The notes beneath the pieces are model-generated. The model did no database searches, had not been told where the DNA came from, and worked only from the letters and a program-made list of their open reading frames with translations. Below, one piece after another: positions 1 through 64,000 of a DNA stretch of 64,000 bases. The stretch comes from Bacteroidota bacterium. Its GTDB lineage: Bacteria; Bacteroidota; Ignavibacteria; OLB7. The position numbers were made by a program, and so were the translations under genes. Numbering within the stretch: position 1 is the first letter of the stretch; the number at the start of each line of letters is the position of its first letter. The stretch is from the NCBI GenBank assembly GCA_018266795.1, contig JAFDZV010000027.1, positions 1-64,000 of the forward strand, written 5' to 3'.

Positions 1-141
1 CAATGGACGAGGGCCCGCGTCGTTTTCGGGAAGCCGACTCTCTGCCGGCGCTGCGGGGAACGGGTTCCGGATGCCTGGCGATTACAGGCTCTTGCATCGG
101 CCCCGCGCGATCGTCTTGCCCATGCGCTCCGCGCGGAGTAA
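1..141 (+). CDS. possible C-terminal end of an upstream gene, cut by the window edge
   Basis: The first frame is open from the window edge for 46 codons and stops at TAA, 15 bases before the pyrB start. The reading contains CRRCG and ends LAHALRAE. Third codon positions are mostly G or C, as in the neighbouring genes. This is too short to identify and could be chance in GC-rich DNA. If real, the gene would lie directly upstream of pyrB and perhaps share its transcript. Confidence 0.3.
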   Translation, partial: QWTRARVVFGKPTLCRRCGERVPDAWRLQALASAPRDRLAHALRAE

Positions 142-156
142 ATTGGTCCGTAAAAA

Positions 157-1173
157 TTGCTCGCCTCTCCGTCCGCTCATGACCTGCCGGTCCTTGATCG
201 CTGGGAGCCACTGAAGCTCTCGGTCCGCCATCTATTAGGAACATCACAGCTTTCACGCGAAGACATCGCCGCCATTTTTCACACCGCGCTCTGGATGCGC
301 GATGAAGTGCTGCGCGCGCGCCGGCCGGTTGACCTGCTGGCAGGCCGGACAGTGGTGAACCTCTTCGTAGAGAACTCGACGCGAACACGCTCAAGCTTCG
401 AGCTCGCCGAACGGCGCCTTGGTGCCAATCCTGTGAACTTCTCCGCCGAGGCCAGCTCGATCGCCAAGGGGGAATCACTCCTGGATACCGTCCGAAACAT
501 CGAGGCCATGCATGTGGACGCCATCGTTATCAGGCATAGTGCCGCTCTGGTGCCATGGTTCCTCGCCGAACGATGCACGTCGGTCTTCATCAATGCAGGC
601 GATGGCCGGCATGAACATCCAACGCAGGGTCTGCTGGATGCACTCACTCTCTATGAAGTCTGGGCTCGGCGCGATACCGCCGCTTCACGTCCATTACTTC
701 CGCCGGAGGAGATATTTGCCGGCAAGCGGATAACCATCGTAGGCGATATCCTGCATGGCAGGGTTGCGCTCTCCAACGTGTACGCGCTTCAGAAACTTGG
801 AGCGGAGGTTGCGGTGTGTGCTCCGCCAACGCTCATGCCGCGCGGCATCGAGGAACTCGGCGTTCGGCGCTTTCATCGGCTGGATGAGGCAATCGAATTC
901 TCCGATGCCTTGAACATGCTGCGAATACAGAGGGAGCGGCAGGATCGCGCGTTCTTTCCATCGATGGGAGAATACTCCGGATTGTTCGGGCTCAACCATC
1001 GCATGCTCCGCACGGTTCGTAAGCATCTGGTGATTCTTCATCCCGGGCCGATCAATCGCGGAATCGAGTTGGACAGCGAGACCGCCGATGGGCCGCGTTC
1101 GGTGATCCTCGGCCAGGTGGAGAACGGCGTTGCGATTCGTATGGCGGTGCTGGCGATGCTGCTCGCTTCATGA
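157..1173 (+). CDS. pyrB: aspartate carbamoyltransferase catalytic subunit
   Basis: Condenses carbamoyl phosphate with aspartate to give N-carbamoyl-aspartate, the first committed step of pyrimidine synthesis, in the cytoplasm. The carbamoyl-phosphate loop STRTRSSFE is at about residues 74-82, the HPTQ motif is at 154-157, and HPGPINRG is near the C-terminus. At 338 residues it is slightly longer than usual because of about 20 extra N-terminal residues before LSVRHLLG, where family members normally begin. The start shown is a TTG; no in-frame ATG lies near, so the true start is uncertain. No pyrI regulatory subunit is visible. carB follows after one small gene, so this looks like a pyrimidine cluster. 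Confidence 0.95.
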   Translation: MLASPSAHDLPVLDRWEPLKLSVRHLLGTSQLSREDIAAIFHTALWMRDEVLRARRPVDLLAGRTVVNLFVENSTRTRSSFELAERRLGANPVNFSAEASSIAKGESLLDTVRNIEAMHVDAIVIRHSAALVPWFLAERCTSVFINAGDGRHEHPTQGLLDALTLYEVWARRDTAASRPLLPPEEIFAGKRITIVGDILHGRVALSNVYALQKLGAEVAVCAPPTLMPRGIEELGVRRFHRLDEAIEFSDALNMLRIQRERQDRAFFPSMGEYSGLFGLNHRMLRTVRKHLVILHPGPINRGIELDSETADGPRSVILGQVENGVAIRMAVLAMLLAS

Positions 1174-1307
1174 GCGTGATGCACGCCGAGTTCGCGACAA
1201 TGTGATCGCCACGTAATAGTGTGGCCGGCAGAACGTCAATCAAGGCGTTGCTATCCTGCAGGAGGCAGGGTGCTGCACATCGAATTGTCATCCCGATAGA
1301 TAACCCA

Positions 1308-1763
1308 ATGGACCAGCAGACAGAACAGATGAACGGTGCCGAGGAGCCGTGGAGCGCGGCGCTGCAACAAAGAATTATCGAAACCGCTGACGAGTATCAC
1401 TACATTGCCGAGGATCAATGGTCGCGGGTTGCCGATCTGGATCCGACGAACGATGAGCTGGTATTCGAGTTCCGACGCCTGATTCGGGCAGCGCTCGTCT
1501 TCTACATACGCGCCTATCTCGAGTTGGACCTGATCGAAACCGATGGCGAGCAGCAGCTCGAAGATCTCTACGAGATCGTCTGCGAGCAACAGCCGGAGCT
1601 GGCCGAGTTCTTCGAGCAGAACAACATGCTCGATGTGCTCGGCGAAGAATCGCACGCGAACCTCTCGCAGCTCTTCTCTGTCGCCGAGGCAATGCGCACG
1701 GTCCTGCTGGATCGCTCCAATCAGCTTGCAGCGACACTCGGGACACGCTTCGCCGACCAATGA
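1308..1763 (+). CDS. small acidic protein, possibly DUF5063-like
   Basis: About 151 residues, strongly acidic, with many Glu, Asp and Leu and few basic residues, predicted all-helical; no signal peptide or membrane segment. I chose the ATG that gives MDQQTEQMNG; an in-frame GTG further upstream would add unrelated-looking sequence. The helical pattern around YHYIAEDQW and FRRLIRAALVFYIRAYLEL recalls the DUF5063 family, which is common in Bacteroidota, but this is recognition by eye only. It sits between pyrB and carB, all on the same strand, so it may be co-transcribed with them. Function unknown. Confidence 0.75.
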   Translation: MDQQTEQMNGAEEPWSAALQQRIIETADEYHYIAEDQWSRVADLDPTNDELVFEFRRLIRAALVFYIRAYLELDLIETDGEQQLEDLYEIVCEQQPELAEFFEQNNMLDVLGEESHANLSQLFSVAEAMRTVLLDRSNQLAATLGTRFADQ

Positions 1764-1888
1764 CGCACCCTCCGCGGATGTCTCCAATGTCTTAACCAAC
1801 GGTTCCAGTCGGACGCAGGTTCTTCCAGCGCGGTCTAACGGGTCGCGAGGTGCCTGCAGCCGGGAACTACAACGACCAGACCATATCG

Positions 1889-5155
<3,267 letters not shown>

Positions 5156-5260
5156 AAGCCGGCAGGCGGGGTTTGAGCTGCCGCGCGGATGTGTGAGGCG
5201 CGCTTCGGGATCCAACCGTTGCAACGCCGGCTCCGCTGCCGGTAGCCCGCGATTGTTTCG

Positions 5261-5288
5261 AGGGACGGGAATCATCCCGTCCCTTTTT
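5261..5288 (+). terminator. Rho-independent terminator after carB
   Basis: A perfect 10-bp stem (AGGGACGGGA pairing with TCCCGTCCCT) with a 4-base loop is followed by a run of five T. It lies about 105 bases after the carB stop and 36 bases before the end of the convergent gene, so it may work in both directions. Confidence 0.85.
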
Positions 5289-5324
5289 CATTTCATCCTG
5301 AGATGCACACTATTGACGCTGCCA

Positions 5325-6866
5325 TTACCCGCGCCGGGCGCCAAGCGCCGTCTCGTACGTTGTCCGGTCATGAATGCTCGTAATCCATGCCTCCATATCC
5401 ACATGCAACAACGCGGTGAGCGATGAAAGCGAGATCCCGCGGCATTCCAGCCGGGCTCTGAATCGTTGTATTTCATCGGCCACCATTCGATGCGAGGGGG
5501 CGTTTGCGAGATGCTTTATCAGGATAAAGAGCTCCGCGATGGCCGGAAGAAGGTTCGGTGCGATGGAGTCCATCGAAAAACGCCCGGCTAGGCGGTTGAG
5601 AAATCGCCGTGCGGAGATGGTCATGTATTCCACCGCATCGGCATGTCCCAGCATGTGATGTGCCAGTACCATGAGAACGCGTGCAGCTGCCTGGAAATCG
5701 GGCCGGACGTCATCCTCGGCAGCGTCGGCAATGGAGTTCAGATGGCCAAGGGCGGTCCGGTGATTCTCCGTGGCGAAATAGAGATGGGCCAGTTCATAGC
5801 GAATCAGCATGCGCATCGCAGGACCTATCGCATTTGTGCGGCACTGAAGGATAGACTCCACACGCGGCGCGCTTCTCAACGCTGCCCGCAGGTCTCCGCT
5901 CCTGAGGTTGCCGCTCAGCGTGAATTGATGCGTTACCCGTTCCACATGCGTGCGCAGGTCCCCCGATGTCCTGCCGAACGTTTCAAGACGGAGAATGTAG
6001 CCCCGCATCTCCTCCAGCCGGTCCATCCGGAGCGATGCCTTGATCAGTTCCGTGAGGCAGAACAATCGCCGCCACTGCATGTCCGTGGACTTGTCCGGAT
6101 GTGCCTCCACAAGCTCCAGGCACCGTTGCGCGGCGGCGTGACATGCCTCGATCTCCCCAACGATCTCCAGACATGCGCTTCGCAGGCTATGGAACATGAT
6201 GCGCGTGCGGACGGTGAGCGCGCATGATTCATCCCGCAGTGCCTCCTCCGCAAGTATGTGCTGCGCAAGCGAGACGGAGGCCGGATGATTGGAATAGCCA
6301 TAGTACTGAAGGGCGTGGTTCAACTCGAACAGCATGCCGGTGTACAGCGATTCGTTCATCAGCATCGCCAGGAGCTCCCGTTGTTCCTCCGCCAGTTGCT
6401 TCATTGCCATGCGATCGTTCGTGTCGTATGCAACGCGCCATGCCAGCTTCAGAACCCTCAGCGCCATTGTCGAATCATCGTGCCGGTAGGCCAGCTCCTT
6501 CGCCCTGGCCAGGAGCGTGCCACATTGATCCGGTAAACCCTGGCGGAGCAGGATCTCCACGTTGTGAATCAGCTCGGCGATGCGAACGCCTGCGGAGGTG
6601 CCGGTATGGTAGGAGCGCAGGCTTCTAAGCACGAGATCGTAGAGATAATTCTTCTGTACCGCAAGCTGCCGGACAAAACGCTCGCCGGCAAAGCGCTCCT
6701 TGATGGCCTGTTCGTTGTAGCTCTCCTGCTCATCGATTGCCGCGAACAGCTTCACGCTGTTGTTGCGCCGCGCCTCCACATGCTTGGATGCGTAGAGCTT
6801 GAAATAACGCTTCTCCGGCCCGCTCAATGTCTTGATGAGACGGAACAGGTCGTGTTGTTTCTTCAT
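5325..6866 (-). CDS. uncharacterised helical-repeat protein
   Basis: About 513 residues, without signal peptide or membrane segments, predicted almost entirely helical and resembling TPR-type solenoids. It begins MKKQHDLFRLIKTLSGPEKR, an N-terminus I associate with a family of uncharacterised proteins common in Bacteroidota and Ignavibacteria. That N-terminal module (about residues 1-120) is followed by helical repeats such as LRVLKLAWRVAYDTND and ALRDESCALTVRTRIM. I chose this ATG because sequence further upstream in the same frame has no family character. It is convergent with carB. Function unknown; a scaffold role is only inferred from the fold. Confidence 0.8.
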   Translation of the reverse strand: MKKQHDLFRLIKTLSGPEKRYFKLYASKHVEARRNNSVKLFAAIDEQESYNEQAIKERFAGERFVRQLAVQKNYLYDLVLRSLRSYHTGTSAGVRIAELIHNVEILLRQGLPDQCGTLLARAKELAYRHDDSTMALRVLKLAWRVAYDTNDRMAMKQLAEEQRELLAMLMNESLYTGMLFELNHALQYYGYSNHPASVSLAQHILAEEALRDESCALTVRTRIMFHSLRSACLEIVGEIEACHAAAQRCLELVEAHPDKSTDMQWRRLFCLTELIKASLRMDRLEEMRGYILRLETFGRTSGDLRTHVERVTHQFTLSGNLRSGDLRAALRSAPRVESILQCRTNAIGPAMRMLIRYELAHLYFATENHRTALGHLNSIADAAEDDVRPDFQAAARVLMVLAHHMLGHADAVEYMTISARRFLNRLAGRFSMDSIAPNLLPAIAELFILIKHLANAPSHRMVADEIQRFRARLECRGISLSSLTALLHVDMEAWITSIHDRTTYETALGARRG

Positions 6867-7108
6867 AGGCCTGTGGACGATTCGTTGAACGGAGAACGGG
6901 CTTGAATCAAATACCCGGCTGCGATCCTCATCGTTACAGCCGCCGCACGCATGGCCGGGATATCGGGGTGCGTGGGCATGGAATTGCCGCGAATGAAGAA
7001 GCCGGGGAGATCTAATCGAGGCCGTGATGTTGATACCGGATCGGTTGACGGTGATGATAAGTTTCGGTGCCACGATGATGGACGATCATCAATATCATGG
7101 AGGTTGGA

Positions 7109-8053
7109 ATGAACGTGAAGGTTACATCGCTCTTCGATGCCGTGAACGGACCGCGCTACTGGCAGGCGATACGCCGGGCGGCAGGGATACGGGGAACATG
7201 GCTGGCAGTGCTTCTCTGCATTGGTGTTACGTGCACCGCTGCTGCACAGAGCCGGTGGATATCGGTTGCAAAGGACGCCAGGGATGGAGCGAACGCATCG
7301 TTGCCTGATGCAAAGGAGGTCTGGTACCGTTACGATCCCGTCGGCGACTCGCTCTGGTTTCGTATCGATGTCTACGGTTCGTTGAACGTCACCGCATTCG
7401 GCATCAACATCATCGCACAGACCAACGATGGAAGTCCCTCCATCCAATGGTGGGGGAGCAACAAGTTTGTCTTCAGCAGGCTTGCATCGGTGTGGGTATC
7501 CGGGCCGCCATACGTCGGGATCGATGGCATTGCCGATGTGACGGGAGTGATCGGCCAGAACTATACCAATCTGGGACAGAACAATGTCCGCGTGCAACTG
7601 GACCAGGTTGGCAATTCCTACTACGTGGGGATCAGGCGGGCGGACCTGACCAGCGGAAGCCCGGACAGTCTGGAGTTCATCGTGGCGGTTGGGTCCAATC
7701 AATCCTGGAACGATGACGTTCCCAACACCGGCTCGATCCGGGTGAAGGATCTTGCTCCAAGCACGGTGGACGCGGGGCCGGAGAGTCGTGATGTATCGGG
7801 CAACCTTGTTGTTGCGCCGAACCCATGCGTGTCGGATCTGCATATCGGATTCCTCACGGCTCGCCAGGGGCGCGTGCGGCTCGATCTCTACTCGGCAGCG
7901 GGGCGTGAGGCAACCGTGTTCAACGGAACGCTGGAGGAAGGCCGCCACGATCTGCAGCTCGATACACGCCAGCTTGTCACGGGAGCATATTACCTGGTGC
8001 TCACATCACCCGATGGCATACGGGCCGTGCGGCCGTTCGTGATTTCACGATAG
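7109..8053 (+). CDS. small exported protein with T9SS C-terminal sorting domain
   Basis: The start at MNVKVTSLFD is supported by GGAGG six bases upstream; an ATG four codons earlier overlaps that site. The signal peptide ends near VTCTAAAQ. The middle of the protein is a beta-rich domain without recognised catalytic residues. The last 80 residues form a T9SS type A sorting domain: VVAPNPCVSD, then DLYSAAGREA, then TGAYYLVLTS, ending VISR. Such proteins are moved across the outer membrane by type IX secretion and are released or anchored after C-terminal cleavage. The upstream 240-base gap contains TAAGTTTC near 7058, weakly like a Bacteroidota -7 element. Confidence 0.85.
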   Translation: MNVKVTSLFDAVNGPRYWQAIRRAAGIRGTWLAVLLCIGVTCTAAAQSRWISVAKDARDGANASLPDAKEVWYRYDPVGDSLWFRIDVYGSLNVTAFGINIIAQTNDGSPSIQWWGSNKFVFSRLASVWVSGPPYVGIDGIADVTGVIGQNYTNLGQNNVRVQLDQVGNSYYVGIRRADLTSGSPDSLEFIVAVGSNQSWNDDVPNTGSIRVKDLAPSTVDAGPESRDVSGNLVVAPNPCVSDLHIGFLTARQGRVRLDLYSAAGREATVFNGTLEEGRHDLQLDTRQLVTGAYYLVLTSPDGIRAVRPFVISR

Positions 8054-8079
8054 GGTTGGCGTTCCCGTACGCCCTTCGT

Positions 8080-8112
8080 TGCAAGGCGCTCCGCATTGCG
8101 GGGCGCCTTGCA
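8080..8112. terminator. bidirectional terminator hairpin
   Basis: A 15-bp stem (one G:T pair) starting TGCAAGGCGC with a 3-base loop ATT sits between the converging T9SS cargo gene and ung. There is no clear T tract on either side. Confidence 0.75.
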
Positions 8113-8134
8113 TTGCTGGCAGATTGTTCCCTGC

Positions 8135-8809
8135 TCACAGGCACCATTGGATCGTTCCCCGCCCGGAAGCCTCCAATGCGTTGTTGATTGCGGAGAATGG
8201 CCTGCTGCCGAAGAAACCGTTGCGCGCCGAGAGCGGCGATGGGTGAGCGCTCTCGATGATCGTGTGACGCTGCTGGTCGATCAACTTCCGTTTCGCCTGC
8301 GCCGGCCTTCCCCACAACACGAATACCATCGGTTTCTCGCCTGCGCTCACGAGGTTGATGATCGCGTCTGTGAATTGCTCCCAGCCATGTCCACGGTGTG
8401 AATTTGCTTCATGAGCCCGTACCGTGAGAACCGTGTTGAGCATCAGCATCCCCTGCTTTGCCCATCCTCCCAGATAGCCACTCCTGCGTATGGGGCAGCC
8501 TGCGTCGTCGTGAAGCTCCTTGAAGATGTTCACCAGTGAAGGGGGGAGCCGTACGCCGTCGCGTACGGAGAAGCAGAGTCCATGGGCCTGCCCGGCATCG
8601 TGATACGGGTCCTGGCCAAGCAGCACCACCTTCACATCCTTGAACGGAGTCATCTCCAGCGTCGCGAACGTTTCCTCTTCGGGCGGATAGACAACATGTT
8701 GCGCGCGCTCCGAGGCAACGAACTGCTCGAGCTGGTTGAAGTAGGGCTTGGCGGTTTCCTCGGCCAAAAGCCCGGCCCAGTCGCCCGGTGGAATCAAGTT
8801 CTTCTTCAT
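8135..8809 (-). CDS. ung: uracil-DNA glycosylase, family 1
   Basis: Removes uracil from DNA to start base-excision repair. The water-activating loop GQDPYH is at residues 65-70 with catalytic Asp67. The C-terminal HPSPLS loop, with the catalytic His, is present, as is the minor-groove loop region LLGQDPYHDAGQAHG. At 224 residues it has the normal family length. The ATG giving MKKNLIPPGD was preferred to an upstream TTG because it matches the usual family start. It is divergent from the arsR gene. Confidence 0.96.
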   Translation of the reverse strand: MKKNLIPPGDWAGLLAEETAKPYFNQLEQFVASERAQHVVYPPEEETFATLEMTPFKDVKVVLLGQDPYHDAGQAHGLCFSVRDGVRLPPSLVNIFKELHDDAGCPIRRSGYLGGWAKQGMLMLNTVLTVRAHEANSHRGHGWEQFTDAIINLVSAGEKPMVFVLWGRPAQAKRKLIDQQRHTIIESAHPSPLSARNGFFGSRPFSAINNALEASGRGTIQWCL

Positions 8810-8937
8810 CCTTCCAGTATACAACGAACAGAGCAACGAGCGTACAGCCGGCGAAGTTGGCGGATGTACCGGATAACATGTTGCCCGTGCACGAAACGAG
8901 AGAGCTGCCTGACATGAGAAAGGGAGTCCACATTTTG

Positions 8938-8961
8938 ATATATAAGTGAGTGCTTATATAT
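8938..8961. promoter_or_regulatory. palindromic operator at the arsR start
   Basis: A perfect inverted repeat, ATATATAAG pairing with CTTATATAT with a 6-base spacer TGAGTG, ends seven bases before the arsR ATG. The AT-rich arms stand out against GC-rich surroundings. ArsR-family repressors bind such imperfect or perfect palindromes in their own promoters, so autoregulation is inferred. Confidence 0.75.
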
Positions 8962-8967
8962 TTGAGG

Positions 8968-9291
8968 ATGACTTCCTCTCACAACCGCGAGGCGGTGTAC
9001 CGGGCAATAGCCGATCCTACACGGCGGGCAATGCTTCTGATGCTCAGCAAGAAGGAGAGCTCCGCCACCGAACTCGCTTCCCCCTTCGATATCTCTCAAC
9101 CGGCTGCATCGCAGCATCTGCGCGTGCTGCGGGATGCGGGCCTTGTCACGGTGGAGCGCAAAGGCCGCGAGCGCCGGTACCGGCTGGATCCGGCTCCGCT
9201 TCACGATGTCTATAACTGGCTCGAGCACTTCGAACGCTTCTGGAACGCGAAGCTCGATGCGCTCGGCAACTATCTGAACAGAATTGCATGA
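8968..9291 (+). CDS. ArsR-family transcriptional repressor
   Basis: About 107 residues, a single winged-helix domain. The recognition region reads SATELASPFDISQPAASQHL, followed by the wing RVLRDAGLVTVERKGRERRY. No metal-binding Cys pair (such as ELCVCDL) is present, so this is probably not a metal sensor. It belongs to the class of ArsR proteins paired with AHSA1-domain genes. The ATG chosen follows TTGAGG; an in-frame GTG at 8950 lies inside the operator palindrome and is less likely. Its stop overlaps the next start (ATGA), which indicates translational coupling. Confidence 0.92.
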   Translation: MTSSHNREAVYRAIADPTRRAMLLMLSKKESSATELASPFDISQPAASQHLRVLRDAGLVTVERKGRERRYRLDPAPLHDVYNWLEHFERFWNAKLDALGNYLNRIA

Positions 9292-9863
9292 AACGCGAAC
9301 TCGTTTTCGAGCGGACATATCCTCATCCGCCATCGCTTGTATGGAGGGCGCTTACAGAGAAGGAGGCTCTGGGGGAGTGGCTGATGGAGAATGATTTCGA
9401 GCCACGGGTAGGCCATCGCTTCACCTTCCGCACCAAGCCCGCTCCGGGCTTCGACGGCATCGTGCAGTGCGAAGTGCTGGAGATCGTGGACGAGAAGAAG
9501 CTGGTCTACTCCTGGAGGGGAGGTCCGATCGATACCGTGATCACGTTCACGCTGGAGGAGGTGGAACGCGGCACGACGCTTCACGTGCGGCAGACCGGCT
9601 TCGATGGATTGCGGAGTGTGCTCGTGAGCTACATTCTGCAGAGCGGCATCCGTCCGCTCTACGATCGCAAGCTTCCGGTGGTGCTCGAAAAGTTGAGCCG
9701 GGGCAACTTCGTTGCTGCGCCGGCCGACTGCTCCACGGAACTGGACAGCCGCGCAACGCCGCGCGTGAAGGCGCTGATGCACGTTGCAGCGATCCTGCCG
9801 GAGAAGAAGCGTGGGGAGGGGGCACCACCGCGGAATGAACAGGGAGAAGAGGGCGGCAGCTGA
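9288..9863 (+). CDS. SRPBCC/AHSA1-domain protein
   Basis: About 191 residues. It begins KRELVFERTYPHPPSLVWRA, the typical opening of the AHSA1 (Hsp90-ATPase activator-like) branch of the START/SRPBCC fold, a hydrophobic-cavity fold. VVTFTLEEVERGTTLHV-type strands and GIRPLYDRKLP follow. The last 40 residues are a charged, glycine-rich tail that is unusual for the family. It is coupled to arsR through an ATGA overlap. The ArsR-AHSA1 pairing is widespread, but the ligand is unknown. Confidence 0.88.
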   Translation: MKRELVFERTYPHPPSLVWRALTEKEALGEWLMENDFEPRVGHRFTFRTKPAPGFDGIVQCEVLEIVDEKKLVYSWRGGPIDTVITFTLEEVERGTTLHVRQTGFDGLRSVLVSYILQSGIRPLYDRKLPVVLEKLSRGNFVAAPADCSTELDSRATPRVKALMHVAAILPEKKRGEGAPPRNEQGEEGGS

Positions 9864-9907
9864 CCGCCTCCTTGAACGTACGCGCGCCGCCGCCCGCGCA
9901 AGCACGT

Positions 9908-10045
9908 ACAGCCCACGTCGCAACCGGATTGTACTTCAGGAACCTGCGGGGTGTTGTCCTCTTCAGTTCGGCTGTTCCTGCAACTGACCAGGAACTCTCG
10001 GCGAGCCAACGGCGGCGTACATGGAATCAGGCTACCGGTTACCAG
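9908..10045 (-). repeat. dispersed intergenic repeat, copy A (inverted)
   Basis: Read on the minus strand this matches copies near 20261 (B), 40197 (C) and 24793 (D). Shared blocks are GGCTCGCCGAGAGTTCCTGG and GTTGCAGGAACA with CCGAACGGAAGAG-like sequence after it. The core GTTCCTG...CAGGAAC forms a 7-bp stem with an 8-base loop. It occupies most of the gap between the AHSA1 gene and the membrane protein gene, separating two halves of an otherwise compact module. Confidence 0.75.
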
Positions 10046-10112
10046 AGCCAGCCGAGAACGTGTTCAATCTTTTGGCTGCAACCCTTATCAACAACATGGA
10101 GGCGCTGATCGA

Positions 10113-10664
10113 ATGAAACGAATACTCCTTGGCGGAATCCTGGGCGGCGTAACGCTCTTTGCGTGGTCGTTCCTCTCCTGGATGATTCTTCCGATGCACG
10201 ACTCGTCGTTGCGGGACTTCACGGACGACGGTGCCGTCGCCAGGGTTCTTCTTGCAAACGCTCCGGAGTCAGGCGTATACCACCTTCCGGCCATCCGTGA
10301 CCGAGTGGGGGAGTCGCATGATGCTGCAATGGAACGCATGACAAAGGGGCCGCACATGCTTGCGGCGGTTCGTCTCGGCGATATGAGCAGCGGCGAGTTC
10401 GGAACGCTCTACGGCCTGCAAGTACTGTTCATGATCCTGACCGGCTGCATGATGGCGTGGTTGCTCACGCGCACAACCGGCCTGGGGTATCTCGGCTCGG
10501 CATCGTTCCTTGCCGTGGTTGGTGCCGTTGTTGCGGTAACCGCCGACTTGCCGAACTGGAACTGGTGGGGATTCTCGCTCCCCTTCACGATCGCCTATGT
10601 GGTGGATCACATCGTCGGTTCATTCCTTGCCGGGCTGGTGATGGCCAGGTTCGTGAAGACTTGA
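10113..10664 (+). CDS. integral membrane protein of unknown function
   Basis: About 183 residues. One N-terminal membrane helix (ILGGVTLFAWSFLSWMILPM) is followed by an extracytoplasmic stretch of about 85 residues and then three further helices, including YGLQVLFMILTGCMMAWLL and FLAVVGAVVAVTADLPNW. The ATG is preceded by GGAGG about ten bases away. Together with the VOC gene it continues the arsR-AHSA1 module. I do not recognise a named family, and nothing points to transport or catalysis. Confidence 0.8.
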   Translation: MKRILLGGILGGVTLFAWSFLSWMILPMHDSSLRDFTDDGAVARVLLANAPESGVYHLPAIRDRVGESHDAAMERMTKGPHMLAAVRLGDMSSGEFGTLYGLQVLFMILTGCMMAWLLTRTTGLGYLGSASFLAVVGAVVAVTADLPNWNWWGFSLPFTIAYVVDHIVGSFLAGLVMARFVKT

Positions 10665-10737
10665 CATGCGGCAGGGTGCTGCAACGGTTCACGGAATCTG
10701 CATCTTTCCCAACGTTCAACCTCAATCTCCATCAGTC

Positions 10738-11109
10738 ATGATCAAGCACGTCAAGTTTGCAAGCATCCCGGTGAAGGATTCCGAACGCGCCCGCGATTTC
10801 TACATCGAGAAACTGGGCTTCACGCTTCACACCGATGCTCCTTTCGGCGATGGGCGGCGATGGATCGAACTCTCACCGCCCGGAGCGGAAACGCGTGTCG
10901 TCCTCTTCACTCCGGACGGCCACGAGGATCGTGTGGGGACATTCGCCAACGTGACCTTCGCATGCGATGATGTGGAGGCTACCTACAACGAGCTGCTGGC
11001 TCGCGGCGTGGTATTTACCCAACCCCCCACTACCCAGCCATGGGGCACCTTCGCGATGTTCAACGACTCCGAGGGAAATCAATTCGTGATGAGTTCGGCG
11101 TTCGACTGA
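10738..11109 (+). CDS. VOC (glyoxalase/bleomycin-resistance/dioxygenase) family protein
   Basis: About 123 residues forming the two beta-alpha-beta-beta-beta repeats of the VOC fold. IKHVKFASIPVKDSERARDF opens the first, and NVTFACDDVEATYNELLARG opens the second, with a final FNDSEGNQFVM containing the usual metal-site region. The first-repeat ligand (His3 region) and the Glu near NDSEGN are plausible metal ligands, but the substrate cannot be assigned. The start is the ATG right before ATCAAGCACG. It is the last gene of the arsR module. Confidence 0.88.
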   Translation: MIKHVKFASIPVKDSERARDFYIEKLGFTLHTDAPFGDGRRWIELSPPGAETRVVLFTPDGHEDRVGTFANVTFACDDVEATYNELLARGVVFTQPPTTQPWGTFAMFNDSEGNQFVMSSAFD

Positions 11110-11627
11110 TCGCCATCGCACGGCCATGCGGCGGATGGCGGCGCAGCATTTTGCCGAAGCAGCTGAAAATTGCAGTGACGCATCTGTTGATTCGTGCTAA
11201 TAGACAATCCATGGCGTCCATAATTATCGATGCCGGCAACGATCAACGCGCCCATGCTGTTCCGGCATGGGCGCGTTCGTTGTGGCACCGATCCCATCGC
11301 TGCGACATTTCCGGACGTTGCCGGTCTATTCCCTTGTCGTCCAAACGCGAAACGCACGTCATTTGGAATTCGCAGCGCTCCCATGCACCGGTCATGGGGT
11401 GACATAAATCCAGCCTGCCTGTCGCGCAGAGCGTGAGCCGTCTGGCCGCGAGAGATGCGCCTGCATCCTCGAGAGGTACGGCGGAACGGCACCGTCCATA
11501 CGCCTGCAATTCCCGTCGCGTCAACGGTTCGAATCTCCGGCACCACAATCCCATCGAGCCTTCTCCGGCAACATCAACAACCTCGGACACACATTCGGTG
11601 TGCCCATGAAATTACCATGAGGTGATA
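11110..11627. other. intergenic region with one terminator hairpin
   Basis: About 520 bases without a convincing gene. It holds the hairpin at 11245-11277. Open frames on the minus strand have no family character. CGGTTCGAATCTCCGGCACC near 11522 looks like a tRNA T-loop, but its stem does not pair. Promoter elements for the large gene that follows were not identified. Confidence 0.6.
11245..11277. terminator. strong hairpin after the arsR module
   Basis: A perfect 13-bp stem (AACGCGCCCATGC with its complement) and a 7-base loop. No T tract follows. Position after the VOC gene suggests transcription termination. Confidence 0.75.
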
Positions 11628-14600
11628 ATGAGAAGGACTTCACATTCTTCCGGAGAGAGAATTACCCGTCGGATTATCGTTGTACTGGTACTCGCTCTGA
11701 TCGCAGCTGCGAACGTTCCTGCGCAACCGAATACACCGCGGCTGGATCCGGATGCGTCGGGAACGCTCTATTATGTTGCATTCCCCGATACCGTTGCCAA
11801 TATCACCGATGCGCGGTTTCCATGCCCGCGCACTAACCCCGGGTTGGAAATCTGGATGTTTTCGGAGCAACCGAATCGCGTGACGGTGACATCGGGAACG
11901 GGACTGCAAACGGCGTTGAAATTGGATGCGGGGCACATGAAGGTATTTCAGATACCGGCCTCGATGATCATCACATCGCCCAACGTTATTTCGAATAATA
12001 CTTTTCGCGTCGAGTCCGAAAATCCCATAGTGCTCTACGCCTACCTCTCGACCGATCAGGGTTTGGAGGCGTGGGACCCTATTCCCGTCTCGGCATGGGG
12101 CACGGAATATTCCGCCGCGTGCGTTGCGGGTGAGATCGTGAAGAATATCGGTCTTGCGGGTGAGCTGGAAATTCCGACGGTGCAGCGTCCGGCGCCTGCG
12201 GAAATTCTGATCGTTGCCGCCTACGACAATACCACTGTCTCCATTGTTCCCCCGGCTGGAATGCGTCTTCTCGATGCATCCTCCTCCGTAATTCATCTCA
12301 ATACGGGGGAAGCGTATCTGGTTCAGAGCATCGTGGATACAACGCTGGAGGATCAGGACGATATTGCGGGAACGCGCATTTCCTCGGACAAGCCGATCAG
12401 CGTTACCAGCGGGAACACGCGCGCACAGGCGCAGAACGACCAGTCGTCCTACAAGGACAACACGCAGAAGGGAATGATGATGGAATGTCTCTCGCCGGCG
12501 GACGAGCAGGGGACGGAGTTCGTGTACATGCCGACGATGGATGTGCATCGCCAGGGCGGCGGCTCCACACTGGAACGCCAGCGTGAATACACACGGGTGT
12601 ACAGCACACAGGGGACGGTGACGAACGGATATCAGATTGCGCAGGCAGGCACCAGGCATCTTCCCTTCACCATCCAGCGGGATACCATGAAGCAGTTCTC
12701 GCTCGGCGTTCCGGTGGCGACGTATTTCAAGACCGAGATCGCGTCGCAGGCATTGATGCACTCCTCGGCCGTCGTTGCGTTGACCGGCTCGTCGCCATGC
12801 TTCCGCGGAGCGCTCTGCCTGGACTACCAGGCCGTTGCTCCCTACATGGTGGAACTGACGCCGCGCGAGCAGTGGACTACGTTTGCTCCCTACTATGCGC
12901 CGACTCTTCCGGCGGGGATGCAACACTACATCAACGTTGTCACGGACCGGGAACATGCGGGGGATATCATGCGCGAGGATGGTACGCAGTTTCCAATCAC
13001 GCGCGACATTCCGGGTACAACGCTGATGTGGGGATATGCCCCGGTGAATCCCGGCACCGACCACTATCTGATTGCCCGTAACGGCGCGGTCTTCGCCGGC
13101 TTCGTTTACGGGACGCTGGACGGTAAGGAGGAATATCGCCCCGGCGAGGTGCGGAAGAGGGACGCGTACGACACGCCGCTTGGGGGCGGCTCCAGGGGCG
13201 CGCGGCCGCTGCATCCGGCGGAGTACGAGGAGTGCGATGCACTCTCCTACGGATATCCGCTCGCTCCGAAGCGCCGCGTGCTGCGGCCGGCGGACTCGCT
13301 GGAGATCAGGACTTCGCTTCTCTGCGGCCGGATGGATGTGAAGATCCGCGCGCTCAACGCGCAGCCCGCTGGTCTGCGTACGATCGTGCTGGACCCGGGG
13401 GCCGTGAACGCCCGTTTGATTCCCGTTACGCCGGCGCGGCTGTCTGACATTGTCGGCACGTCGAATGTGGAGATAGCAGTCGTGCCGATCGATCCGCTGC
13501 ACACGGCAACTGCCACGCTGACGATCTCCGATCGTACGGGGAAGATCTGGAGCATTCCCTACAGCTATTCGCCGGACAGCGTGACGATCGATCCGCAGCC
13601 GGCGCTGAACTTCGGGCTGGTGACGTTGAACTCGCCGGACGTGCGCGTGGTGACGATTCACAATCCGCTCGATCATCCGGTGGAGATCAGATCCGTGAGA
13701 CTTGCGGTTGGCATGCCGGTGATGCCGTTCAGCATCGTGAAGGCGGTGCCCGGCGGTCCGGAGCTCCAGCCTGCACAGCCGGTTGCACTTCCGGCGGGGA
13801 GCGACCTTCGAATCACGATCCAGGTTCTCCCGACGGTCGGCGATCAATTGTTCGACGACAGTCTTCGCCTCGAGGTGGGATGCATCCATGCGGCCCTGCC
13901 GATTCATGCGGAGAGCGCGGTGCCGCTTGTGTATGTGGACGATCTCTCCTTCGGCACGTTCGATCTGCCGGCACCTGAGAAGACACTGCCGTTGGACATC
14001 TGCAATGTTGGGCGCGGTACGCTCACGTTCAGCAACAGCACCAACCCCGCCGTGCTTCTGGAGTGGGATGACGCGCAGTTCTCCGTGCCGCAGGCGGAGA
14101 TCGACGCGCTGGGCGCCGCGAAGCTGAAGCCGGGCGAATGTGCAACGGTGCACGTGACGTTCCATCCAGCAACGCCCGGCCTGTTCCGCGCCAAGGCACG
14201 CTTCTATTCGGTGACGCGTGACCGACGCGACACATCGATCTGGCGGGCCAATGTTACCCGGCCTGGTGCGCGCCTGAGCGGCTACGACTGGGGGGCGCGG
14301 TGGGTGGTGCCGAAGGCGGCGGGCAATTGCACGAAGAACGGTGCGCCAGGGTACGATACACTGGTCTGGTTCTACAACACCGGAAGCTCGCCTGCACGCG
14401 TTCGTTCCATCGAACTTCTGGGGCCGGATGCAGCAGCTGGTGCCTTCGTGTTCGATACCAGCGATCCCCGAACCACGATCGCCCCGGGGAGTGAGGCCCT
14501 GCCCGGCGATACGGTTGCCTACAGGCTGTACCAGAAGGTGAGCTTCAGACCGACCGAGGAACGTACCTACGAGGCTACGGTGCGGTTGATTACGGAGCAC

Positions 14601-16037
14601 GCCGATACGGTTCTCGGCACGTTGACGGGAACGGGCATCGAATCGCATGGGCTTATCGGGGGAGCACACTTCGCCCGCATTGCCTGGAAGGGTGCGTATC
14701 CGGCGACGCAGACTACACCAATCGATGTGGACCTTCGTGCACTTCCATCGCGGCCGTTGCGAGTCGATGGCGTGCGCATTATTGGCGGCGACGTGAACGA
14801 CTTCTGGGTGAATCCGGGCGCGATTTCTTTCCCGATCACCTTGCAGCCGGGAGAGAGCCGTACGTTCAGCGTGGAGTTCCATCCGCAGCAACCTGGAGTA
14901 CGGCGTGCGGTGATCGCGTTCGTGAGCGACGGGTCCATCTGCGACGACTCGACGAATGTGGTGGATGGAGCAAGCGCACGCCAGAGCCTGGAGGCGCGTG
15001 GCGCCCAGATGGCCCCCGTTCTGCTGTGCGATACGGCGAGCGACTTTGTGGAGATCCGGAATACCGGTACGGACACGGTGACGGTAAACGACGTTGCCCT
15101 GGTCGACAGCTCTGGAGCATTTGCGCTACCTGACGGCAACAGCGGGGTGCTTGGCCCCCTGGCTCCGGGGGAGGCGCGGCGGCTTCGCGTGAAGTACATT
15201 CCGAAGCGGCTGGGACAGGCGCATGCCACCATTCATGTCGAGGCCGCTGCGGCCGACGGAACGCCTGTGCCGGTTGGAGATGTGGAGGTGGATGCATCCG
15301 CAACCCTGGTTGCGGCGACGGCATCGGCCGATCGTAACGCCCACGGGCCTCCCGGCGCAGTGGTCACCGTGCCGTTGCGGCTGGAGCAGCCGTTGGACAG
15401 CGCTCGGATCAACTCGCTTTTTATCGGACTGCGATATGATAATGCCGTGGTGCGTGCACTCCTGAACGGCAACATGGCCTCCATGTTGAACGGTACGCTG
15501 CTTGCCGGCTGGACGCTCGCGCTTGTGGAGGCGGACGAGAAGGAGGGGGAACTCTACCTGCTTGCCACCGCGCCTCCCAACGAGTACCTGCGCGGCAGCG
15601 GTGTGCTGCTCGATCCGCAGTTCAAACTCTTCATGAGCCGGGTGGACTCCAGCCAGATCGGGCTGTATCTGCTCGCCGTCGGGCGCAACTGTGCCACCAT
15701 CTCCACGAAGCCCGGCCTTATCCGGGTTGATCCGATCTGCGGATTGAACCTGCGGCTGATTGAATCCACCGGGCTCACCTATGTCCTGCGCCAGAACAAT
15801 CCGAACCCGTTCAATCCATCAACCGACATCACCTTCACGCTCGGGCTGGATGGCCGGACGCGGCTGGATGTCTACGATGTGAGCGGAAAGCTGGTGACGA
15901 GGCTGGTGGATGCGTACATGAAGTCCGGAACGTATCAGGTGACCTGGGATGCATCCGCGTATCCATCGGGCCTGTACCACTACCGTCTGGAGTCGGGTGA
16001 CTGGTCGCAGACAAACACGATGATTCTTCGCAAGTAA
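11628..16037 (+). CDS. very large T9SS-secreted surface protein
   Basis: About 1469 residues. The signal peptide has a long hydrophobic stretch ending near NVPAQ. The N-terminal third resembles IgGFc-binding-like domains (for example PTVQRPAPAEILIVAAYDNT). The middle (about 650-1200) holds repeated ASH/choice-of-anchor-D-type beta domains (FGLVTLNSPDVRVVTIHNP and SFGTFDLPAPEKTLPLDICN). A cohesin-like domain follows near 1225-1370 (VVTVPLRLEQPLDSARIN). The C-terminus is a classical T9SS sorting domain, NPNPFNPSTDI to SGLYHYRLESG, ending ILRK. The start was chosen because GAGG lies five bases before the ATG. Likely a surface adhesin or structural protein; no catalytic motif seen. Confidence 0.88.
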   Translation: MRRTSHSSGERITRRIIVVLVLALIAAANVPAQPNTPRLDPDASGTLYYVAFPDTVANITDARFPCPRTNPGLEIWMFSEQPNRVTVTSGTGLQTALKLDAGHMKVFQIPASMIITSPNVISNNTFRVESENPIVLYAYLSTDQGLEAWDPIPVSAWGTEYSAACVAGEIVKNIGLAGELEIPTVQRPAPAEILIVAAYDNTTVSIVPPAGMRLLDASSSVIHLNTGEAYLVQSIVDTTLEDQDDIAGTRISSDKPISVTSGNTRAQAQNDQSSYKDNTQKGMMMECLSPADEQGTEFVYMPTMDVHRQGGGSTLERQREYTRVYSTQGTVTNGYQIAQAGTRHLPFTIQRDTMKQFSLGVPVATYFKTEIASQALMHSSAVVALTGSSPCFRGALCLDYQAVAPYMVELTPREQWTTFAPYYAPTLPAGMQHYINVVTDREHAGDIMREDGTQFPITRDIPGTTLMWGYAPVNPGTDHYLIARNGAVFAGFVYGTLDGKEEYRPGEVRKRDAYDTPLGGGSRGARPLHPAEYEECDALSYGYPLAPKRRVLRPADSLEIRTSLLCGRMDVKIRALNAQPAGLRTIVLDPGAVNARLIPVTPARLSDIVGTSNVEIAVVPIDPLHTATATLTISDRTGKIWSIPYSYSPDSVTIDPQPALNFGLVTLNSPDVRVVTIHNPLDHPVEIRSVRLAVGMPVMPFSIVKAVPGGPELQPAQPVALPAGSDLRITIQVLPTVGDQLFDDSLRLEVGCIHAALPIHAESAVPLVYVDDLSFGTFDLPAPEKTLPLDICNVGRGTLTFSNSTNPAVLLEWDDAQFSVPQAEIDALGAAKLKPGECATVHVTFHPATPGLFRAKARFYSVTRDRRDTSIWRANVTRPGARLSGYDWGARWVVPKAAGNCTKNGAPGYDTLVWFYNTGSSPARVRSIELLGPDAAAGAFVFDTSDPRTTIAPGSEALPGDTVAYRLYQKVSFRPTEERTYEATVRLITEHADTVLGTLTGTGIESHGLIGGAHFARIAWKGAYPATQTTPIDVDLRALPSRPLRVDGVRIIGGDVNDFWVNPGAISFPITLQPGESRTFSVEFHPQQPGVRRAVIAFVSDGSICDDSTNVVDGASARQSLEARGAQMAPVLLCDTASDFVEIRNTGTDTVTVNDVALVDSSGAFALPDGNSGVLGPLAPGEARRLRVKYIPKRLGQAHATIHVEAAAADGTPVPVGDVEVDASATLVAATASADRNAHGPPGAVVTVPLRLEQPLDSARINSLFIGLRYDNAVVRALLNGNMASMLNGTLLAGWTLALVEADEKEGELYLLATAPPNEYLRGSGVLLDPQFKLFMSRVDSSQIGLYLLAVGRNCATISTKPGLIRVDPICGLNLRLIESTGLTYVLRQNNPNPFNPSTDITFTLGLDGRTRLDVYDVSGKLVTRLVDAYMKSGTYQVTWDASAYPSGLYHYRLESGDWSQTNTMILRK

Positions 16038-16082
16038 TCTCCGTATGGGCCCCGATCGTGTTTTCATCTGCGGGCATGCAGG

Positions 16083-16115
16083 CGAGGGGAATCACAGTCC
16101 GTGTGGTTCCCCTCG
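16083..16115. terminator. hairpin between convergent genes
   Basis: A perfect 9-bp stem CGAGGGGAA/TTCCCCTCG with a 15-base loop. It lies between the large surface-protein gene and the converging YjbR-type gene, so it can serve both. Confidence 0.65.
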
Positions 16116-16155
16116 TTCTGCTTCGAAGCCTGCGCACATCGAAGCGGGGAATGAT

Positions 16156-16518
16156 TCAGCGCCGGAGTTCCTCCAGTTCCTCCCGCTTCTTCTTCGGAAG
16201 GCTGGCAACGATGAGGTTGTAGGAGTGATCGATCAACGCAAGCACCTCGCGCTGCGGCACACCGCCATCCAGCAGAACGGTGTTCCAGTGCTTCTTGTTC
16301 ATGTGATAGCCCGGTGTTACGCCCTCGTAGCGATCGCGCAGCTCCACGGCGCGCTCCGGGTCGCACTTCAGATTCACTCGCGCCGGAATGTCTTCGAGCG
16401 ACGTCAGTGCGAAGATCTTCCCCGCGACATCGAACACGAGAACGCCCTCGCCGAACGGCGTGCGTTCCGTTGTTCCGGTCTTTGCCATGCAGTATGCGCG
16501 AAGCGATTCGATAGTCAT
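16156..16518 (-). CDS. MmcQ/YjbR-family protein
   Basis: About 120 residues, a single small domain. The typical elements are TIESLRAYCMAKTGTTERTPFG at the start, then FALTSLEDIPARVNLKCDPE, GYHMNKKHWNTVLLDGGV, and a C-terminal helix HSYNLIVASLPKK. This fold is related to DNA-binding domains (CyaY-like), but its function is not settled. The ATG giving MTIESLR was chosen over upstream in-frame codons because it matches the family start. It follows the ABC ATPase gene after 28 bases on the same strand. Confidence 0.9.
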   Translation of the reverse strand: MTIESLRAYCMAKTGTTERTPFGEGVLVFDVAGKIFALTSLEDIPARVNLKCDPERAVELRDRYEGVTPGYHMNKKHWNTVLLDGGVPQREVLALIDHSYNLIVASLPKKKREELEELRR

Positions 16519-16546
16519 GGAACGTATCCCGTTATCGTGTCCGATA

Positions 16547-17326
16547 TCAATGCCCGTGCGCTGCCGCTGCACGCAGTTCCGCGAAGCGTGCCAGCAGACC
16601 GCCGGGCGTCAGAGCCTGTTTCTCAGCGCCGGCAGCATCCAATACGATCCTTCCGGCATTCATCATCAACAGACGATTGCCGAAGCGTGCCGCCTCGTTC
16701 ATGTCATGCGTCACCATTACGGCTGTCAATCGATGGCGCTCGATCAACCGATCGGTCAGGAGCAGCACCTGTTCGGCCGACTCCGGATCCAGCGCGGCGG
16801 TGTGCTCATCCAGCAGAAGAATCTCCGGCCTGCGGAGCGTTGCCATCAGCAGAGTGAGCGCCTGGCGCTGGCCGCCGGAGAGGAGGCCGATCGGCGTCCC
16901 CATGCGATCCTCCAATCCCATTCCGAGCTCCGCCACATGCCCGCGATACCCGTCGATACGGCGCGCATCGAGCCTGCGTCGCAAGCCCTTCGGAACGCCG
17001 CGCAGTTCGGCAAGGCGCAGGTTCTCCGCCACGGTCATCGTTGGGGCGGTGCCGCTGAACGGGTTTTGAAAGACACGGCCAACCAGGTGGGCGCGATCGT
17101 GAGCCCGGAGCCGTGTTGCGTCCGTGTTGCCGATCAGCACCCGCCCTCTCTCCGGCTGCACCGTTCCGGCGAGCACGTTGAGCAGCGTGGACTTACCGGA
17201 GCCGTTGCTTCCGATAACGACAACGAACTCCCGCTCGGAGATATCGAGCGTGATATCGTGCAGCGCCGTTACCCGGTTCGGTATGTCGGCTCCGAACGTT
17301 GCCGTAAGCGATTCGATTCGAATCAT
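16547..17326 (-). CDS. ABC transporter ATP-binding protein (TrpZ-like)
   Basis: About 259 residues, a complete ABC ATPase. Walker A GSNGSGKST is at 39-47, the Q-loop QNPF near 87-90, signature LSGGQ at 149-153, Walker B with DE at 173-174, and the H-loop HD near 206. It powers import through the permease encoded upstream, with a lipoprotein binding protein. It belongs to the TrpXYZ/BUG-like set whose permease resembles branched-chain amino-acid permeases. The 138-base gap to the permease gene is larger than usual for such an operon. Confidence 0.92.
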   Translation of the reverse strand: MIRIESLTATFGADIPNRVTALHDITLDISEREFVVVIGSNGSGKSTLLNVLAGTVQPERGRVLIGNTDATRLRAHDRAHLVGRVFQNPFSGTAPTMTVAENLRLAELRGVPKGLRRRLDARRIDGYRGHVAELGMGLEDRMGTPIGLLSGGQRQALTLLMATLRRPEILLLDEHTAALDPESAEQVLLLTDRLIERHRLTAVMVTHDMNEAARFGNRLLMMNAGRIVLDAAGAEKQALTPGGLLARFAELRAAAAHGH

Positions 17327-17464
17327 TGATTGCGGGATGCCCTTGGAGTATCGCTCCGCATGCAGTGCACGTGGAGCGGAATCCGAACGTTGGTGGATCC
17401 TCCGCGGCCGGCGGCGGCTTTGTGGTCCGCGCCGTTCATAACGCTCCGGTTGCCGATCGCATCG

Positions 17465-18370
17465 CTACGTTCCCCGCGTCCGCAGGATGCTGCGCGTGCG
17501 AGGAAGGAGAATCGCAACCAGAACGAAGCAGGCCGTCACGATCTTGAGATCTGCCGGAGCAAGTCCTACCGAGAGTGCTGCGGCAACGATGACGCGAAAG
17601 AGAATCGTTCCGGCGATCACGCAGACGAGCCTTGTCCACACATTGAATCCGCTGCCGAAGACGCCGGCCAGTGTGTCGCCGATGATGACGCTTGCCAGAC
17701 CGAACACAACGATGCCGACGCCCATCCCGATATCGGCGTATCCCTGATACTGCGCCACGAGGCTGCCGCTCAATGCAATCAGGGCGTTGGAGAGGCCGAT
17801 CCCGATGATCTTCATCGCATTCGTATTCACCCCCTGCGCCGTTATCATCGTCTCGTTATCACCCGTTGCCCGCATCGTAAGCCCGAAGTCCGTTCGGAAG
17901 AACCAGGCCAGGCCCCAGACCAGAAGAAGAGCAATCGTGCCGAAGAGAAGAAGCGGAGGGAGTGTCGAGTCCGGCATCGACATTCCGAGCGCCCCCAGCG
18001 GCCGTTCCAGTTGCGTAAGGGCCGTTGTGGTTGTGAGCAGCGGAACGTTGGAGCGCCCCATCGTTCTGAGATTGATGGAGTAGAGCGCCGTCATTACCAG
18101 GATACCGCTCAGCAGGCCGTTGACACGCAGGCGCGTGTGGATGACGCCCGTAAGCGACCCTGCGGCGAAACCGCCGGCAACGGAGGCCGCAATTGCGAGC
18201 CATGGGTTCACGCCAGCCACCAGCAGGGCGGCGGTGATCGCTGCGCCGAACGTGAGCGAGCCGTCGGCCGTGATATCGGGGAAGTTGAAGACACGCATCG
18301 TGATGAACACGCCAAGGCCCAGCGGGGCGTAGGCGAGTCCGAGGATGAGCGCGCCGAGCAGCAACTCCAT
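17465..18370 (-). CDS. ABC transporter permease (TrpY-like)
   Basis: About 301 residues with eight to nine membrane helices. The N-terminus MELLLGALILGLAYAPLGLG and the stretch VFNFPDITADGSLTFGAAI are typical of this permease family, which is related to LivH/LivM. The cytoplasmic loop with FRTDFGLTMRATGDNETM is the likely coupling helix for the ATPase. The start is the ATG giving MELLLG; upstream in-frame sequence is hydrophilic and is unlikely to be translated. The binding-protein gene lies 47 bases upstream. Confidence 0.9.
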   Translation of the reverse strand: MELLLGALILGLAYAPLGLGVFITMRVFNFPDITADGSLTFGAAITAALLVAGVNPWLAIAASVAGGFAAGSLTGVIHTRLRVNGLLSGILVMTALYSINLRTMGRSNVPLLTTTTALTQLERPLGALGMSMPDSTLPPLLLFGTIALLLVWGLAWFFRTDFGLTMRATGDNETMITAQGVNTNAMKIIGIGLSNALIALSGSLVAQYQGYADIGMGVGIVVFGLASVIIGDTLAGVFGSGFNVWTRLVCVIAGTILFRVIVAAALSVGLAPADLKIVTACFVLVAILLPRTRSILRTRGT

Positions 18371-18417
18371 CGATTCCGTCCGTTGATTTCGTTGGCGTTC
18401 CTTCGCGTTGCCCGCCG

Positions 18418-19437
18418 CTACTTGATGGCGTCGAAGCCGGCCGGAGGCTGCAGGCCCAGCGTCTGCGCCGTCTCCGGGTTGTAGGTCCGCTTGCGTGTGG
18501 CCACGATCTCCAGCCTGGCGCTCTTCGGATCCTTCGTCTTCAGATAGTTCGCTGCGGCAACTCCGGCCTGATGTCCCCACGCATAGAAGTCCGCGCCGTA
18601 TGCAACGAACGCTCCTCGCTTCACGAGGCCGGCCTCCGACGTCACGATCGGAACCTTCTTCTCCAACGCCTGCTTCTGCACCGTTTCGAAGCTGGAGAAG
18701 ATGATATTGTCCGGCAGTGCGAAGAAGACATCGATCCCCTTCCCGAGGAGCGATTGCATTACCTGCTGCGTTTCGTTGGACGACGTTACCGACGCGGCCT
18801 CCAGCTCCAGGCCCAGCTCGGCACAGCGTGCGCGAAGGCGTTCCAGCGAGTTCACCGAGTTCGGCTCCGAGCTGTTGTAGATGGTTCCCACGCGCCGCGC
18901 CTTGGGAAACACCTGCCTGATGAGCCCGATGGAGGTATCGATATAGGCCAGCGTCTCGTAGACACCGAACAGGTTTGCCGGCGGAATCGGATTCCCCTTG
19001 GCATCCGGCTTCGTCAGGTGGGCAATCTCCGGGCTCGGCGCCACCATCATGAAGATCGGGATGGTGGAGGTCTTGTTGGCTGCAGTGATCATCGCCAGTG
19101 TGGTATTGGCGCCGATCAGGCTCACCTTCTGCCCAACCATGTAGTCCATGATCTGATTGAGCGCTGCGGCATCGCCCTGCGCATTTCTGTAGAGAATCTT
19201 TATGGTACCGTCGGCCTCGGAGTATCCGGCCTCCTTCAATGCATCGTAGAAGCCCAGGCGTGCATCATCGATCGTTGCATCCTCGATAGCCTGCACGAAT
19301 CCGATGGTGGGGATCGTATCGGAATGAGATGTCTTGCTGGATGTGTCGGTTCCCTTTGTTCTGGAGTCGTTGGAGCAGCCGGCAAATGCCAGGAGTGTGA
19401 ATCCCAGCAGGCAGGCGGGCAGAAGAGAGCGGTTCAT
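18418..19437 (-). CDS. ABC transporter substrate-binding lipoprotein (TrpX-like)
   Basis: About 339 residues. The lipobox FAGC places the lipidated Cys at residue 21 of MNRSLLPACL; a Ser/Thr-rich linker follows. The rest is a type I periplasmic binding-protein fold of the ABC_sub_bind family: IGFVQAIEDATIDDARLGF, then VGTIYNSSEPNSVNSLERL, then LPDNIIFSSFETVQKQAL. Relatives (TrpX of streptococci) bind aromatic amino acids, but here the ligand is unknown. The start is set by GAGAGG four bases before the ATG; a GTG five codons upstream overlaps this site. Confidence 0.9.
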   Translation of the reverse strand: MNRSLLPACLLGFTLLAFAGCSNDSRTKGTDTSSKTSHSDTIPTIGFVQAIEDATIDDARLGFYDALKEAGYSEADGTIKILYRNAQGDAAALNQIMDYMVGQKVSLIGANTTLAMITAANKTSTIPIFMMVAPSPEIAHLTKPDAKGNPIPPANLFGVYETLAYIDTSIGLIRQVFPKARRVGTIYNSSEPNSVNSLERLRARCAELGLELEAASVTSSNETQQVMQSLLGKGIDVFFALPDNIIFSSFETVQKQALEKKVPIVTSEAGLVKRGAFVAYGADFYAWGHQAGVAAANYLKTKDPKSARLEIVATRKRTYNPETAQTLGLQPPAGFDAIK

Positions 19438-19752
19438 GAATCCTCTCGTCACTATGAATCGGAACGGGGCGGCACCGGAAAGCGGTGCGGGCCTAAATTA
19501 TTGAATGCTCATGGATACGTCGCTCGAATCTCCGCAAACGAAATCGGCCTCCGTTCCGTTCCGTAAGTACGCAACGCAGCAGGATGATGGTCAGGCGGCT
19601 GATGCCGATCGCCGGATGTATTGATCGGCACCGTTCACGTCCATCCGAGAACGAGGCATCGCCCCGCTCCGGAAACGCCGGTACATCGCACCATCACTGC
19701 GCTCCACCCCGCGGCAGCGCGGATCGATTGTTGAAGCATTCAGATTGGTGGT
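19438..19752. other. divergent intergenic region, importer/marR
   Basis: About 315 bases between the transporter operon (minus) and marR (plus). A 6-bp hairpin GCACCG/CGGTGC is near 19472, close to the transporter start. On the minus strand TAATTTAG near 19495-19502 is a weak match to the TAnnTTTG promoter element. No gene seen. Confidence 0.5.
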
Positions 19753-20217
19753 ATGGCACACAGGATTACGAAGACCGATTATGAGGCCCTAGCGGCCTTC
19801 CGCTACGCACTGCGGCAGTTTCTTCGCATTGGCGAGGAAGCCGCCACGGACGTGGGCCTGACGCCGCAGCAGCATCAGGCACTGCTCGCCATTCGTGGAT
19901 ATCCGGATGTGGGTCGCATGACGATCGGCGCGCTTGCCGAACGTCTGCAACTCCGTCATCACAGTGTTGTGGGGCTTGTCGACAGGCTCTCACAGGAGGG
20001 GTTGGTGCAACGACGATACGACCGCAATGACCGGCGGCACGTGTACGTAGCGCTGACACGCCGCGGTGTGCGATTGCTCGATCGCGTTACCGCGGCACAT
20101 CGTGGTGAGATGAAGAAAGCCGGTCCGGAACTGATGGAGCAATTGCGCGGGCTCATAGCCGACGGCTCCGGTGCGCCGGCTCGCCGTTCCGGCGGCACAC
20201 GCGTGGTTCGCGCGTGA
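19753..20217 (+). CDS. MarR-family transcriptional regulator
   Basis: About 154 residues with a central winged helix: MTIGALAERLQLRHHSVVGL forms the helix-turn-helix, DRLSQEGLVQRRYDRNDRRH the recognition-to-wing region, and VYVALTRRGVRLLDRV the wing end. The DxRxxxV wing signature (DRNDRRHVYV) is intact. The ligand is not predictable. It is divergent from the ABC importer, so regulation of that importer is possible but not shown. Confidence 0.92.
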   Translation: MAHRITKTDYEALAAFRYALRQFLRIGEEAATDVGLTPQQHQALLAIRGYPDVGRMTIGALAERLQLRHHSVVGLVDRLSQEGLVQRRYDRNDRRHVYVALTRRGVRLLDRVTAAHRGEMKKAGPELMEQLRGLIADGSGAPARRSGGTRVVRA

Positions 20218-20260
20218 GCCCGGTCTACTTGGAGTTCCTACCGGAGGGTCGATTAGGTTG

Positions 20261-20410
20261 TCAGCGGCCTGTTGTTACCAGGTGCCTGCTTCCTTGTATG
20301 CTCGCCCGCGGCTCGCCGAGAGTTCCTGGTCCGTTGCAGGAACAAGCCGAACGGAAGAGAACAATGCCCGCAGGCTCCGAAGTGTCGCCCGGTTTTGATA
20401 GGAACTGTCG
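20261..20410 (+). repeat. dispersed intergenic repeat, copy B
   Basis: The longest continuous copy. It opens with TCAGCGGCCTGT, shared exactly with copy C, and contains GCGGCTCGCCGAGAGTTCCTGG and GTTGCAGGAACA. It ends with CCGGTTTTGATAGGAACTGT, which has partial matches in copies A and C. The core GTTCCTGGTCCGTTGCAGGAAC is a 7-bp hairpin with an 8-base loop. It sits directly after marR, in the convergent gap before lgt. Confidence 0.75.
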
Positions 20411-20620
20411 GTGTAGGCTACACGAACAGTGGATGGTGTTCCCTGCGAAACGGATTCGTGGCATCCGGCGTCGTGCGATGTCGGATGCCCGGCCCGGAGG
20501 ACACGTCCGCAACCCGGGGGGCGCTGGTCCCGCCCCGCAGCTCCGCCCGGCAATCGCTCAATCGCCAGGGTCTCTTGCTTCAGGCATGCACCTTCGTTCA
20601 GGCCAGGCATGCTTCTTCGC
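20411..20620. other. intergenic remainder between marR and lgt
   Basis: No gene seen. GGCATCCG and CGGATGCC at 20460-20489 form an 8-bp inverted repeat with a 14-base loop, a possible terminator for either convergent gene. CAGGCATGC occurs twice, about 33 bases apart, near 20580 and 20613. Confidence 0.5.
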
Positions 20621-21529
20621 TCAGGTGTTCCTTCGCTTCGGATCGCCCGGGCGGGGCGTGCGCATTTGCGTTCGCGGTTCGAAGCGTTCCGGCTCCGAGT
20701 TGCGAAGGAGATAGAGGAATATCCCGCCGCATCCCATCATCCCGATCGATATCCACTGAGCCTGCGACAGCCCGAGATACAGTGGGTTCAGCCGAATGAA
20801 CTCCACCAGCAAGCGTTCCACTCCGGCAAGAATCAGGTAGATCGAGAAGAGCTTCCCTGCCGGCATCGGCCTGGTGCGTATCCGCCAGAGGAAGTAGAAG
20901 ATGCCGAGCGCCATCAGGGTTTCGTACACCGGGGCCGGATGCACCGGGATATCCGGTGGCATCGGACGGTTGGGATACATCTGGCGGAACTTCTCTGCAA
21001 GCTCCGTGTTCGGCGCGATGCCCTGGCTGTGCGCGTAGGCGGAATCCACGATCGTGGAAACCGTTCCCCTCGGATACGTCATCGCCCAGGGGAGGTCGCT
21101 CGGGATACCGTAATCGCCGTCGCCGGCCAACTGGCAGCCGATACGGCCGATTCCGTACGCGAGAATAAGTGCGGGAGCCGCCGCATCGGCAACTTTGCGG
21201 AAGGAGAGCTTCTTGGAGCGGATGTACAGGAATATCAGGAGCGTGGCCAGGATCAGCCCGCCGTAGAACGTGAGTCCCGCCGAGGAGAACATCTCTCCGA
21301 CGGGATCGGCGAGGAACCGGTCGAAGTTCTCGAGAAGACTGAACAGCTTGGAGCCGGCAACGCCTCCAACCAATGCCAGGATCGTCACGGTTCCGGCGGC
21401 CTGTTCGGGAAGCCCGCGCCGCCCCATCTCCTTCGCGAAGAAGTAGTTCGCCACCAGGAATGCGATACCCATCATCAGGCCGAAGCTGTAGACCGAGATG
21501 GGACCGATATGAAAGAGTACGGGGATCAT
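20621..21529 (-). CDS. lgt: prolipoprotein diacylglyceryl transferase
   Basis: Transfers diacylglycerol from phosphatidylglycerol to the lipobox cysteine of lipoproteins, in the inner membrane. About 302 residues with seven helices. The Lgt signature GRIGCQLAGDGDYG (with the essential Arg and Gly residues) is at about 138-151; HPAPVYE follows in the C-terminal half. The start MIPVLFHIGPISVYSFGLM is typical. A hydrophilic, Arg-rich tail of about 25 residues ends the protein. Lipoproteins in this window (18418 and 53468 genes) would be substrates. Confidence 0.95.
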   Translation of the reverse strand: MIPVLFHIGPISVYSFGLMMGIAFLVANYFFAKEMGRRGLPEQAAGTVTILALVGGVAGSKLFSLLENFDRFLADPVGEMFSSAGLTFYGGLILATLLIFLYIRSKKLSFRKVADAAAPALILAYGIGRIGCQLAGDGDYGIPSDLPWAMTYPRGTVSTIVDSAYAHSQGIAPNTELAEKFRQMYPNRPMPPDIPVHPAPVYETLMALGIFYFLWRIRTRPMPAGKLFSIYLILAGVERLLVEFIRLNPLYLGLSQAQWISIGMMGCGGIFLYLLRNSEPERFEPRTQMRTPRPGDPKRRNT

Positions 21530-21964
21530 GTGACTGTAAAGAGGATCGGACAGGTGAACATCCGCCGACGTTCAGGCAACGCCGTGCGGCACATCATGTG
21601 GCCGGCGCCGCCGGCATCGGCCACATGCGTCGGGATCATGGAGAACCGCTTCGCAAGCAGACGGAACGGGGGCGAGCAGCCGCCGAACGTCCGCGAACCG
21701 GGCACGCCGCGCTGCCAGCACCGACTGTTACGGATCGGCAGGCCGATTTAAGCCCTAAACATACGGAAGGCGGCCGGAATGCCAGAGGTATGGAGGGTGC
21801 CTGCTTCTCGAAAATCACATAACTTTAATCCCCTCAACACGATTGTTCGTGGTGATGCGTATGATGGACCGCTGCGGACCGGACTAGCAGATAAGGACCG
21901 GTTGCAGCGGCGGCCGGCGGTCGATTGCCGGTACAGGGTTCTCTACTACCGATTCGGGAAGGAT
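21530..21964. other. divergent intergenic region with hairpin, lgt/larE
   Basis: About 435 bases. CATGTGGCCG and CGGCCACATG at 21595-21627 form a perfect 10-bp inverted repeat with a 13-base GC-rich loop. It could be an operator or a leader structure of lgt. TAACTTTA at 21820-21827 resembles a Bacteroidota-type -7 element on the plus strand, upstream of larE. No gene seen. Confidence 0.5.
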
Positions 21965-22819
21965 ATGAAGACGGCACCGAATGCCGCGATCGAGGCTGCG
22001 GATGTTGACGAACTGCGTGCCCGGTTGGAGCGGCAGATCGCATCGTACGGGTCCGTGGTGATCGGCTTCTCCGCGGGCGTGGATTCCTCCGTGGTTGCGG
22101 CGGCAGCCGCCGCCGCTCTCGGGGCGAACGTCCTGGCCGTGACGGCGGTTACCGAGACGATCACCCGTGAGGATCAGGAGCTTGCCACCGGGATTGCGTG
22201 CGGTCTGGGGATCGCGCACGAGTTGATCGCCTACAACGAGCTGGACATTCCGAACTATTCGCTCAATCCCGCCAACCGCTGCTACTACTGCAAGGATGCA
22301 CTCTATGCGCGCCTTGCCGCCATTGCCACGGAGCGCGGCATCTCCGCGGTGCTCGACGGTTCCAATGCGGACGATGCGGGCGATTATCGTCCAGGCCGGA
22401 CGGCAGCAGCAGAGCGGGCGGTTCGTTCGCCGCTGCTGGAGCTCGGGATCACGAAGGCTCAGGTGCGTTCGCTTGCAACCGTGTACGGGCTGCCGAACCA
22501 CGACAAACCCTCGGCTCCCTGTCTCTCCTCGCGTGTTCCGTACGGTACGCAGATCACGCGCGAGATTCTGGAGAGGATTGCCGCGGCGGAGCGTGCACTT
22601 CGCGATCTCGGATTTCGTGAGCTCCGTGTACGGCATCATGACGACGTGGGGCGCATCGAGGTGCCCCGCGATGAGTTCTCCCGCGCGGTGGAGATGGCCG
22701 ATGCCATCGATGCGGCGATGCGCCATGCCGGCTATCGCTACGCGGCCCTGGATCTGCGCGGCTTCCGCTCCGGGTCGTTGAACGAGGTGCTCACGCAGAT
22801 CGAACTTCCTGCCGTATGA
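21965..22819 (+). CDS. larE: ATP-dependent sulfur transferase for nickel-pincer cofactor
   Basis: LarE adenylates the carboxyl groups of the LarB product and replaces them with sulfur, on the way to the nickel-pincer nucleotide. About 284 residues. The PP-loop SAGVDSS is at 36-42. C186 in PSAPCLSSRVPYG matches the cysteine that in Lactobacillus LarE gives up its sulfur. C106 and C109 in RCYYCK are also present, as in LarE proteins reported to hold a [4Fe-4S] cluster. The ATG follows GGGAAGG closely. It overlaps larB (ATGA). Confidence 0.93.
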   Translation: MKTAPNAAIEAADVDELRARLERQIASYGSVVIGFSAGVDSSVVAAAAAAALGANVLAVTAVTETITREDQELATGIACGLGIAHELIAYNELDIPNYSLNPANRCYYCKDALYARLAAIATERGISAVLDGSNADDAGDYRPGRTAAAERAVRSPLLELGITKAQVRSLATVYGLPNHDKPSAPCLSSRVPYGTQITREILERIAAAERALRDLGFRELRVRHHDDVGRIEVPRDEFSRAVEMADAIDAAMRHAGYRYAALDLRGFRSGSLNEVLTQIELPAV

Positions 22820-23619
22820 CTCCAGAAGAAATCCGAACGCTGCTCGAGCATGTTCATGCCGGGGAGGAGGGAGTGGAGGGGGCGCTTGCGCGGCTCTGCG
22901 ATGCGGGGTACGTGGATGCCGGCGCGTGGAAGATCGATACCGATCGGAAGCGCCGGCGCGGGTTCCCGGAGGTGATCTACTGCGCCTCGAAGAGCGCGGA
23001 GCAGATCGAGGCGATCGTGCGGCTGCTGCTGGACTATGAGGGGCGCGCCTTCGGGACGCGCTGCGAGGCGGATACCGCACGGGCGGTGGTTGCGGCGGTA
23101 GGGCACGGCACGTACGATCCCGTTGCACGCATCCTTCGGTTCGGCAATCCCCATCCCACCTTTACGCGGGCAACCACCGCAATCCTTGCCGCCGGCACCA
23201 GCGATCTCCCCGTTGCGGAGGAGGCGGCCGTGACGCTGGAGACATTCGGCGCGCCCGTGGAACGGGTCTACGATGTCGGCGTTGCCGGTCTGCACCGGCT
23301 CCTTGGCCAGCGCGAGCGCATCGCCTCCGCGCATGTGCTCATCGTGGTTGCAGGGATGGAAGGGGCGCTCCCCAGCGTGGTTGGAGGCCTGTTCCCGCAG
23401 CCGCTCATTGCCGTTCCCACAAGCGTCGGGTACGGCACCGCGCTCGGCGGCTTCACGGCCCTCTTCGGCATGCTGACCAGTTGTGCCAGCGGCATCACGG
23501 TTGTCAATATCGACAACGGCTTCGGCGCCGCGATGGCGGCACTCTCCATTCTCAGGATGCGCGGCCCCGAAACGCCTGCTCAGGCCGGCCGGGCCGATGA
23601 ACGATCAACAACGAGGTAG
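22816..23619 (+). CDS. larB: nickel-pincer cofactor biosynthesis protein LarB
   Basis: LarB carboxylates and hydrolyses nicotinic acid adenine dinucleotide to pyridinium-3,5-biscarboxylate mononucleotide, the first step of the pathway. About 267 residues. The C-terminal half is a PurE-like domain: AAGTSDLPVAEEAAVTLETF, then VVAGMEGALPSVVGGL, then AVPTSVGYGTALGGF. The N-terminal half has the LarB-specific RRRGFPEVIYC. The start is fixed by the 4-base overlap with larE. larC and larA are not in the window, so the cofactor user is unknown. Confidence 0.93.
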   Translation: MTPEEIRTLLEHVHAGEEGVEGALARLCDAGYVDAGAWKIDTDRKRRRGFPEVIYCASKSAEQIEAIVRLLLDYEGRAFGTRCEADTARAVVAAVGHGTYDPVARILRFGNPHPTFTRATTAILAAGTSDLPVAEEAAVTLETFGAPVERVYDVGVAGLHRLLGQRERIASAHVLIVVAGMEGALPSVVGGLFPQPLIAVPTSVGYGTALGGFTALFGMLTSCASGITVVNIDNGFGAAMAALSILRMRGPETPAQAGRADERSTTR

Positions 23620-23625
23620 TGACTC

Positions 23626-24081
23626 ATGGTGTACGTAACGCGGCGGGCGCATTTCTCGGCGTCGCACCGGTTGTTCAACCCGGCGTTCAGCGATGAGAAG
23701 AACGAGGCGGTGTTCGACAAGTGCAACAACGTGAACGGTCACGGCCACAACTATCGTCTGGAGGTGACGGTGAAGGGGATCCCCGATCCCGAGACCGGCT
23801 ATGTGATCGATCTGAAGGTGCTTGCCGGATTGCTGGAACGGGAGATCATCGACAAGGTGGATCACAGGCATCTCAATTACGATGTGGACTTCCTTCGCGG
23901 CATCATTCCAACAGCGGAGAACGTCGCCGTGATCTTCTGGCGCATCCTGGAGCCGCACATCCTTTCCGGTACGCTTCACTCCGTGAAGTTGTACGAGTCC
24001 GACAACAACTTCGTGGAATATCTCGGCGAGCCGGTCGCGATTGCCGGAGGGGGTGAAGTCTGGCGGGAGGCGGCTTCATGA
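23626..24081 (+). CDS. 6-pyruvoyl-tetrahydropterin synthase family protein
   Basis: About 151 residues. Zinc ligands His14 (FSASH), His39 and His41 (NGHGH) are present, with Cys33 as the catalytic thiol. The spacing is C-x5-HGH, which is the pattern of canonical PTPS (PTPS-II) rather than the C-x3-HGH of QueD. The expected role is to convert dihydroneopterin triphosphate, made by the coupled downstream folE product, to 6-pyruvoyl-tetrahydropterin. A queuosine role (carboxytetrahydropterin synthase) remains possible. It starts six bases after larB and overlaps folE (ATGA). Confidence 0.9.
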
Positions 24082-24764
24082 CCAGCGAATCGGGCAACGG
24101 CATGATCGCGGGCGAGAGCGATCACGGGCATGGCGAGCATCACGTACATGGGATTATGCAAGAAGACCCCTCGGCAAAAACACCGGTGCTCCGCCGGTAC
24201 AACACGGAGCGCATGGTAGAGCTTGTTCGCGAAACACTGGTGCTGATTGGCGAGGACGTGCATCGCGACGGCCTGGTACGCACGCCGCAGCGCGTTGCGC
24301 GCGCGTACGAGTTCCTTACGCAGGGCTATGCGATGGATATCGCGGAGGTGCTGAACGGCGCCATCTTCGCCGAGCGCTACGACGAGATGGTGGTGGTGAA
24401 GGACATAGATTTCTTCTCGCTGTGCGAGCATCACATGCTTCCCTTCTTCGGGAAGGCTCATGTTGCCTACATCCCCAACGGAAAGATTGTCGGGCTCTCG
24501 AAGATCCCTCGCATCGTGGATGTCTTCGCGCATCGCCTGCAGGTTCAGGAACGCATGACGCTGCAGATCGCGGAGACCATCCAGAAGTATCTGCAGCCGC
24601 AGGGCGTTGCCGTGGTTACCGAGGCAAGCCACATGTGCATGATGATGCGCGGCGTGGAGAAGCAGAACAGCGTCACCACGGCCAGTGCGATGCTTGGCGT
24701 GTTCAAGCATCAGGTGGAGACGCGAAGCGAGTTCATGAATCTGATTTCCAGCCGTCTGCACTGA
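24078..24764 (+). CDS. folE: GTP cyclohydrolase I
   Basis: Converts GTP to 7,8-dihydroneopterin triphosphate, the common precursor of folate, pterins and queuosine. About 228 residues. The zinc site CEHHM starts at Cys116; the second ligand Cys is in the SHMCMMMRG segment. The fold core [21 protein letters not shown] is standard. About 40 N-terminal residues precede the usual start and include a His-rich stretch, [10 protein letters not shown], which might bind metal; a start within this tail cannot be excluded. It overlaps the PTPS gene by four bases. Confidence 0.95.
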
Positions 24765-24792
24765 AGGCCCTGCCAACGGGCCGGTCGTGTTA

Positions 24793-24880
24793 TCAACGGC
24801 GTCCGGTAACCGGCACCCCGGTTCTTTGTACGCTTGCCGGCGGATCGCCGAAGTGCCTGGCCAGTTGCACGGAAGGCCGT
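24793..24880 (+). repeat. dispersed intergenic repeat, copy D (diverged)
   Basis: Shares GGTTCTTTGTACGCT with copy C. It then reads TCGCCGAAGTGCCTGG and CCAGTTGCAC, matching the family core with changes on both arms: GTGC pairs with GCAC where other copies have GTTCCTG with CAGGAAC. It lies in the folE-rnhB gap. Confidence 0.6.
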
Positions 24881-24927
24881 AGAAATTTTGACGGCCTCTC
24901 CTCACTCTCAATTCTGGAAACCTGCTG

Positions 24928-25554
24928 ATGCCGGCCGTGCTTCCCGATTACTCGCACGAGGACGAACTGCGCCGCCTGGGCTTCGAGCGCATCGCCGGTG
25001 TGGACGAGGCCGGCCGCGGAGCCCTTGCAGGGCCTGTTGTTGCCGCCGCCGTTCTGCTTCCGGAGGGATGCGTGCTCCCGGGAGTGCGCGATTCGAAGCT
25101 GGTGCCGGAGCCGGAACGCGAGCAACTGTACCATCTGGTTGCGGAGAGCGCGCTGGCATGGAGCGTGGGCATCGTGGAGAACGGCACCATCGACCGCATC
25201 AACATTCTGCAGGCGACGTTCCAGGCAATGCGCGCCGCTGTCGGTTCGCTGGCCGTGCGGCCGGACTACGTGCTCGTTGACGGACGTGACGTGATTGCAA
25301 CGGGGCATCCATGCAGGGCCATCATCGACGGCGATGCACTCTCCGTGACGATCGCAGCCGCAAGCCTGATCGCCAAGGTGACGCGCGACAGGATCATGCG
25401 CGACCTTCATGACACGCTGCCGCACTACGGCTTCCACCGGCACAAGGGGTACGGCACGCCGGAGCATCGCCGGGCGATACTTCAGCACGGACCGGCCGGC
25501 GTGCATCGCATGTCGTTCCTGGGGAAGCTGCTGCGGGAACGTCCGGGGTTGTGA
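24928..25554 (+). CDS. rnhB: ribonuclease HII
   Basis: Cleaves RNA in RNA-DNA hybrids and single ribonucleotides in DNA. About 208 residues. The first catalytic acids are in GVDEAGRGALAGPV; the others are in VRDSKLVPE and in IIDGDALSVTIAAASLIAKV. The basic KVTRD and HKGYGT motifs are intact. The start is the ATG of MPAVLPDYSH. It lies downstream of repeat D and is not coupled to folE. Confidence 0.96.
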   Translation: MPAVLPDYSHEDELRRLGFERIAGVDEAGRGALAGPVVAAAVLLPEGCVLPGVRDSKLVPEPEREQLYHLVAESALAWSVGIVENGTIDRINILQATFQAMRAAVGSLAVRPDYVLVDGRDVIATGHPCRAIIDGDALSVTIAAASLIAKVTRDRIMRDLHDTLPHYGFHRHKGYGTPEHRRAILQHGPAGVHRMSFLGKLLRERPGL

Positions 25555-25602
25555 GCCGTTCGCCGGGCTCGGCGCGGAGGCCGGTCCCGCACCGGCCGTG
25601 CG

Positions 25603-25653
25603 GACATCGCGATGAGATACTTCGGCGGCGTGCGACGATGCTCCGCATGACAG
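25603..25653 (-). repeat. GTCAT-type mini-repeat
   Basis: Read on the minus strand, CTGTCATGCGGAGCATCG is followed by GCCGCCGAAGTATCTCATCG. This matches the short GTCAT...GAAG-ATCTC segments scattered between genes in many Bacteroidota-like genomes. Related sequence occurs near 34951 and 40620. Confidence 0.45.
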
Positions 25654-25737
25654 TGCCGGTGGCAAGCCCGGCTGCCCGGCGAGGCATCGTATTTTCCTGT
25701 TCCCTCCAACCGGTGTTGGACCGATTCATCAAGTGGC

Positions 25738-26487
25738 ATGTACATCAACGGACGCAATGCAGTAGTGGAGGCTCTTCGCGCGGGCGAAGGAGTGGAGAAG
25801 GTGTTCATCATGTTCGGTCTCGAAGGCGAGGCGATCAACCGCGTGCGCGCCGAGGCGAAGCGGGCCGGCGTTCCATGTGTGACAGTGGACCGCAAGCGCT
25901 TCGCTGAACTGGAGCGAGCGGCCGGCGTGGGCGCCCGCTCGCAGGGGGTAATGGCATCGGCCAGCGCGATCGAGTACGCGGACATGGAGCTGCTGATCGC
26001 CGATCTGTACGAGCGCGGGGAGACTCCACTTGTGACGGCGTTGGACGGCATCACCGATCCGCACAATGTAGGGGCCATCATTCGTTCCGCGGAGTGCGCC
26101 GGCCTTCACGGCGCGCTGATCGGCAAGCGCGATTCGAGCGGGGTCACGGATGTCGTGATGAAAACGAGCGCGGGGGCGGCGCGGCATCTTCCGATTGCGC
26201 GCGCATCCAACATCGGCGACGTCCTCCTCGGGCTGCAGCAGGAGGGCCTGGCGATCGTCGGGTTGGACGAGCGGGGCACCATGCGATACACGGAGTACGA
26301 CTTCACACGGCCGGCGGCGATCGTGATCGGGAGCGAAGGCGACGGGCTCAGTACCCGGGTGCGGAAGATGTGCGACACGCTCCTCTCGATTCCGATGTCC
26401 GGCTCCATCGCGTCGCTCAACGCGTCGGTTGCAGCAGGCGTCGTCTTCTTCGAAGCACACCGCCAGCGCCACCTGCAGCGTGCATGA
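25738..26487 (+). CDS. rlmB: 23S rRNA (guanosine-2'-O-)-methyltransferase, SpoU/RlmB family
   Basis: A SPOUT methyltransferase that methylates a ribose in RNA, probably 23S rRNA G2251. About 249 residues. The N-terminal substrate-binding domain (YINGRNAVVEALRAG) is followed by the three SPOUT motifs: ALDGITDPHNVGAIIRSAE, then VIGSEGDGLS, then IPMSGSIASLNASVAAG. The start is the ATG that gives MYINGRN. A related TrmH-type RNA target is possible, but length and motifs favour RlmB. Confidence 0.93.
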   Translation: MYINGRNAVVEALRAGEGVEKVFIMFGLEGEAINRVRAEAKRAGVPCVTVDRKRFAELERAAGVGARSQGVMASASAIEYADMELLIADLYERGETPLVTALDGITDPHNVGAIIRSAECAGLHGALIGKRDSSGVTDVVMKTSAGAARHLPIARASNIGDVLLGLQQEGLAIVGLDERGTMRYTEYDFTRPAAIVIGSEGDGLSTRVRKMCDTLLSIPMSGSIASLNASVAAGVVFFEAHRQRHLQRA

Positions 26488-26884
26488 GCGGTTCACGGAG
26501 TGTGTGCACGCTTCGTGACGAATCTTCACGCACCCATCACGCCATTCTTTCCACATGTCTCGCGCGCTTCGCTACGTTCTATTACGGAGCGAAGGCTGCA
26601 TCGCCGTACACAGACCGGAATCCCTTGAAACGCGCCTCGATACCGGCGTTCAAGGCCGTTGCCGTTGCACGCCGCCCGATGCGGCAACACGGAACACCGT
26701 GCGGTTATCATATCGTTGCTTGCCTGCGCAACCTCTGGCATGCACATTGCGTAGGAAGTCCATTAAACCCGCGACTCCTCTCCGATCGCGCCTCATGTCC
26801 GGATCACAGCGAACCACCCCATCGCTGATGGAGCCTGTTGGAATGATGTGTGTGGGAGGGTGGCCGCGAATCATCTCACTCTCA
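26488..26884. other. intergenic region
   Basis: About 400 bases with no supported gene or clear structure. The open frames lack family character, and I could not find a convincing promoter for the exported protein that follows. Confidence 0.4.
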
Positions 26885-27367
26885 ATGCCTACGAACCGTA
26901 TGAAGATGTTCATGACCGCAGCGATGGCGTTCATCGCACTTATCGTCGCTGTTCCCGCTCACGCCCAGAGCACCGGCGCGTCGCTTCTCCACGAGATCGG
27001 CGACAACATGACAAGCCATCCCGAGTACACTGCGGTTGTTGGAACCAACACCGTCCTCATCAAGGATGTGACCACCGGAGCCACGCTCTTCGTTGTGAAG
27101 GAGACGAACGCACAGACGATCACGCTGAGCAGCGTTGTGGCAACCGTTCACTCGCTCACTCCGGACAGCAGGGCGCGCCTTCTGCGGCGCATCTCGCAGT
27201 TCAACTTCAGCTCCCCGGTGGGCACGCTCTGGTACGACAATGCCAGCGGCAACGTAACGATGGAGCATCACCTGAACCCGAGGATGGTCTCGCAGTCCGG
27301 CATCATGAATGTGGCCGTTCGTTTCGGCGATGCCGTGCGGGCGCAGCAGATTGCGCTGCTTCAGTAA
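26885..27367 (+). CDS. small exported protein, YbjN-like
   Basis: About 160 residues. The N-terminus MKMFMTAAMAFIALIVAVPA is a signal peptide, with AHAQ before the mature part. The start could be the ATG shown or the ATG five codons later; neither has a good ribosome site. The mature part alternates helices and strands, and FSSPVGTLWYDNASGNVTME recalls the YbjN/type III chaperone-like fold, in which a GxLxxD...GxV strand pair precedes a C-terminal helix. That assignment is tentative. A strong terminator follows, so it is probably a single-gene transcript. Confidence 0.7.
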   Translation: MPTNRMKMFMTAAMAFIALIVAVPAHAQSTGASLLHEIGDNMTSHPEYTAVVGTNTVLIKDVTTGATLFVVKETNAQTITLSSVVATVHSLTPDSRARLLRRISQFNFSSPVGTLWYDNASGNVTMEHHLNPRMVSQSGIMNVAVRFGDAVRAQQIALLQ

Positions 27368-27409
27368 GGGCGCATCGCCCGGTCGCGCATCATTGCATTC
27401 CTGTCGAGA

Positions 27410-27442
27410 AATCGGCGCGCATCCGTGTGATGCGCGCCGATT
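27410..27442 (+). terminator. strong hairpin after the exported protein gene
   Basis: A perfect 14-bp stem starting AATCGGCGCGCATC with a 5-base loop CGTGT, followed by CTGCTTTC. No strict T tract. Confidence 0.8.
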
Positions 27443-27827
27443 CTGCTTTCATGCACCCACACACCGAAAGAAACATCGGGCCCCGTGGCCTGCACCTTGT
27501 TGGCCAAAGGCCACGGACCTAAATTAGCGGTTGCCCCCGCCCGTATGGCGCCGGGGCGCCCTCCATTCCGGGCCGCCGGTTGCTTCCGCGCGGCATTGGA
27601 GGCCGCAGAGAATCGTTGCTCGCAGGAACGTCAACCCCGAGGGTGTCAGGGCGTTCCTCTGCAATTGACCACTCGTGGATCTCCGCGGGGCGATCGCAAC
27701 AAAGCCGGGGCGATCGTTCGCGCACTGTACATCGTTTCGCCGGGTGGGCTGTGATGCCGACGTGGCAACGGCTGTTGCCGGACGTTCACATCCATTGCAC
27801 ACCAGCCATTGTCATCAGCAGGCTGCC
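27443..27827. other. intergenic region with small palindromes
   Basis: About 385 bases without a supported gene. CCGTGGCC and GGCCACGG near 27484-27516 form an 8-bp inverted repeat with an 18-base spacer. GTTCCTCTGCAATTGACC near 27653 resembles part of the dispersed repeat core but is too weak to call a copy. A possible promoter for the following gene was not found. Confidence 0.4.
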
Positions 27828-28586
27828 ATGGAATACCTGGTTCATAATCCTCAGATCGTTGTCTACATCGTGCTTGCGCTCTTCTTCCTCGTCTCGCGGG
27901 GATTGAAGGAGAAGCAGGCCGCCGCGCGGAGGAACAATGCGGCCGCGCGGGACAACCGGAGCGTTCCAACCGGCCGGCACGTGAACTCGCGTGATCGCCA
28001 GGCCGAACTTCGAGTGCGTCGCGAGATGGAGATGCGCGAGCGCCTGGAGAGTGCGCGCCGCAAGCTTGCGGAGTCGTCCTCGCCGGTCGCTCAGAGTGCG
28101 GAGTCCGCATTGCTGCGGGTGATGGAGCAGGCCGACCGCCAGTTCTTCAACCCGAGCGGCGCATCCGCGGATACCCCCGCTCCCGGTACTGCGGTGATCA
28201 GCCCTCCGCAGCCGGTGCCGGCCCCGGAGAGCAGCGGGTCCGGTGACCCGTTTGCCTTTCAAAGCCTTCTGCATCGCGACGACGGCGCGCCGCGTGTGGA
28301 CTACGACACTTCCGGAACGGACTACGACAAGCGTGCACAGGCGTTCGAATTCCGTCCTCCGGTTCAGGAGAGCGAGAGCCAGGAGTTCCACCTGCAATCG
28401 TTCGCCGGCTTTCAGGCCGCGCGCGGCATGTCGCGGACGGACCTGGCACGGATCGAGGCGGAGGAACCGTATGGGGCGGCGGAGGAATCCGCATCGCTCC
28501 AGTCGATGTTCAGCGGCCCCGACGCTCTGCGGCGTGCAGTCATCGCTCACGAAATTCTCTCGCGGCGCGGCGGCCATCGCCGATAG
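27828..28586 (+). CDS. single-pass membrane protein of unknown function
   Basis: About 252 residues. An N-terminal membrane helix (IVVYIVLALFFLVSRGL) is followed by a strongly basic, coiled-coil-like stretch (RRNNAAARDNR to RERLESARRKLAES), a Pro/Ala/Ser-rich linker, and a C-terminal helix ALRRAVIAHEILSRR. Similar small proteins with a membrane anchor and such a C-terminal helix are common in Bacteroidota next to cell-shape genes. The start is the ATG of MEYLVHN. rodA follows 31 bases later, so a link to cell elongation is possible. Confidence 0.75.
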   Translation: MEYLVHNPQIVVYIVLALFFLVSRGLKEKQAAARRNNAAARDNRSVPTGRHVNSRDRQAELRVRREMEMRERLESARRKLAESSSPVAQSAESALLRVMEQADRQFFNPSGASADTPAPGTAVISPPQPVPAPESSGSGDPFAFQSLLHRDDGAPRVDYDTSGTDYDKRAQAFEFRPPVQESESQEFHLQSFAGFQAARGMSRTDLARIEAEEPYGAAEESASLQSMFSGPDALRRAVIAHEILSRRGGHRR

Positions 28587-28617
28587 CGCAGCCTTCCCAT
28601 AGCTATCTCCAACTCTG

Positions 28618-29901
28618 ATGGATGCCTATTCCTACGACGAAACGATCGCTCCCGCGTCATCAGGGTCTCCGCTTCGCTTCGACTTCCGCACGCTGCTGGT
28701 GACCGTGGCGCTCGTGGCCATCGGTCTGATATCGATCTACAGCGCCACGCACGATCCGAACGCCGGTCCCGATGCCGGTCCTCCGACGACATTCCTCTCG
28801 CAGCTTGTTTTCGCAATCGGCGGCGTCGTCGCCATGATCTCGCTTGCGTTCCTGCCCGAACGCTGGATCCGCGTGAGCTCATTTCCGCTCTACGCCTTCG
28901 GGTACGCGCTGTTGCTGGCGGTAATCGCATTCGGCACCGTGCGCTACGGCCAGAAGAACTGGATCATTCTCGGGCCGATATCGCTGCAGCCGTCGGAGCT
29001 GGCGAAGTTCGGCACGCTGATGATGGCCGGAGTCTTCGTAAACCGCGAGGGGCGCGATCTTTCGAACTGGCGCGACATCGCCATCGTGATGGCGATCGTT
29101 CTCGGGCCCGTGCCGCTGATCATGCTGGAGCCCGATTTCGGCTCCGCGACGGTCTACTTCGTGATGCTTCTCGGCATCGCGCTCTGGGCGGGGGCGGATC
29201 TCTTCCTCCTCTTCAGCATCGTCGCGCCGGCGGCCGTTGCCATCGCGGCGCTGTTCGGATCGCTGCAGATGTATATCGCGCTCGGCGTCGTACTGCTCTG
29301 CATGCTGCTGTTCCGGCGATCGGTCATGGTCACGCTTCTGGGCTTCGGGCTCTCCGTCGTTATGGGATTCTCCACCGGATACGTCTACCAGCATGTGATG
29401 CAGCCGCATCAGCGGGCGCGTATCGATACGTTCCTGAATCCCAACCTCGATCCGCGCGGGGCGGGCTACCACGTGATTCAGTCGCTCATGGCCGTAGGCT
29501 CCGGCGGCTTCACGGGGAAGGGCTTCCTGCATGGAACGCAGACACAGCTCCGCTACATCCCGGAGCAGTGGACTGATTTCATCTACTGCGTGCCGACGGA
29601 GGAGTTCGGATTCGTGGGAGGGATGACGGTGCTGATTCTGCTCGGCGCGCTGATATGGCTTGCGGTGGATACGGCGAGCCATCTCCGATCGAAATTCGAA
29701 TCCACGATATGCTTCGGCATCGCTGTGATCTTTCTCTATCACGCGGCCATCAACATCGGCATGGCAATCGGCCTGGTGCCGGTGATGGGAATTCCGCTCC
29801 CCTTCCTCTCGAAGGGAGGATCCTCGCTCCTGCTCAACATGTCCATGGTTGGGCTGCTGCTCAACTTCTATCGCTTCAGGACCGATCTCCGGCGTCCGTA
29901 G
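28618..29901 (+). CDS. rodA: SEDS peptidoglycan polymerase RodA
   Basis: Polymerises lipid II during cell elongation together with a class B PBP. About 427 residues and ten helices. Family motifs are LQPSELAKFG, EPDFGSATVYF (with the catalytic-type Asp), YIPEQWTDFIYCVPTEEFGF, and GLVPVMGIPLPFLSKGGSS. FtsW is the alternative; the length and the upstream membrane gene favour RodA, but this cannot be proved from one gene. No pbp2 or mre gene is present here. Confidence 0.9.
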   Translation: MDAYSYDETIAPASSGSPLRFDFRTLLVTVALVAIGLISIYSATHDPNAGPDAGPPTTFLSQLVFAIGGVVAMISLAFLPERWIRVSSFPLYAFGYALLLAVIAFGTVRYGQKNWIILGPISLQPSELAKFGTLMMAGVFVNREGRDLSNWRDIAIVMAIVLGPVPLIMLEPDFGSATVYFVMLLGIALWAGADLFLLFSIVAPAAVAIAALFGSLQMYIALGVVLLCMLLFRRSVMVTLLGFGLSVVMGFSTGYVYQHVMQPHQRARIDTFLNPNLDPRGAGYHVIQSLMAVGSGGFTGKGFLHGTQTQLRYIPEQWTDFIYCVPTEEFGFVGGMTVLILLGALIWLAVDTASHLRSKFESTICFGIAVIFLYHAAINIGMAIGLVPVMGIPLPFLSKGGSSLLLNMSMVGLLLNFYRFRTDLRRP

Positions 29902-30003
29902 GCGGCAGGCCCTGCGGCGGCGTTCTCCGGCGCCGCGCCGAACGCCTGCGCTGCCGCGACGCGAGGAACACGGCTCCGATGACATCCAGACCCAGACCCT
30001 ACA

Positions 30004-30834
30004 TTGCTTTTACTGGCTCGCATATGTGAGAACATCCTGCCGCTGGCATACTGCGCGGCATTTGCGGCGTATGGGTTCGCCTTCTTCCGGCGCGACGACG
30101 CGGCCGGGCGCTGGCGGCGGCCTGCGTTGGTGACGGCGCTGGTGCTCCACATGGCGTTGATCTACGCGCAGACCATGCTGCACGGGCACTGTCTGGTCTA
30201 TACGCCGTTGGAGATGCTCACGCTGATCTCCTTCACGGTGACGCTGACGTACCTCATCGTGGAGTTGTGGAGCCGCGAGCGTGGCACGGGGATGTTCTTT
30301 ACCGGCCTCGCGCTCGTGCTGCAGACGATATCCTCCACGTTCTCCAGCCCGCTGGCAGGCGACTCCGCGAATCCGGTGCTTCTGAACGATGCGGTGGGGC
30401 TGCACATCAGCGCGGCACTGATAGGATATACGGCGTTCTCCATATCGGCCGTGTACGGCGTGCTGTACCTGATGCTGTATCATCAGATTCGTTCCAACCA
30501 CTTCGGCACCTTCTATCAGCGGCTGCCAAGCCTCCAGTTGCTGGAGCGCATGAGCGAGAAGTCGTCCATCGTCGGCGTGATCTTTCTTGCGATTGCAATC
30601 GTCATCGGCATTGTCTATCTGCCGAGCATCCTTCCCAACTTCAGTTATGCGGATCCGAAACTCTTCGTCAGCATTGCGGTGTGGGGCATCTACGTTGCCG
30701 CGCTCTGTGCGAAGTACATTGCGCGGGTCGAAGGGCGCAAGGTCGTGATCCTGTCGCTTGTCGGCTTCGTTGGCACCATCGTTTCGATGACGCTGATCAA
30801 CCTGGTCGCCAGCGGGTTCCACAGATTTCAGTGA
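30004..30834 (+). CDS. HemX/CcsA-like membrane protein
   Basis: About 276 residues with eight helices, in the cytochrome c assembly/HemX family (CcsA-like), lacking a clear WWD tryptophan-rich haem motif. In Bacillus, HemX is encoded next to hemA and lowers GlutR levels, while CcsA-type proteins export haem. Here it directly precedes hemA and its stop overlaps the hemA ATG, which argues for the HemX role. The start shown is TTG; no in-frame ATG precedes the first helix. Confidence 0.85.
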   Translation: MLLLARICENILPLAYCAAFAAYGFAFFRRDDAAGRWRRPALVTALVLHMALIYAQTMLHGHCLVYTPLEMLTLISFTVTLTYLIVELWSRERGTGMFFTGLALVLQTISSTFSSPLAGDSANPVLLNDAVGLHISAALIGYTAFSISAVYGVLYLMLYHQIRSNHFGTFYQRLPSLQLLERMSEKSSIVGVIFLAIAIVIGIVYLPSILPNFSYADPKLFVSIAVWGIYVAALCAKYIARVEGRKVVILSLVGFVGTIVSMTLINLVASGFHRFQ

Positions 30835-32198
30835 TGAACATCCACGCAATCGGCACATCGCACAAGCATGCCTCTCTCGAGCTGCGCGAGCGTGTTTCCT
30901 TCAGCGACAGCGAGCTGGGGGAGGCGCTCGATGCGTTGCGGAAGGAGTTTGCAAGCGAGGCGGCGGTGGTCTCCACGTGCAATCGTACGGAGATCTACCT
31001 GGTGCCGCGCGATGAAGCGTTTGCGCCGGAGATTCTGCGTGCGTGGCTGAGCCGATGGAAGGGGGTGGAGATTCCGCGCAACAATCTCTTCACGCTGCAT
31101 GCGGCCGGTGCCGCGCGGCATCTGTTCCAGGTATCGGCAGGGATCGACTCGCAGGTGATCGGCGACATCCAGATCATCGGGCAGGTGCGCACCGCCTATC
31201 AGATCGCACGCCGTCACGGAGCCGTGGGGAAGATTCTGGACCGGCTGTTCGCAACGGCGTTGCATACCGGTAAGCGCGTGAAGAGCGAGACGGATATCTT
31301 CTCCGGCGCGGTCTCCATCAGCTATGTGGCCGTCGAGCTTGCGCGGAAGATCTTCCACCCGATCGCGAACAAGAGCACGCTTGTCGTCGGCGCCGGCGAC
31401 GCCGGTGAGCTGGCGGCGCGCAACCTGCGCGACCAGGGCGTGCGGAACATCACGATCACCAATCGCACGGACGAGCGCGCGCGCGAGCTGATGGGCCGCC
31501 TCGGCTTCGGAACCTGGATGCCGCTGGCCGATCTTCCATCGCGTCTGCACGAGTTCGATATCGTGATCGTCTCCACCGGCTCGCCGACATATCTGATCAA
31601 CTATGCCGATGCCCGGGCGGCCGCGGCCAGGCGCCAGGGCGAGCCGCAGTTGATCGTGGACATTTCGATGCCGCGCAATGTGGATCCGCTGATCAACACC
31701 ATTCCATCCATCTTCTGCAAGGATCTGAACGATCTCACGAGCGTCGTGGAAGCGAATGTGGAGAAGCGCCGGGCGGAGCTTCCGCGCGCCGAGATGATCA
31801 TTGCCGATGAATTGTCCAAGTTCGCCGCCTGGTGCGATCTGTTGCCGGTGACACCGGTGATAGCGCAGTTGAAGAGTCGCGGCGAGGAGATAGCGCGTGC
31901 CGAGCTGGAGAAGAACCGCGGCCGATTCAACCCCGATGACTTCGAACAGGTTGAACGTCTGGTTGCCAGCGTGGTTCGCAAGCTGATCGGTATCCCGATG
32001 CGACATCTGCTGGATACCGGCGGCGACGCCGCGCATGCGCAGGCAAAGGCGGAGTATGTGCGAATGTTGTTCAACCTGAACGGTGATGCCGGTTCCGACG
32101 TCGATCCGGACATCAATGCCGACGCCGATGCGAACGCCGGAGCGGACGCCGGGCGGGAGACGGGACATCAGAGCGAGGAAGGGGAACCGAATGCATGA
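30834..32198 (+). CDS. hemA: glutamyl-tRNA reductase
   Basis: Reduces glutamyl-tRNA(Glu) to glutamate-1-semialdehyde, the first step of C5 haem synthesis. About 454 residues. The catalytic Cys49 is in STCNRTEIY, the NADPH site is VVGAGDAGELAARN, and the dimerisation helix region follows. The tail after residue 415 is acidic and repetitive (DVDPDINADADANAGADAGR) and is not part of the family fold. The ATG overlaps the hemX stop by one base; the stop overlaps hemC by eight bases. Confidence 0.95.
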   Translation: MNIHAIGTSHKHASLELRERVSFSDSELGEALDALRKEFASEAAVVSTCNRTEIYLVPRDEAFAPEILRAWLSRWKGVEIPRNNLFTLHAAGAARHLFQVSAGIDSQVIGDIQIIGQVRTAYQIARRHGAVGKILDRLFATALHTGKRVKSETDIFSGAVSISYVAVELARKIFHPIANKSTLVVGAGDAGELAARNLRDQGVRNITITNRTDERARELMGRLGFGTWMPLADLPSRLHEFDIVIVSTGSPTYLINYADARAAAARRQGEPQLIVDISMPRNVDPLINTIPSIFCKDLNDLTSVVEANVEKRRAELPRAEMIIADELSKFAAWCDLLPVTPVIAQLKSRGEEIARAELEKNRGRFNPDDFEQVERLVASVVRKLIGIPMRHLLDTGGDAAHAQAKAEYVRMLFNLNGDAGSDVDPDINADADANAGADAGRETGHQSEEGEPNA

Positions 32199-33111
32199 GA
32201 TTGTGATCGCTACGCGCGGAAGTGCCCTGGCGCTCTGGCAGGCAAATGCCGTGGCGTCGATGTTGCGCAGCCGGCATCCTGCACTGGATGTGCGGCTGGA
32301 GGTGATAACCACCACGGGGGACCGAAACCTGGAGACGCCGCTGAGCACGATCGGCGACAAGGGGCTCTTCACGAAGGAGTTGGAGACCGCCCTGCTCGCG
32401 GGCCATGCGCACTGCGCCGTGCATTCACTGAAGGACATGCAGACGCAGCTTCCTGCGGGTCTGGTTCTTGGCGCGGTGACGCGCCGGCATGCGGCGGAGG
32501 ATGCGCTGGTTGCCGCTGTGGGCACTACCCTGGGATCGTTGCCGCATGGGGCGCTGGTGGCCACCGGATCGCTTCGCCGAACGGCACAGCTTCGCGCCCT
32601 GCGTCCGGATCTCGGGATCGTGGATGTTCGCGGCAACATCGGGACGCGCATCGAGAAGTATCACGCCGGTAACTGGGCCGGCATGCTCCTTGCCCGTGCA
32701 GGACTGGAACGCCTTGGCATGGAGGCGGAGATTGCGGAGGTGATCGACGCCTCGGTGATCGTTCCGGCTGTCGGCCAGGGGGCGCTCGGCATCGAATGCC
32801 GTGCCGGCGATGCCGCTGTGCTGGAGCTTCTTGCCGCGATCGAGCACCAGGAGACGCGTGCCGCAACCGCCGCGGAACGCGCCATGCTGCGCGTGCTGGA
32901 GGGAGGATGCCAGGTTCCGGTTGGAGGACATGCGACAATCGAGAACGGCATGCTCCGGTTGGATGGAGTGATCGCCTCGCTGGACGGCACGCGGCTGGTG
33001 CGGGATACGATGCACGGCAACGCTGCGGAGGCGGAATCCATCGGCGAGCGGCTCGCGGCGCGATTGCTCGATGCCGGCGGTGCGGTGATTCTCCAGGGGA
33101 TCAGAGGATGA
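32191..33111 (+). CDS. hemC: hydroxymethylbilane synthase (porphobilinogen deaminase)
   Basis: Condenses four porphobilinogens into hydroxymethylbilane. About 306 residues. Opens IATRGSALALWQANAVA, with the substrate-binding VHSLKDMQTQLP and ATGSLRRTAQLRAL motifs. Cys240 in EGGCQVPVGG holds the dipyrromethane cofactor. It overlaps hemA and hemD, consistent with translational coupling. Confidence 0.96.
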   Translation: MHEIVIATRGSALALWQANAVASMLRSRHPALDVRLEVITTTGDRNLETPLSTIGDKGLFTKELETALLAGHAHCAVHSLKDMQTQLPAGLVLGAVTRRHAAEDALVAAVGTTLGSLPHGALVATGSLRRTAQLRALRPDLGIVDVRGNIGTRIEKYHAGNWAGMLLARAGLERLGMEAEIAEVIDASVIVPAVGQGALGIECRAGDAAVLELLAAIEHQETRAATAAERAMLRVLEGGCQVPVGGHATIENGMLRLDGVIASLDGTRLVRDTMHGNAAEAESIGERLAARLLDAGGAVILQGIRG

Positions 33112-33854
33112 CACCGGGAAACGCCGTGGCATCGGTGCTGCTGACGCGAAGCGCCGAAGAGAATGCGCGAACGGCGCCGCTCTTCGAGGCGCTTGGATTC
33201 GCCGTATACTCCGTGCCGATGGTGGAACTGCGTCCCATCCCGAAGGATGCCTGCGGCGTTCGCCAGGTGCGGCGTCTGGCCGGCGGGGAGCCCGTATTGC
33301 TGACGAGCGCGTTCGCGGCGGACATGTGGCTGGACCTTCGCGAGACGGACTTTCGCGAGCATGCGCCGGCTGCCTACTACGTTGTCGGCGAGCGGAGTGC
33401 CGCACTGCTGCGCGAGGGCGATCCCGACATTCCGATTGCGGCGTGCGCGGGATCGGCAGAGGAGTTTGCAACCGAGGCGTTCGCCGGCGTGCACCGGCTG
33501 TTGTATCCGTGCAGCACGGAGCATCGCGAGGAGCTGCCTGCACGCCTCCGCGCTGCGGGCGTGCAGGTGATCGAGATGCCGATCTATTCGCCGGTGCTTC
33601 CCGCCGCAACGGGATCTTTGCTGCCGCGCATCATTGCCGCAATGGAGACGCCGTTTGCGATAGCGTTCTTTTCCCCTTCGGCCATAAGGAATTTCTTCGC
33701 GCTTGCGCCCGATCTTCCCCCATCCACTATCTTCTGTGCCATCGGCACCACGACCGCGGAAGCCTTGCGCCACCAGGGCGCGGCGCCGATCGTGATTGCC
33801 GCATATCCCAGCGCGCAGGCGCTTGCGGAGGCACTTGCCGCACAAACTTCATGA
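33108..33854 (+). CDS. hemD: uroporphyrinogen-III synthase
   Basis: Closes hydroxymethylbilane to uroporphyrinogen III with inversion of ring D. About 248 residues in two alpha/beta lobes; LLTRSAEENARTAPLFEALG opens the protein and the C-terminal lobe holds AFFSPSAIRNFFAL and AIGTTTAEALRHQG. This family is poorly conserved, so the assignment rests partly on its position between hemC and hemE, each overlapping by four bases. Confidence 0.88.
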   Translation: MTPGNAVASVLLTRSAEENARTAPLFEALGFAVYSVPMVELRPIPKDACGVRQVRRLAGGEPVLLTSAFAADMWLDLRETDFREHAPAAYYVVGERSAALLREGDPDIPIAACAGSAEEFATEAFAGVHRLLYPCSTEHREELPARLRAAGVQVIEMPIYSPVLPAATGSLLPRIIAAMETPFAIAFFSPSAIRNFFALAPDLPPSTIFCAIGTTTAEALRHQGAAPIVIAAYPSAQALAEALAAQTS

Positions 33855-34894
33855 ACGATCAACACGACTCACTTCTCATACGTGCACTTCGCGGCGAGCG
33901 AACCGAACGGCGACCGGTCTGGATGATGCGTCAGGCCGGGAGGTATCTGCCGGAGTATCGCGCGGTTCGTGCGGCGACCACTTTCCTCGAGCTTTGCAAG
34001 ACTCCCGATCTGGCTGCCGAGGTGACGGTGCAGCCGGTCGACCTTGTCGGAGTGGATGCCGCCATTATCTTCAGCGACATTCTGGTGGTGCCGGAGGCGA
34101 TGGGAATGCATCTGGTGGTGGAAGAGGGAAAGGGGGGGCCGCGTTTCCCAGAGCCGCTGCGCAATCCTGCCGCCATCGGGAATCTGGGGCGCGGCGTTAC
34201 CGGAAGCCTGCGTTTCGTGTTCGATGCCATCGCCGAAACGAAGCGGCGCCTTGCCGGTCGAGTGCCGGTGATCGGCTTCGCCGGCGCTCCTCTTACGCTG
34301 GCCGCATACATGGTGGAGGGGCAGGGTTCCAAGAACTTCGATACCTTCAAGAGCTTTCTCTTCGCGAATCCGGAGGCAACACATCGTCTGTTCGATGCGC
34401 TGGCCGCAGAGCTGATCGAGTACCTGAAGGGGCAGATCGACGCCGGGGCAAACATGCTGCAGTTGTTCGATACGTGGGCCGGCGTGCTACCCGAGGCGGA
34501 GTACCGGGAGTTCGGCCTGCGTCATGCCTCCACAGTGCTGCGCGCCGTACGCGAGGCCGCGCCGGACGTTCCGTTCCTCTATTTCCCGAAGGGGGTGCGC
34601 TCCTACGATGGGTTCGCCGGATGCGGTGCCAGCGGGTTCGGTATCGACTGGCAGACCAGCATGACGCGTGCGGCGGCGGAGCTTCCGGAGGAGTTCGCGC
34701 TGCAGGGAAATCTGGACCCGACAATCCTGATGACGGATCCCGTCACGATCACCGAGCGCACGCATGCCATGATGGCGTTGGTGCCGGAGACCCGCGCCTA
34801 CGTGGCCAATCTGGGCCACGGAATTCTGCCGACGGTTCCGGTTGACAACGCCCGTGCGTTCATCGAGGCCGCCAAGGGGTATCGTCCAGGCTGA
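33851..34894 (+). CDS. hemE: uroporphyrinogen decarboxylase
   Basis: Decarboxylates four acetate side chains of uroporphyrinogen III to give coproporphyrinogen III. About 347 residues. The substrate-binding motif WMMRQAGRYLPEYR is at about 24-37, and the catalytic Asp is in IIFSDILVVPEAMG. FAGAPLTLAAYMVEG and QGNLDPTIL are also typical. It closes the operon; no hemB or hemL is seen here. The gap that follows carries a repeat-like element rather than a clear terminator. Confidence 0.96.
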   Translation: MNDQHDSLLIRALRGERTERRPVWMMRQAGRYLPEYRAVRAATTFLELCKTPDLAAEVTVQPVDLVGVDAAIIFSDILVVPEAMGMHLVVEEGKGGPRFPEPLRNPAAIGNLGRGVTGSLRFVFDAIAETKRRLAGRVPVIGFAGAPLTLAAYMVEGQGSKNFDTFKSFLFANPEATHRLFDALAAELIEYLKGQIDAGANMLQLFDTWAGVLPEAEYREFGLRHASTVLRAVREAAPDVPFLYFPKGVRSYDGFAGCGASGFGIDWQTSMTRAAAELPEEFALQGNLDPTILMTDPVTITERTHAMMALVPETRAYVANLGHGILPTVPVDNARAFIEAAKGYRPG

Positions 34895-34896
34895 GT

Positions 34897-35136
34897 TGGC
34901 AGTCGGTCGTTAGTGGTCAATAGTCAGTAGTCGGTAGAAGCTGTCTCGGAAACATCCGGGTGTCATCCCGGGCCGCAGGCGAAGGATTCTGGTGCAGGGG
35001 AACCGAGGGTGCGCGATCCTCCACAGTGGGCCCGAGTTGTGCTCAGGCCCCTTCCTCCGGAGGAAGATCGCGGAGTAAACTCCGCGATACCACAGGAGCA
35101 GGGATACATGACTACCAACAACCGACCGCCGGCTAA
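34897..35136. repeat. MITE-like element with imperfect terminal inverted repeats
   Basis: The left end GTTGGCAGTCGGTCGTTAGT and the complement of the right end, GTTAGCCGGCGGTCGGTTGT, match imperfectly, with GGTAGTC and AATAGTCAGTAGTC further in. Between them lie GTCATCCCGGGCCGCAGGCG (a GTCAT-type mini-repeat), then two palindromes at 35051-35088. No coding capacity. It fills most of the hemE-terC gap. No target-site duplication was identified. Confidence 0.5.
35051..35088. terminator. two adjacent palindromes after hemE
   Basis: CTTCCTCCGGAGGAAG is a perfect 16-base palindrome; directly after it ATCGCGGAG pairs with CTCCGCGAT across a TAAA loop. They may terminate hem transcription or belong to the mobile element; no T tract follows. 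Confidence 0.5.
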
Positions 35137-35233
35137 CGGCACTCCCCGAGGGATATCATTTTCTCCTTTCCGGTAGTTCGGTGTCGCCCCACTCTGCGAA
35201 CCGCAACCGACATCTCAACAACTCGGAGGCCGC

Positions 35234-36184
35234 TTGAGCATCTGGTGGTGGGTTGGTTTCAACGCCCTGGTTCTCGTGCTTCTGCTGGTGGACCTCGGCG
35301 TCTTTCATCGCGATGCGCACGAGGTGAAGCCGAAGGAAGCGCTGATCTGGAGCATCGTGTGGATCTCGCTTGCAGCAGCGTTCAATGTGTTCGTCTACTT
35401 TCAGTTCGGGCATGTCGCCGCCGTGCACTTCGCCACCGGCTACATCGTGGAGGAGTCGCTATCGGTCGACAACCTCTTCGTATTCGTTCTGATCTTCAAC
35501 TACTTCGCGGTCCCGGCACAGTATCAGCATCGCATTCTCTTCTGGGGCATCATCGGCGCGTTGATCATGCGTGCCTCGCTCATCTCCTTCGGTGCCTTTC
35601 TGGTGGCGCACTTCGAGTGGGTGCTCTATGTGTTCGGTGCATTTCTCATCTACACCGGCGTGCGAATGGCGTTCGAGAGCGAGACGAGCGTGGAGATCGA
35701 AGCCAATCCGATGATCAAGCTGATGCGGCGCTGGTTTCCGGTTACCAACTCCTACCACGGGCAGCGATTCGTAATCCGCGATGCAGGCAAGCTGCTGGCC
35801 ACGCCGATGCTGGTTGTGCTGGTGATGATCGAGAGCACGGATCTCGTGTTCGCGCTGGACTCGATTCCAGCAATCTTCGGTGTTACACGCGATACCTTCA
35901 TCGTGTACACCTCCAACATCTTTGCCATCCTCGGCCTGCGGTCGCTCTACTTCCTGCTGGCGAACGTCATCGAGCGGTTCCATCTACTGAAGTACGGGCT
36001 TGCCTCCGTGCTTGCGTTCGTTGGAATAAAGATGGTGATCGAACACTGGGTGAAGATCCATACAACCACGTCGCTGATTGTGGTGGTGAGCATGCTCGCG
36101 CTCGCCGTTGTGGCCTCGGTGATCTTTCCGCAGAAGGAGGCGGAGGATGCCGAAAAGCCCGAGGAGCCGCAGGGGGATGCGTGA
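35234..36184 (+). CDS. TerC-family integral membrane protein
   Basis: About 316 residues with eight to nine helices. The two characteristic acidic motifs are present: EESLSVDNLFVF near 72-84 and ESTDLVFALDSIPAIFG near 193-210. Members (Alx, TerC, MeeF) are linked to manganese export, metal insertion into exported proteins, or tellurium resistance. The TTG start is preceded by GGAGG at four bases. A Mn riboswitch (yybP-ykoY), common upstream of such genes, was looked for and not seen. Confidence 0.92.
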   Translation: MSIWWWVGFNALVLVLLLVDLGVFHRDAHEVKPKEALIWSIVWISLAAAFNVFVYFQFGHVAAVHFATGYIVEESLSVDNLFVFVLIFNYFAVPAQYQHRILFWGIIGALIMRASLISFGAFLVAHFEWVLYVFGAFLIYTGVRMAFESETSVEIEANPMIKLMRRWFPVTNSYHGQRFVIRDAGKLLATPMLVVLVMIESTDLVFALDSIPAIFGVTRDTFIVYTSNIFAILGLRSLYFLLANVIERFHLLKYGLASVLAFVGIKMVIEHWVKIHTTTSLIVVVSMLALAVVASVIFPQKEAEDAEKPEEPQGDA

Positions 36185-36227
36185 TGCCCTCCAACGTCCG
36201 GACGTGCGGAACGGCGGCCGGGCCCCG

Positions 36228-36301
36228 GGGCGACGGGCCCCGGGCGACGGGATCCGGGGCGACGGGATCCGGGGCGACGGGATCCGGGGCGACGGGATCC
36301 G
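36228..36301 (+). repeat. 15-bp tandem repeat, four perfect units plus one degenerate
   Basis: The unit GGGCGACGGGATCCG is repeated four times without change, preceded by a degenerate unit reading GGGCGACGGGCCCC. The period is a multiple of three and the surrounding frame is open through to the cytochrome start. It begins 44 bases after the terC stop. Confidence 0.9.
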
Positions 36302-36576
36302 GCCAGGGGGCGGGCCCTGGAAACGAGACGCCGCAAACCCGCATTCGATCATATCGCGTTGCGATGCGTGCTGCACGTGAAGGCTCGCAGTGCGATATCG
36401 CTTCCAGCTCATCCCCCGCTGTTGAAGCCGGCTCGTGCATAGTTCGGCTCTTTGTGTATCTTCGCACCATCCCAATTCCTCATACCCCTCGTATCGTTTC
36501 GTCCAAGTCCATCGATCGGCGGGCTGTTGCAGTGGGCCGCCGCATCGTGCCCCTTCCAACCCTTCGAGGGAAGCAC
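36302..36576. other. leader region of the multihaem cytochrome
   Basis: About 275 bases between the tandem repeat and the cytochrome ATG. The frame is open throughout, in the same phase as the cytochrome, back to an ATG that overlaps the terC stop. No other structure was seen. Confidence 0.5.
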
Positions 36577-39228
36577 ATGAAGTCCAGACACTACCTGCTC
36601 CTTTCGTTGATGATTGCCGGTGCCCTGGTGCTGGTTGCCGCCCGGCCCTACATGCCGAAGCGTCCCGGCGGCGCACCGCCGTTGCCGCTGCCGCACACCA
36701 TGTCATCGCCGGAGTACCAGAAACTCCTGTATCCCTTCCTTGCCAAACGTGAGTACATGCGGCTGAAGTGGCCGCGCGACAAGCATGTGCGCGACACCGG
36801 CCCGTTCATCGACGGCAGATACTATGGTACGCACAACGCCGTCCGGGTGTGGTATTCGCCGGAGGTTGTCACGTGGCTGGAAGGGGATCGCAAGGGGCGC
36901 ATACCGGACGGCGCGATGATCATCAAGGAGATGTATGCACCGCCTGCCGCGCGATACGATTCAACGACGGGGGCCGCGCTGGACTCGCTCGTCTCCGGCT
37001 GGGCCGTGATGGTGCGCGACAGCATCGGTAGCAAGGATGGGTGGTACTGGAGCTACTACGGGCCGGGCCTGGCCCCGGACAATCCGGCGGCCTACCCGTT
37101 CAGTTATCCCAACTCGGACTTCGGTGAATACTGTGTGCGATGCCATGCCTCCGCCGCGAGCGAGTTCACCTTCTCGGAGCTGCACAACATCGCCGGCCAT
37201 CCGGGCGATCCGCTTACGTTCCGGGTGGACAACACATGGCGGCCGGGCTACAAGAAGCTGATGGCGCTCGGGCACAGCCACGAGGTGATGGCGGCTCTGC
37301 ACGCTCCCTTGGCCGTGCCGGCGCACGAGCAGCAGGGAGATGCGGTTGCGTTCGACCATCTCTACTCTTCCATCAAGCCGGTTCCCGCGAACTCCGTTCA
37401 GCGCATCCCGCCGGTGACGTACGACCATGTCTTTGCCGGCCCGGCCGGCCCGGGGCAGTTCCTCACCAGCGATCAGTGCCTCTCCTGCCACGACGGACAG
37501 CCGTTGAACCTTGGGCCGAACATGTACATCCCGATCAACGACACGACGGGGATCAACCTCTCACCGTATGGTGAATGGAACTGGTCCATGATGGGGCTGG
37601 CAGGTCGCGATCCGATATTCTTCGCGCAGCTGGAGAGCGAGATGAAGCTTCAGCCGAGGCATGCGGACTCCATTCAGAATCTCTGCTTCCGCTGCCATGG
37701 CGTGATGGGCGATCGCGAGATCGCGATCGAGCATCCGGGGACGCTCTTCAATCGCGACATGGTGCAGATCACCGACCCTCACAACGCGTACTATCGATAT
37801 GGAGCGCTTGCACGCGACGGCATCTCCTGTACGGTGTGCCATCAGATCGTGGACGACAAGCTCCCGCTGGATTCGATCTTCACCGGGCAGTTCCATGTCT
37901 CCACCCCCGGCGAGTTCGAGCCCGGCGTGAGCAATATCTACGGTCCGTTCGACAACCCTGCGGCCCTGGCCATGCACACGTCGCTCGGGATGAAGCCGGT
38001 GCAGAGCAACTACATTCTTTCGTCGCGGCTCTGCGGCAGCTGTCACACGGTGTATCTGCCGGTGTACGATTCCGCCGGCCGCCATCTCTCCAACGTCTTC
38101 GAGCAGTCCACGTATCTCGAGTGGCAGAACAGCGACTATCAGGACGAGTTCAAGCCGACCGGCAGGACGCCGAGAAGCTGCCAGAGCTGCCATATGCCGA
38201 CGCGGTTCCCGGACAATGCCGCGGGGAGCCAGCTCGCCTTCCAGATCGCGAACATCCAGGACCAGACCTATCCGCAGGCGGACAACCGCGCGCCGCTGGA
38301 CTCCATCACAGTTCCGCTCCGCGCGAACGTTGCCCGGCATACGTTGCTCGGCGTAAACCAGTGGGGTCTGGAGATGTTCAGGCAGTTCGACGACATCCTG
38401 GGCGTGCGCAAGGCGGACTACATGACCAGCTCGACCAACGGGCTGCCCTTTGCTATTGCCGCCGGCGATTCGATTGCGAAGACGCAGAGCGCCCGCGTGA
38501 CGATCAAGAGCGTGAAGCGGAAGGGGAACACGTTGGAGGCAACGGTACAGGTGGAGAACCTTGCCGGACATCGCCTTCCCTCCGGGGTCGGGTTCCGCCG
38601 TGCGTTCCTGGAGTGCAGCGTGAGCGACGCATCGGGCAGAGTGGTGTGGGCCTCCGGCCGCACGAACAATCTCGGCGTGATTGTTGACGAGAAGGGAAAC
38701 CCGTTGCCGTCCGAGTTCCACGAGAGGGACCCGAAGACCGGCGCACAGCAGTATCAGCCTCACTATCGGGTGATCAACCGGCAGGATCAGGCGCAGATCT
38801 TCGAGGAGCTGGCCAGGAATCCGCAGGGACGTTTCACGACGAGCTTTCTCGCGATCGACCGTGTGGTGAAGGACAATCGCCTGCTGCCGCATGGATGGAG
38901 CAGCAAGGGGCCGGCCGGCTTTCTCTATCCGGAGGCCACGAGCCCGCATGGGAATGTGGTGGACGACCCTCAGTTCATGAACGGAACGGGCACGGATGTG
39001 ATCACCTACGCGATCGATCTCCCCTCGATACCGGAGGGAGGATGGGTGACGGCGACGATGTACTATCAGGCCATTCCGCCATCGTATCTGATGGACAGGT
39101 TCACAATCGTTCCGGATGGAAAGGCCACGCAGCGGCTCTACTTCATTGCGAGCAATCTGGTGATGGCCGGTACCAATATCCAGAACTGGAAGCTGCGTCT
39201 GGCACAGGATCGCTCGAAGATCTCATAG
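36577..39228 (+). CDS. exported multihaem cytochrome c with P460-like N-terminal domain
   Basis: About 883 residues. The ATG follows GAGGGAA closely and opens a signal peptide (LLLSLMIAGALVLVAARP). Residues about 85-200 resemble a cytochrome P460 domain: IPDGAMIIKEMY, then WAVMVRDSIG with DGWYWSYYGP, ending at haem site CVRCH (186-190). Five more CxxCH sites follow: 301-305, 370-374, 418-422, 486-490 and 535-539. The C-terminal 300 residues are beta-rich without haem sites. Electron transfer or oxidation of a small nitrogen or sulfur compound is inferred; the substrate is unknown. Confidence 0.85.
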   Translation: MKSRHYLLLSLMIAGALVLVAARPYMPKRPGGAPPLPLPHTMSSPEYQKLLYPFLAKREYMRLKWPRDKHVRDTGPFIDGRYYGTHNAVRVWYSPEVVTWLEGDRKGRIPDGAMIIKEMYAPPAARYDSTTGAALDSLVSGWAVMVRDSIGSKDGWYWSYYGPGLAPDNPAAYPFSYPNSDFGEYCVRCHASAASEFTFSELHNIAGHPGDPLTFRVDNTWRPGYKKLMALGHSHEVMAALHAPLAVPAHEQQGDAVAFDHLYSSIKPVPANSVQRIPPVTYDHVFAGPAGPGQFLTSDQCLSCHDGQPLNLGPNMYIPINDTTGINLSPYGEWNWSMMGLAGRDPIFFAQLESEMKLQPRHADSIQNLCFRCHGVMGDREIAIEHPGTLFNRDMVQITDPHNAYYRYGALARDGISCTVCHQIVDDKLPLDSIFTGQFHVSTPGEFEPGVSNIYGPFDNPAALAMHTSLGMKPVQSNYILSSRLCGSCHTVYLPVYDSAGRHLSNVFEQSTYLEWQNSDYQDEFKPTGRTPRSCQSCHMPTRFPDNAAGSQLAFQIANIQDQTYPQADNRAPLDSITVPLRANVARHTLLGVNQWGLEMFRQFDDILGVRKADYMTSSTNGLPFAIAAGDSIAKTQSARVTIKSVKRKGNTLEATVQVENLAGHRLPSGVGFRRAFLECSVSDASGRVVWASGRTNNLGVIVDEKGNPLPSEFHERDPKTGAQQYQPHYRVINRQDQAQIFEELARNPQGRFTTSFLAIDRVVKDNRLLPHGWSSKGPAGFLYPEATSPHGNVVDDPQFMNGTGTDVITYAIDLPSIPEGGWVTATMYYQAIPPSYLMDRFTIVPDGKATQRLYFIASNLVMAGTNIQNWKLRLAQDRSKIS

Positions 39229-39440
39229 GCGGCGGTTGAACCGCGGCGAGGCCTGAAGATATCGGCCGGCCGCGGCCCTTCCAACGAGGGAGCCGCCTGC
39301 ACGGGGTTGCATGCTCCTGGTACTTCGTGATATACTTGTTGTTCATGGCTCCCATCGAAGCCGGCATGCCCCATCTCAGGGAGCGCCGCGCGGCATTCAA
39401 CGCGGGAGCATCGGTCCATTACTGAGAGAGAGGAGAGAAT

Positions 39441-40166
39441 ATGACACAGGCTTGCACCAGGGTGCTTGCTGCCATGGCCCTTTGCATCGTTGCGGGGGTA
39501 CTGAACACCGGGCGCCTGCCGGCGCAGGGGCGCTGCGCTCCGGGCAACGGACCCGAGCTGACACCGCAGACGGCGTTGGACTCGCTTATCGTAGGAAACG
39601 TTCGCTTCGTGCGCGACTCCATGCTGCACCGGAGCATGAAGTGCGCGCGCGACTCCACGGCGCTGAAGCAGCGGCCGTTCGCGGCCGTTCTCACCTGCGT
39701 GGACTCGCGAACGCCGCCGGAGTATCTGTTCGATCGCGGTCTGGGTGAGGTCTTCACGGCCCGCGTTGCAGGGAATGTTCTGAACGGCGATGTGCTTGGC
39801 AGCCTGGAATTTGCGGTTGCCAGCGGCGCGAAGGTTGTGGTCGTGATGGGGCACTCGAACTGCGGCGCCGTGAACGCGGCGATCGATCACAACTATTCCT
39901 TTCTGAACCTGACCGATCTGCTGGTGAAGATGGAGCCCGCGATCCAGGCGGTGGACAGCACGCTGAAGCCCCGTTCATCGCTCAATCCCGCCTATGTGAA
40001 GGCGGTCACGTATGCGAATATTCTGATCGCCATGGATCAGATACCGAAGCGCAGCCCCTATCTGAAGGCGATGCTCGACGCCGGCCGTGTTCGGTTGCTG
40101 GGAAGCGTATACGATGTGGACACCGGGCTGGTGCACTTCAACTGGGAGTACAAGCCGCAGAAGTAA
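39441..40166 (+). CDS. exported beta-class carbonic anhydrase
   Basis: Interconverts CO2 and bicarbonate. About 241 residues with an N-terminal signal-like segment (VLAAMALCIVAGVLNTG then LPAQ), unusual for a beta class enzyme, so it probably acts in the periplasm. Zinc ligands are Cys86 in CVDSR, His138 and Cys141 in GHSNC; Asp88 and Arg90 form the catalytic dyad. GNVLNGDVLGSLEFAV is typical. The ATG follows GAGAGGAGAG. It lies 212 bases after the multihaem cytochrome. Confidence 0.93.
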   Translation: MTQACTRVLAAMALCIVAGVLNTGRLPAQGRCAPGNGPELTPQTALDSLIVGNVRFVRDSMLHRSMKCARDSTALKQRPFAAVLTCVDSRTPPEYLFDRGLGEVFTARVAGNVLNGDVLGSLEFAVASGAKVVVVMGHSNCGAVNAAIDHNYSFLNLTDLLVKMEPAIQAVDSTLKPRSSLNPAYVKAVTYANILIAMDQIPKRSPYLKAMLDAGRVRLLGSVYDVDTGLVHFNWEYKPQK

Positions 40167-40196
40167 GAGTTCCGAACAACACGGCCTCGAACACCA

Positions 40197-40325
40197 TCAG
40201 CGGCCTGTGGCAACCAGGCGTCCGGTTCTTTGTACGCTCGCCTGCGGCTCGCTGTGGTCCTTGGTCGGTTGCAGGAACAGACCGAACGGAAGAGAACGAC
40301 CCCCTGCCGGTTTCCGATGCCGTTT
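40197..40325 (+). repeat. dispersed intergenic repeat, copy C
   Basis: Opens TCAGCGGCCTGT exactly as copy B, then GGTTCTTTGTACGCTCGCC as in copy D, then GTTGCAGGAACAGACCGAAC. It begins 30 bases after the carbonic anhydrase stop. A segment at 40517-40536, CGGGTTTTGGCGGGAACTGT, matches the far end of copy B, as if this copy had been split. Confidence 0.75.
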
Positions 40326-40897
40326 TCCGACGTGCATCGCGGTGGTGATGGGAACTCCAGGACACTGTCCGTTGCGGGTGTGCGATCGTTCGGCCCTGCG
40401 ATGGCTCGCCGACCTGCGATGGTTCGATCCGGTGGCCTGCGTAACGGCGGGCGGAGCTGCGGATGTAAGGGTCTTGGCATTCGGTGCTGCAAGGCCTGCA
40501 GGCTCTGATGCGCATTCGGGTTTTGGCGGGAACTGTAACTCGTGGTGTCTTGGATCGGGCGCCTTGTCGTACTCCGATCCCATTTTGCAAATTTGCCGAA
40601 CGCATTCTCGCGACCATGCCTGTCATGCCGAAACGCGTGTGAACGGAGGTGGATGGAAGGCTGGGGCGCGGAACGGATGCGACAGAATTCAGGACAATGC
40701 CGTCGGCCCCACTTAGGCTGACGCGAGGCCGGCTGGGAGCGAGAGCGCAACGCGCGACTCCTGGTCGGCCTCCTCGTTTTCCGGCCGGCCGAAAGCGGGC
40801 GGCCGTCGCGTAAACGATGCGCCGGAAATCGTTAACATGCTGCCCGGTTCCCGCCTGCATCGGGATGATCCATGGACACTTCCTTCGGGCACTCGCT
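40326..40897. other. intergenic region with repeat fragments
   Basis: About 570 bases without a supported gene. It holds the displaced repeat fragment at 40517-40536 and a GTCATGCCGAAACGC mini-repeat-like sequence near 40622. No clear terminator or promoter was found. Confidence 0.45.
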
Positions 40898-42844
40898 ATG
40901 ATCAAGCGCTACGTACTGCCAATCCTCTTCATGCTTCTTTTCGTTGCCGGTGCTCGCGCACAGGACACCACCTGGTTCAGCGACGCCACCGCAAAGGCCG
41001 GTCTTGCCGGTGCGAAGGGCTTTCGCATCAACATCGTCGACATCGACAACGACGACTATCCGGATCTCCTTCTGGAGAACGGACTGTCGACGCGCGAGAA
41101 GCTGACGAAGATCTATCTGAACAGACAGAACCCCGCATCCACCAACCCGAGGGACAGGATCTTCGTCGATGTAACGGACTCCTCCGGGATTTTCGCCAAT
41201 CCCGACGGCGACACCAGCCGTGTGATCGACATCGCCACAATGGCCGATGTGAACAACGACGGGAATGTGGACCTGGTAACCGGAACCTACTTCGATCGTC
41301 TGGAGAACTTCGCCTTCCCGAACGATCGCTGCGAGGTGATGCTTGGCGACGGCGCTGGGCACTTCACGCTGGTGCCGCACAACGGGCTTCACGAGCTCGG
41401 GCTCATCAACACGGCCGGCTTCACGTTCCTGGACTACAATCTCGACGGCAAGCTCGACCTGTACGTGACAACCTGGTTCGCGGACAAGACCAACGATATC
41501 TACGCCATCAACTATCTGATGCGGGGCAACGGCGACGGCACGTTCACCGACGAGACGGAGAAGGCGGGAATGGGGGATGAGGACTGGCCGGAGTACGGCG
41601 CCAGTTCCACGGACTGGAACAACGACGGCCTTCCGGACATCTTCACTTCCGCATACTGCCGCAACGGCGGCAACCTCTGGCGCAACAACGGCGACGGAAC
41701 GTTTACGGACATGGCGCAGGCCATGAACTACAGCTCGCAGCACACCACCGGTGACGTGGATGCCAGCGGGCCCCGGGCCCTTTGCCAGTGGGCCGCGCAG
41801 CCTGCCGACTACGACAACGACGGCGACATGGACATTGCCCAGGTGCTGGTGCATGGCGGCCTCGATGCGGGCGAGGGGAGAACCAGCATTGCGGTGAACA
41901 AGGGAGCGGGGAGCGGCTTTGCGTTCGACTGGGATCCGACGCGCCTTCCCCGCGAGGTGCCGCGTTCGGCGCATCTGGGCGATCAGGATGGATGGTGGTT
42001 CGATATGGACAACGATGGCCTTCAGGATTTCACCGTGGCACAGTGCGTGTATCTTCCCGAGACCGATCGCTCCTATCTCTGGCGGCAGAACCCGGACCAT
42101 ACCTTCGGCGAGGTGACGAAGAAGGTCGGGCTTCTCTGGCTGAAGGAGACGCACAACATGCGGCCGTTCGACTACGATCTGGATGGCGATGAGGATCTGC
42201 TCGTGGAGCTCTGGCGCAAGAACGGTGTGGTGGTGAGCGATATCGCTCTGGTGGAGAATCATATCGGTGAGAGGAACAACTGGTGCGCCGTGAAGCTGGT
42301 GGCGCCGTCCGGTGTGAACCGCAACGCGATCGGCGCGCGCATCATGGTGTACAGCGGAGGGGTAACGCAGATCCGGGAGGTGCAGGCCGGGCAGGGGCAC
42401 TTCGGCGCACAGGCTCCACTCATCAAGAGCTTCGGCCTGGCGAAGAACGCTGCCATCGATTCCATCGTGGTGCTCTGGCCTTCGCGGCCGCGCAGAAGCA
42501 CCGCCGTGACGCATCCGCCAATCAATGCGCTCCTTGCCATCGGTGCCGACGGCCTGATCCCATCCAGCGTGCCGGGTACTGCTGCGGCAGCCGGCTTTGC
42601 GGTGACGCCGAATCCCGCGAGCGATCGTCTGCGCGTTTCGCTGCCGGCGGCGTGGCCCGGCGGCGTGGTTGAGCTGTACGATGCCCTCGGCACGCGCCTG
42701 CAGCGGATCGATGCCGGGCGCGGCATTGCGGAGCTTGGCATCGATATCTCAGGGGCCGCGGCCGGCTACTACGTGGTGCGCGCCGTTCCCGCGGATGCCG
42801 GCGGTGAGATGCGCACCATGGAGCAGGGAGTGGTGAAGCGATGA
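40898..42844 (+). CDS. FG-GAP/ASPIC-UnbV repeat protein secreted by T9SS
   Basis: About 648 residues. Signal peptide ends at VAGARAQ. The body is a beta-propeller of VCBS/FG-GAP repeats with many calcium-type DxDxDG loops (VDIDNDDYPDLLL, ADVNNDGNVDLV, DYNLDGKLDLYV, DYDNDGDMDIAQV and DYDLDGDEDLLV). An ASPIC/UnbV domain follows (WCAVKLVAPSGVNRNAIGAR). The C-terminus is a T9SS sorting domain (VTPNPASDRLRVSL to AAGYYVVRA, ending VVKR). Probably a surface-exposed carbohydrate- or protein-binding propeller. Its stop overlaps the next start. Confidence 0.9.
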   Translation: MIKRYVLPILFMLLFVAGARAQDTTWFSDATAKAGLAGAKGFRINIVDIDNDDYPDLLLENGLSTREKLTKIYLNRQNPASTNPRDRIFVDVTDSSGIFANPDGDTSRVIDIATMADVNNDGNVDLVTGTYFDRLENFAFPNDRCEVMLGDGAGHFTLVPHNGLHELGLINTAGFTFLDYNLDGKLDLYVTTWFADKTNDIYAINYLMRGNGDGTFTDETEKAGMGDEDWPEYGASSTDWNNDGLPDIFTSAYCRNGGNLWRNNGDGTFTDMAQAMNYSSQHTTGDVDASGPRALCQWAAQPADYDNDGDMDIAQVLVHGGLDAGEGRTSIAVNKGAGSGFAFDWDPTRLPREVPRSAHLGDQDGWWFDMDNDGLQDFTVAQCVYLPETDRSYLWRQNPDHTFGEVTKKVGLLWLKETHNMRPFDYDLDGDEDLLVELWRKNGVVVSDIALVENHIGERNNWCAVKLVAPSGVNRNAIGARIMVYSGGVTQIREVQAGQGHFGAQAPLIKSFGLAKNAAIDSIVVLWPSRPRRSTAVTHPPINALLAIGADGLIPSSVPGTAAAAGFAVTPNPASDRLRVSLPAAWPGGVVELYDALGTRLQRIDAGRGIAELGIDISGAAAGYYVVRAVPADAGGEMRTMEQGVVKR

Positions 42845-43332
42845 GGCATGCGCTGCGGGCTGCGGCGCTCGCCGCCTTGGCGATCTGTGCAGTCCGGACG
42901 GCATGTACCGCCCAGACGGATGCCTGGCGGCGTTATGTCAACGTGCGCTTCCGATTCGGCGTCTCCTACCCGGCCGGGGTGCTGGCGCCGCGCGGTGAAT
43001 CGGCGAACGGCGACGGGCAGGAGTTTGCCGCTGCCGACGGCGGCGCACGGATGCTGGCCTACGGCACGCGCAGCCTCACCGCCGCTGAGGGGAGCAGTCT
43101 GCGGGAAGGCTATGCCGATCATCTCAGGGAGCTCTCGCGCGTCACCTACAAGGTGTTGCGGCGCGACTGGTTCGTCATCTCCGGCATGCACGAGGGGAAG
43201 ATCCGCTACGAGAAGGTGATGGTGAAGGATGGTGTCTTCAAGGTGCTGCTGATCGAATACGATCCCGACCGGCGCAGCAGGTACGATCCCATCGTTGCGC
43301 ATATCTCCAAGACGTTCGCCAGCACACGTTGA
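42841..43332 (+). CDS. small exported protein of unknown function
   Basis: About 163 residues. A signal peptide (ALRAAALAALAICAVRTAC) precedes a mature region with alternating strands: FRFGVSYPAGVLAPRGESANG, ARMLAYGTRSL, GKIRYEKVMVKDGVFKVLLIEYD, and a closing helix VAHISKTFASTR. The pattern resembles small periplasmic PsbP/DUF-type domains, but no family is claimed. It overlaps the preceding propeller gene by four bases and is probably co-translated with it. Confidence 0.75.
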   Translation: MRHALRAAALAALAICAVRTACTAQTDAWRRYVNVRFRFGVSYPAGVLAPRGESANGDGQEFAAADGGARMLAYGTRSLTAAEGSSLREGYADHLRELSRVTYKVLRRDWFVISGMHEGKIRYEKVMVKDGVFKVLLIEYDPDRRSRYDPIVAHISKTFASTR

Positions 43333-43455
43333 AGTACGTCGTGATTTGTTCCCGCTCTGTTTTCGGTACGCGAACGGGCGGCGTTCTGCGTCTTCATCAC
43401 ACCTTCCATTCCAGACTGAACCGCGCCGCCAGCCGAGGGCGGCAACGATCCGATC

Positions 43456-45891
43456 ATGAAGCCGATCCTCCTGGCGTTGCTGTTCCTTCCGGTGCTTGCC
43501 GCTGCGGCAACGGCGCAGGATGCTGCGCGCACGGTAGTGACCGGCGTTGTGACGGACTCCGCCGGCGGTGCCCCGCTTCGGTTCGTGACTGTTCGTGCGC
43601 TTGGTACCACCGTTGGCGGCATGACCAACTCCGCCGGGCGCTTCGCCATCCGCCTGCCGCGCGGCGAGCATACGCTGGAGTTCTCGCTGGTTGGCTATGC
43701 AACCGTTCGCTGCGATCTGTCGGCTCGCGGCGACACGGTTCGGTTCGACCTGGAGCTGCGGCCTGCGGCGGTGCGCGGCGCGGAGGTGGTGGTCTCGGCT
43801 GAAGATCCCGGCGTGAAGCTGATGCGGCGCGTGCTTGCACGCAAGGCGGCGCAGCGCGACTCGCTGAGAACGTACTCCTACATGCTCTATACCAAGTTCG
43901 TTGCCGCCACGGACACGCTTACGGCCGGGCGCACCGATGCGCCTCGTGATACCACCATCGTCTCCATCTTCGAATCGTACTCCAGGGGATACTTCCGCAG
44001 ACCCGCCGACTACTTCAACGAGATCGTGCAGCGGCGGCAGAGCGCGAATGTGCCGCCGCAATCCAACTTCGTGGCGTTCGGCACCAACCTGAATGCGTAC
44101 GATGACGTTGTCACGATCCTCGGCGAGGAGATCGCCACACCGTTTCATCCCGATGCGTTGGACTACTACGACTTCGTGCTGGAGCGAACAACCGATGCCG
44201 CCGGCACCGCCCGGATTGCCCGCGTACGTGTGGAGCCGAAGGGGACTGCCCGCAGACTCTTTACCGGCTGGGTGAACATCGACATGGATCGTCTGGTGCC
44301 GGTCTCCGTGGAGCTTGCGCCGAATCGTGCCGTGCGACTCCCGTTCGATGCGGCGTTGAGCTACGACCAGAGGTTCGAGGAGATCGGCGGCCGCTTCGTT
44401 GTGCCCACGGGGATGCGGATCTACAGCTCGCTCCGCGCCGAGCTTCTGTGGTTGATCGCGCCGCGTCTGGATGTGACGATCGAAACCGTAGCCTACGACT
44501 ACCACTGCAACATCCCGCTCGATGACGGTCTCTTCGACCAGCGGCGTGTGGAGGTGAGCCCGGAGGCGGAACGGTTCGATTCAACATACTGGTTCGACAA
44601 GGCCGTGCTTCCGCTGCGACCGATCGAGGCGGAGGCGTACGATGCCATCCAGCGGGCCCGCGACAATCCCGATTCGGTGAACGGCACCAGCCTGATCGGC
44701 CAGTTCTTCACGGACCTGACGCGGCAGGTTGCACGCTTCAACCGCAGGCCGTTCACGGGTCTGGATGATATCGCCCGCTACAACCGCGTGAACGGTGTCT
44801 ATCTGGGCCTGGGGCTGCGTGATGATGTTCTTCCCTGGCTGGAGGGCTCGCTTCTGGGTGGTTATGGATTTGCGGACCGGCACGGATACGGTCTGGCAGG
44901 ATTGAAGGCCTACCTGGACGCGGACAAGCGTGTAAGCCTGGGAGGCACTGCCTACCGCATGCTTGCCCGGCGCGACAACCCGTACGTGGTGGGGACGGGA
45001 GCGATCACCGCGCTGGCGCTTCTCACCGGAAGCGACTATGGCGATTACTACTACGCGAACGGCGGCGAGGCGGCGTTCCAGATCGGGTTCGGGCAGCTCC
45101 AGTTCATCCGGCGCGATCAGTTCGAACGTCCCTCGACGCTTCGCTTCTTCGTACGCCAGGAGCAGCAGAGGAGTGCCGGCGTACACGCCGACTTCTCTCT
45201 CTTCGGTGGTTCCGCTCCATTCCGCGACAATCCGCCGATCGTTCCCGGCACGATGCGTTCCTTCGGAATGGAGTTCAACTGGAACTACAATCCGCTGCGG
45301 CGCTTCTCCCGCTTCGGATTTCACGTTGCCGCGGAGTTCGCGGATCCGAAGTATCTGGGAGGGGACTTTCGGTTCGAGCAGTTCGAAGGGGCAATGCACC
45401 TTCGCATGAGCACGCTCCCGCTCTGGCGGCTGGATCTCCGCGCCAGCGGAGGATATTCGGTTGGCTCCGTTCCGGCGCAGAAGTTCTTCAGCCTCGAGTC
45501 GGCATTCTCCAACACGGCGAGCGAGGGGGTATTCCACTCGATGCATGTCAAGGAATTCTATGGCGATCGCTTCGCCGCACTTTCGCTGGAACACAATTTC
45601 GGCGAGGTGATTCCCGGCGTGTTGCGAATTCCGAACATCGCCTCCTTCGGGATCGAGTTCATCCTGCTGGCCAATATCGGATGGTCCGGATTCTCGCACG
45701 ATGCAGTGTTCGCCTCCGAGGGCTCCGGCCGCTACAGCCTTCCAAGCACTGATGCCACGCGCGATCGATTCTACTACGAGGCCGGGATCGGGCTGAATCG
45801 CGTGCTCCTGTTCTTTCGCGTGGATATCACCGGCCGCTTTTCCCAGGTTGAACGTCCACGTTTCTACTTCACGATAAGCGGTGGCCTGTAG
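43456..45891 (+). CDS. outer-membrane protein with CarboxypepD_reg-like and DUF5686 domains
   Basis: About 811 residues with a signal peptide ending near ATAQ. Residues about 27-105 form a carboxypeptidase-regulatory-like domain (TGVVTDSAGGAPLRFVTVRA then GHTLEFSLVGYATVRCDL-like strands). The rest matches the DUF5686 architecture: RVLARKAAQRDSLRTYSYML, then a conserved middle, and a C-terminal half of amphipathic strands ending RPRFYFTISGGL, typical of a beta-barrel. The last residues fit the C-terminal aromatic signal for barrel assembly. Common in Bacteroidota; role unknown. Confidence 0.85.
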   Translation: MKPILLALLFLPVLAAAATAQDAARTVVTGVVTDSAGGAPLRFVTVRALGTTVGGMTNSAGRFAIRLPRGEHTLEFSLVGYATVRCDLSARGDTVRFDLELRPAAVRGAEVVVSAEDPGVKLMRRVLARKAAQRDSLRTYSYMLYTKFVAATDTLTAGRTDAPRDTTIVSIFESYSRGYFRRPADYFNEIVQRRQSANVPPQSNFVAFGTNLNAYDDVVTILGEEIATPFHPDALDYYDFVLERTTDAAGTARIARVRVEPKGTARRLFTGWVNIDMDRLVPVSVELAPNRAVRLPFDAALSYDQRFEEIGGRFVVPTGMRIYSSLRAELLWLIAPRLDVTIETVAYDYHCNIPLDDGLFDQRRVEVSPEAERFDSTYWFDKAVLPLRPIEAEAYDAIQRARDNPDSVNGTSLIGQFFTDLTRQVARFNRRPFTGLDDIARYNRVNGVYLGLGLRDDVLPWLEGSLLGGYGFADRHGYGLAGLKAYLDADKRVSLGGTAYRMLARRDNPYVVGTGAITALALLTGSDYGDYYYANGGEAAFQIGFGQLQFIRRDQFERPSTLRFFVRQEQQRSAGVHADFSLFGGSAPFRDNPPIVPGTMRSFGMEFNWNYNPLRRFSRFGFHVAAEFADPKYLGGDFRFEQFEGAMHLRMSTLPLWRLDLRASGGYSVGSVPAQKFFSLESAFSNTASEGVFHSMHVKEFYGDRFAALSLEHNFGEVIPGVLRIPNIASFGIEFILLANIGWSGFSHDAVFASEGSGRYSLPSTDATRDRFYYEAGIGLNRVLLFFRVDITGRFSQVERPRFYFTISGGL

Positions 45892-45960
45892 TGTCGTTGC
45901 TGCTCATCAACTCCGTGGGCACACCACAAACCCAACCGCACGAACCCGGACGTGCGCCGG

Positions 45961-46803
45961 TTATTCCGGCCTCTCGGAGTCGTAGATATTGCGGATCCAC
46001 TCGACGAACCGGGAGCTTCCCATTTCCTCGCGGCGTGCGATGATGGTTGTTGCATCGGTGCCGATGGGGATGCGCATGAACGGCGCAGTTCGCTCAACGG
46101 CGCCGACGATCGTGTCGATCACCTCCGCCGGATCCTGCCGGCGCGGGAAGATGGCTGCCGCAGCATTCGCTACCCATCGTGCCCGGAGCTCAGCGTACGG
46201 CGAGCCCGGGAGCCGCTCGGCTTCGGACTGCCGGGCGGAGCGGCTGGCGAAGTCGGTTTCGTAGGCGCCCGGCTCGATCACGATCACCCGGATGCCGAAG
46301 CTCATGGTTTCGATGTGAAGTGCCTCGCTCAATGCCTCAACGGCCCACTTCGTGGACTGGTAGTAGCCGCCGCGGGGAGTGGCGATGCGTCCGCCGATGC
46401 TGGAGAGGTTGATGATGGTTCCGTGGCGCTGTGTGCGCATATGCGGAAGCACTGCCTTCGTGGCGGCGATCAGCCCGAAGACATTTGTCTCGTACATTGC
46501 CCGGATCTCATCCAGGCTCCCCTCCTCCTGCGTGGCGAAATAGCCGTAGCCGGCATTGTTTACGAGAATGTCGATTCGGCCGAACTTCCCGATGGTCTCG
46601 TTTACGGCATGCGTGATCTGCTCCGGCCGGCAGACGTCGAGCGGGAGGCGAAGAATCCGCCGTTCGTCGTTTCGCCCGAGGTCGTACAACGATTGAACGG
46701 AGCGGGCGGTGGCAACCACGGAATCCCCCAGCGTGAGGGCGCGTTCGGCAAGCATCCGGCCGAAGCCGGAGGAACAGCCGGTAATCATCCAGACACGGTT
46801 CAC
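45961..46803 (-). CDS. short-chain dehydrogenase/reductase
   Basis: About 280 residues, a classical SDR. The cofactor motif TGCSSGFG is at about 8-15, NNAG near 83-86, and the catalytic Ser in NLSSIGG with Tyr and Lys in YYQSTK. The start is a GTG, chosen because GGAGAG lies six bases before it and the preceding sequence has no SDR character. Substrate unknown. It is divergent from the large outer-membrane protease-like gene and convergent with the DUF5686 gene. Confidence 0.93.
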   Translation of the reverse strand: MNRVWMITGCSSGFGRMLAERALTLGDSVVATARSVQSLYDLGRNDERRILRLPLDVCRPEQITHAVNETIGKFGRIDILVNNAGYGYFATQEEGSLDEIRAMYETNVFGLIAATKAVLPHMRTQRHGTIINLSSIGGRIATPRGGYYQSTKWAVEALSEALHIETMSFGIRVIVIEPGAYETDFASRSARQSEAERLPGSPYAELRARWVANAAAAIFPRRQDPAEVIDTIVGAVERTAPFMRIPIGTDATTIIARREEMGSSRFVEWIRNIYDSERPE

Positions 46804-46825
46804 AGGTTCTCTCCGTCTGATACGA

Positions 46826-46833
46826 TATCTTTG
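46826..46833 (+). promoter_or_regulatory. possible Bacteroidota-type promoter -7 element
   Basis: TATCTTTG fits the TAnnTTTG consensus of Bacteroidota sigma-ABfr promoters. It lies about 180 bases before the next plus-strand gene. A matching -33 TTTG was not found at the usual spacing, so the call is tentative. Confidence 0.35.
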
Positions 46834-47011
46834 CGGGAACGTCAGTTGAGGAACGTTCTCAATGTCAATATAACAGGCCGCGCGTGGTGGCCTATCGGAA
46901 TCCCACTTGCCGATTTCAGCGCGTGACATCACGCCTGAACGCTGTGTCGTCAGAGATAGCAGCCTTCATGCCCACGGCTCACGCAGTACCTGTGATACTA
47001 TCAGTGCATGT

Positions 47012-50000
47012 ATGAATCGCCCAACTCGTAGCGTTTGGTGCAGGCCTCGTACCCCGGTGGCCGTTTGGTGTATGGCGTTCCTGTTCTGGTGCGTGGCCAC
47101 GCCGCGGCTCGACGCGCAGTACTTCGGCCGGAACAAGGTGCACTACGAGGATTTCGACTTCCGGGTGATGCAGACCGAGCATTTCGATGTTCACTACTAT
47201 CCGGAGGAGACGCTGGCCGCAAGCGACGGCGCGCGTATGGCGGAACGATGGTATTCACGGCTCTCCAATCTCTTCGGCCACGAGTTCATCAGCCGCAAGC
47301 CGTTGATCCTGTATGCGAACCAGGGGGACTTCCAGCAGACGAATGTTGTGGATGAGTTGATCGAGGAGGGAACCGGTGGCTTCACCGAACCCCTGCAGGA
47401 TCGGGTGGTTCTTCCTCTTACCGGATCGTATGCATACAACGATCACGTGATCGGCCACGAGCTGGTGCACGAGTTCCAGTACGATATCGTGCAGCGGAAC
47501 ATGGGACGCGAGGGGCTTCAGCGCATGGAGCAGCTCCCGCTCTGGTTCATCGAAGGAATGGCGGAGTATCTCTCGCTCGGCCGTGTGGATCCGAACACGG
47601 CGATGTGGATGCGCGACGCCGTGCTCCAGGACAAGGTGCCCACCATCTACGATGTGAGCCGCAACCCCAGCTACTTTCCGTATCGCTACGGGCAGGCGAT
47701 CTGGGCCTATATTGCCGGGCGCTGGGGCGATGACATCATCCCGCGACTGTACGCATCGGCTCTCGTGGTGGGATGGGAGCCGGCCATCAAGCGCCAGCTC
47801 GGCATGGATGAGGAGGATCTTTCGAAGGACTGGATTGCCTCGCTGAAGGCAACGTACGGGCCGCAGATTGCCGCCCGCACGAAGCCCTCCGATATCGGCA
47901 CGCGTCTCCTGAAGGATGATGGTGATGCCCGTACGATGAACGTCTCCCCGGCGGTGAGCCCCGATGGCCGCTACGTGGCCTTTCTCTCCTCACGATCCCT
48001 CTTCACGATCGATCTCTATCTGGCCGACGCGCAGACCGGTGCAATCATCACCCGTCTGCTGAATGCCGATGCCGCGCCGCACATGGACGCTCTCCGTTTC
48101 ATCAACAGCGCCGGATCGTTCTCGCCGGATGGGAAGAAGTTTGCCACGATCACCTATGCGCAGGGGGATGACGAGATCTCCATTCTCGACGTGGCTTCGC
48201 GCGATGTGGAACGAAGCATCAAGATCAAGGATGTCGGCGAGTTGTCGAACCCCTCGTGGTCGCCGGACGGCAGGCAGATCGTCTTCTCGGGCTCGCGCGG
48301 CGGCATCAGCGATCTCTACACCATCGAGCTCGCGAATCGCCAGGTGCACCGTCTTACCGACGACCGCTATGCGGACATGCAGCCGAGCTGGTCACCGGAC
48401 GGCAAGACGATCGCCTTCTCCACCGATCGCGGGAGCGAGACCGATTTCACCCGGCTGACGTATTCGGAGATGCGCCTTGCGCTCTACGACCTTGCCACCG
48501 GCACGATCACGGTGCTTCCCCGGTTCGCCACCGGAAAGAATATCAATCCGCAATACTCCGCCGATGGAGGAAGCCTCTACTTCGTTGCGGACCGCGACGG
48601 CATCAGCAATCTCTATCTCTACGATCTGGCCGGCGGCGACGTGCGGCAGCTGACCAACATCGCCACCGGCGTTAGCGGCATCACCGGCGGGTCGCCCGCC
48701 ATATCGGTGGCGCGTACCAGCGGGCGTGTGATGTTCTCGGCGTTCGAGCACGGGAGTTACGTGATCTACTGGCGCGAGGCTCCGGGCGTGAGTTCCGCCG
48801 CCGCCGCGGGAGGCGCACCTGCTGCTGCGCCGCTTGCGGCTGGTGATTCCACCGATCGTTCAAGCGGCGTGCTCCCGCCCGCAACGGTTGCGCACGGCGA
48901 TTCCAGCGTGAGCCGATACCTGCACGATGCGGTGACAGGCCGCCCGCAGGACACGACGTTCCCCTCGCAGGAGTACAGTCCGACGCTTCATCTCTCCTAC
49001 CTCGGCACGCCGGTATTCGGCGCCTCCATCTCGAGCTTCGGCACCTATTTCGTTGGCGGCATCTCCGCATACTTCAGCGACATGCTTGGCTACAATCAGC
49101 TTGCGGCCACGCTCCAGTTCAACGGAACGTTCGAGGATGCAGGCGGCATCGTACAGTACATGTACACCAAGAACCGATGGAACTGGGGCGTTACCGCGGC
49201 CCACATTCCAAACGTGCTCTACGGCCAGTACACCAGCACCACGACCTACGAGCCGCCGGGCGGCCAGCCGATTCCAGCTGTTGTGTACGAGCAGCTGAAG
49301 CAGTCCATTCTCGAGGACGACATCAGCCTGCTCGGCGCCTATCCGTTCTCCACCACGCGCCGGTTCGAGATGAGCGTTGGCTATACGCACGTTGGATACA
49401 GCCTCGACTCCCACAGCCAGCTGATTGCCGACGGGCAGATCGTGCGCGAAGTGGACACGAGCTATCCCGCGCCGCCGTCGCTGAATCTGTTGCAGACATC
49501 GATGGCATTCGTTGGTGACAACTCCTACTTCGGCTATACCTCGCCCGTTGCCGGCGAGCGGTTCAGAGGGGAGATCGGCGGCACGGCCGGCTCGCTCAAG
49601 TTCGCCACGCTTCTTCTGGACTACCGGAAATACTTCTTCGCCCGTCCGGTGACATTCGCCGTGCGCGGCTATCACTACGGCCGCTACGGCGGCGATGCGG
49701 AGAACCCGCAACTCAACCCGCTGTTCCTCGGCTATCCCACGAACGTTCGCGGCTACGAGTCCTCCTCGTTTACCGATGCCGATTGCAGCGGTGGCCCCGG
49801 CTGCCCGGAATACGACCGGCTGATCGGCAGCCGCATCGCGCTCGCCAGCGCGGAGGTGCGCGTGCCGCTGTTCGGCACCACCGGGTTCGGGCTCATCAAC
49901 TTCCCGTTCCTTCCGGTGGACCTGGCGGCGTTTGCCGATGGCGGCGTTGCATGGTCTGCAGGGGATGGCGCCAAGCTGGAGTTCGTGCGGCAGTCCACCG

Positions 50001-50143
50001 ATCGCATCCCGGTGTTCAGCACCGGTTTCTCGGCTCGTGTGAATCTGTTCGGATATGCAGTGGTGGAGTTCTACTACGCCTATCCGTTCCAGCGGCCGAA
50101 TGCGGGTTGGCAGTTCGGGTGGCAGATATCACCCGGCTGGTAA
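47012..50143 (+). CDS. fusion of HExxH protease-like domain, TolB-type propeller and outer-membrane barrel
   Basis: About 1043 residues. A signal-like segment is followed by a gluzincin-type region: HELVH at 149-153, with the third-ligand region WFIEGMAEYLS near 178-188. Residues about 300-620 hold PD40/TolB-like propeller repeats (VSPDGRYVAFLSSR, PSWSPDGRQIVFSG, PSWSPDGKTIAFST). A Ala/Gly/Pro linker precedes a C-terminal BamA/Omp85-like barrel ending FQRPNAGWQFGWQISPGW. The protein may be processed to, or act at, the outer membrane; no substrate is known. Confidence 0.85.
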   Translation: MNRPTRSVWCRPRTPVAVWCMAFLFWCVATPRLDAQYFGRNKVHYEDFDFRVMQTEHFDVHYYPEETLAASDGARMAERWYSRLSNLFGHEFISRKPLILYANQGDFQQTNVVDELIEEGTGGFTEPLQDRVVLPLTGSYAYNDHVIGHELVHEFQYDIVQRNMGREGLQRMEQLPLWFIEGMAEYLSLGRVDPNTAMWMRDAVLQDKVPTIYDVSRNPSYFPYRYGQAIWAYIAGRWGDDIIPRLYASALVVGWEPAIKRQLGMDEEDLSKDWIASLKATYGPQIAARTKPSDIGTRLLKDDGDARTMNVSPAVSPDGRYVAFLSSRSLFTIDLYLADAQTGAIITRLLNADAAPHMDALRFINSAGSFSPDGKKFATITYAQGDDEISILDVASRDVERSIKIKDVGELSNPSWSPDGRQIVFSGSRGGISDLYTIELANRQVHRLTDDRYADMQPSWSPDGKTIAFSTDRGSETDFTRLTYSEMRLALYDLATGTITVLPRFATGKNINPQYSADGGSLYFVADRDGISNLYLYDLAGGDVRQLTNIATGVSGITGGSPAISVARTSGRVMFSAFEHGSYVIYWREAPGVSSAAAAGGAPAAAPLAAGDSTDRSSGVLPPATVAHGDSSVSRYLHDAVTGRPQDTTFPSQEYSPTLHLSYLGTPVFGASISSFGTYFVGGISAYFSDMLGYNQLAATLQFNGTFEDAGGIVQYMYTKNRWNWGVTAAHIPNVLYGQYTSTTTYEPPGGQPIPAVVYEQLKQSILEDDISLLGAYPFSTTRRFEMSVGYTHVGYSLDSHSQLIADGQIVREVDTSYPAPPSLNLLQTSMAFVGDNSYFGYTSPVAGERFRGEIGGTAGSLKFATLLLDYRKYFFARPVTFAVRGYHYGRYGGDAENPQLNPLFLGYPTNVRGYESSSFTDADCSGGPGCPEYDRLIGSRIALASAEVRVPLFGTTGFGLINFPFLPVDLAAFADGGVAWSAGDGAKLEFVRQSTDRIPVFSTGFSARVNLFGYAVVEFYYAYPFQRPNAGWQFGWQISPGW

Positions 50144-50204
50144 CCCACGGCAGGCGGTTGTGCGCTCACTGCCTGCAGCGGGCCATCTGCCGGCGATCAC
50201 GAAG

Positions 50205-51158
50205 TCATTGCCGCTCGGTGCTCCACGGCACCACGGTGCCCCGCTTCATGCTCCTCATCTCCGCGGGAACGCTTGCAACGATGGTCGCGCGAAGCGCCTC
50301 CACGAGGCGCTTCTTCACATAGTGACGGTGCAGTATCAGGGATATCTCGCGTACCGGCCGGGCGCGACGGAATCGCCGGACGTTCTTCTGCTGCTGTGAT
50401 GACAGGTCCAGCACGGCCAGCTCCGGCAGCAGCGTGTATCCGTGTTCCATCTCCACCATCTTCCGAATCGTTTCCAGACTTGCGCTCTGGAATCGGAGCG
50501 GCGCCGGCCCGTGCGCCCGATCCATCCGGTCACCGCAGAGCGTCTCGATCTGATCGCGGAAGCAATGCCCGTCCTGCAGAAGCCACATGTCGGTGGTGTC
50601 CAGCTTCGACAACTCCACATCGCGCAGCCTGCACAGCGAGTGTTGCGAGGAGAGGTAGAGCAGGAACTCCTCTCGAAACATCGGCAGGGCCGTGAAAGGA
50701 CCCATCTCCTCCGGCGCCACCATGATTCCCACGTCCAGCTCGTCGTTCCGAAGCTGATCCAGAATCGATTGCGACGTCTGTTCCTGAACAACAAGCTCCA
50801 CGCGCGGGTAGTGCTCGATGAACCCGCCGGCGAAGCGCGGCAGAAGATAGGGGCTGAGTGTGGGGATGATGCCAACGCGCAGTTCGCCGCTCATCTCCTG
50901 GCGATGTTCGTCGATCACCTCCGCCATTCTCTTCGCCTCGCGAATGATGGCCCGCGCCTGCTGAACGATCTGCCTGCCGATATCGGTTGTGAGCACCGGT
51001 TTGCGATTTCGATCGAACAGAACAACACCGAGCTTCTCCTCGAGCTTCCTGATCTGGATGCTGAGCGTAGGCTGCGTCACGAAGCAATGGCCGGCTGCCT
51101 CGGCGAAGCTGCTGTATCGGTCCACCGCCACTACATATTCGAGTTGAGTGATTGTCAT
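50205..51158 (-). CDS. oxyR: hydrogen-peroxide sensor OxyR (LysR family)
   Basis: About 317 residues. N-terminal LysR helix-turn-helix (YSSFAEAAGHCFVTQPTLSI). The peroxide-sensing pair Cys199 and Cys208, in QDGHCFRDQIETLC, has the same spacing and, in this numbering, the same positions as E. coli OxyR. Oxidation to a disulfide would activate transcription. The ATG follows GGAAGGAACG. It diverges from katA with an OxyR box between them, consistent with regulation of katA and itself. Confidence 0.95.
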   Translation of the reverse strand: MTITQLEYVVAVDRYSSFAEAAGHCFVTQPTLSIQIRKLEEKLGVVLFDRNRKPVLTTDIGRQIVQQARAIIREAKRMAEVIDEHRQEMSGELRVGIIPTLSPYLLPRFAGGFIEHYPRVELVVQEQTSQSILDQLRNDELDVGIMVAPEEMGPFTALPMFREEFLLYLSSQHSLCRLRDVELSKLDTTDMWLLQDGHCFRDQIETLCGDRMDRAHGPAPLRFQSASLETIRKMVEMEHGYTLLPELAVLDLSSQQQKNVRRFRRARPVREISLILHRHYVKKRLVEALRATIVASVPAEMRSMKRGTVVPWSTERQ

Positions 51159-51227
51159 CGCGTTCCTTCCGCCGAGGGTCTGCACGCGCACTGTTGGCGT
51201 ATCCGCCGTTCGGCTGAAAACGCTAAT

Positions 51228-51263
51228 ATAGAATTCCTCTATTGAATCATAGAAACAATAAAC
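51228..51263. promoter_or_regulatory. OxyR-type operator between oxyR and katA
   Basis: ATAG-N7-CTAT-N6-ATAG occupies 51228-51252. The OxyR consensus is ATAG-N7-CTAT-N7-ATAG-N7-CTAT, so three of four quarter-sites are present and the middle spacer is one base short; the expected fourth site reads AAAC. It lies in the divergent promoter region. Confidence 0.75.
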
Positions 51264-51344
51264 TTTCGATATGAACCACGGAACGGTAACATGCGCCGTG
51301 CAATGGAACCGAACGAACAACATTCATCATTGCGGGAGCTGACC

Positions 51345-52826
51345 ATGGAACGCAGGACAATGACAACGGCCGAGGGAAGACCGGTAGCAAACGCCGAGGA
51401 TTCCGTAACGGCGGGGCCGCGCGGCCCTGTTCTGATGCAGGATTATCTGCTGGCGGAGAAGATGGCGCATTTCAATCGCGAGCGTATCCCCGAGCGTGTG
51501 GTGCATGCAAAGGGATCGGGAGCGTACGGCACGTTCACCGTGACGAACGACATAACCCGCTATACGAAGGCGAGGATCTTCGCGAACGTGGGGAACCGGT
51601 GCCGTGCGTTCGTGCGCTTCTCAACGGTGGGTGGAGAGCAGGGGTCGGCCGATACCGAACGCGACCCGCGCGGCTTTGCCGTCAGGCTCTACACGGAGGT
51701 GGGCAACTGGGATATCGTTGGCAACAACACGCCGGTGTTCTTCATCCGTGATCCGATGAAGTTCAGCGACTTCATCCACACACAGAAGCGCGATCCGCGC
51801 ACGCACTGCAAAAGCCCCGCGATGATGTGGGACTTCTGGTCGCTCAATCCGGAAAGCCTGCATCAGGTCACGATCCTGTTCAGCAGTCGCGGCACGCCGT
51901 ACGGTTACAGGCATATGGACGGCTTCGGAAGCCATACGTTTTCGTTCATCAATGCCGAAGGCACGCGTGTCTGGACGAAGTTCCATTTCAAGACGGAGCA
52001 GCGGATCCGGAACTTCACTGCCCCGGATGCCGAGGCGATGAAGGGACACGATCCGGACTTTGCGCAGCGCGAACTGGTGGATGCGATCGACCGCGGCGAA
52101 TATCCCCGCTGGCTGTTCAAGGTGCAGATCATGACCGAGAGCCAGGCGGAGGACTTTCCGTTCAATCCCTTCGACGTTACCAAGGTGTGGCCGCACGCGG
52201 ACTTCCCGCTGATCGACGTCGGGGTACTGGAGTTGAACGAGATACCGGAGAACTATTTCGCGCATGTGGAACAGGCGGCGTTTGCGCCGGCGAACCTGGT
52301 TGACGGAGTGGGCTTTTCGCCGGACAAGATGTTGCAGGGGCGCATCCTGTCGTATCCGGATGCCCACCGATATCGTCTCGGTGTGAACTACGTTCATCTT
52401 CCGGTGAACCGTTGCCCGTATGGCGCCAACACGTATCACCGTGACGGAGCCATGCAGTTCACCGAAAACGGCGGCGGCTCCGCCAACTACTATCCGAACA
52501 GCTTCAACGGCCCCGGGACCGACGCGGCGTATGCCGAGCCGGCCTTTCCGTTGAGCGGGGAGCCTGGCGATCGCTACGATCGAAATGCCGGGAACGACGA
52601 TTACACGCAGCCGGGCAACCTGTATAGATTGATGTCCCCCGAGGAGCGTGCGGCGCTGGTGCAGAACATAGCCGGCAGCATGAGCGGCATCGCCGGCGAG
52701 AAGCGGGAGGAGATCATCAATCGCCAGCTCTGCCACTTCTTCCGCGCCGATCCCGAGTACGGCACGGGAGTGGCGCAGGCGCTGGGTATGAATGTCGAAG
52801 ATCCGACCGCGCACTTTGCCGGATAA
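51345..52826 (+). CDS. katA: haem catalase (monofunctional, clade 3 type)
   Basis: Breaks down hydrogen peroxide. About 493 residues. The active-site His is in ERVVHAKGSGAYG, the Asn in VGNNTPVFFIRD, and the proximal haem Tyr in GRILSYPDAHRYRLGVNYV. The small-subunit length and the lack of a C-terminal flavodoxin-like domain indicate a clade 1 or 3 enzyme. I chose the ATG with GGGAG seven bases upstream; an ATG 54 bases earlier is also in frame. An OxyR box and the divergent oxyR gene lie upstream; a strong terminator follows. Confidence 0.96.
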   Translation: MERRTMTTAEGRPVANAEDSVTAGPRGPVLMQDYLLAEKMAHFNRERIPERVVHAKGSGAYGTFTVTNDITRYTKARIFANVGNRCRAFVRFSTVGGEQGSADTERDPRGFAVRLYTEVGNWDIVGNNTPVFFIRDPMKFSDFIHTQKRDPRTHCKSPAMMWDFWSLNPESLHQVTILFSSRGTPYGYRHMDGFGSHTFSFINAEGTRVWTKFHFKTEQRIRNFTAPDAEAMKGHDPDFAQRELVDAIDRGEYPRWLFKVQIMTESQAEDFPFNPFDVTKVWPHADFPLIDVGVLELNEIPENYFAHVEQAAFAPANLVDGVGFSPDKMLQGRILSYPDAHRYRLGVNYVHLPVNRCPYGANTYHRDGAMQFTENGGGSANYYPNSFNGPGTDAAYAEPAFPLSGEPGDRYDRNAGNDDYTQPGNLYRLMSPEERAALVQNIAGSMSGIAGEKREEIINRQLCHFFRADPEYGTGVAQALGMNVEDPTAHFAG

Positions 52827-52868
52827 CCGGACGCACCGAAGCCGGCATTTCAAATGCCGATCGGTTCC

Positions 52869-52907
52869 AATGCCGGGGAATGTTGTTCCCCGGCATTGTG
52901 TTTTTTT
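52869..52907 (+). terminator. Rho-independent terminator after katA
   Basis: A perfect 12-bp stem starting AATGCCGGGGAA with a 5-base loop, followed by GTG and seven T. The clearest terminator in the window. Confidence 0.92.
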
Positions 52908-53080
52908 CGGCAAGCGGCTTGTGGTTTACCGTGAACGTATATTTTTGCAGACGGATGCATACACAAGGGGGGCGGTGATCCCTCGCAAAATCCCGCAACC
53001 CCTGATTCGGTAAGGCCATCCAGCCCTCGGATTGCCCGCGTCCGACTGCCACGCTATTGCGAATCACGGTCCGTTACCCC

Positions 53081-53377
53081 ATGCGCGTTCTCATCATCAG
53101 CCACTATCATAACATCATGCACGGCATTCTCATGGCCGCGCGAGAGGCCGGGTACGATGCCATCGGCATCATCGAAGGCGAAACAGATCCGGTTCAACTG
53201 CTCGCCACATCCAGCTTCCAGGCTGTGGTGGTGGGCAGCCACGTGAGCGCAGCGGAACGTGCACGCATCATGGAGGCATGCCGGACGCTGGCTCAGCCGC
53301 CGGAAATGCTGGAGGTCGGGGAGTTGGACGAAGTGCTCCCGCGGCTGCTGGATCTGACTGCGCGTAATTCCGCCTGA
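53081..53377 (+). CDS. small alpha/beta protein resembling a receiver domain
   Basis: About 98 residues, open from MRVLIISHYHNIMHGILMAA. It alternates strands and helices (VLIISHYH, DAIGIIEGETDP, FQAVVVGSHVSAAERARIM), which suggests a small Rossmann-like or response-regulator-like fold. The phosphoacceptor Asp and Lys expected of a receiver are not evident, so it may be degenerate. No neighbour shares its direction closely. Function unknown. Confidence 0.6.
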   Translation: MRVLIISHYHNIMHGILMAAREAGYDAIGIIEGETDPVQLLATSSFQAVVVGSHVSAAERARIMEACRTLAQPPEMLEVGELDEVLPRLLDLTARNSA

Positions 53378-53467
53378 CGAAATGCATCCTCGCCCCTCTC
53401 CCGAAACGAGCTGCCGGCGGCAACTCGTGTGAAGCATTGGCGTTCATCGAATGATGGAGGTATGTAC

Positions 53468-54268
53468 ATGCTTCGAACGACAGGCTGTGCATTGTGCATG
53501 GTGTGCGCGATCCTGGCCATGGCCTGCGAGTACACGCGGAATTCGCCTGGCCGTTCATCTCCAGGTGCCTCGCAGCATGCCGGGCGGTTCCACCCGGCGG
53601 ACGATTCCATTGCGCCGCCTCCTGTCAGCACCGACACTGTACACGCAATCGGCGATCACGTGGCGTTCGTTGCGAACGACGGATGGTTTCGTTCGGATGC
53701 GGAGGTGATCGGCATCGGTCGCGATATGGTGCTGGTTCGCTTCAAGGTTGGCCGCATGAGCCAGGAGCAATGGTATACGCCGGAGGAAGTCAGGCAGCAG
53801 GGAGGGGCGTACTCGTCCGGGATGGAGGTGATTTCAACGAAGAAGCTCCTGTTTCGATTGCAGTATCGCCGTGCCCGGGGCTCCGAGAGCGAGTGGATTG
53901 AACCGGAGCGGATCTACGCGCTTCCACAACGCCGAGCGTATGCGGTGGGCGACTCGGTGTTGATGATGCATTTCGGCTCGCCGCCGACACCCGTTACCAT
54001 TACCGCTGTGCCGTCCGTTGCAGGGGGCACCTATTCCGTGCGCGGGAGTGGTGACGATCGCGATACCTGGGTTCAGGCAGACAAGCTTGCCAGGGCTGTT
54101 CGCAACGCATCGCCCGACCTCCTGAAACCCGGGACCGTAGTAGTGCGCGACTTCGAGTACCCGCATATCGTGATGGAGATTCGCGGCGACAGCTGTCGTG
54201 TACGAAGCGAGTTTGGACCGGATGACGAGTGGGTGCCGATGACGTCGCTGGTTCTCGTGGACTATTGA
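53468..54268 (+). CDS. lipoprotein of unknown function
   Basis: About 266 residues. The ATG is seven bases after GGAGG. The lipobox LAMAC ends a signal peptide of about 20 residues, with lipidation expected at the Cys. The mature part has two or three small beta domains, each beginning with similar strands (GDHVAFVANDGWFRSDAEV, GDSVLMMHFGSPPTPVTI, then VVVRDFEYPHIVMEI), perhaps Tudor- or SH3-like repeats. No family recognised. Lgt of this window could lipidate it. Confidence 0.75.
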   Translation: MLRTTGCALCMVCAILAMACEYTRNSPGRSSPGASQHAGRFHPADDSIAPPPVSTDTVHAIGDHVAFVANDGWFRSDAEVIGIGRDMVLVRFKVGRMSQEQWYTPEEVRQQGGAYSSGMEVISTKKLLFRLQYRRARGSESEWIEPERIYALPQRRAYAVGDSVLMMHFGSPPTPVTITAVPSVAGGTYSVRGSGDDRDTWVQADKLARAVRNASPDLLKPGTVVVRDFEYPHIVMEIRGDSCRVRSEFGPDDEWVPMTSLVLVDY

Positions 54269-54292
54269 TCGGCTTCACGTTGCCACGTCTCG

Positions 54293-55267
54293 ATGGAGAA
54301 GGATATGCTGGATGACCGGCAGCATGCCCTGGTAGCCGATCTGGCCGCGCTTGCCGCGGAACAATGGGGCCGTGGGGATTGTGCTCTCGAACATATCGCG
54401 GATTCCGGCAACTCCGTGTGGAGTGTTGCCGGAGATGGTGACCGGTGGATTCTCCGCCTTACCAATCCGGACTATCGATCGCTGGAGGAGAACGAGGCGG
54501 AACTCGGCTACATTCGCCATCTGGATGCATGCGGCGTTCGGGCTGCGCAGCCGGTTGCCTCTGAGAGCGGGCGCTGGGTGGAAAGTGTCGCCCGCGACGG
54601 TGCAAGGCTGTATGCGTCGTTGTTCACCTATGCACCGGGGGAACTGGTGCTGCGCGATTCGAATCTCTGGGGAGAGGATTTTCTGCGGGCTTGGGGACGT
54701 GCGCTCGGGGCCATGCATGCCGCATCGGTGCGTTTCGGCGGCGCAGCCGGCGGACGCTGGATGTGGGACCGCGAAGTGTTCTTTGCAAAGGCTCGAACGT
54801 TGATCCCCTCCAGCCAGACCGATGTGCTGGATGAGCTGGAGGAGTTGATGGCGCGGACAGGCGAGCTTGTACGAACGGCGGACAACTTCGGCATGGTGCA
54901 TGGCGATGTTGCACCGCAGAACTTCCGCTACGATCCTGCGCTCGGAATAACGATGTTCGACTTCGGCAATTGCTGCTATCACTGGTATGCGTCGGACGTC
55001 GCGGTTTCGCTCTCCGTGCTTCGCACCGGCCCGCTCGAGGAGCGCAATCGCCATCGTTCGTGGCTGCTTGCCGGCTATCTCGATGCGCGCCCCGCAGCGG
55101 AGCCGGAACTCGAGATGGTTCCGCATTTTCTTCGCCTTCGCATCATGTATGTCTATCTTTCGCGCCTCTTCAAGTTCGGACCGGCCCCAACGCCGGAGGA
55201 ACAGCGTGTTCTCGATGCTCTTCGCGGACTGGTGCTGGCGCGTTTCGATTGGGACGCGGAGCCGTGA
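54293..55267 (+). CDS. phosphotransferase (APH/homoserine kinase II-like)
   Basis: About 324 residues with an aminoglycoside-phosphotransferase-type kinase fold. The N-lobe lysine region is near WILRLTNPDYRSLEENEAEL. The catalytic loop HGDVAPQNF and metal-binding DFGN are intact. The family phosphorylates small molecules such as homoserine, choline or aminoglycosides; nothing here points to one. The start may instead be the ATG four codons later, MLDDRQHALV, which has a better-placed GGAGAAGG. Confidence 0.88.
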   Translation: MEKDMLDDRQHALVADLAALAAEQWGRGDCALEHIADSGNSVWSVAGDGDRWILRLTNPDYRSLEENEAELGYIRHLDACGVRAAQPVASESGRWVESVARDGARLYASLFTYAPGELVLRDSNLWGEDFLRAWGRALGAMHAASVRFGGAAGGRWMWDREVFFAKARTLIPSSQTDVLDELEELMARTGELVRTADNFGMVHGDVAPQNFRYDPALGITMFDFGNCCYHWYASDVAVSLSVLRTGPLEERNRHRSWLLAGYLDARPAAEPELEMVPHFLRLRIMYVYLSRLFKFGPAPTPEEQRVLDALRGLVLARFDWDAEP

Positions 55268-55435
55268 CATCGGACTGCGATAGATGCATTCATGCTCGAC
55301 ATTGTCGATGCAACGCCGTGGAGCAGAAGCGGTATCGAGTACCGTGAACCGGAACTTGTGCCGCGCCGGCAGAGGGCCGGCATGGCACGCAGAACATACA
55401 GGACGGAATATCTCGCTCATTAATCGGATTCAATC

Positions 55436-56020
55436 ATGCAGTACCCGTTGCAGCTCAAGTTCAAAGTGCTGGCCATAGCACATCAGCTCAGCGTTACCGA
55501 TGCAACCGGTGCGCTTGTCTGCTACGTGAAGCAGAAGGCGTTCAAGCTGAAGGAGGACGTGACGGTATTTGCGGACAAGGAGCAGACGCAGCCGCTCTAC
55601 ACGATCAAGGCGGACCGCGTGATCGATTGGAACGCCAAGTATGCGTTCGCAACCGCGGCCGGCGCACCGTTGGGAATGGTACAGCGGCAGGGAACACGCT
55701 CGCTGTTCAAGGCGCACTACGACATCTACGATGGGGCGGAGATCGACATGACGATCCACGAGGAGAACCCGTGGGCCAAGTTCTTCGACGCGCTCTTCGG
55801 CGAATTGCCGGTTGTTGGCGTCTTCAGCGGGTACGTATTCAATCCGAAGTATGCGGTCACCCGCACCGACGGCACGCAGGTGATGCGCGTGACCAAGCGG
55901 CCGGCGATGCTGGAGGGAAAGTTCGAGATTGAAAAGCTGGCTGAGATGAGTGAACAGGAGGAGATCCGTGCGTTCCTCAGTGTGATCATGATGGTGCTTC
56001 TGGAGCGTATGCGCGGATAG
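55436..56020 (+). CDS. LURP-one-related/scramblase-like protein
   Basis: About 194 residues with the LURP-one-related fold (tubby-like barrel related to phospholipid scramblases). Typical strands are QYPLQLKFKVLAIAHQLSVTD, then LVCYVKQKAFKLKEDVTVFAD, then FSGYVFNPKYAVTRTDG and KRPAMLEGKFEIEK. The last helix, FLSVIMMVLLERMR, is hydrophobic. The bacterial role is unsettled; membrane-lipid interaction is inferred. A bidirectional terminator follows. Confidence 0.85.
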   Translation: MQYPLQLKFKVLAIAHQLSVTDATGALVCYVKQKAFKLKEDVTVFADKEQTQPLYTIKADRVIDWNAKYAFATAAGAPLGMVQRQGTRSLFKAHYDIYDGAEIDMTIHEENPWAKFFDALFGELPVVGVFSGYVFNPKYAVTRTDGTQVMRVTKRPAMLEGKFEIEKLAEMSEQEEIRAFLSVIMMVLLERMRG

Positions 56021-56098
56021 GCCGCCGCATTGCTCCGCGTGCCGTGCGTGTGCGACGGTCGCCGTACACGATGCGCGTTGATCCGCCCCCACTGTTTG

Positions 56099-56134
56099 CA
56101 GCAAGGCCCGTACTGTTCGGTACGGGCCTTGCTG
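56099..56134. terminator. bidirectional terminator hairpin
   Basis: A 15-bp perfect stem around AGCAAGGCCCGTAC with a 6-base loop TGTTCG. It sits between the LURP-one gene and the converging metalloprotease gene. Confidence 0.85.
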
Positions 56135-56239
56135 TTGCGCTCGCGTCGACATCCGTCATGCACGGGCCGGGTGCCTGGGAAAGCAATCGTCACACGGGTG
56201 CATGCAGTGCTGCGGCTGCGTTCGCCGATCGCGGAGCCA

Positions 56240-59200
56240 TCAGCGTACCACCCGCATGGCTGCAATCAATGCACGGTGGGCAAGCTTCACACGGCAGAAG
56301 TAGAGGCCGCTTGCAAGTCCGCGCGTATCGATGGCGATCTGCCGACGACCGCCGGGCAGCATGCCCAGGCGCTGGCTTCTCATCATGTCCCCACGAGCGT
56401 TGACGATCTCCACGTCGGCCTCGGATGCGGATGCGAGGATGATCGTCAACTCGGCGCGGTCGGCAACGGGGTTCGGGCGCACATCGAGTTCCTCGCCCGC
56501 GGCAACCCCGGTTACCGGAACGCCGCTTCCATCGCTCAGACGTACCACCAGCCCGGAGGTCTGCTCGCACCCGGCCTTCTGCGTCGTCAGCACGCTCACG
56601 AATCCGTCACCATCCGTGCCCCAGTCCACCGTAATCGCGGGCGTTCCCTGGCCGGAGATAATGGTGCCGCCGGAGACGGTCCAGTTGAATGTGGTGGCGG
56701 AGGAGTCCGGCACCGAATAGACGGCGCCAGTTGCTCCAAGCATTACCACGATGGGGCCGGTGATCGTCGGGGCGGGAGTGCCGAGCGCCGCCGGACCGGC
56801 GGATGCTGCGGGAGCGTTGCGGAGAATTCCGTCGTGACCAAACCCGCTGAGATCGTGCACGATGCTGTCGGTGCCTCCGTCGAGTGCCCAGTATCCGATC
56901 AATCCGGACTGCGGGCCGGCAAGCCTGCGGTACATGTTCTCGCGGATGGCTGCCTGCGTGCGTGCCGTGTTCCAGACCCGGAAATCGGTAATCCGGCTCT
57001 TCTGGAAGCCAGTGCCCCCGCGTGCTCCGCCGATGGTGAGCCCCTTGCGCGGCCAACCCGGATGATGTGCGATGGTACCGGACCCTGCAAGTCCGCCGTT
57101 CAGATAGATCGCCTTGAAGTCCTTCCCGTTCGACACCATCGCCACATGCGTCCACTTGCCCAGATAGGGACCGTAGTCCACGGCGATGCGTCCGTTGGTG
57201 GAGATATTGCCGAAGTCGAAATACAGCTGCTTGTCACCCCATGGCGCATGCGAGCTGATGCGCGTTGTGCTGTCCGCCGCTGCGGTGAAGAAGCCCCAAC
57301 AGTTGCGGACGTCGGTGGAGTCCACATACAGCCACCACTCCACCGTGACGGCGCGTCCCTTCCACTCGAAGTCCGGGATCTCCACGTCGTTGTCCACGCC
57401 GTTCAGCGACGGTGCGACCACGGCACACGGCGTTCCCGTTGTGAAGGCTATTACCGAAGACCATGGCCCCATCTCGGAGGCATTGATTGCGCGAACACGT
57501 GCATGGTAGTTACGGCCGCCAAGCAGGGCTCCGTAGAGATGCGAGGTGCCCGGAATGTTCGGGACCGACACCTCCGGCGCGGTGAAATCGGTGGTGCCGG
57601 AAATCTGAAGTTCGTATGCATCCGCGCCGCCAACCGGCGTCCATGAGAACTGCGTGTACGGCGAGGAGGGAATGGTAGCGGCGTTGGCGGGCGCAACGAA
57701 CGCCGGAGCGCCGAGCGAACTGTTGTCGGCGCAGTTGATCGGTGCACCGGAGCGAATCCATGTCGGATTGTTCTGGAGGATCGCAGCCGGAGGCGCGATG
57801 CCGTTGGCTATGCCGCCCTGCCCCTCGTCGAACTTCCAGTACCCTGCCAGACCGGGTGTTGCTTCGCCGGCGCGGGACATGTCCCGTTCGATCTCCTCCT
57901 GCGAACGAGCGCTGCTCCAGATACGGAAGTCGTCCATCGCTCCCTTGTGCTTGTACGTGACGGCGGCATTGCCGCCAATCGTCAGCCACTTCAGCGCGAC
58001 AGCCTGCGAGGCAAGCGTGTCGGACGCGGCCAGCTTCCCGTTCAGGTAGATCGCCTTGAAGTTCCGTCCGTTGGAGACCAGCGCAACATGCGTCCACTTG
58101 CCGAGATACGGCGAGTAGTCCGCCACTATGCGTCCGCTGTCCTTGTCCAGCACGCCGTAATCCCAGTAGACGTTGCGATCGCTCCATGGCACATGGGCCT
58201 GCAGCCGGTTGCGGGTATCGTCCGTCTGCCCCACACCGAATGCCGATGCATTCTGTACTTCGTCCGGCATTACATAGTTCCAGAACTCCACCGTCACCGG
58301 TCCTCCCGTCCACTGGAAGTTCGAGTCCAGTACGATGCCGCCATCGCCGTTGAAGTGAAGGGCTCCGCCGGCGCAGTTCTGCCCGGTGTTGAACTGCCAC
58401 GTCTTGGACCAGGGGCCGGTAAAGGTGTTGTTGAAAGCGCGTGCGCGCCAGTAGTAGATGCTGCCGAATGTCGCCATGTCCGCGGTTATCGGCTGCGGCG
58501 ACTGGCTCAGCCACGAGCCGAGCACGTCGGTCCCGTTCGGATCGGCGAGCAACTGTATCTGATACAGCTCCGCTCCCTTGACACTTCCCCAGAGAAGGTG
58601 TACCGGTAGCGCAACGCTGCGCGCGTCGCGTGCCGGCACGAGCAGCGCCGGCACGCGGAGCGTATCGCCGGCGACGAGCGCCATCGGGTCGGCAACCGCG
58701 GGGCCGGATGGGATGGACTCCAGGGAGTCGTTCATCGCGGTTATTGCATAGTAGTAGAGCGTATCGTTCTGAAGTCCCTCATCGACGTAGGAGAGCACAC
58801 TGGAACGGACGAGTGCGATCGGGCTCATCGCCTCCGGATCGAAGCCGCGCTCGATGCGGTACCGCGTTACGCCCTGCGTGGTGGATGGCACCCACTCGAT
58901 GGTGGCAAGGTGGTTCAGGCCGTGCGCCACCACGGTTGTCGGCGGAGAGATGCCCCCCTTCGTTACGGAGGTACGGGCAAGCGAGTCGTTGGATGGATTG
59001 CGATCGTTCGCCAGCATCGTGCGGGCGATCATGATCAGATCCCCTTCGGGCAGCATTCCTGCCTGCGGGAATGTTACCTGGCGTGTTTCGCCGGACTGAA
59101 CAACCGGAACCGTTACGGTCTTGTCGTAGACCTTCCGATCGCCGTTGCGCCAGATCATCTTCAGTTCAACGGGCAGCCCGGTGATCTGGCGCGAGCCGTT

Positions 59201-61255
59201 GTTGCGGATGGAGATGGCTGGGGTGAACGCCGTGTCCGTGGTTGCATTCGGTTTCGGCGTGAGGAACTCCACGACCTGTGCGTCGTTGTCCATACCTATG
59301 GTGAAGGAGGCGTCGCTGCGATCGGCCACGTTGGCGTTGAGCGTGTTGCTGATGCGCACCAGCGCCTTCTGCGTGGGGACCGGCGGAACCTTCCATTGAT
59401 AGTGCCCGGAGTCACCCGGCTGCGACCAGCGTATGGTCTGCCAGGTTGCGCCGTTGTCCGGCGACAGTTCCAACGTCACCTGGCTTACACCGTTCTGGGT
59501 CCATGAAATCGTTACCAGGCTGTCCGATGCGAACACCTCGCCGCCGTTCGGATAGAGAAGCGTGACGGAGGCGTTCGGTGTGGCCGGAACCACCTGGAAC
59601 GTGCGTGTTAGAAGATTGTTCTCCTGCGCCGAGTCGCCGGCAATCACCGAGGAGGCGGAGGCGCTGTAGGTGGCGGTGTCGCGGACGGTCATGGATTTGA
59701 ACGTGGCCACTGCGCTGGCACCTGGCGCAAGGGATGCAATCACGACGGAGTCGCGGTAAACCTGCGCTCCCGCCTGTGTGGCGATCGTCATGTTCACCGG
59801 GACGTCGGCCTGTGGTGCGGTCCCGATGTTCCTGACGACGACGCTGGGCTTCAGCGTTGAGTTGGTTGGAAGGATGGAACCGTTCGCCGGGGCGATCATG
59901 TAGGTAACCGCAACGTCTGCGGATGCCGGGTTGGTTCGCGGCGACACGCACGGCAGCTGTTCGGCCGATGTGCGAATCAATGTTGCTACCCGGGGGTGGA
60001 ACGTCAGGCGTGTGCCCGCATTCAGATGGCAGTAGCTCATGATGGTACCGGGACGGGGATTGATGGTGGGGAAGCAACCGCCTTCGGCCGGCCAGCAGGA
60101 ATCCACCGCAGGCGCCCAGTAGCAACTGTGCGTATGCGGCGATCCGAAGTTGTGTCCAAGTTCGTGCGACGTCACATCCGTATCCCAGACATATCCGTCG
60201 GCCGGATAGTTGATGTTCCCTCCAAGGCCGCCCATGGCGTAGGCGAACCCGCCGCACATTGTGCCAACCCATGCAACGCCCCCTCGATAGGATGTGAAGA
60301 TGTAGGTGCCGGTGCGCTTCACCCATCCCATGTTCGCATTCCAGTAGTCGCGAACCTGGCCAAGGATGTCGCCGTCGTTCGGGCCTGGATAGGGCGTTGT
60401 GGACGTGGTCCAGATACGAACGAACGGAACCTCGAGCGCAAGGCGTATGTCGCGCTGGTACACGGCGGATGCGGAGCCGAGGTTCGTGATGAGGTAGTTG
60501 GCCGCGTGCGAGAAGTTGGAGTTGTGCGATGTGAAGTAGGTGTACTCACTTTCGGCGGCGATCTGTGCAACCAGCATCTCCTCACCCTGCGGGCTGGACG
60601 CGGGGTGCTTCCGGATATCTGCTGTCAGTGCAAGCAGGCGGTGGAGGGCATCGGGATCGCCGGCACGCTCGTCGAACGGGTCCGGAGTGCTGCACGGGTA
60701 TCGTACGTGAGTTGTCTGCGGTACGTCGTTCTCGTTGAAGACGATGGTGACGGCATCGGGTGCATCCATGTCATCCGGCGCGATCAACAGCCGGCGGCCG
60801 AGATCGGTCCCCGGCTGCGGCATCTCTACGAAACCGGAACAGTAATTCCTGAATGCCATCAGGTAGACGAACGATCCCGGGACGCCATCGATGGTACCGC
60901 GAAAGGCCATGTGCTTTTCGATGGAAGCGGGCCGATCACCATCGCGTCTTCCTTCCAGAACAACGGCCGTAGGGGAGAGGACATCGAACCGTTCCATGCG
61001 GAGCGTATGCCGCGTGCCATCGGGAAGCGGAAAGCCCGGTATGGTAACCGAGGTTATGGTTGCCGGCACAACGGCATCGAAGAGGGCTGTGTCCACGCGC
61101 ATGAACGAGGCCTGAGCGGGTACGGGCACCGGCGTGGAATGCGCGGGAGCCGATGCCGGAATCAGGAGTCGCAGTTCACGCGATTGAGCGCTGAGAGGCA
61201 ATTGGAGTACCAGGGCCAGAAGCAGCGAGACACGGAGCAGTATCGAGAATCGCAT
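56240..61255 (-). CDS. giant T9SS-secreted zinc metalloprotease with two LamG domains
   Basis: About 1671 residues. A signal peptide ends near PLSAQ. The catalytic domain (about 200-430) is metzincin/reprolysin-like with HELGHNFGSPH from residue 364 and a Met-turn-like TIMSY. CARDB-type domains follow near 445-560 and 655-750, then FN3 near 785 and 885, LamG near 965-1150, FN3 near 1198, a second LamG near 1283-1450, and a PKD-type domain near 1495. A T9SS sorting domain ends the protein (VRPNPVADRAELTI to SGLYFCRV, ending VVR). Likely digests surface or environmental protein. Confidence 0.9.
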   Translation of the reverse strand: MRFSILLRVSLLLALVLQLPLSAQSRELRLLIPASAPAHSTPVPVPAQASFMRVDTALFDAVVPATITSVTIPGFPLPDGTRHTLRMERFDVLSPTAVVLEGRRDGDRPASIEKHMAFRGTIDGVPGSFVYLMAFRNYCSGFVEMPQPGTDLGRRLLIAPDDMDAPDAVTIVFNENDVPQTTHVRYPCSTPDPFDERAGDPDALHRLLALTADIRKHPASSPQGEEMLVAQIAAESEYTYFTSHNSNFSHAANYLITNLGSASAVYQRDIRLALEVPFVRIWTTSTTPYPGPNDGDILGQVRDYWNANMGWVKRTGTYIFTSYRGGVAWVGTMCGGFAYAMGGLGGNINYPADGYVWDTDVTSHELGHNFGSPHTHSCYWAPAVDSCWPAEGGCFPTINPRPGTIMSYCHLNAGTRLTFHPRVATLIRTSAEQLPCVSPRTNPASADVAVTYMIAPANGSILPTNSTLKPSVVVRNIGTAPQADVPVNMTIATQAGAQVYRDSVVIASLAPGASAVATFKSMTVRDTATYSASASSVIAGDSAQENNLLTRTFQVVPATPNASVTLLYPNGGEVFASDSLVTISWTQNGVSQVTLELSPDNGATWQTIRWSQPGDSGHYQWKVPPVPTQKALVRISNTLNANVADRSDASFTIGMDNDAQVVEFLTPKPNATTDTAFTPAISIRNNGSRQITGLPVELKMIWRNGDRKVYDKTVTVPVVQSGETRQVTFPQAGMLPEGDLIMIARTMLANDRNPSNDSLARTSVTKGGISPPTTVVAHGLNHLATIEWVPSTTQGVTRYRIERGFDPEAMSPIALVRSSVLSYVDEGLQNDTLYYYAITAMNDSLESIPSGPAVADPMALVAGDTLRVPALLVPARDARSVALPVHLLWGSVKGAELYQIQLLADPNGTDVLGSWLSQSPQPITADMATFGSIYYWRARAFNNTFTGPWSKTWQFNTGQNCAGGALHFNGDGGIVLDSNFQWTGGPVTVEFWNYVMPDEVQNASAFGVGQTDDTRNRLQAHVPWSDRNVYWDYGVLDKDSGRIVADYSPYLGKWTHVALVSNGRNFKAIYLNGKLAASDTLASQAVALKWLTIGGNAAVTYKHKGAMDDFRIWSSARSQEEIERDMSRAGEATPGLAGYWKFDEGQGGIANGIAPPAAILQNNPTWIRSGAPINCADNSSLGAPAFVAPANAATIPSSPYTQFSWTPVGGADAYELQISGTTDFTAPEVSVPNIPGTSHLYGALLGGRNYHARVRAINASEMGPWSSVIAFTTGTPCAVVAPSLNGVDNDVEIPDFEWKGRAVTVEWWLYVDSTDVRNCWGFFTAAADSTTRISSHAPWGDKQLYFDFGNISTNGRIAVDYGPYLGKWTHVAMVSNGKDFKAIYLNGGLAGSGTIAHHPGWPRKGLTIGGARGGTGFQKSRITDFRVWNTARTQAAIRENMYRRLAGPQSGLIGYWALDGGTDSIVHDLSGFGHDGILRNAPAASAGPAALGTPAPTITGPIVVMLGATGAVYSVPDSSATTFNWTVSGGTIISGQGTPAITVDWGTDGDGFVSVLTTQKAGCEQTSGLVVRLSDGSGVPVTGVAAGEELDVRPNPVADRAELTIILASASEADVEIVNARGDMMRSQRLGMLPGGRRQIAIDTRGLASGLYFCRVKLAHRALIAAMRVVR

Positions 61256-61322
61256 TGACAGCCGGTTGTAGGTGAACGGAAGATGGCGCCCGCTCTGCGG
61301 CGAACGTTGGGGACGAACAGGA

Positions 61323-61330
61323 CAAAGTTA
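61323..61330 (-). promoter_or_regulatory. Bacteroidota-type promoter -7 element
   Basis: On the minus strand TAACTTTG fits TAnnTTTG and lies about 70 bases before the protease ATG. TTC, close to the -33 TTG, lies 19 bases upstream of it. This is the best promoter candidate in the window. Confidence 0.5.
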
Positions 61331-61552
61331 ATCGAATCGTATAACGATGGAAGCCGAATAGTTACGTAGTGGATGGGCTGCGACGCGAAATGCAAGCGCG
61401 GAATGGTATGATTGTGTTCCAAACATGAGCGTTGTATACTTGCACGCAATACCCGGCACCACAGTCTGGCCTTTCGGTCATGCTTCTTTCGTAGCCTGAT
61501 CCACGTGGATGGCTGTTCTGATGGTTTCACAGCACAATCGTAGTAGTGAGGT

Positions 61553-63586
61553 ATGATGATGGGCATTTCAACTCTACGGAATACGCTTGTGGTGGGGCTT
61601 CTGGTAACTGCATCGGCACAGATCCTGAATGCGCAATCGCCGCGCATGGTGCTCTTCGAGGAGATGAGCAACGCGAGCTGTGTTCCATGCGCAGCCCAGA
61701 ATCCCACATACCACGCCTATATCACTCAGCATATGGATCGGATTCTTCCGATCAGTTTTCGTTCGCGCTACCCGGGCCGTGATGTGATGCACGATGCGGA
61801 CCCAACCATGCACGACGGCCGTGTGGCCTTCTACGGCAGCCCGGGCGTTCCGAACGTCGTGGTGAACGGCATCCCCTCCACGGAGCCCACCTCCGGCTTC
61901 TATGCCGGCGCAGCTGCGGATACCGCCGCAGAGTCACGCGAGCTGGCAAAGACGTCCGCCACCTCTCCTGTTTCGATTGCCGTGGTGGAGAATCGTTACG
62001 GGAACAATTCCGACGTTACGGTCACGGTCTCCAGCACGCAGGCACTGAGTGGGAAGAAGCTCCGGATGATTGTCGTTGAGGCGCATCATTACTATACAAG
62101 CGCCGGCGGCAACGGCGAAAAGGATTTCTACAACGTGGCGCGCAAGATGCTTCCCACGCTCGATGGCGTTGATCTGACGCTTGCCGCGAACGAGACGAAG
62201 ACGTTCCAGCAGAGCTATCAGATCGATGCCGCGAACTGGAACGCCGATCAGGTGTACGTGGTTGCCTTCGTGCAGGACGACAACACGAAGGAGGTATACA
62301 ACGCGGCTGCAAGCACGTTCATGCCGAAGCTCCTTCTGAGTCTGGGGCAGCCGGAAGCGAATGTGCAGTCCACCGTGTCGCAGAGCAACTGGACCGGTGC
62401 TGTGACGTCGTCTGTGGGCGGGCAATACCGGTTCACGATCAGCAAGAAGCTGCCGGCGGGATGGACCGCGACGGTAACACTGGGTGGCAGCCCTGCCGTA
62501 GATGGTGACACCGCAACTCTGACGAAGGATATGCCGTCGGATCTTGCCGTGGCGATTGTTCCGAGCGGCGGCAAGCCCGGCATGGGACGGGTGAGCGTGG
62601 AGATCTCCAACGGCCATCAGGAAGTCACGAAGATCTTCCGGCTCTTTGCCGGCAAGGCGGACGTTGCCGTTCTTGTTCGCGATGAGGGTAATGCGGCCAT
62701 TGCCGACAAGTACGATGAGGCCCTGGGAAAGACCGATCGGAGTTATTTCCTCCTCGATCAGGGAATCGAAGGCCAGTTCAATCTTGCAGACTTCAAGGTG
62801 GTTGGAATGGAGGTTGGCAAGAGCATTCTCTCCGGTGCCGACGTGGAAAAGCTGAAGGCGTATTTGAACGGAGGGGGCCGCCTGTTCCTTGCTGGTGCGG
62901 AGATTGCATGGGGATTGGTCGACAGCGGTTCGTCGAACCAGGGATATTATTCCGATCCGTTGTTCGTGACGAACTACCTGCACTCTACCTATGTGGCCGA
63001 CGGCAGCACGGCACAGACTACGGTAAACGGTGTTGCCGGTGATCCGGTTGCCGGCGGGTTGAGCATGAAGATCAACAACGGTGTGGCAAATCAGGATACG
63101 CCGGACCAGATCGTGCCGCTGGAGGGGGCGGTGCAGACCTGCACGTACAACAACTCCACCGGCGCGGGTGTTCGATACGCGGACAAGAACTATCGCCTTG
63201 TCTACTTCGGCTTCGGTCTCGAAGGGATTGGCGATGCAACGCTTCGCTCGTCGCTGGTGGACAAATCCATCGCGTGGCTTCTCGGCAACGATCTTACGAT
63301 TGCCGGCGTCCGGAGCGGATCGCTCGCGGGCACCGCGCTGAACGTTTCGCCGAATCCAGTAACCGGTATGATGGATATTCCTCTGACGCTGTCACGCGCA
63401 ATGCATGTAAGCGTATCGCTCTACGATATGCGTGGCGCGCGGATTGCAGTGATCACGGATGGCGAATTCGAAGGTGGTGCCACTCTGTTGCGGTTCGATG
63501 CATCAAGCGTTCCCGCCGGTGCATATGCCCTCGTGATGTCCACACCGGAAGGACGCACGAGCACGATGGTGACGGTTGTCCGCTGA
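61553..63586 (+). CDS. Omp28-like protein with thioredoxin-type CxxC, T9SS cargo
   Basis: About 677 residues. A signal peptide ends near ILNAQ. The N-terminal domain resembles Omp28/thioredoxin-like folds: VLFEEMSNASCVPCAAQNP has a CxxC. A beta-rich central domain follows, with a ThuA/DJ-1-like segment (VAVLVRDEGNAAIADKYDEAL to GGGRLFLAGAEIAWGLV). The C-terminus is a T9SS sorting domain (VSPNPVTGMMDIPL to AGAYALVMSTP, ending VVR). Three consecutive ATG codons follow GAGG; the third has the best spacing. Divergent from the metalloprotease gene. Confidence 0.88.
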   Translation: MMMGISTLRNTLVVGLLVTASAQILNAQSPRMVLFEEMSNASCVPCAAQNPTYHAYITQHMDRILPISFRSRYPGRDVMHDADPTMHDGRVAFYGSPGVPNVVVNGIPSTEPTSGFYAGAAADTAAESRELAKTSATSPVSIAVVENRYGNNSDVTVTVSSTQALSGKKLRMIVVEAHHYYTSAGGNGEKDFYNVARKMLPTLDGVDLTLAANETKTFQQSYQIDAANWNADQVYVVAFVQDDNTKEVYNAAASTFMPKLLLSLGQPEANVQSTVSQSNWTGAVTSSVGGQYRFTISKKLPAGWTATVTLGGSPAVDGDTATLTKDMPSDLAVAIVPSGGKPGMGRVSVEISNGHQEVTKIFRLFAGKADVAVLVRDEGNAAIADKYDEALGKTDRSYFLLDQGIEGQFNLADFKVVGMEVGKSILSGADVEKLKAYLNGGGRLFLAGAEIAWGLVDSGSSNQGYYSDPLFVTNYLHSTYVADGSTAQTTVNGVAGDPVAGGLSMKINNGVANQDTPDQIVPLEGAVQTCTYNNSTGAGVRYADKNYRLVYFGFGLEGIGDATLRSSLVDKSIAWLLGNDLTIAGVRSGSLAGTALNVSPNPVTGMMDIPLTLSRAMHVSVSLYDMRGARIAVITDGEFEGGATLLRFDASSVPAGAYALVMSTPEGRTSTMVTVVR

Positions 63587-63616
63587 GCAGCCGGCCGATC
63601 ACACAATGCTTCGATC

Positions 63617-63645
63617 AACGGCCCCGGACACCCTCCGGGGCCGTT
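63617..63645 (+). terminator. hairpin after the Omp28-like gene
   Basis: A perfect 11-bp stem AACGGCCCCGG with its complement and a 7-base loop ACACCCT, followed by CCTGTTT. Confidence 0.8.
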
Positions 63646-63843
63646 CCTGTTTGAGAGCGGCCGTGAAAGCGATCCCCGGTTCACTGAGCGCATGCTCCGG
63701 AGAGCGTGGCTCGGGGAAGTCTGCATGGTCAGGCGTGCACTGGCAAACACGTTGGTTGCGCAACGGAACGATGCGCAGGCGGGAGGCATCCCGCTGCAAC
63801 TGCGGCCTCCATGAACGCCGGCGCTCGTCCGGTGTGGCGTGCG

Positions 63844-64000
63844 CTATCGCATCACCGTAATCGTGTGCGATGCGGTACGGCCATCGGCATGGAGCACGAG
63901 CGTGTAGATGCCGGCAGGCAGGGTTGCAAGGTTTACCGGAACCCGATGCGGGCCGGCTGTGCACGGCTGATTCAACAGATCCATCACTTCGGAACCAAGC
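63844..64000 (-). CDS. C-terminal end of another T9SS cargo protein, cut by the window edge
   Basis: The minus strand is open from the right edge for 52 codons to a TAG. It reads LGSEVMDLLNQPCTAGPHRV, then NLATLPAGIYTLVLHADG, and ends ITVMR. The LGSEV, LPAGIYTLVL and final basic residue are the hallmarks of the last third of a T9SS type A sorting domain. The rest of the protein lies outside the window, so its function is unknown. Confidence 0.85.
   Translation of the reverse strand, partial: LGSEVMDLLNQPCTAGPHRVPVNLATLPAGIYTLVLHADGRTASHTITVMR

Follow-up and report, generated by a model that had tools for sequence, protein, structure and literature searches.

Elements of the IS427 group are similar in length to an 879-bp IS described below. 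They have ends of 12–21 bp, generate 2–4-bp duplications and often contain two overlapping frames (PMC3281130). The repeats that we report here share several features with ISs of the IS5/IS427 type and with the MITEs derived from ISs: short matching terminal inverted repeats, a short TNA-like target and, in the IS that has the same ends, the domains DUF4096 and DDE_Tnp_1. They differ from the ISs in that they have no transposase gene. In the openly licensed papers searched, we found no IS5-type MITE described with the stop-codon and orientation pattern reported below.

YPAL (RU-2) and ERIC are palindromic intergenic repeats of ~127–168 bp that are co-transcribed with upstream genes, and an orientation-dependent effect has been reported for ERIC (PMC2229807). 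These enterobacterial repeats resemble the present family in size, palindromic structure and intergenic location. They are precedents for its position and, in the case of ERIC, for an effect of orientation. De Gregorio et al. 2006 are said to have placed YPAL near stop codons. However, YPAL has internal inverted repeats and 3–26-bp duplications, ERIC has TA ends, and neither has the ends or the target of the present family.

REP elements are associated with Y1 transposases. They are defined as palindromes of 20–40 bp with a GTAG or CGTC tag, and the ends of GTAG-REPs often provide the TAG stop of flanking ORFs (PMC3733652). A share of REP elements is found no more than 15 nt away from a stop codon (PMC12306157). 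Lying near stop codons, or providing them, is common to REP elements and to the repeats studied here. By contrast, REP elements are much shorter and are without terminal repeats of the present kind, shared with an IS that encodes a DDE transposase; the present family differs from them in both length and ends.

Copies in the window

The window is the whole stretch of 64,000 nucleotides that we analyzed, from a genome of the class Ignavibacteria (contig JAFDZV010000027.1, positions 1 to 64,000). A preliminary description had reported four related intergenic repeats in it, one of them inverted. All four exist at about the places given, all are intergenic and copy A is indeed inverted (Table 1). 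The extents, however, had been drawn too short: the copies are longer and have terminal inverted repeats that had not been seen.

Table 1 Positions of the repeats and related features (window coordinates unless a locus is named)
Feature	Position	Strand	Description
Copy A	9909..10084	-	~176-bp class, right end degenerate; model match 9927-10088, right end placed visually, by comparison with that of the IS type
Copy B	20232..20407	+	176-bp class; ends GAGTTCCTACCGG...TTGATAGGAACTG; flanks TTG / TCG
Copy B core hairpin	20322..20343	+	GTTCCTG-GTCCGTTG-CAGGAAC, seven Watson-Crick pairs; core of the preliminary description
Copy C	24764..24900	+	~137 bp, decayed; matched by the covariance model
Carbonic anhydrase stop codon	40164..40166	+	TAA; 5′ TNA target triplet of copy D
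Copy D	40167..40357	+	~191 bp; directly after the carbonic anhydrase (Pfam) stop
Copy D core	40257..40278	+	GTCCTTG...CAGGAAC; one C-A mismatch, one G-U pair
879-bp IS	L171:2035-2913 (G000:C3)		Single copy; TTA on both sides
68-bp family member	L175:1939-2006 (G000:C11:36438-36505)		

Copy A is located 46 bp past the stop of an AHSA1-domain gene (Pfam) that reads into its 3′ end, and 28 bp ahead of the gene start at 10113. Copy B lies 14 bp past the stop of a MarR-family gene (Pfam); scans around this copy found no sigma-70 promoter and no intrinsic terminator. The first base of copy C completes the TGA stop of a GTP cyclohydrolase I gene (Pfam), and an RNase HII gene begins 27 bp after the copy. 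Matches to the GTP cyclohydrolase put the host near Ignavibacteria/Bacteroidota. At the orthologous site in G001, a genome of the same genus, the element is absent and the intergenic stretch is ~125 bp shorter. The earlier remark that the repeats usually come just after a stop holds for copy B and, at the stop codon itself, for copies C and D, and it describes the key feature of the family genome-wide.

Repeats of other kinds also occur in the window. At the start of a 3-kb gene, a 15-base unit (GGCGACGGGATCCGG) is repeated in tandem (36213–36302). A 119-bp repeat (57079–57197 and 58021–58139, 942 bp apart, 78% identity) lies inside a reading frame of 1671 aa.

Family size, ends and distribution

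The 5.97-Mb genome was searched with a covariance model built from 14 well-bounded copies, which at E<1e-5 detects 96 copies, almost every one of them along the whole model (positions 1–162). With copy B alone as the query, blastn finds ~40 genomic places at E<1e-8. The preliminary description had named a lack of further copies in the genome as one outcome that would refute it; with 96 found, it is not refuted on this count. The median identity of the copies to the consensus is 75%.

The aligned copies have sharp ends, with CTNA immediately followed by GAGTTCCTGACAAAAGGCC on the 5′ side and TTTGTCAGGAACTC immediately followed by (T/C)NAG on the 3′ side. Their terminal inverted repeats are ~14–17 bp long, with GAGTTCCTGACAAA... 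at one end and TTTGTCAGGAACTC at the other. The commonest length, measured from GAG to CTC, is 152–157 bp. A second class of ~172–180 bp, which includes copies A and B, carries ~21 additional bases ahead of the right end. A third class, of ~228–233 bp, contains copies whose internal loop is longer. Searching the genome for the terminal-repeat pattern gave 42 sites, compared with 1 for the reversed control. No coding frame was seen to be kept across the copies, which stand between intact genes.

Under strict filters, the covariance model had zero matches among 40 relatives, including G001. When G001–G004 were searched with lax filters, weak matches appeared in G001 only (E-values of 0.0017 for a partial match, 0.015 for a full-length match and 0.94). 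One stretch of 128 bp that weakly matches the model in this genome (L296, G001:C2:249473–249600) has end-like sequences on both sides and is possibly a relic of a related element. In six relatives the terminal-repeat pattern is mostly at the level of the control; G002 is slightly higher (10 vs 3). The exact 29-base core is absent from GTDB species genomes, and Rfam models at gathering thresholds have no match in the window. As far as we could see, the family is undescribed, while being in itself ordinary mobile DNA.

Insertion target and candidate partner

The flanks, CTNA on the 5′ side and (T/C)NAG on the 3′ side, correspond to a CTNAG-like target. The 3′ flank mirrors the 5′ target, and the consensus is palindromic. 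The middle base of TNA agrees on the two sides in 19 of 43 copies (12.6 expected, p=0.02), and agreement over all three bases has p=0.07, a signal that is weak after decay. There is no signal of longer target duplications (9 bp). The orthologous genes in G001 are without the element and, at ~72–76% identity, too divergent for base-exact empty junctions.

We found a single-copy 879-bp IS of the IS5 family, in the same genome and with the same ends as the repeats; it is bounded by two of the 42 terminal-repeat sites. Its transposase matches DUF4096 and DDE_Tnp_1 above cut-off and is thus a DDE transposase of the IS4/5 type. By our own reading, the transposase ORF ends early and its last part is apparently in another frame, a change that may be programmed or may reflect decay. 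On length and architecture alone, the IS would belong to the IS427 group. Its left end is similar to that of the elements, departing from the consensus at two positions over 18 bp, and its right end, CAAAACCGG, is like those of the 176-bp class and of the 68-bp elements described next. Beyond the ends, the likeness is short. Among 294 genomes of the class, the transposase was detected in this genome only, with no close relative elsewhere. The IS is likely to be the surviving partner of the miniature elements, or a relative of that partner.

A sister family of 68-bp elements has the same terminal repeats. It occupies at least 39 places in the genome, some of them partial, and its copies are 74–90% identical. 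At one locus (G000:C26:157540–157771), a 68-bp element immediately adjoins the end of a long one, as if the earlier insertion had restored a target that the short element then used.

Association with stop codons

Genes were called with a simple hexamer-based caller. At the 5′ end, 29 of the 47 genes that read into an element stop no more than 3 bp from it, mostly at precisely 0 or −1 bp; at the 3′ end, the corresponding figure is 1 of 52 (Fisher p=1.2e-11). Among copies with good ends on both sides, the corresponding counts are 17/25 and 0/28 (p=3e-8). Approximately 30% of the ~96 copies sit precisely where an intact gene has its stop codon, essentially in one orientation, and two thirds are elsewhere. 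Since 31 of the 339 intergenic TNA sites in the window are stop codons, chance would place around a tenth of insertions there, split over two orientations.

The genes that adjoin elements at their stops include those for GTP cyclohydrolase and carbonic anhydrase (Pfam). Others, recognized by their C-termini alone, we take to be Era, GroEL, YajQ, RimO and SerA. Some nine clear orthologues in G001, among them those of Era, GroEL and GTP cyclohydrolase, have no element and yet terminate at the same residue. The insertions are therefore at the stops of intact genes. A few other G001 orthologues differ by some residues, and terminator-like hairpins follow several orthologues. Truncation of genes by the insertions was considered as a cause of the stop-codon pattern and is rejected where the orthologues are clear, since these terminate at the same residue. 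Where a gene stops with TAG, the element often begins with the G of that codon.

Gene starts that face away from the element lie within 4–60 bp of the 5′ end in 19 of 47 cases and of the 3′ end in 4 of 43.

Given that the target consensus is palindromic, the target sequence is not expected to produce the orientation bias. In the 68-bp family, copies at stop codons occur in either orientation (2/10 and 4/15, which are small numbers). These two observations favor a loss of copies oriented the other way, or selection against them, over directed insertion, and we hold with moderate confidence that such loss or selection is the most likely source of the bias.

RNA secondary structure

The preliminary description saw a conserved stem in the core GTTCCTG/CAGGAAC and suggested a structured mobile or RNA element. 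The stem is present in copy B, where all seven pairs form, but it is broken in copy C and has a mismatch in copy D. The assertion that copy D changes both arms while keeping the pairing is mistaken: the right arm is unchanged, and one pair is a broken C-A and another a G-U.

The family consensus folds as one long hairpin (−78 kcal/mol, z=−6.9). Single copies, however, fold barely better than shuffled sequences (mean z about −1.1 to −1.5), as would be expected of a decaying palindromic transposon, and the stop-adjacent copies fold no more strongly than the rest. In an alignment of 96 distinct rows, 75.4% of cells are paired, as against 73.5% after shuffling, and there are 113 double changes, as against 82.7 in shuffles; kinship of subfamilies can produce an excess of this kind. 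Because the supposed change in copy D is wrong, the covariation slight and the folding of single copies weak, a conserved RNA character of the family is not established. What stands of the earlier suggestion is mobility, which is supported by the inverted repeats, the target, the same-ended IS and the element-free orthologous sites.

Origin of the family and alternative explanations

The repeats are very probably a non-autonomous MITE family of the IS5 family, IS427-like group, that is old and decaying. The 96 discrete copies, their conserved ends, the same-ended IS, the target flanks, the element-free orthologues in G001 and the 68-bp sister family all point to this origin. A transposase of the IS5 kind would have recognized the GAGTTCCTGACAAA ends, and the elements would have inserted at CTNAG-like sites, probably duplicating TNA, as the weak agreement between flanks suggests. 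The stop codons TAA and TGA, and TAG with a G supplied by the element, fit this target. Insertion at a stop would spare the upstream protein and turn the element into 3′ untranslated sequence. The family would have spread in the present lineage and decayed since. From the shared ends, we infer past activity and mobilization by the transposase of the 879-bp IS or a related one. Several points count against a MITE origin. Only one related IS is left, with the last part of its transposase in another frame, which makes it no more than a candidate for the working partner. The signal of target duplication is weak, the likeness of IS and elements past their ends is short, and G001 is too divergent for base-exact empty sites. 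The basic mechanism, moreover, does not explain the orientation bias.

The bias would be explained if the repeats were functional 3′-UTR RNA elements, retained at stop codons for the effect of their sense-strand hairpin on how stable the upstream mRNA is, how it terminates or how it is translated, in the manner of ERIC, YPAL or REP. This explanation is compatible with a MITE origin. The stable consensus hairpin and the slight excess of covariation agree with it, and at several loci the element lies between the stop codon and downstream terminator-like hairpins. ERIC, moreover, acts on the upstream mRNA in an orientation-dependent way (PMC2229807). However, the hairpin decays, single copies at stops or elsewhere fold barely above shuffles, and two thirds of the copies are not at stops. 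We therefore consider such a function unlikely. Domestication of an IS5-type MITE into a portable 3′-UTR module, in which sense copies act on the upstream mRNA or on termination, is quite improbable.

The exact position at stop codons and the strict orientation could also arise if the transposition machinery inserted the long element in a single orientation after stops, for instance because it is coupled to the termination of transcription or translation. Directed insertion of this sort is distinctly unlikely in view of the palindromic target, the small sample of 68-bp elements found at stops in both orientations, and the majority of long copies located elsewhere.

High-copy palindromic extragenic repeats near stops, with an orientation bias and a weak duplication signal, might suggest REP-like palindromes that depend on a Y1 (RAYT) transposase for their movement, or else a transposon of the single-strand type that inserts 3′ of CTNA. 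The report that GTAG-REP ends supply TAG stops to flanking ORFs is in line with this idea (PMC3733652). Yet the terminal inverted repeats are shared with an IS that has a DDE transposase, the 3′ flank mirrors the 5′ target, and a length of 150–232 bp is far from the 20–40 bp of REP elements, so that we regard this explanation as highly improbable. Finally, chance similarity or gene remnants, for which we found nothing in favor and the latter of which the preliminary description had rightly rejected, are refuted by 96 copies with fixed ends at E<1e-5, the lack of a kept coding frame and the intact genes around them.

Conclusions

The position of these probable MITEs at stop codons, in one orientation, amounts to a clean natural experiment, in which a target of the IS5 type coincides with stop codons. 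It allows a test of how mobile repeats come to lie at the ends of genes, a position that was known before for REP elements. If the improbable domestication as a 3′-UTR module were true, a stop-matching transposon target would have seeded a genome-wide post-transcriptional layer across dozens of unrelated core genes.
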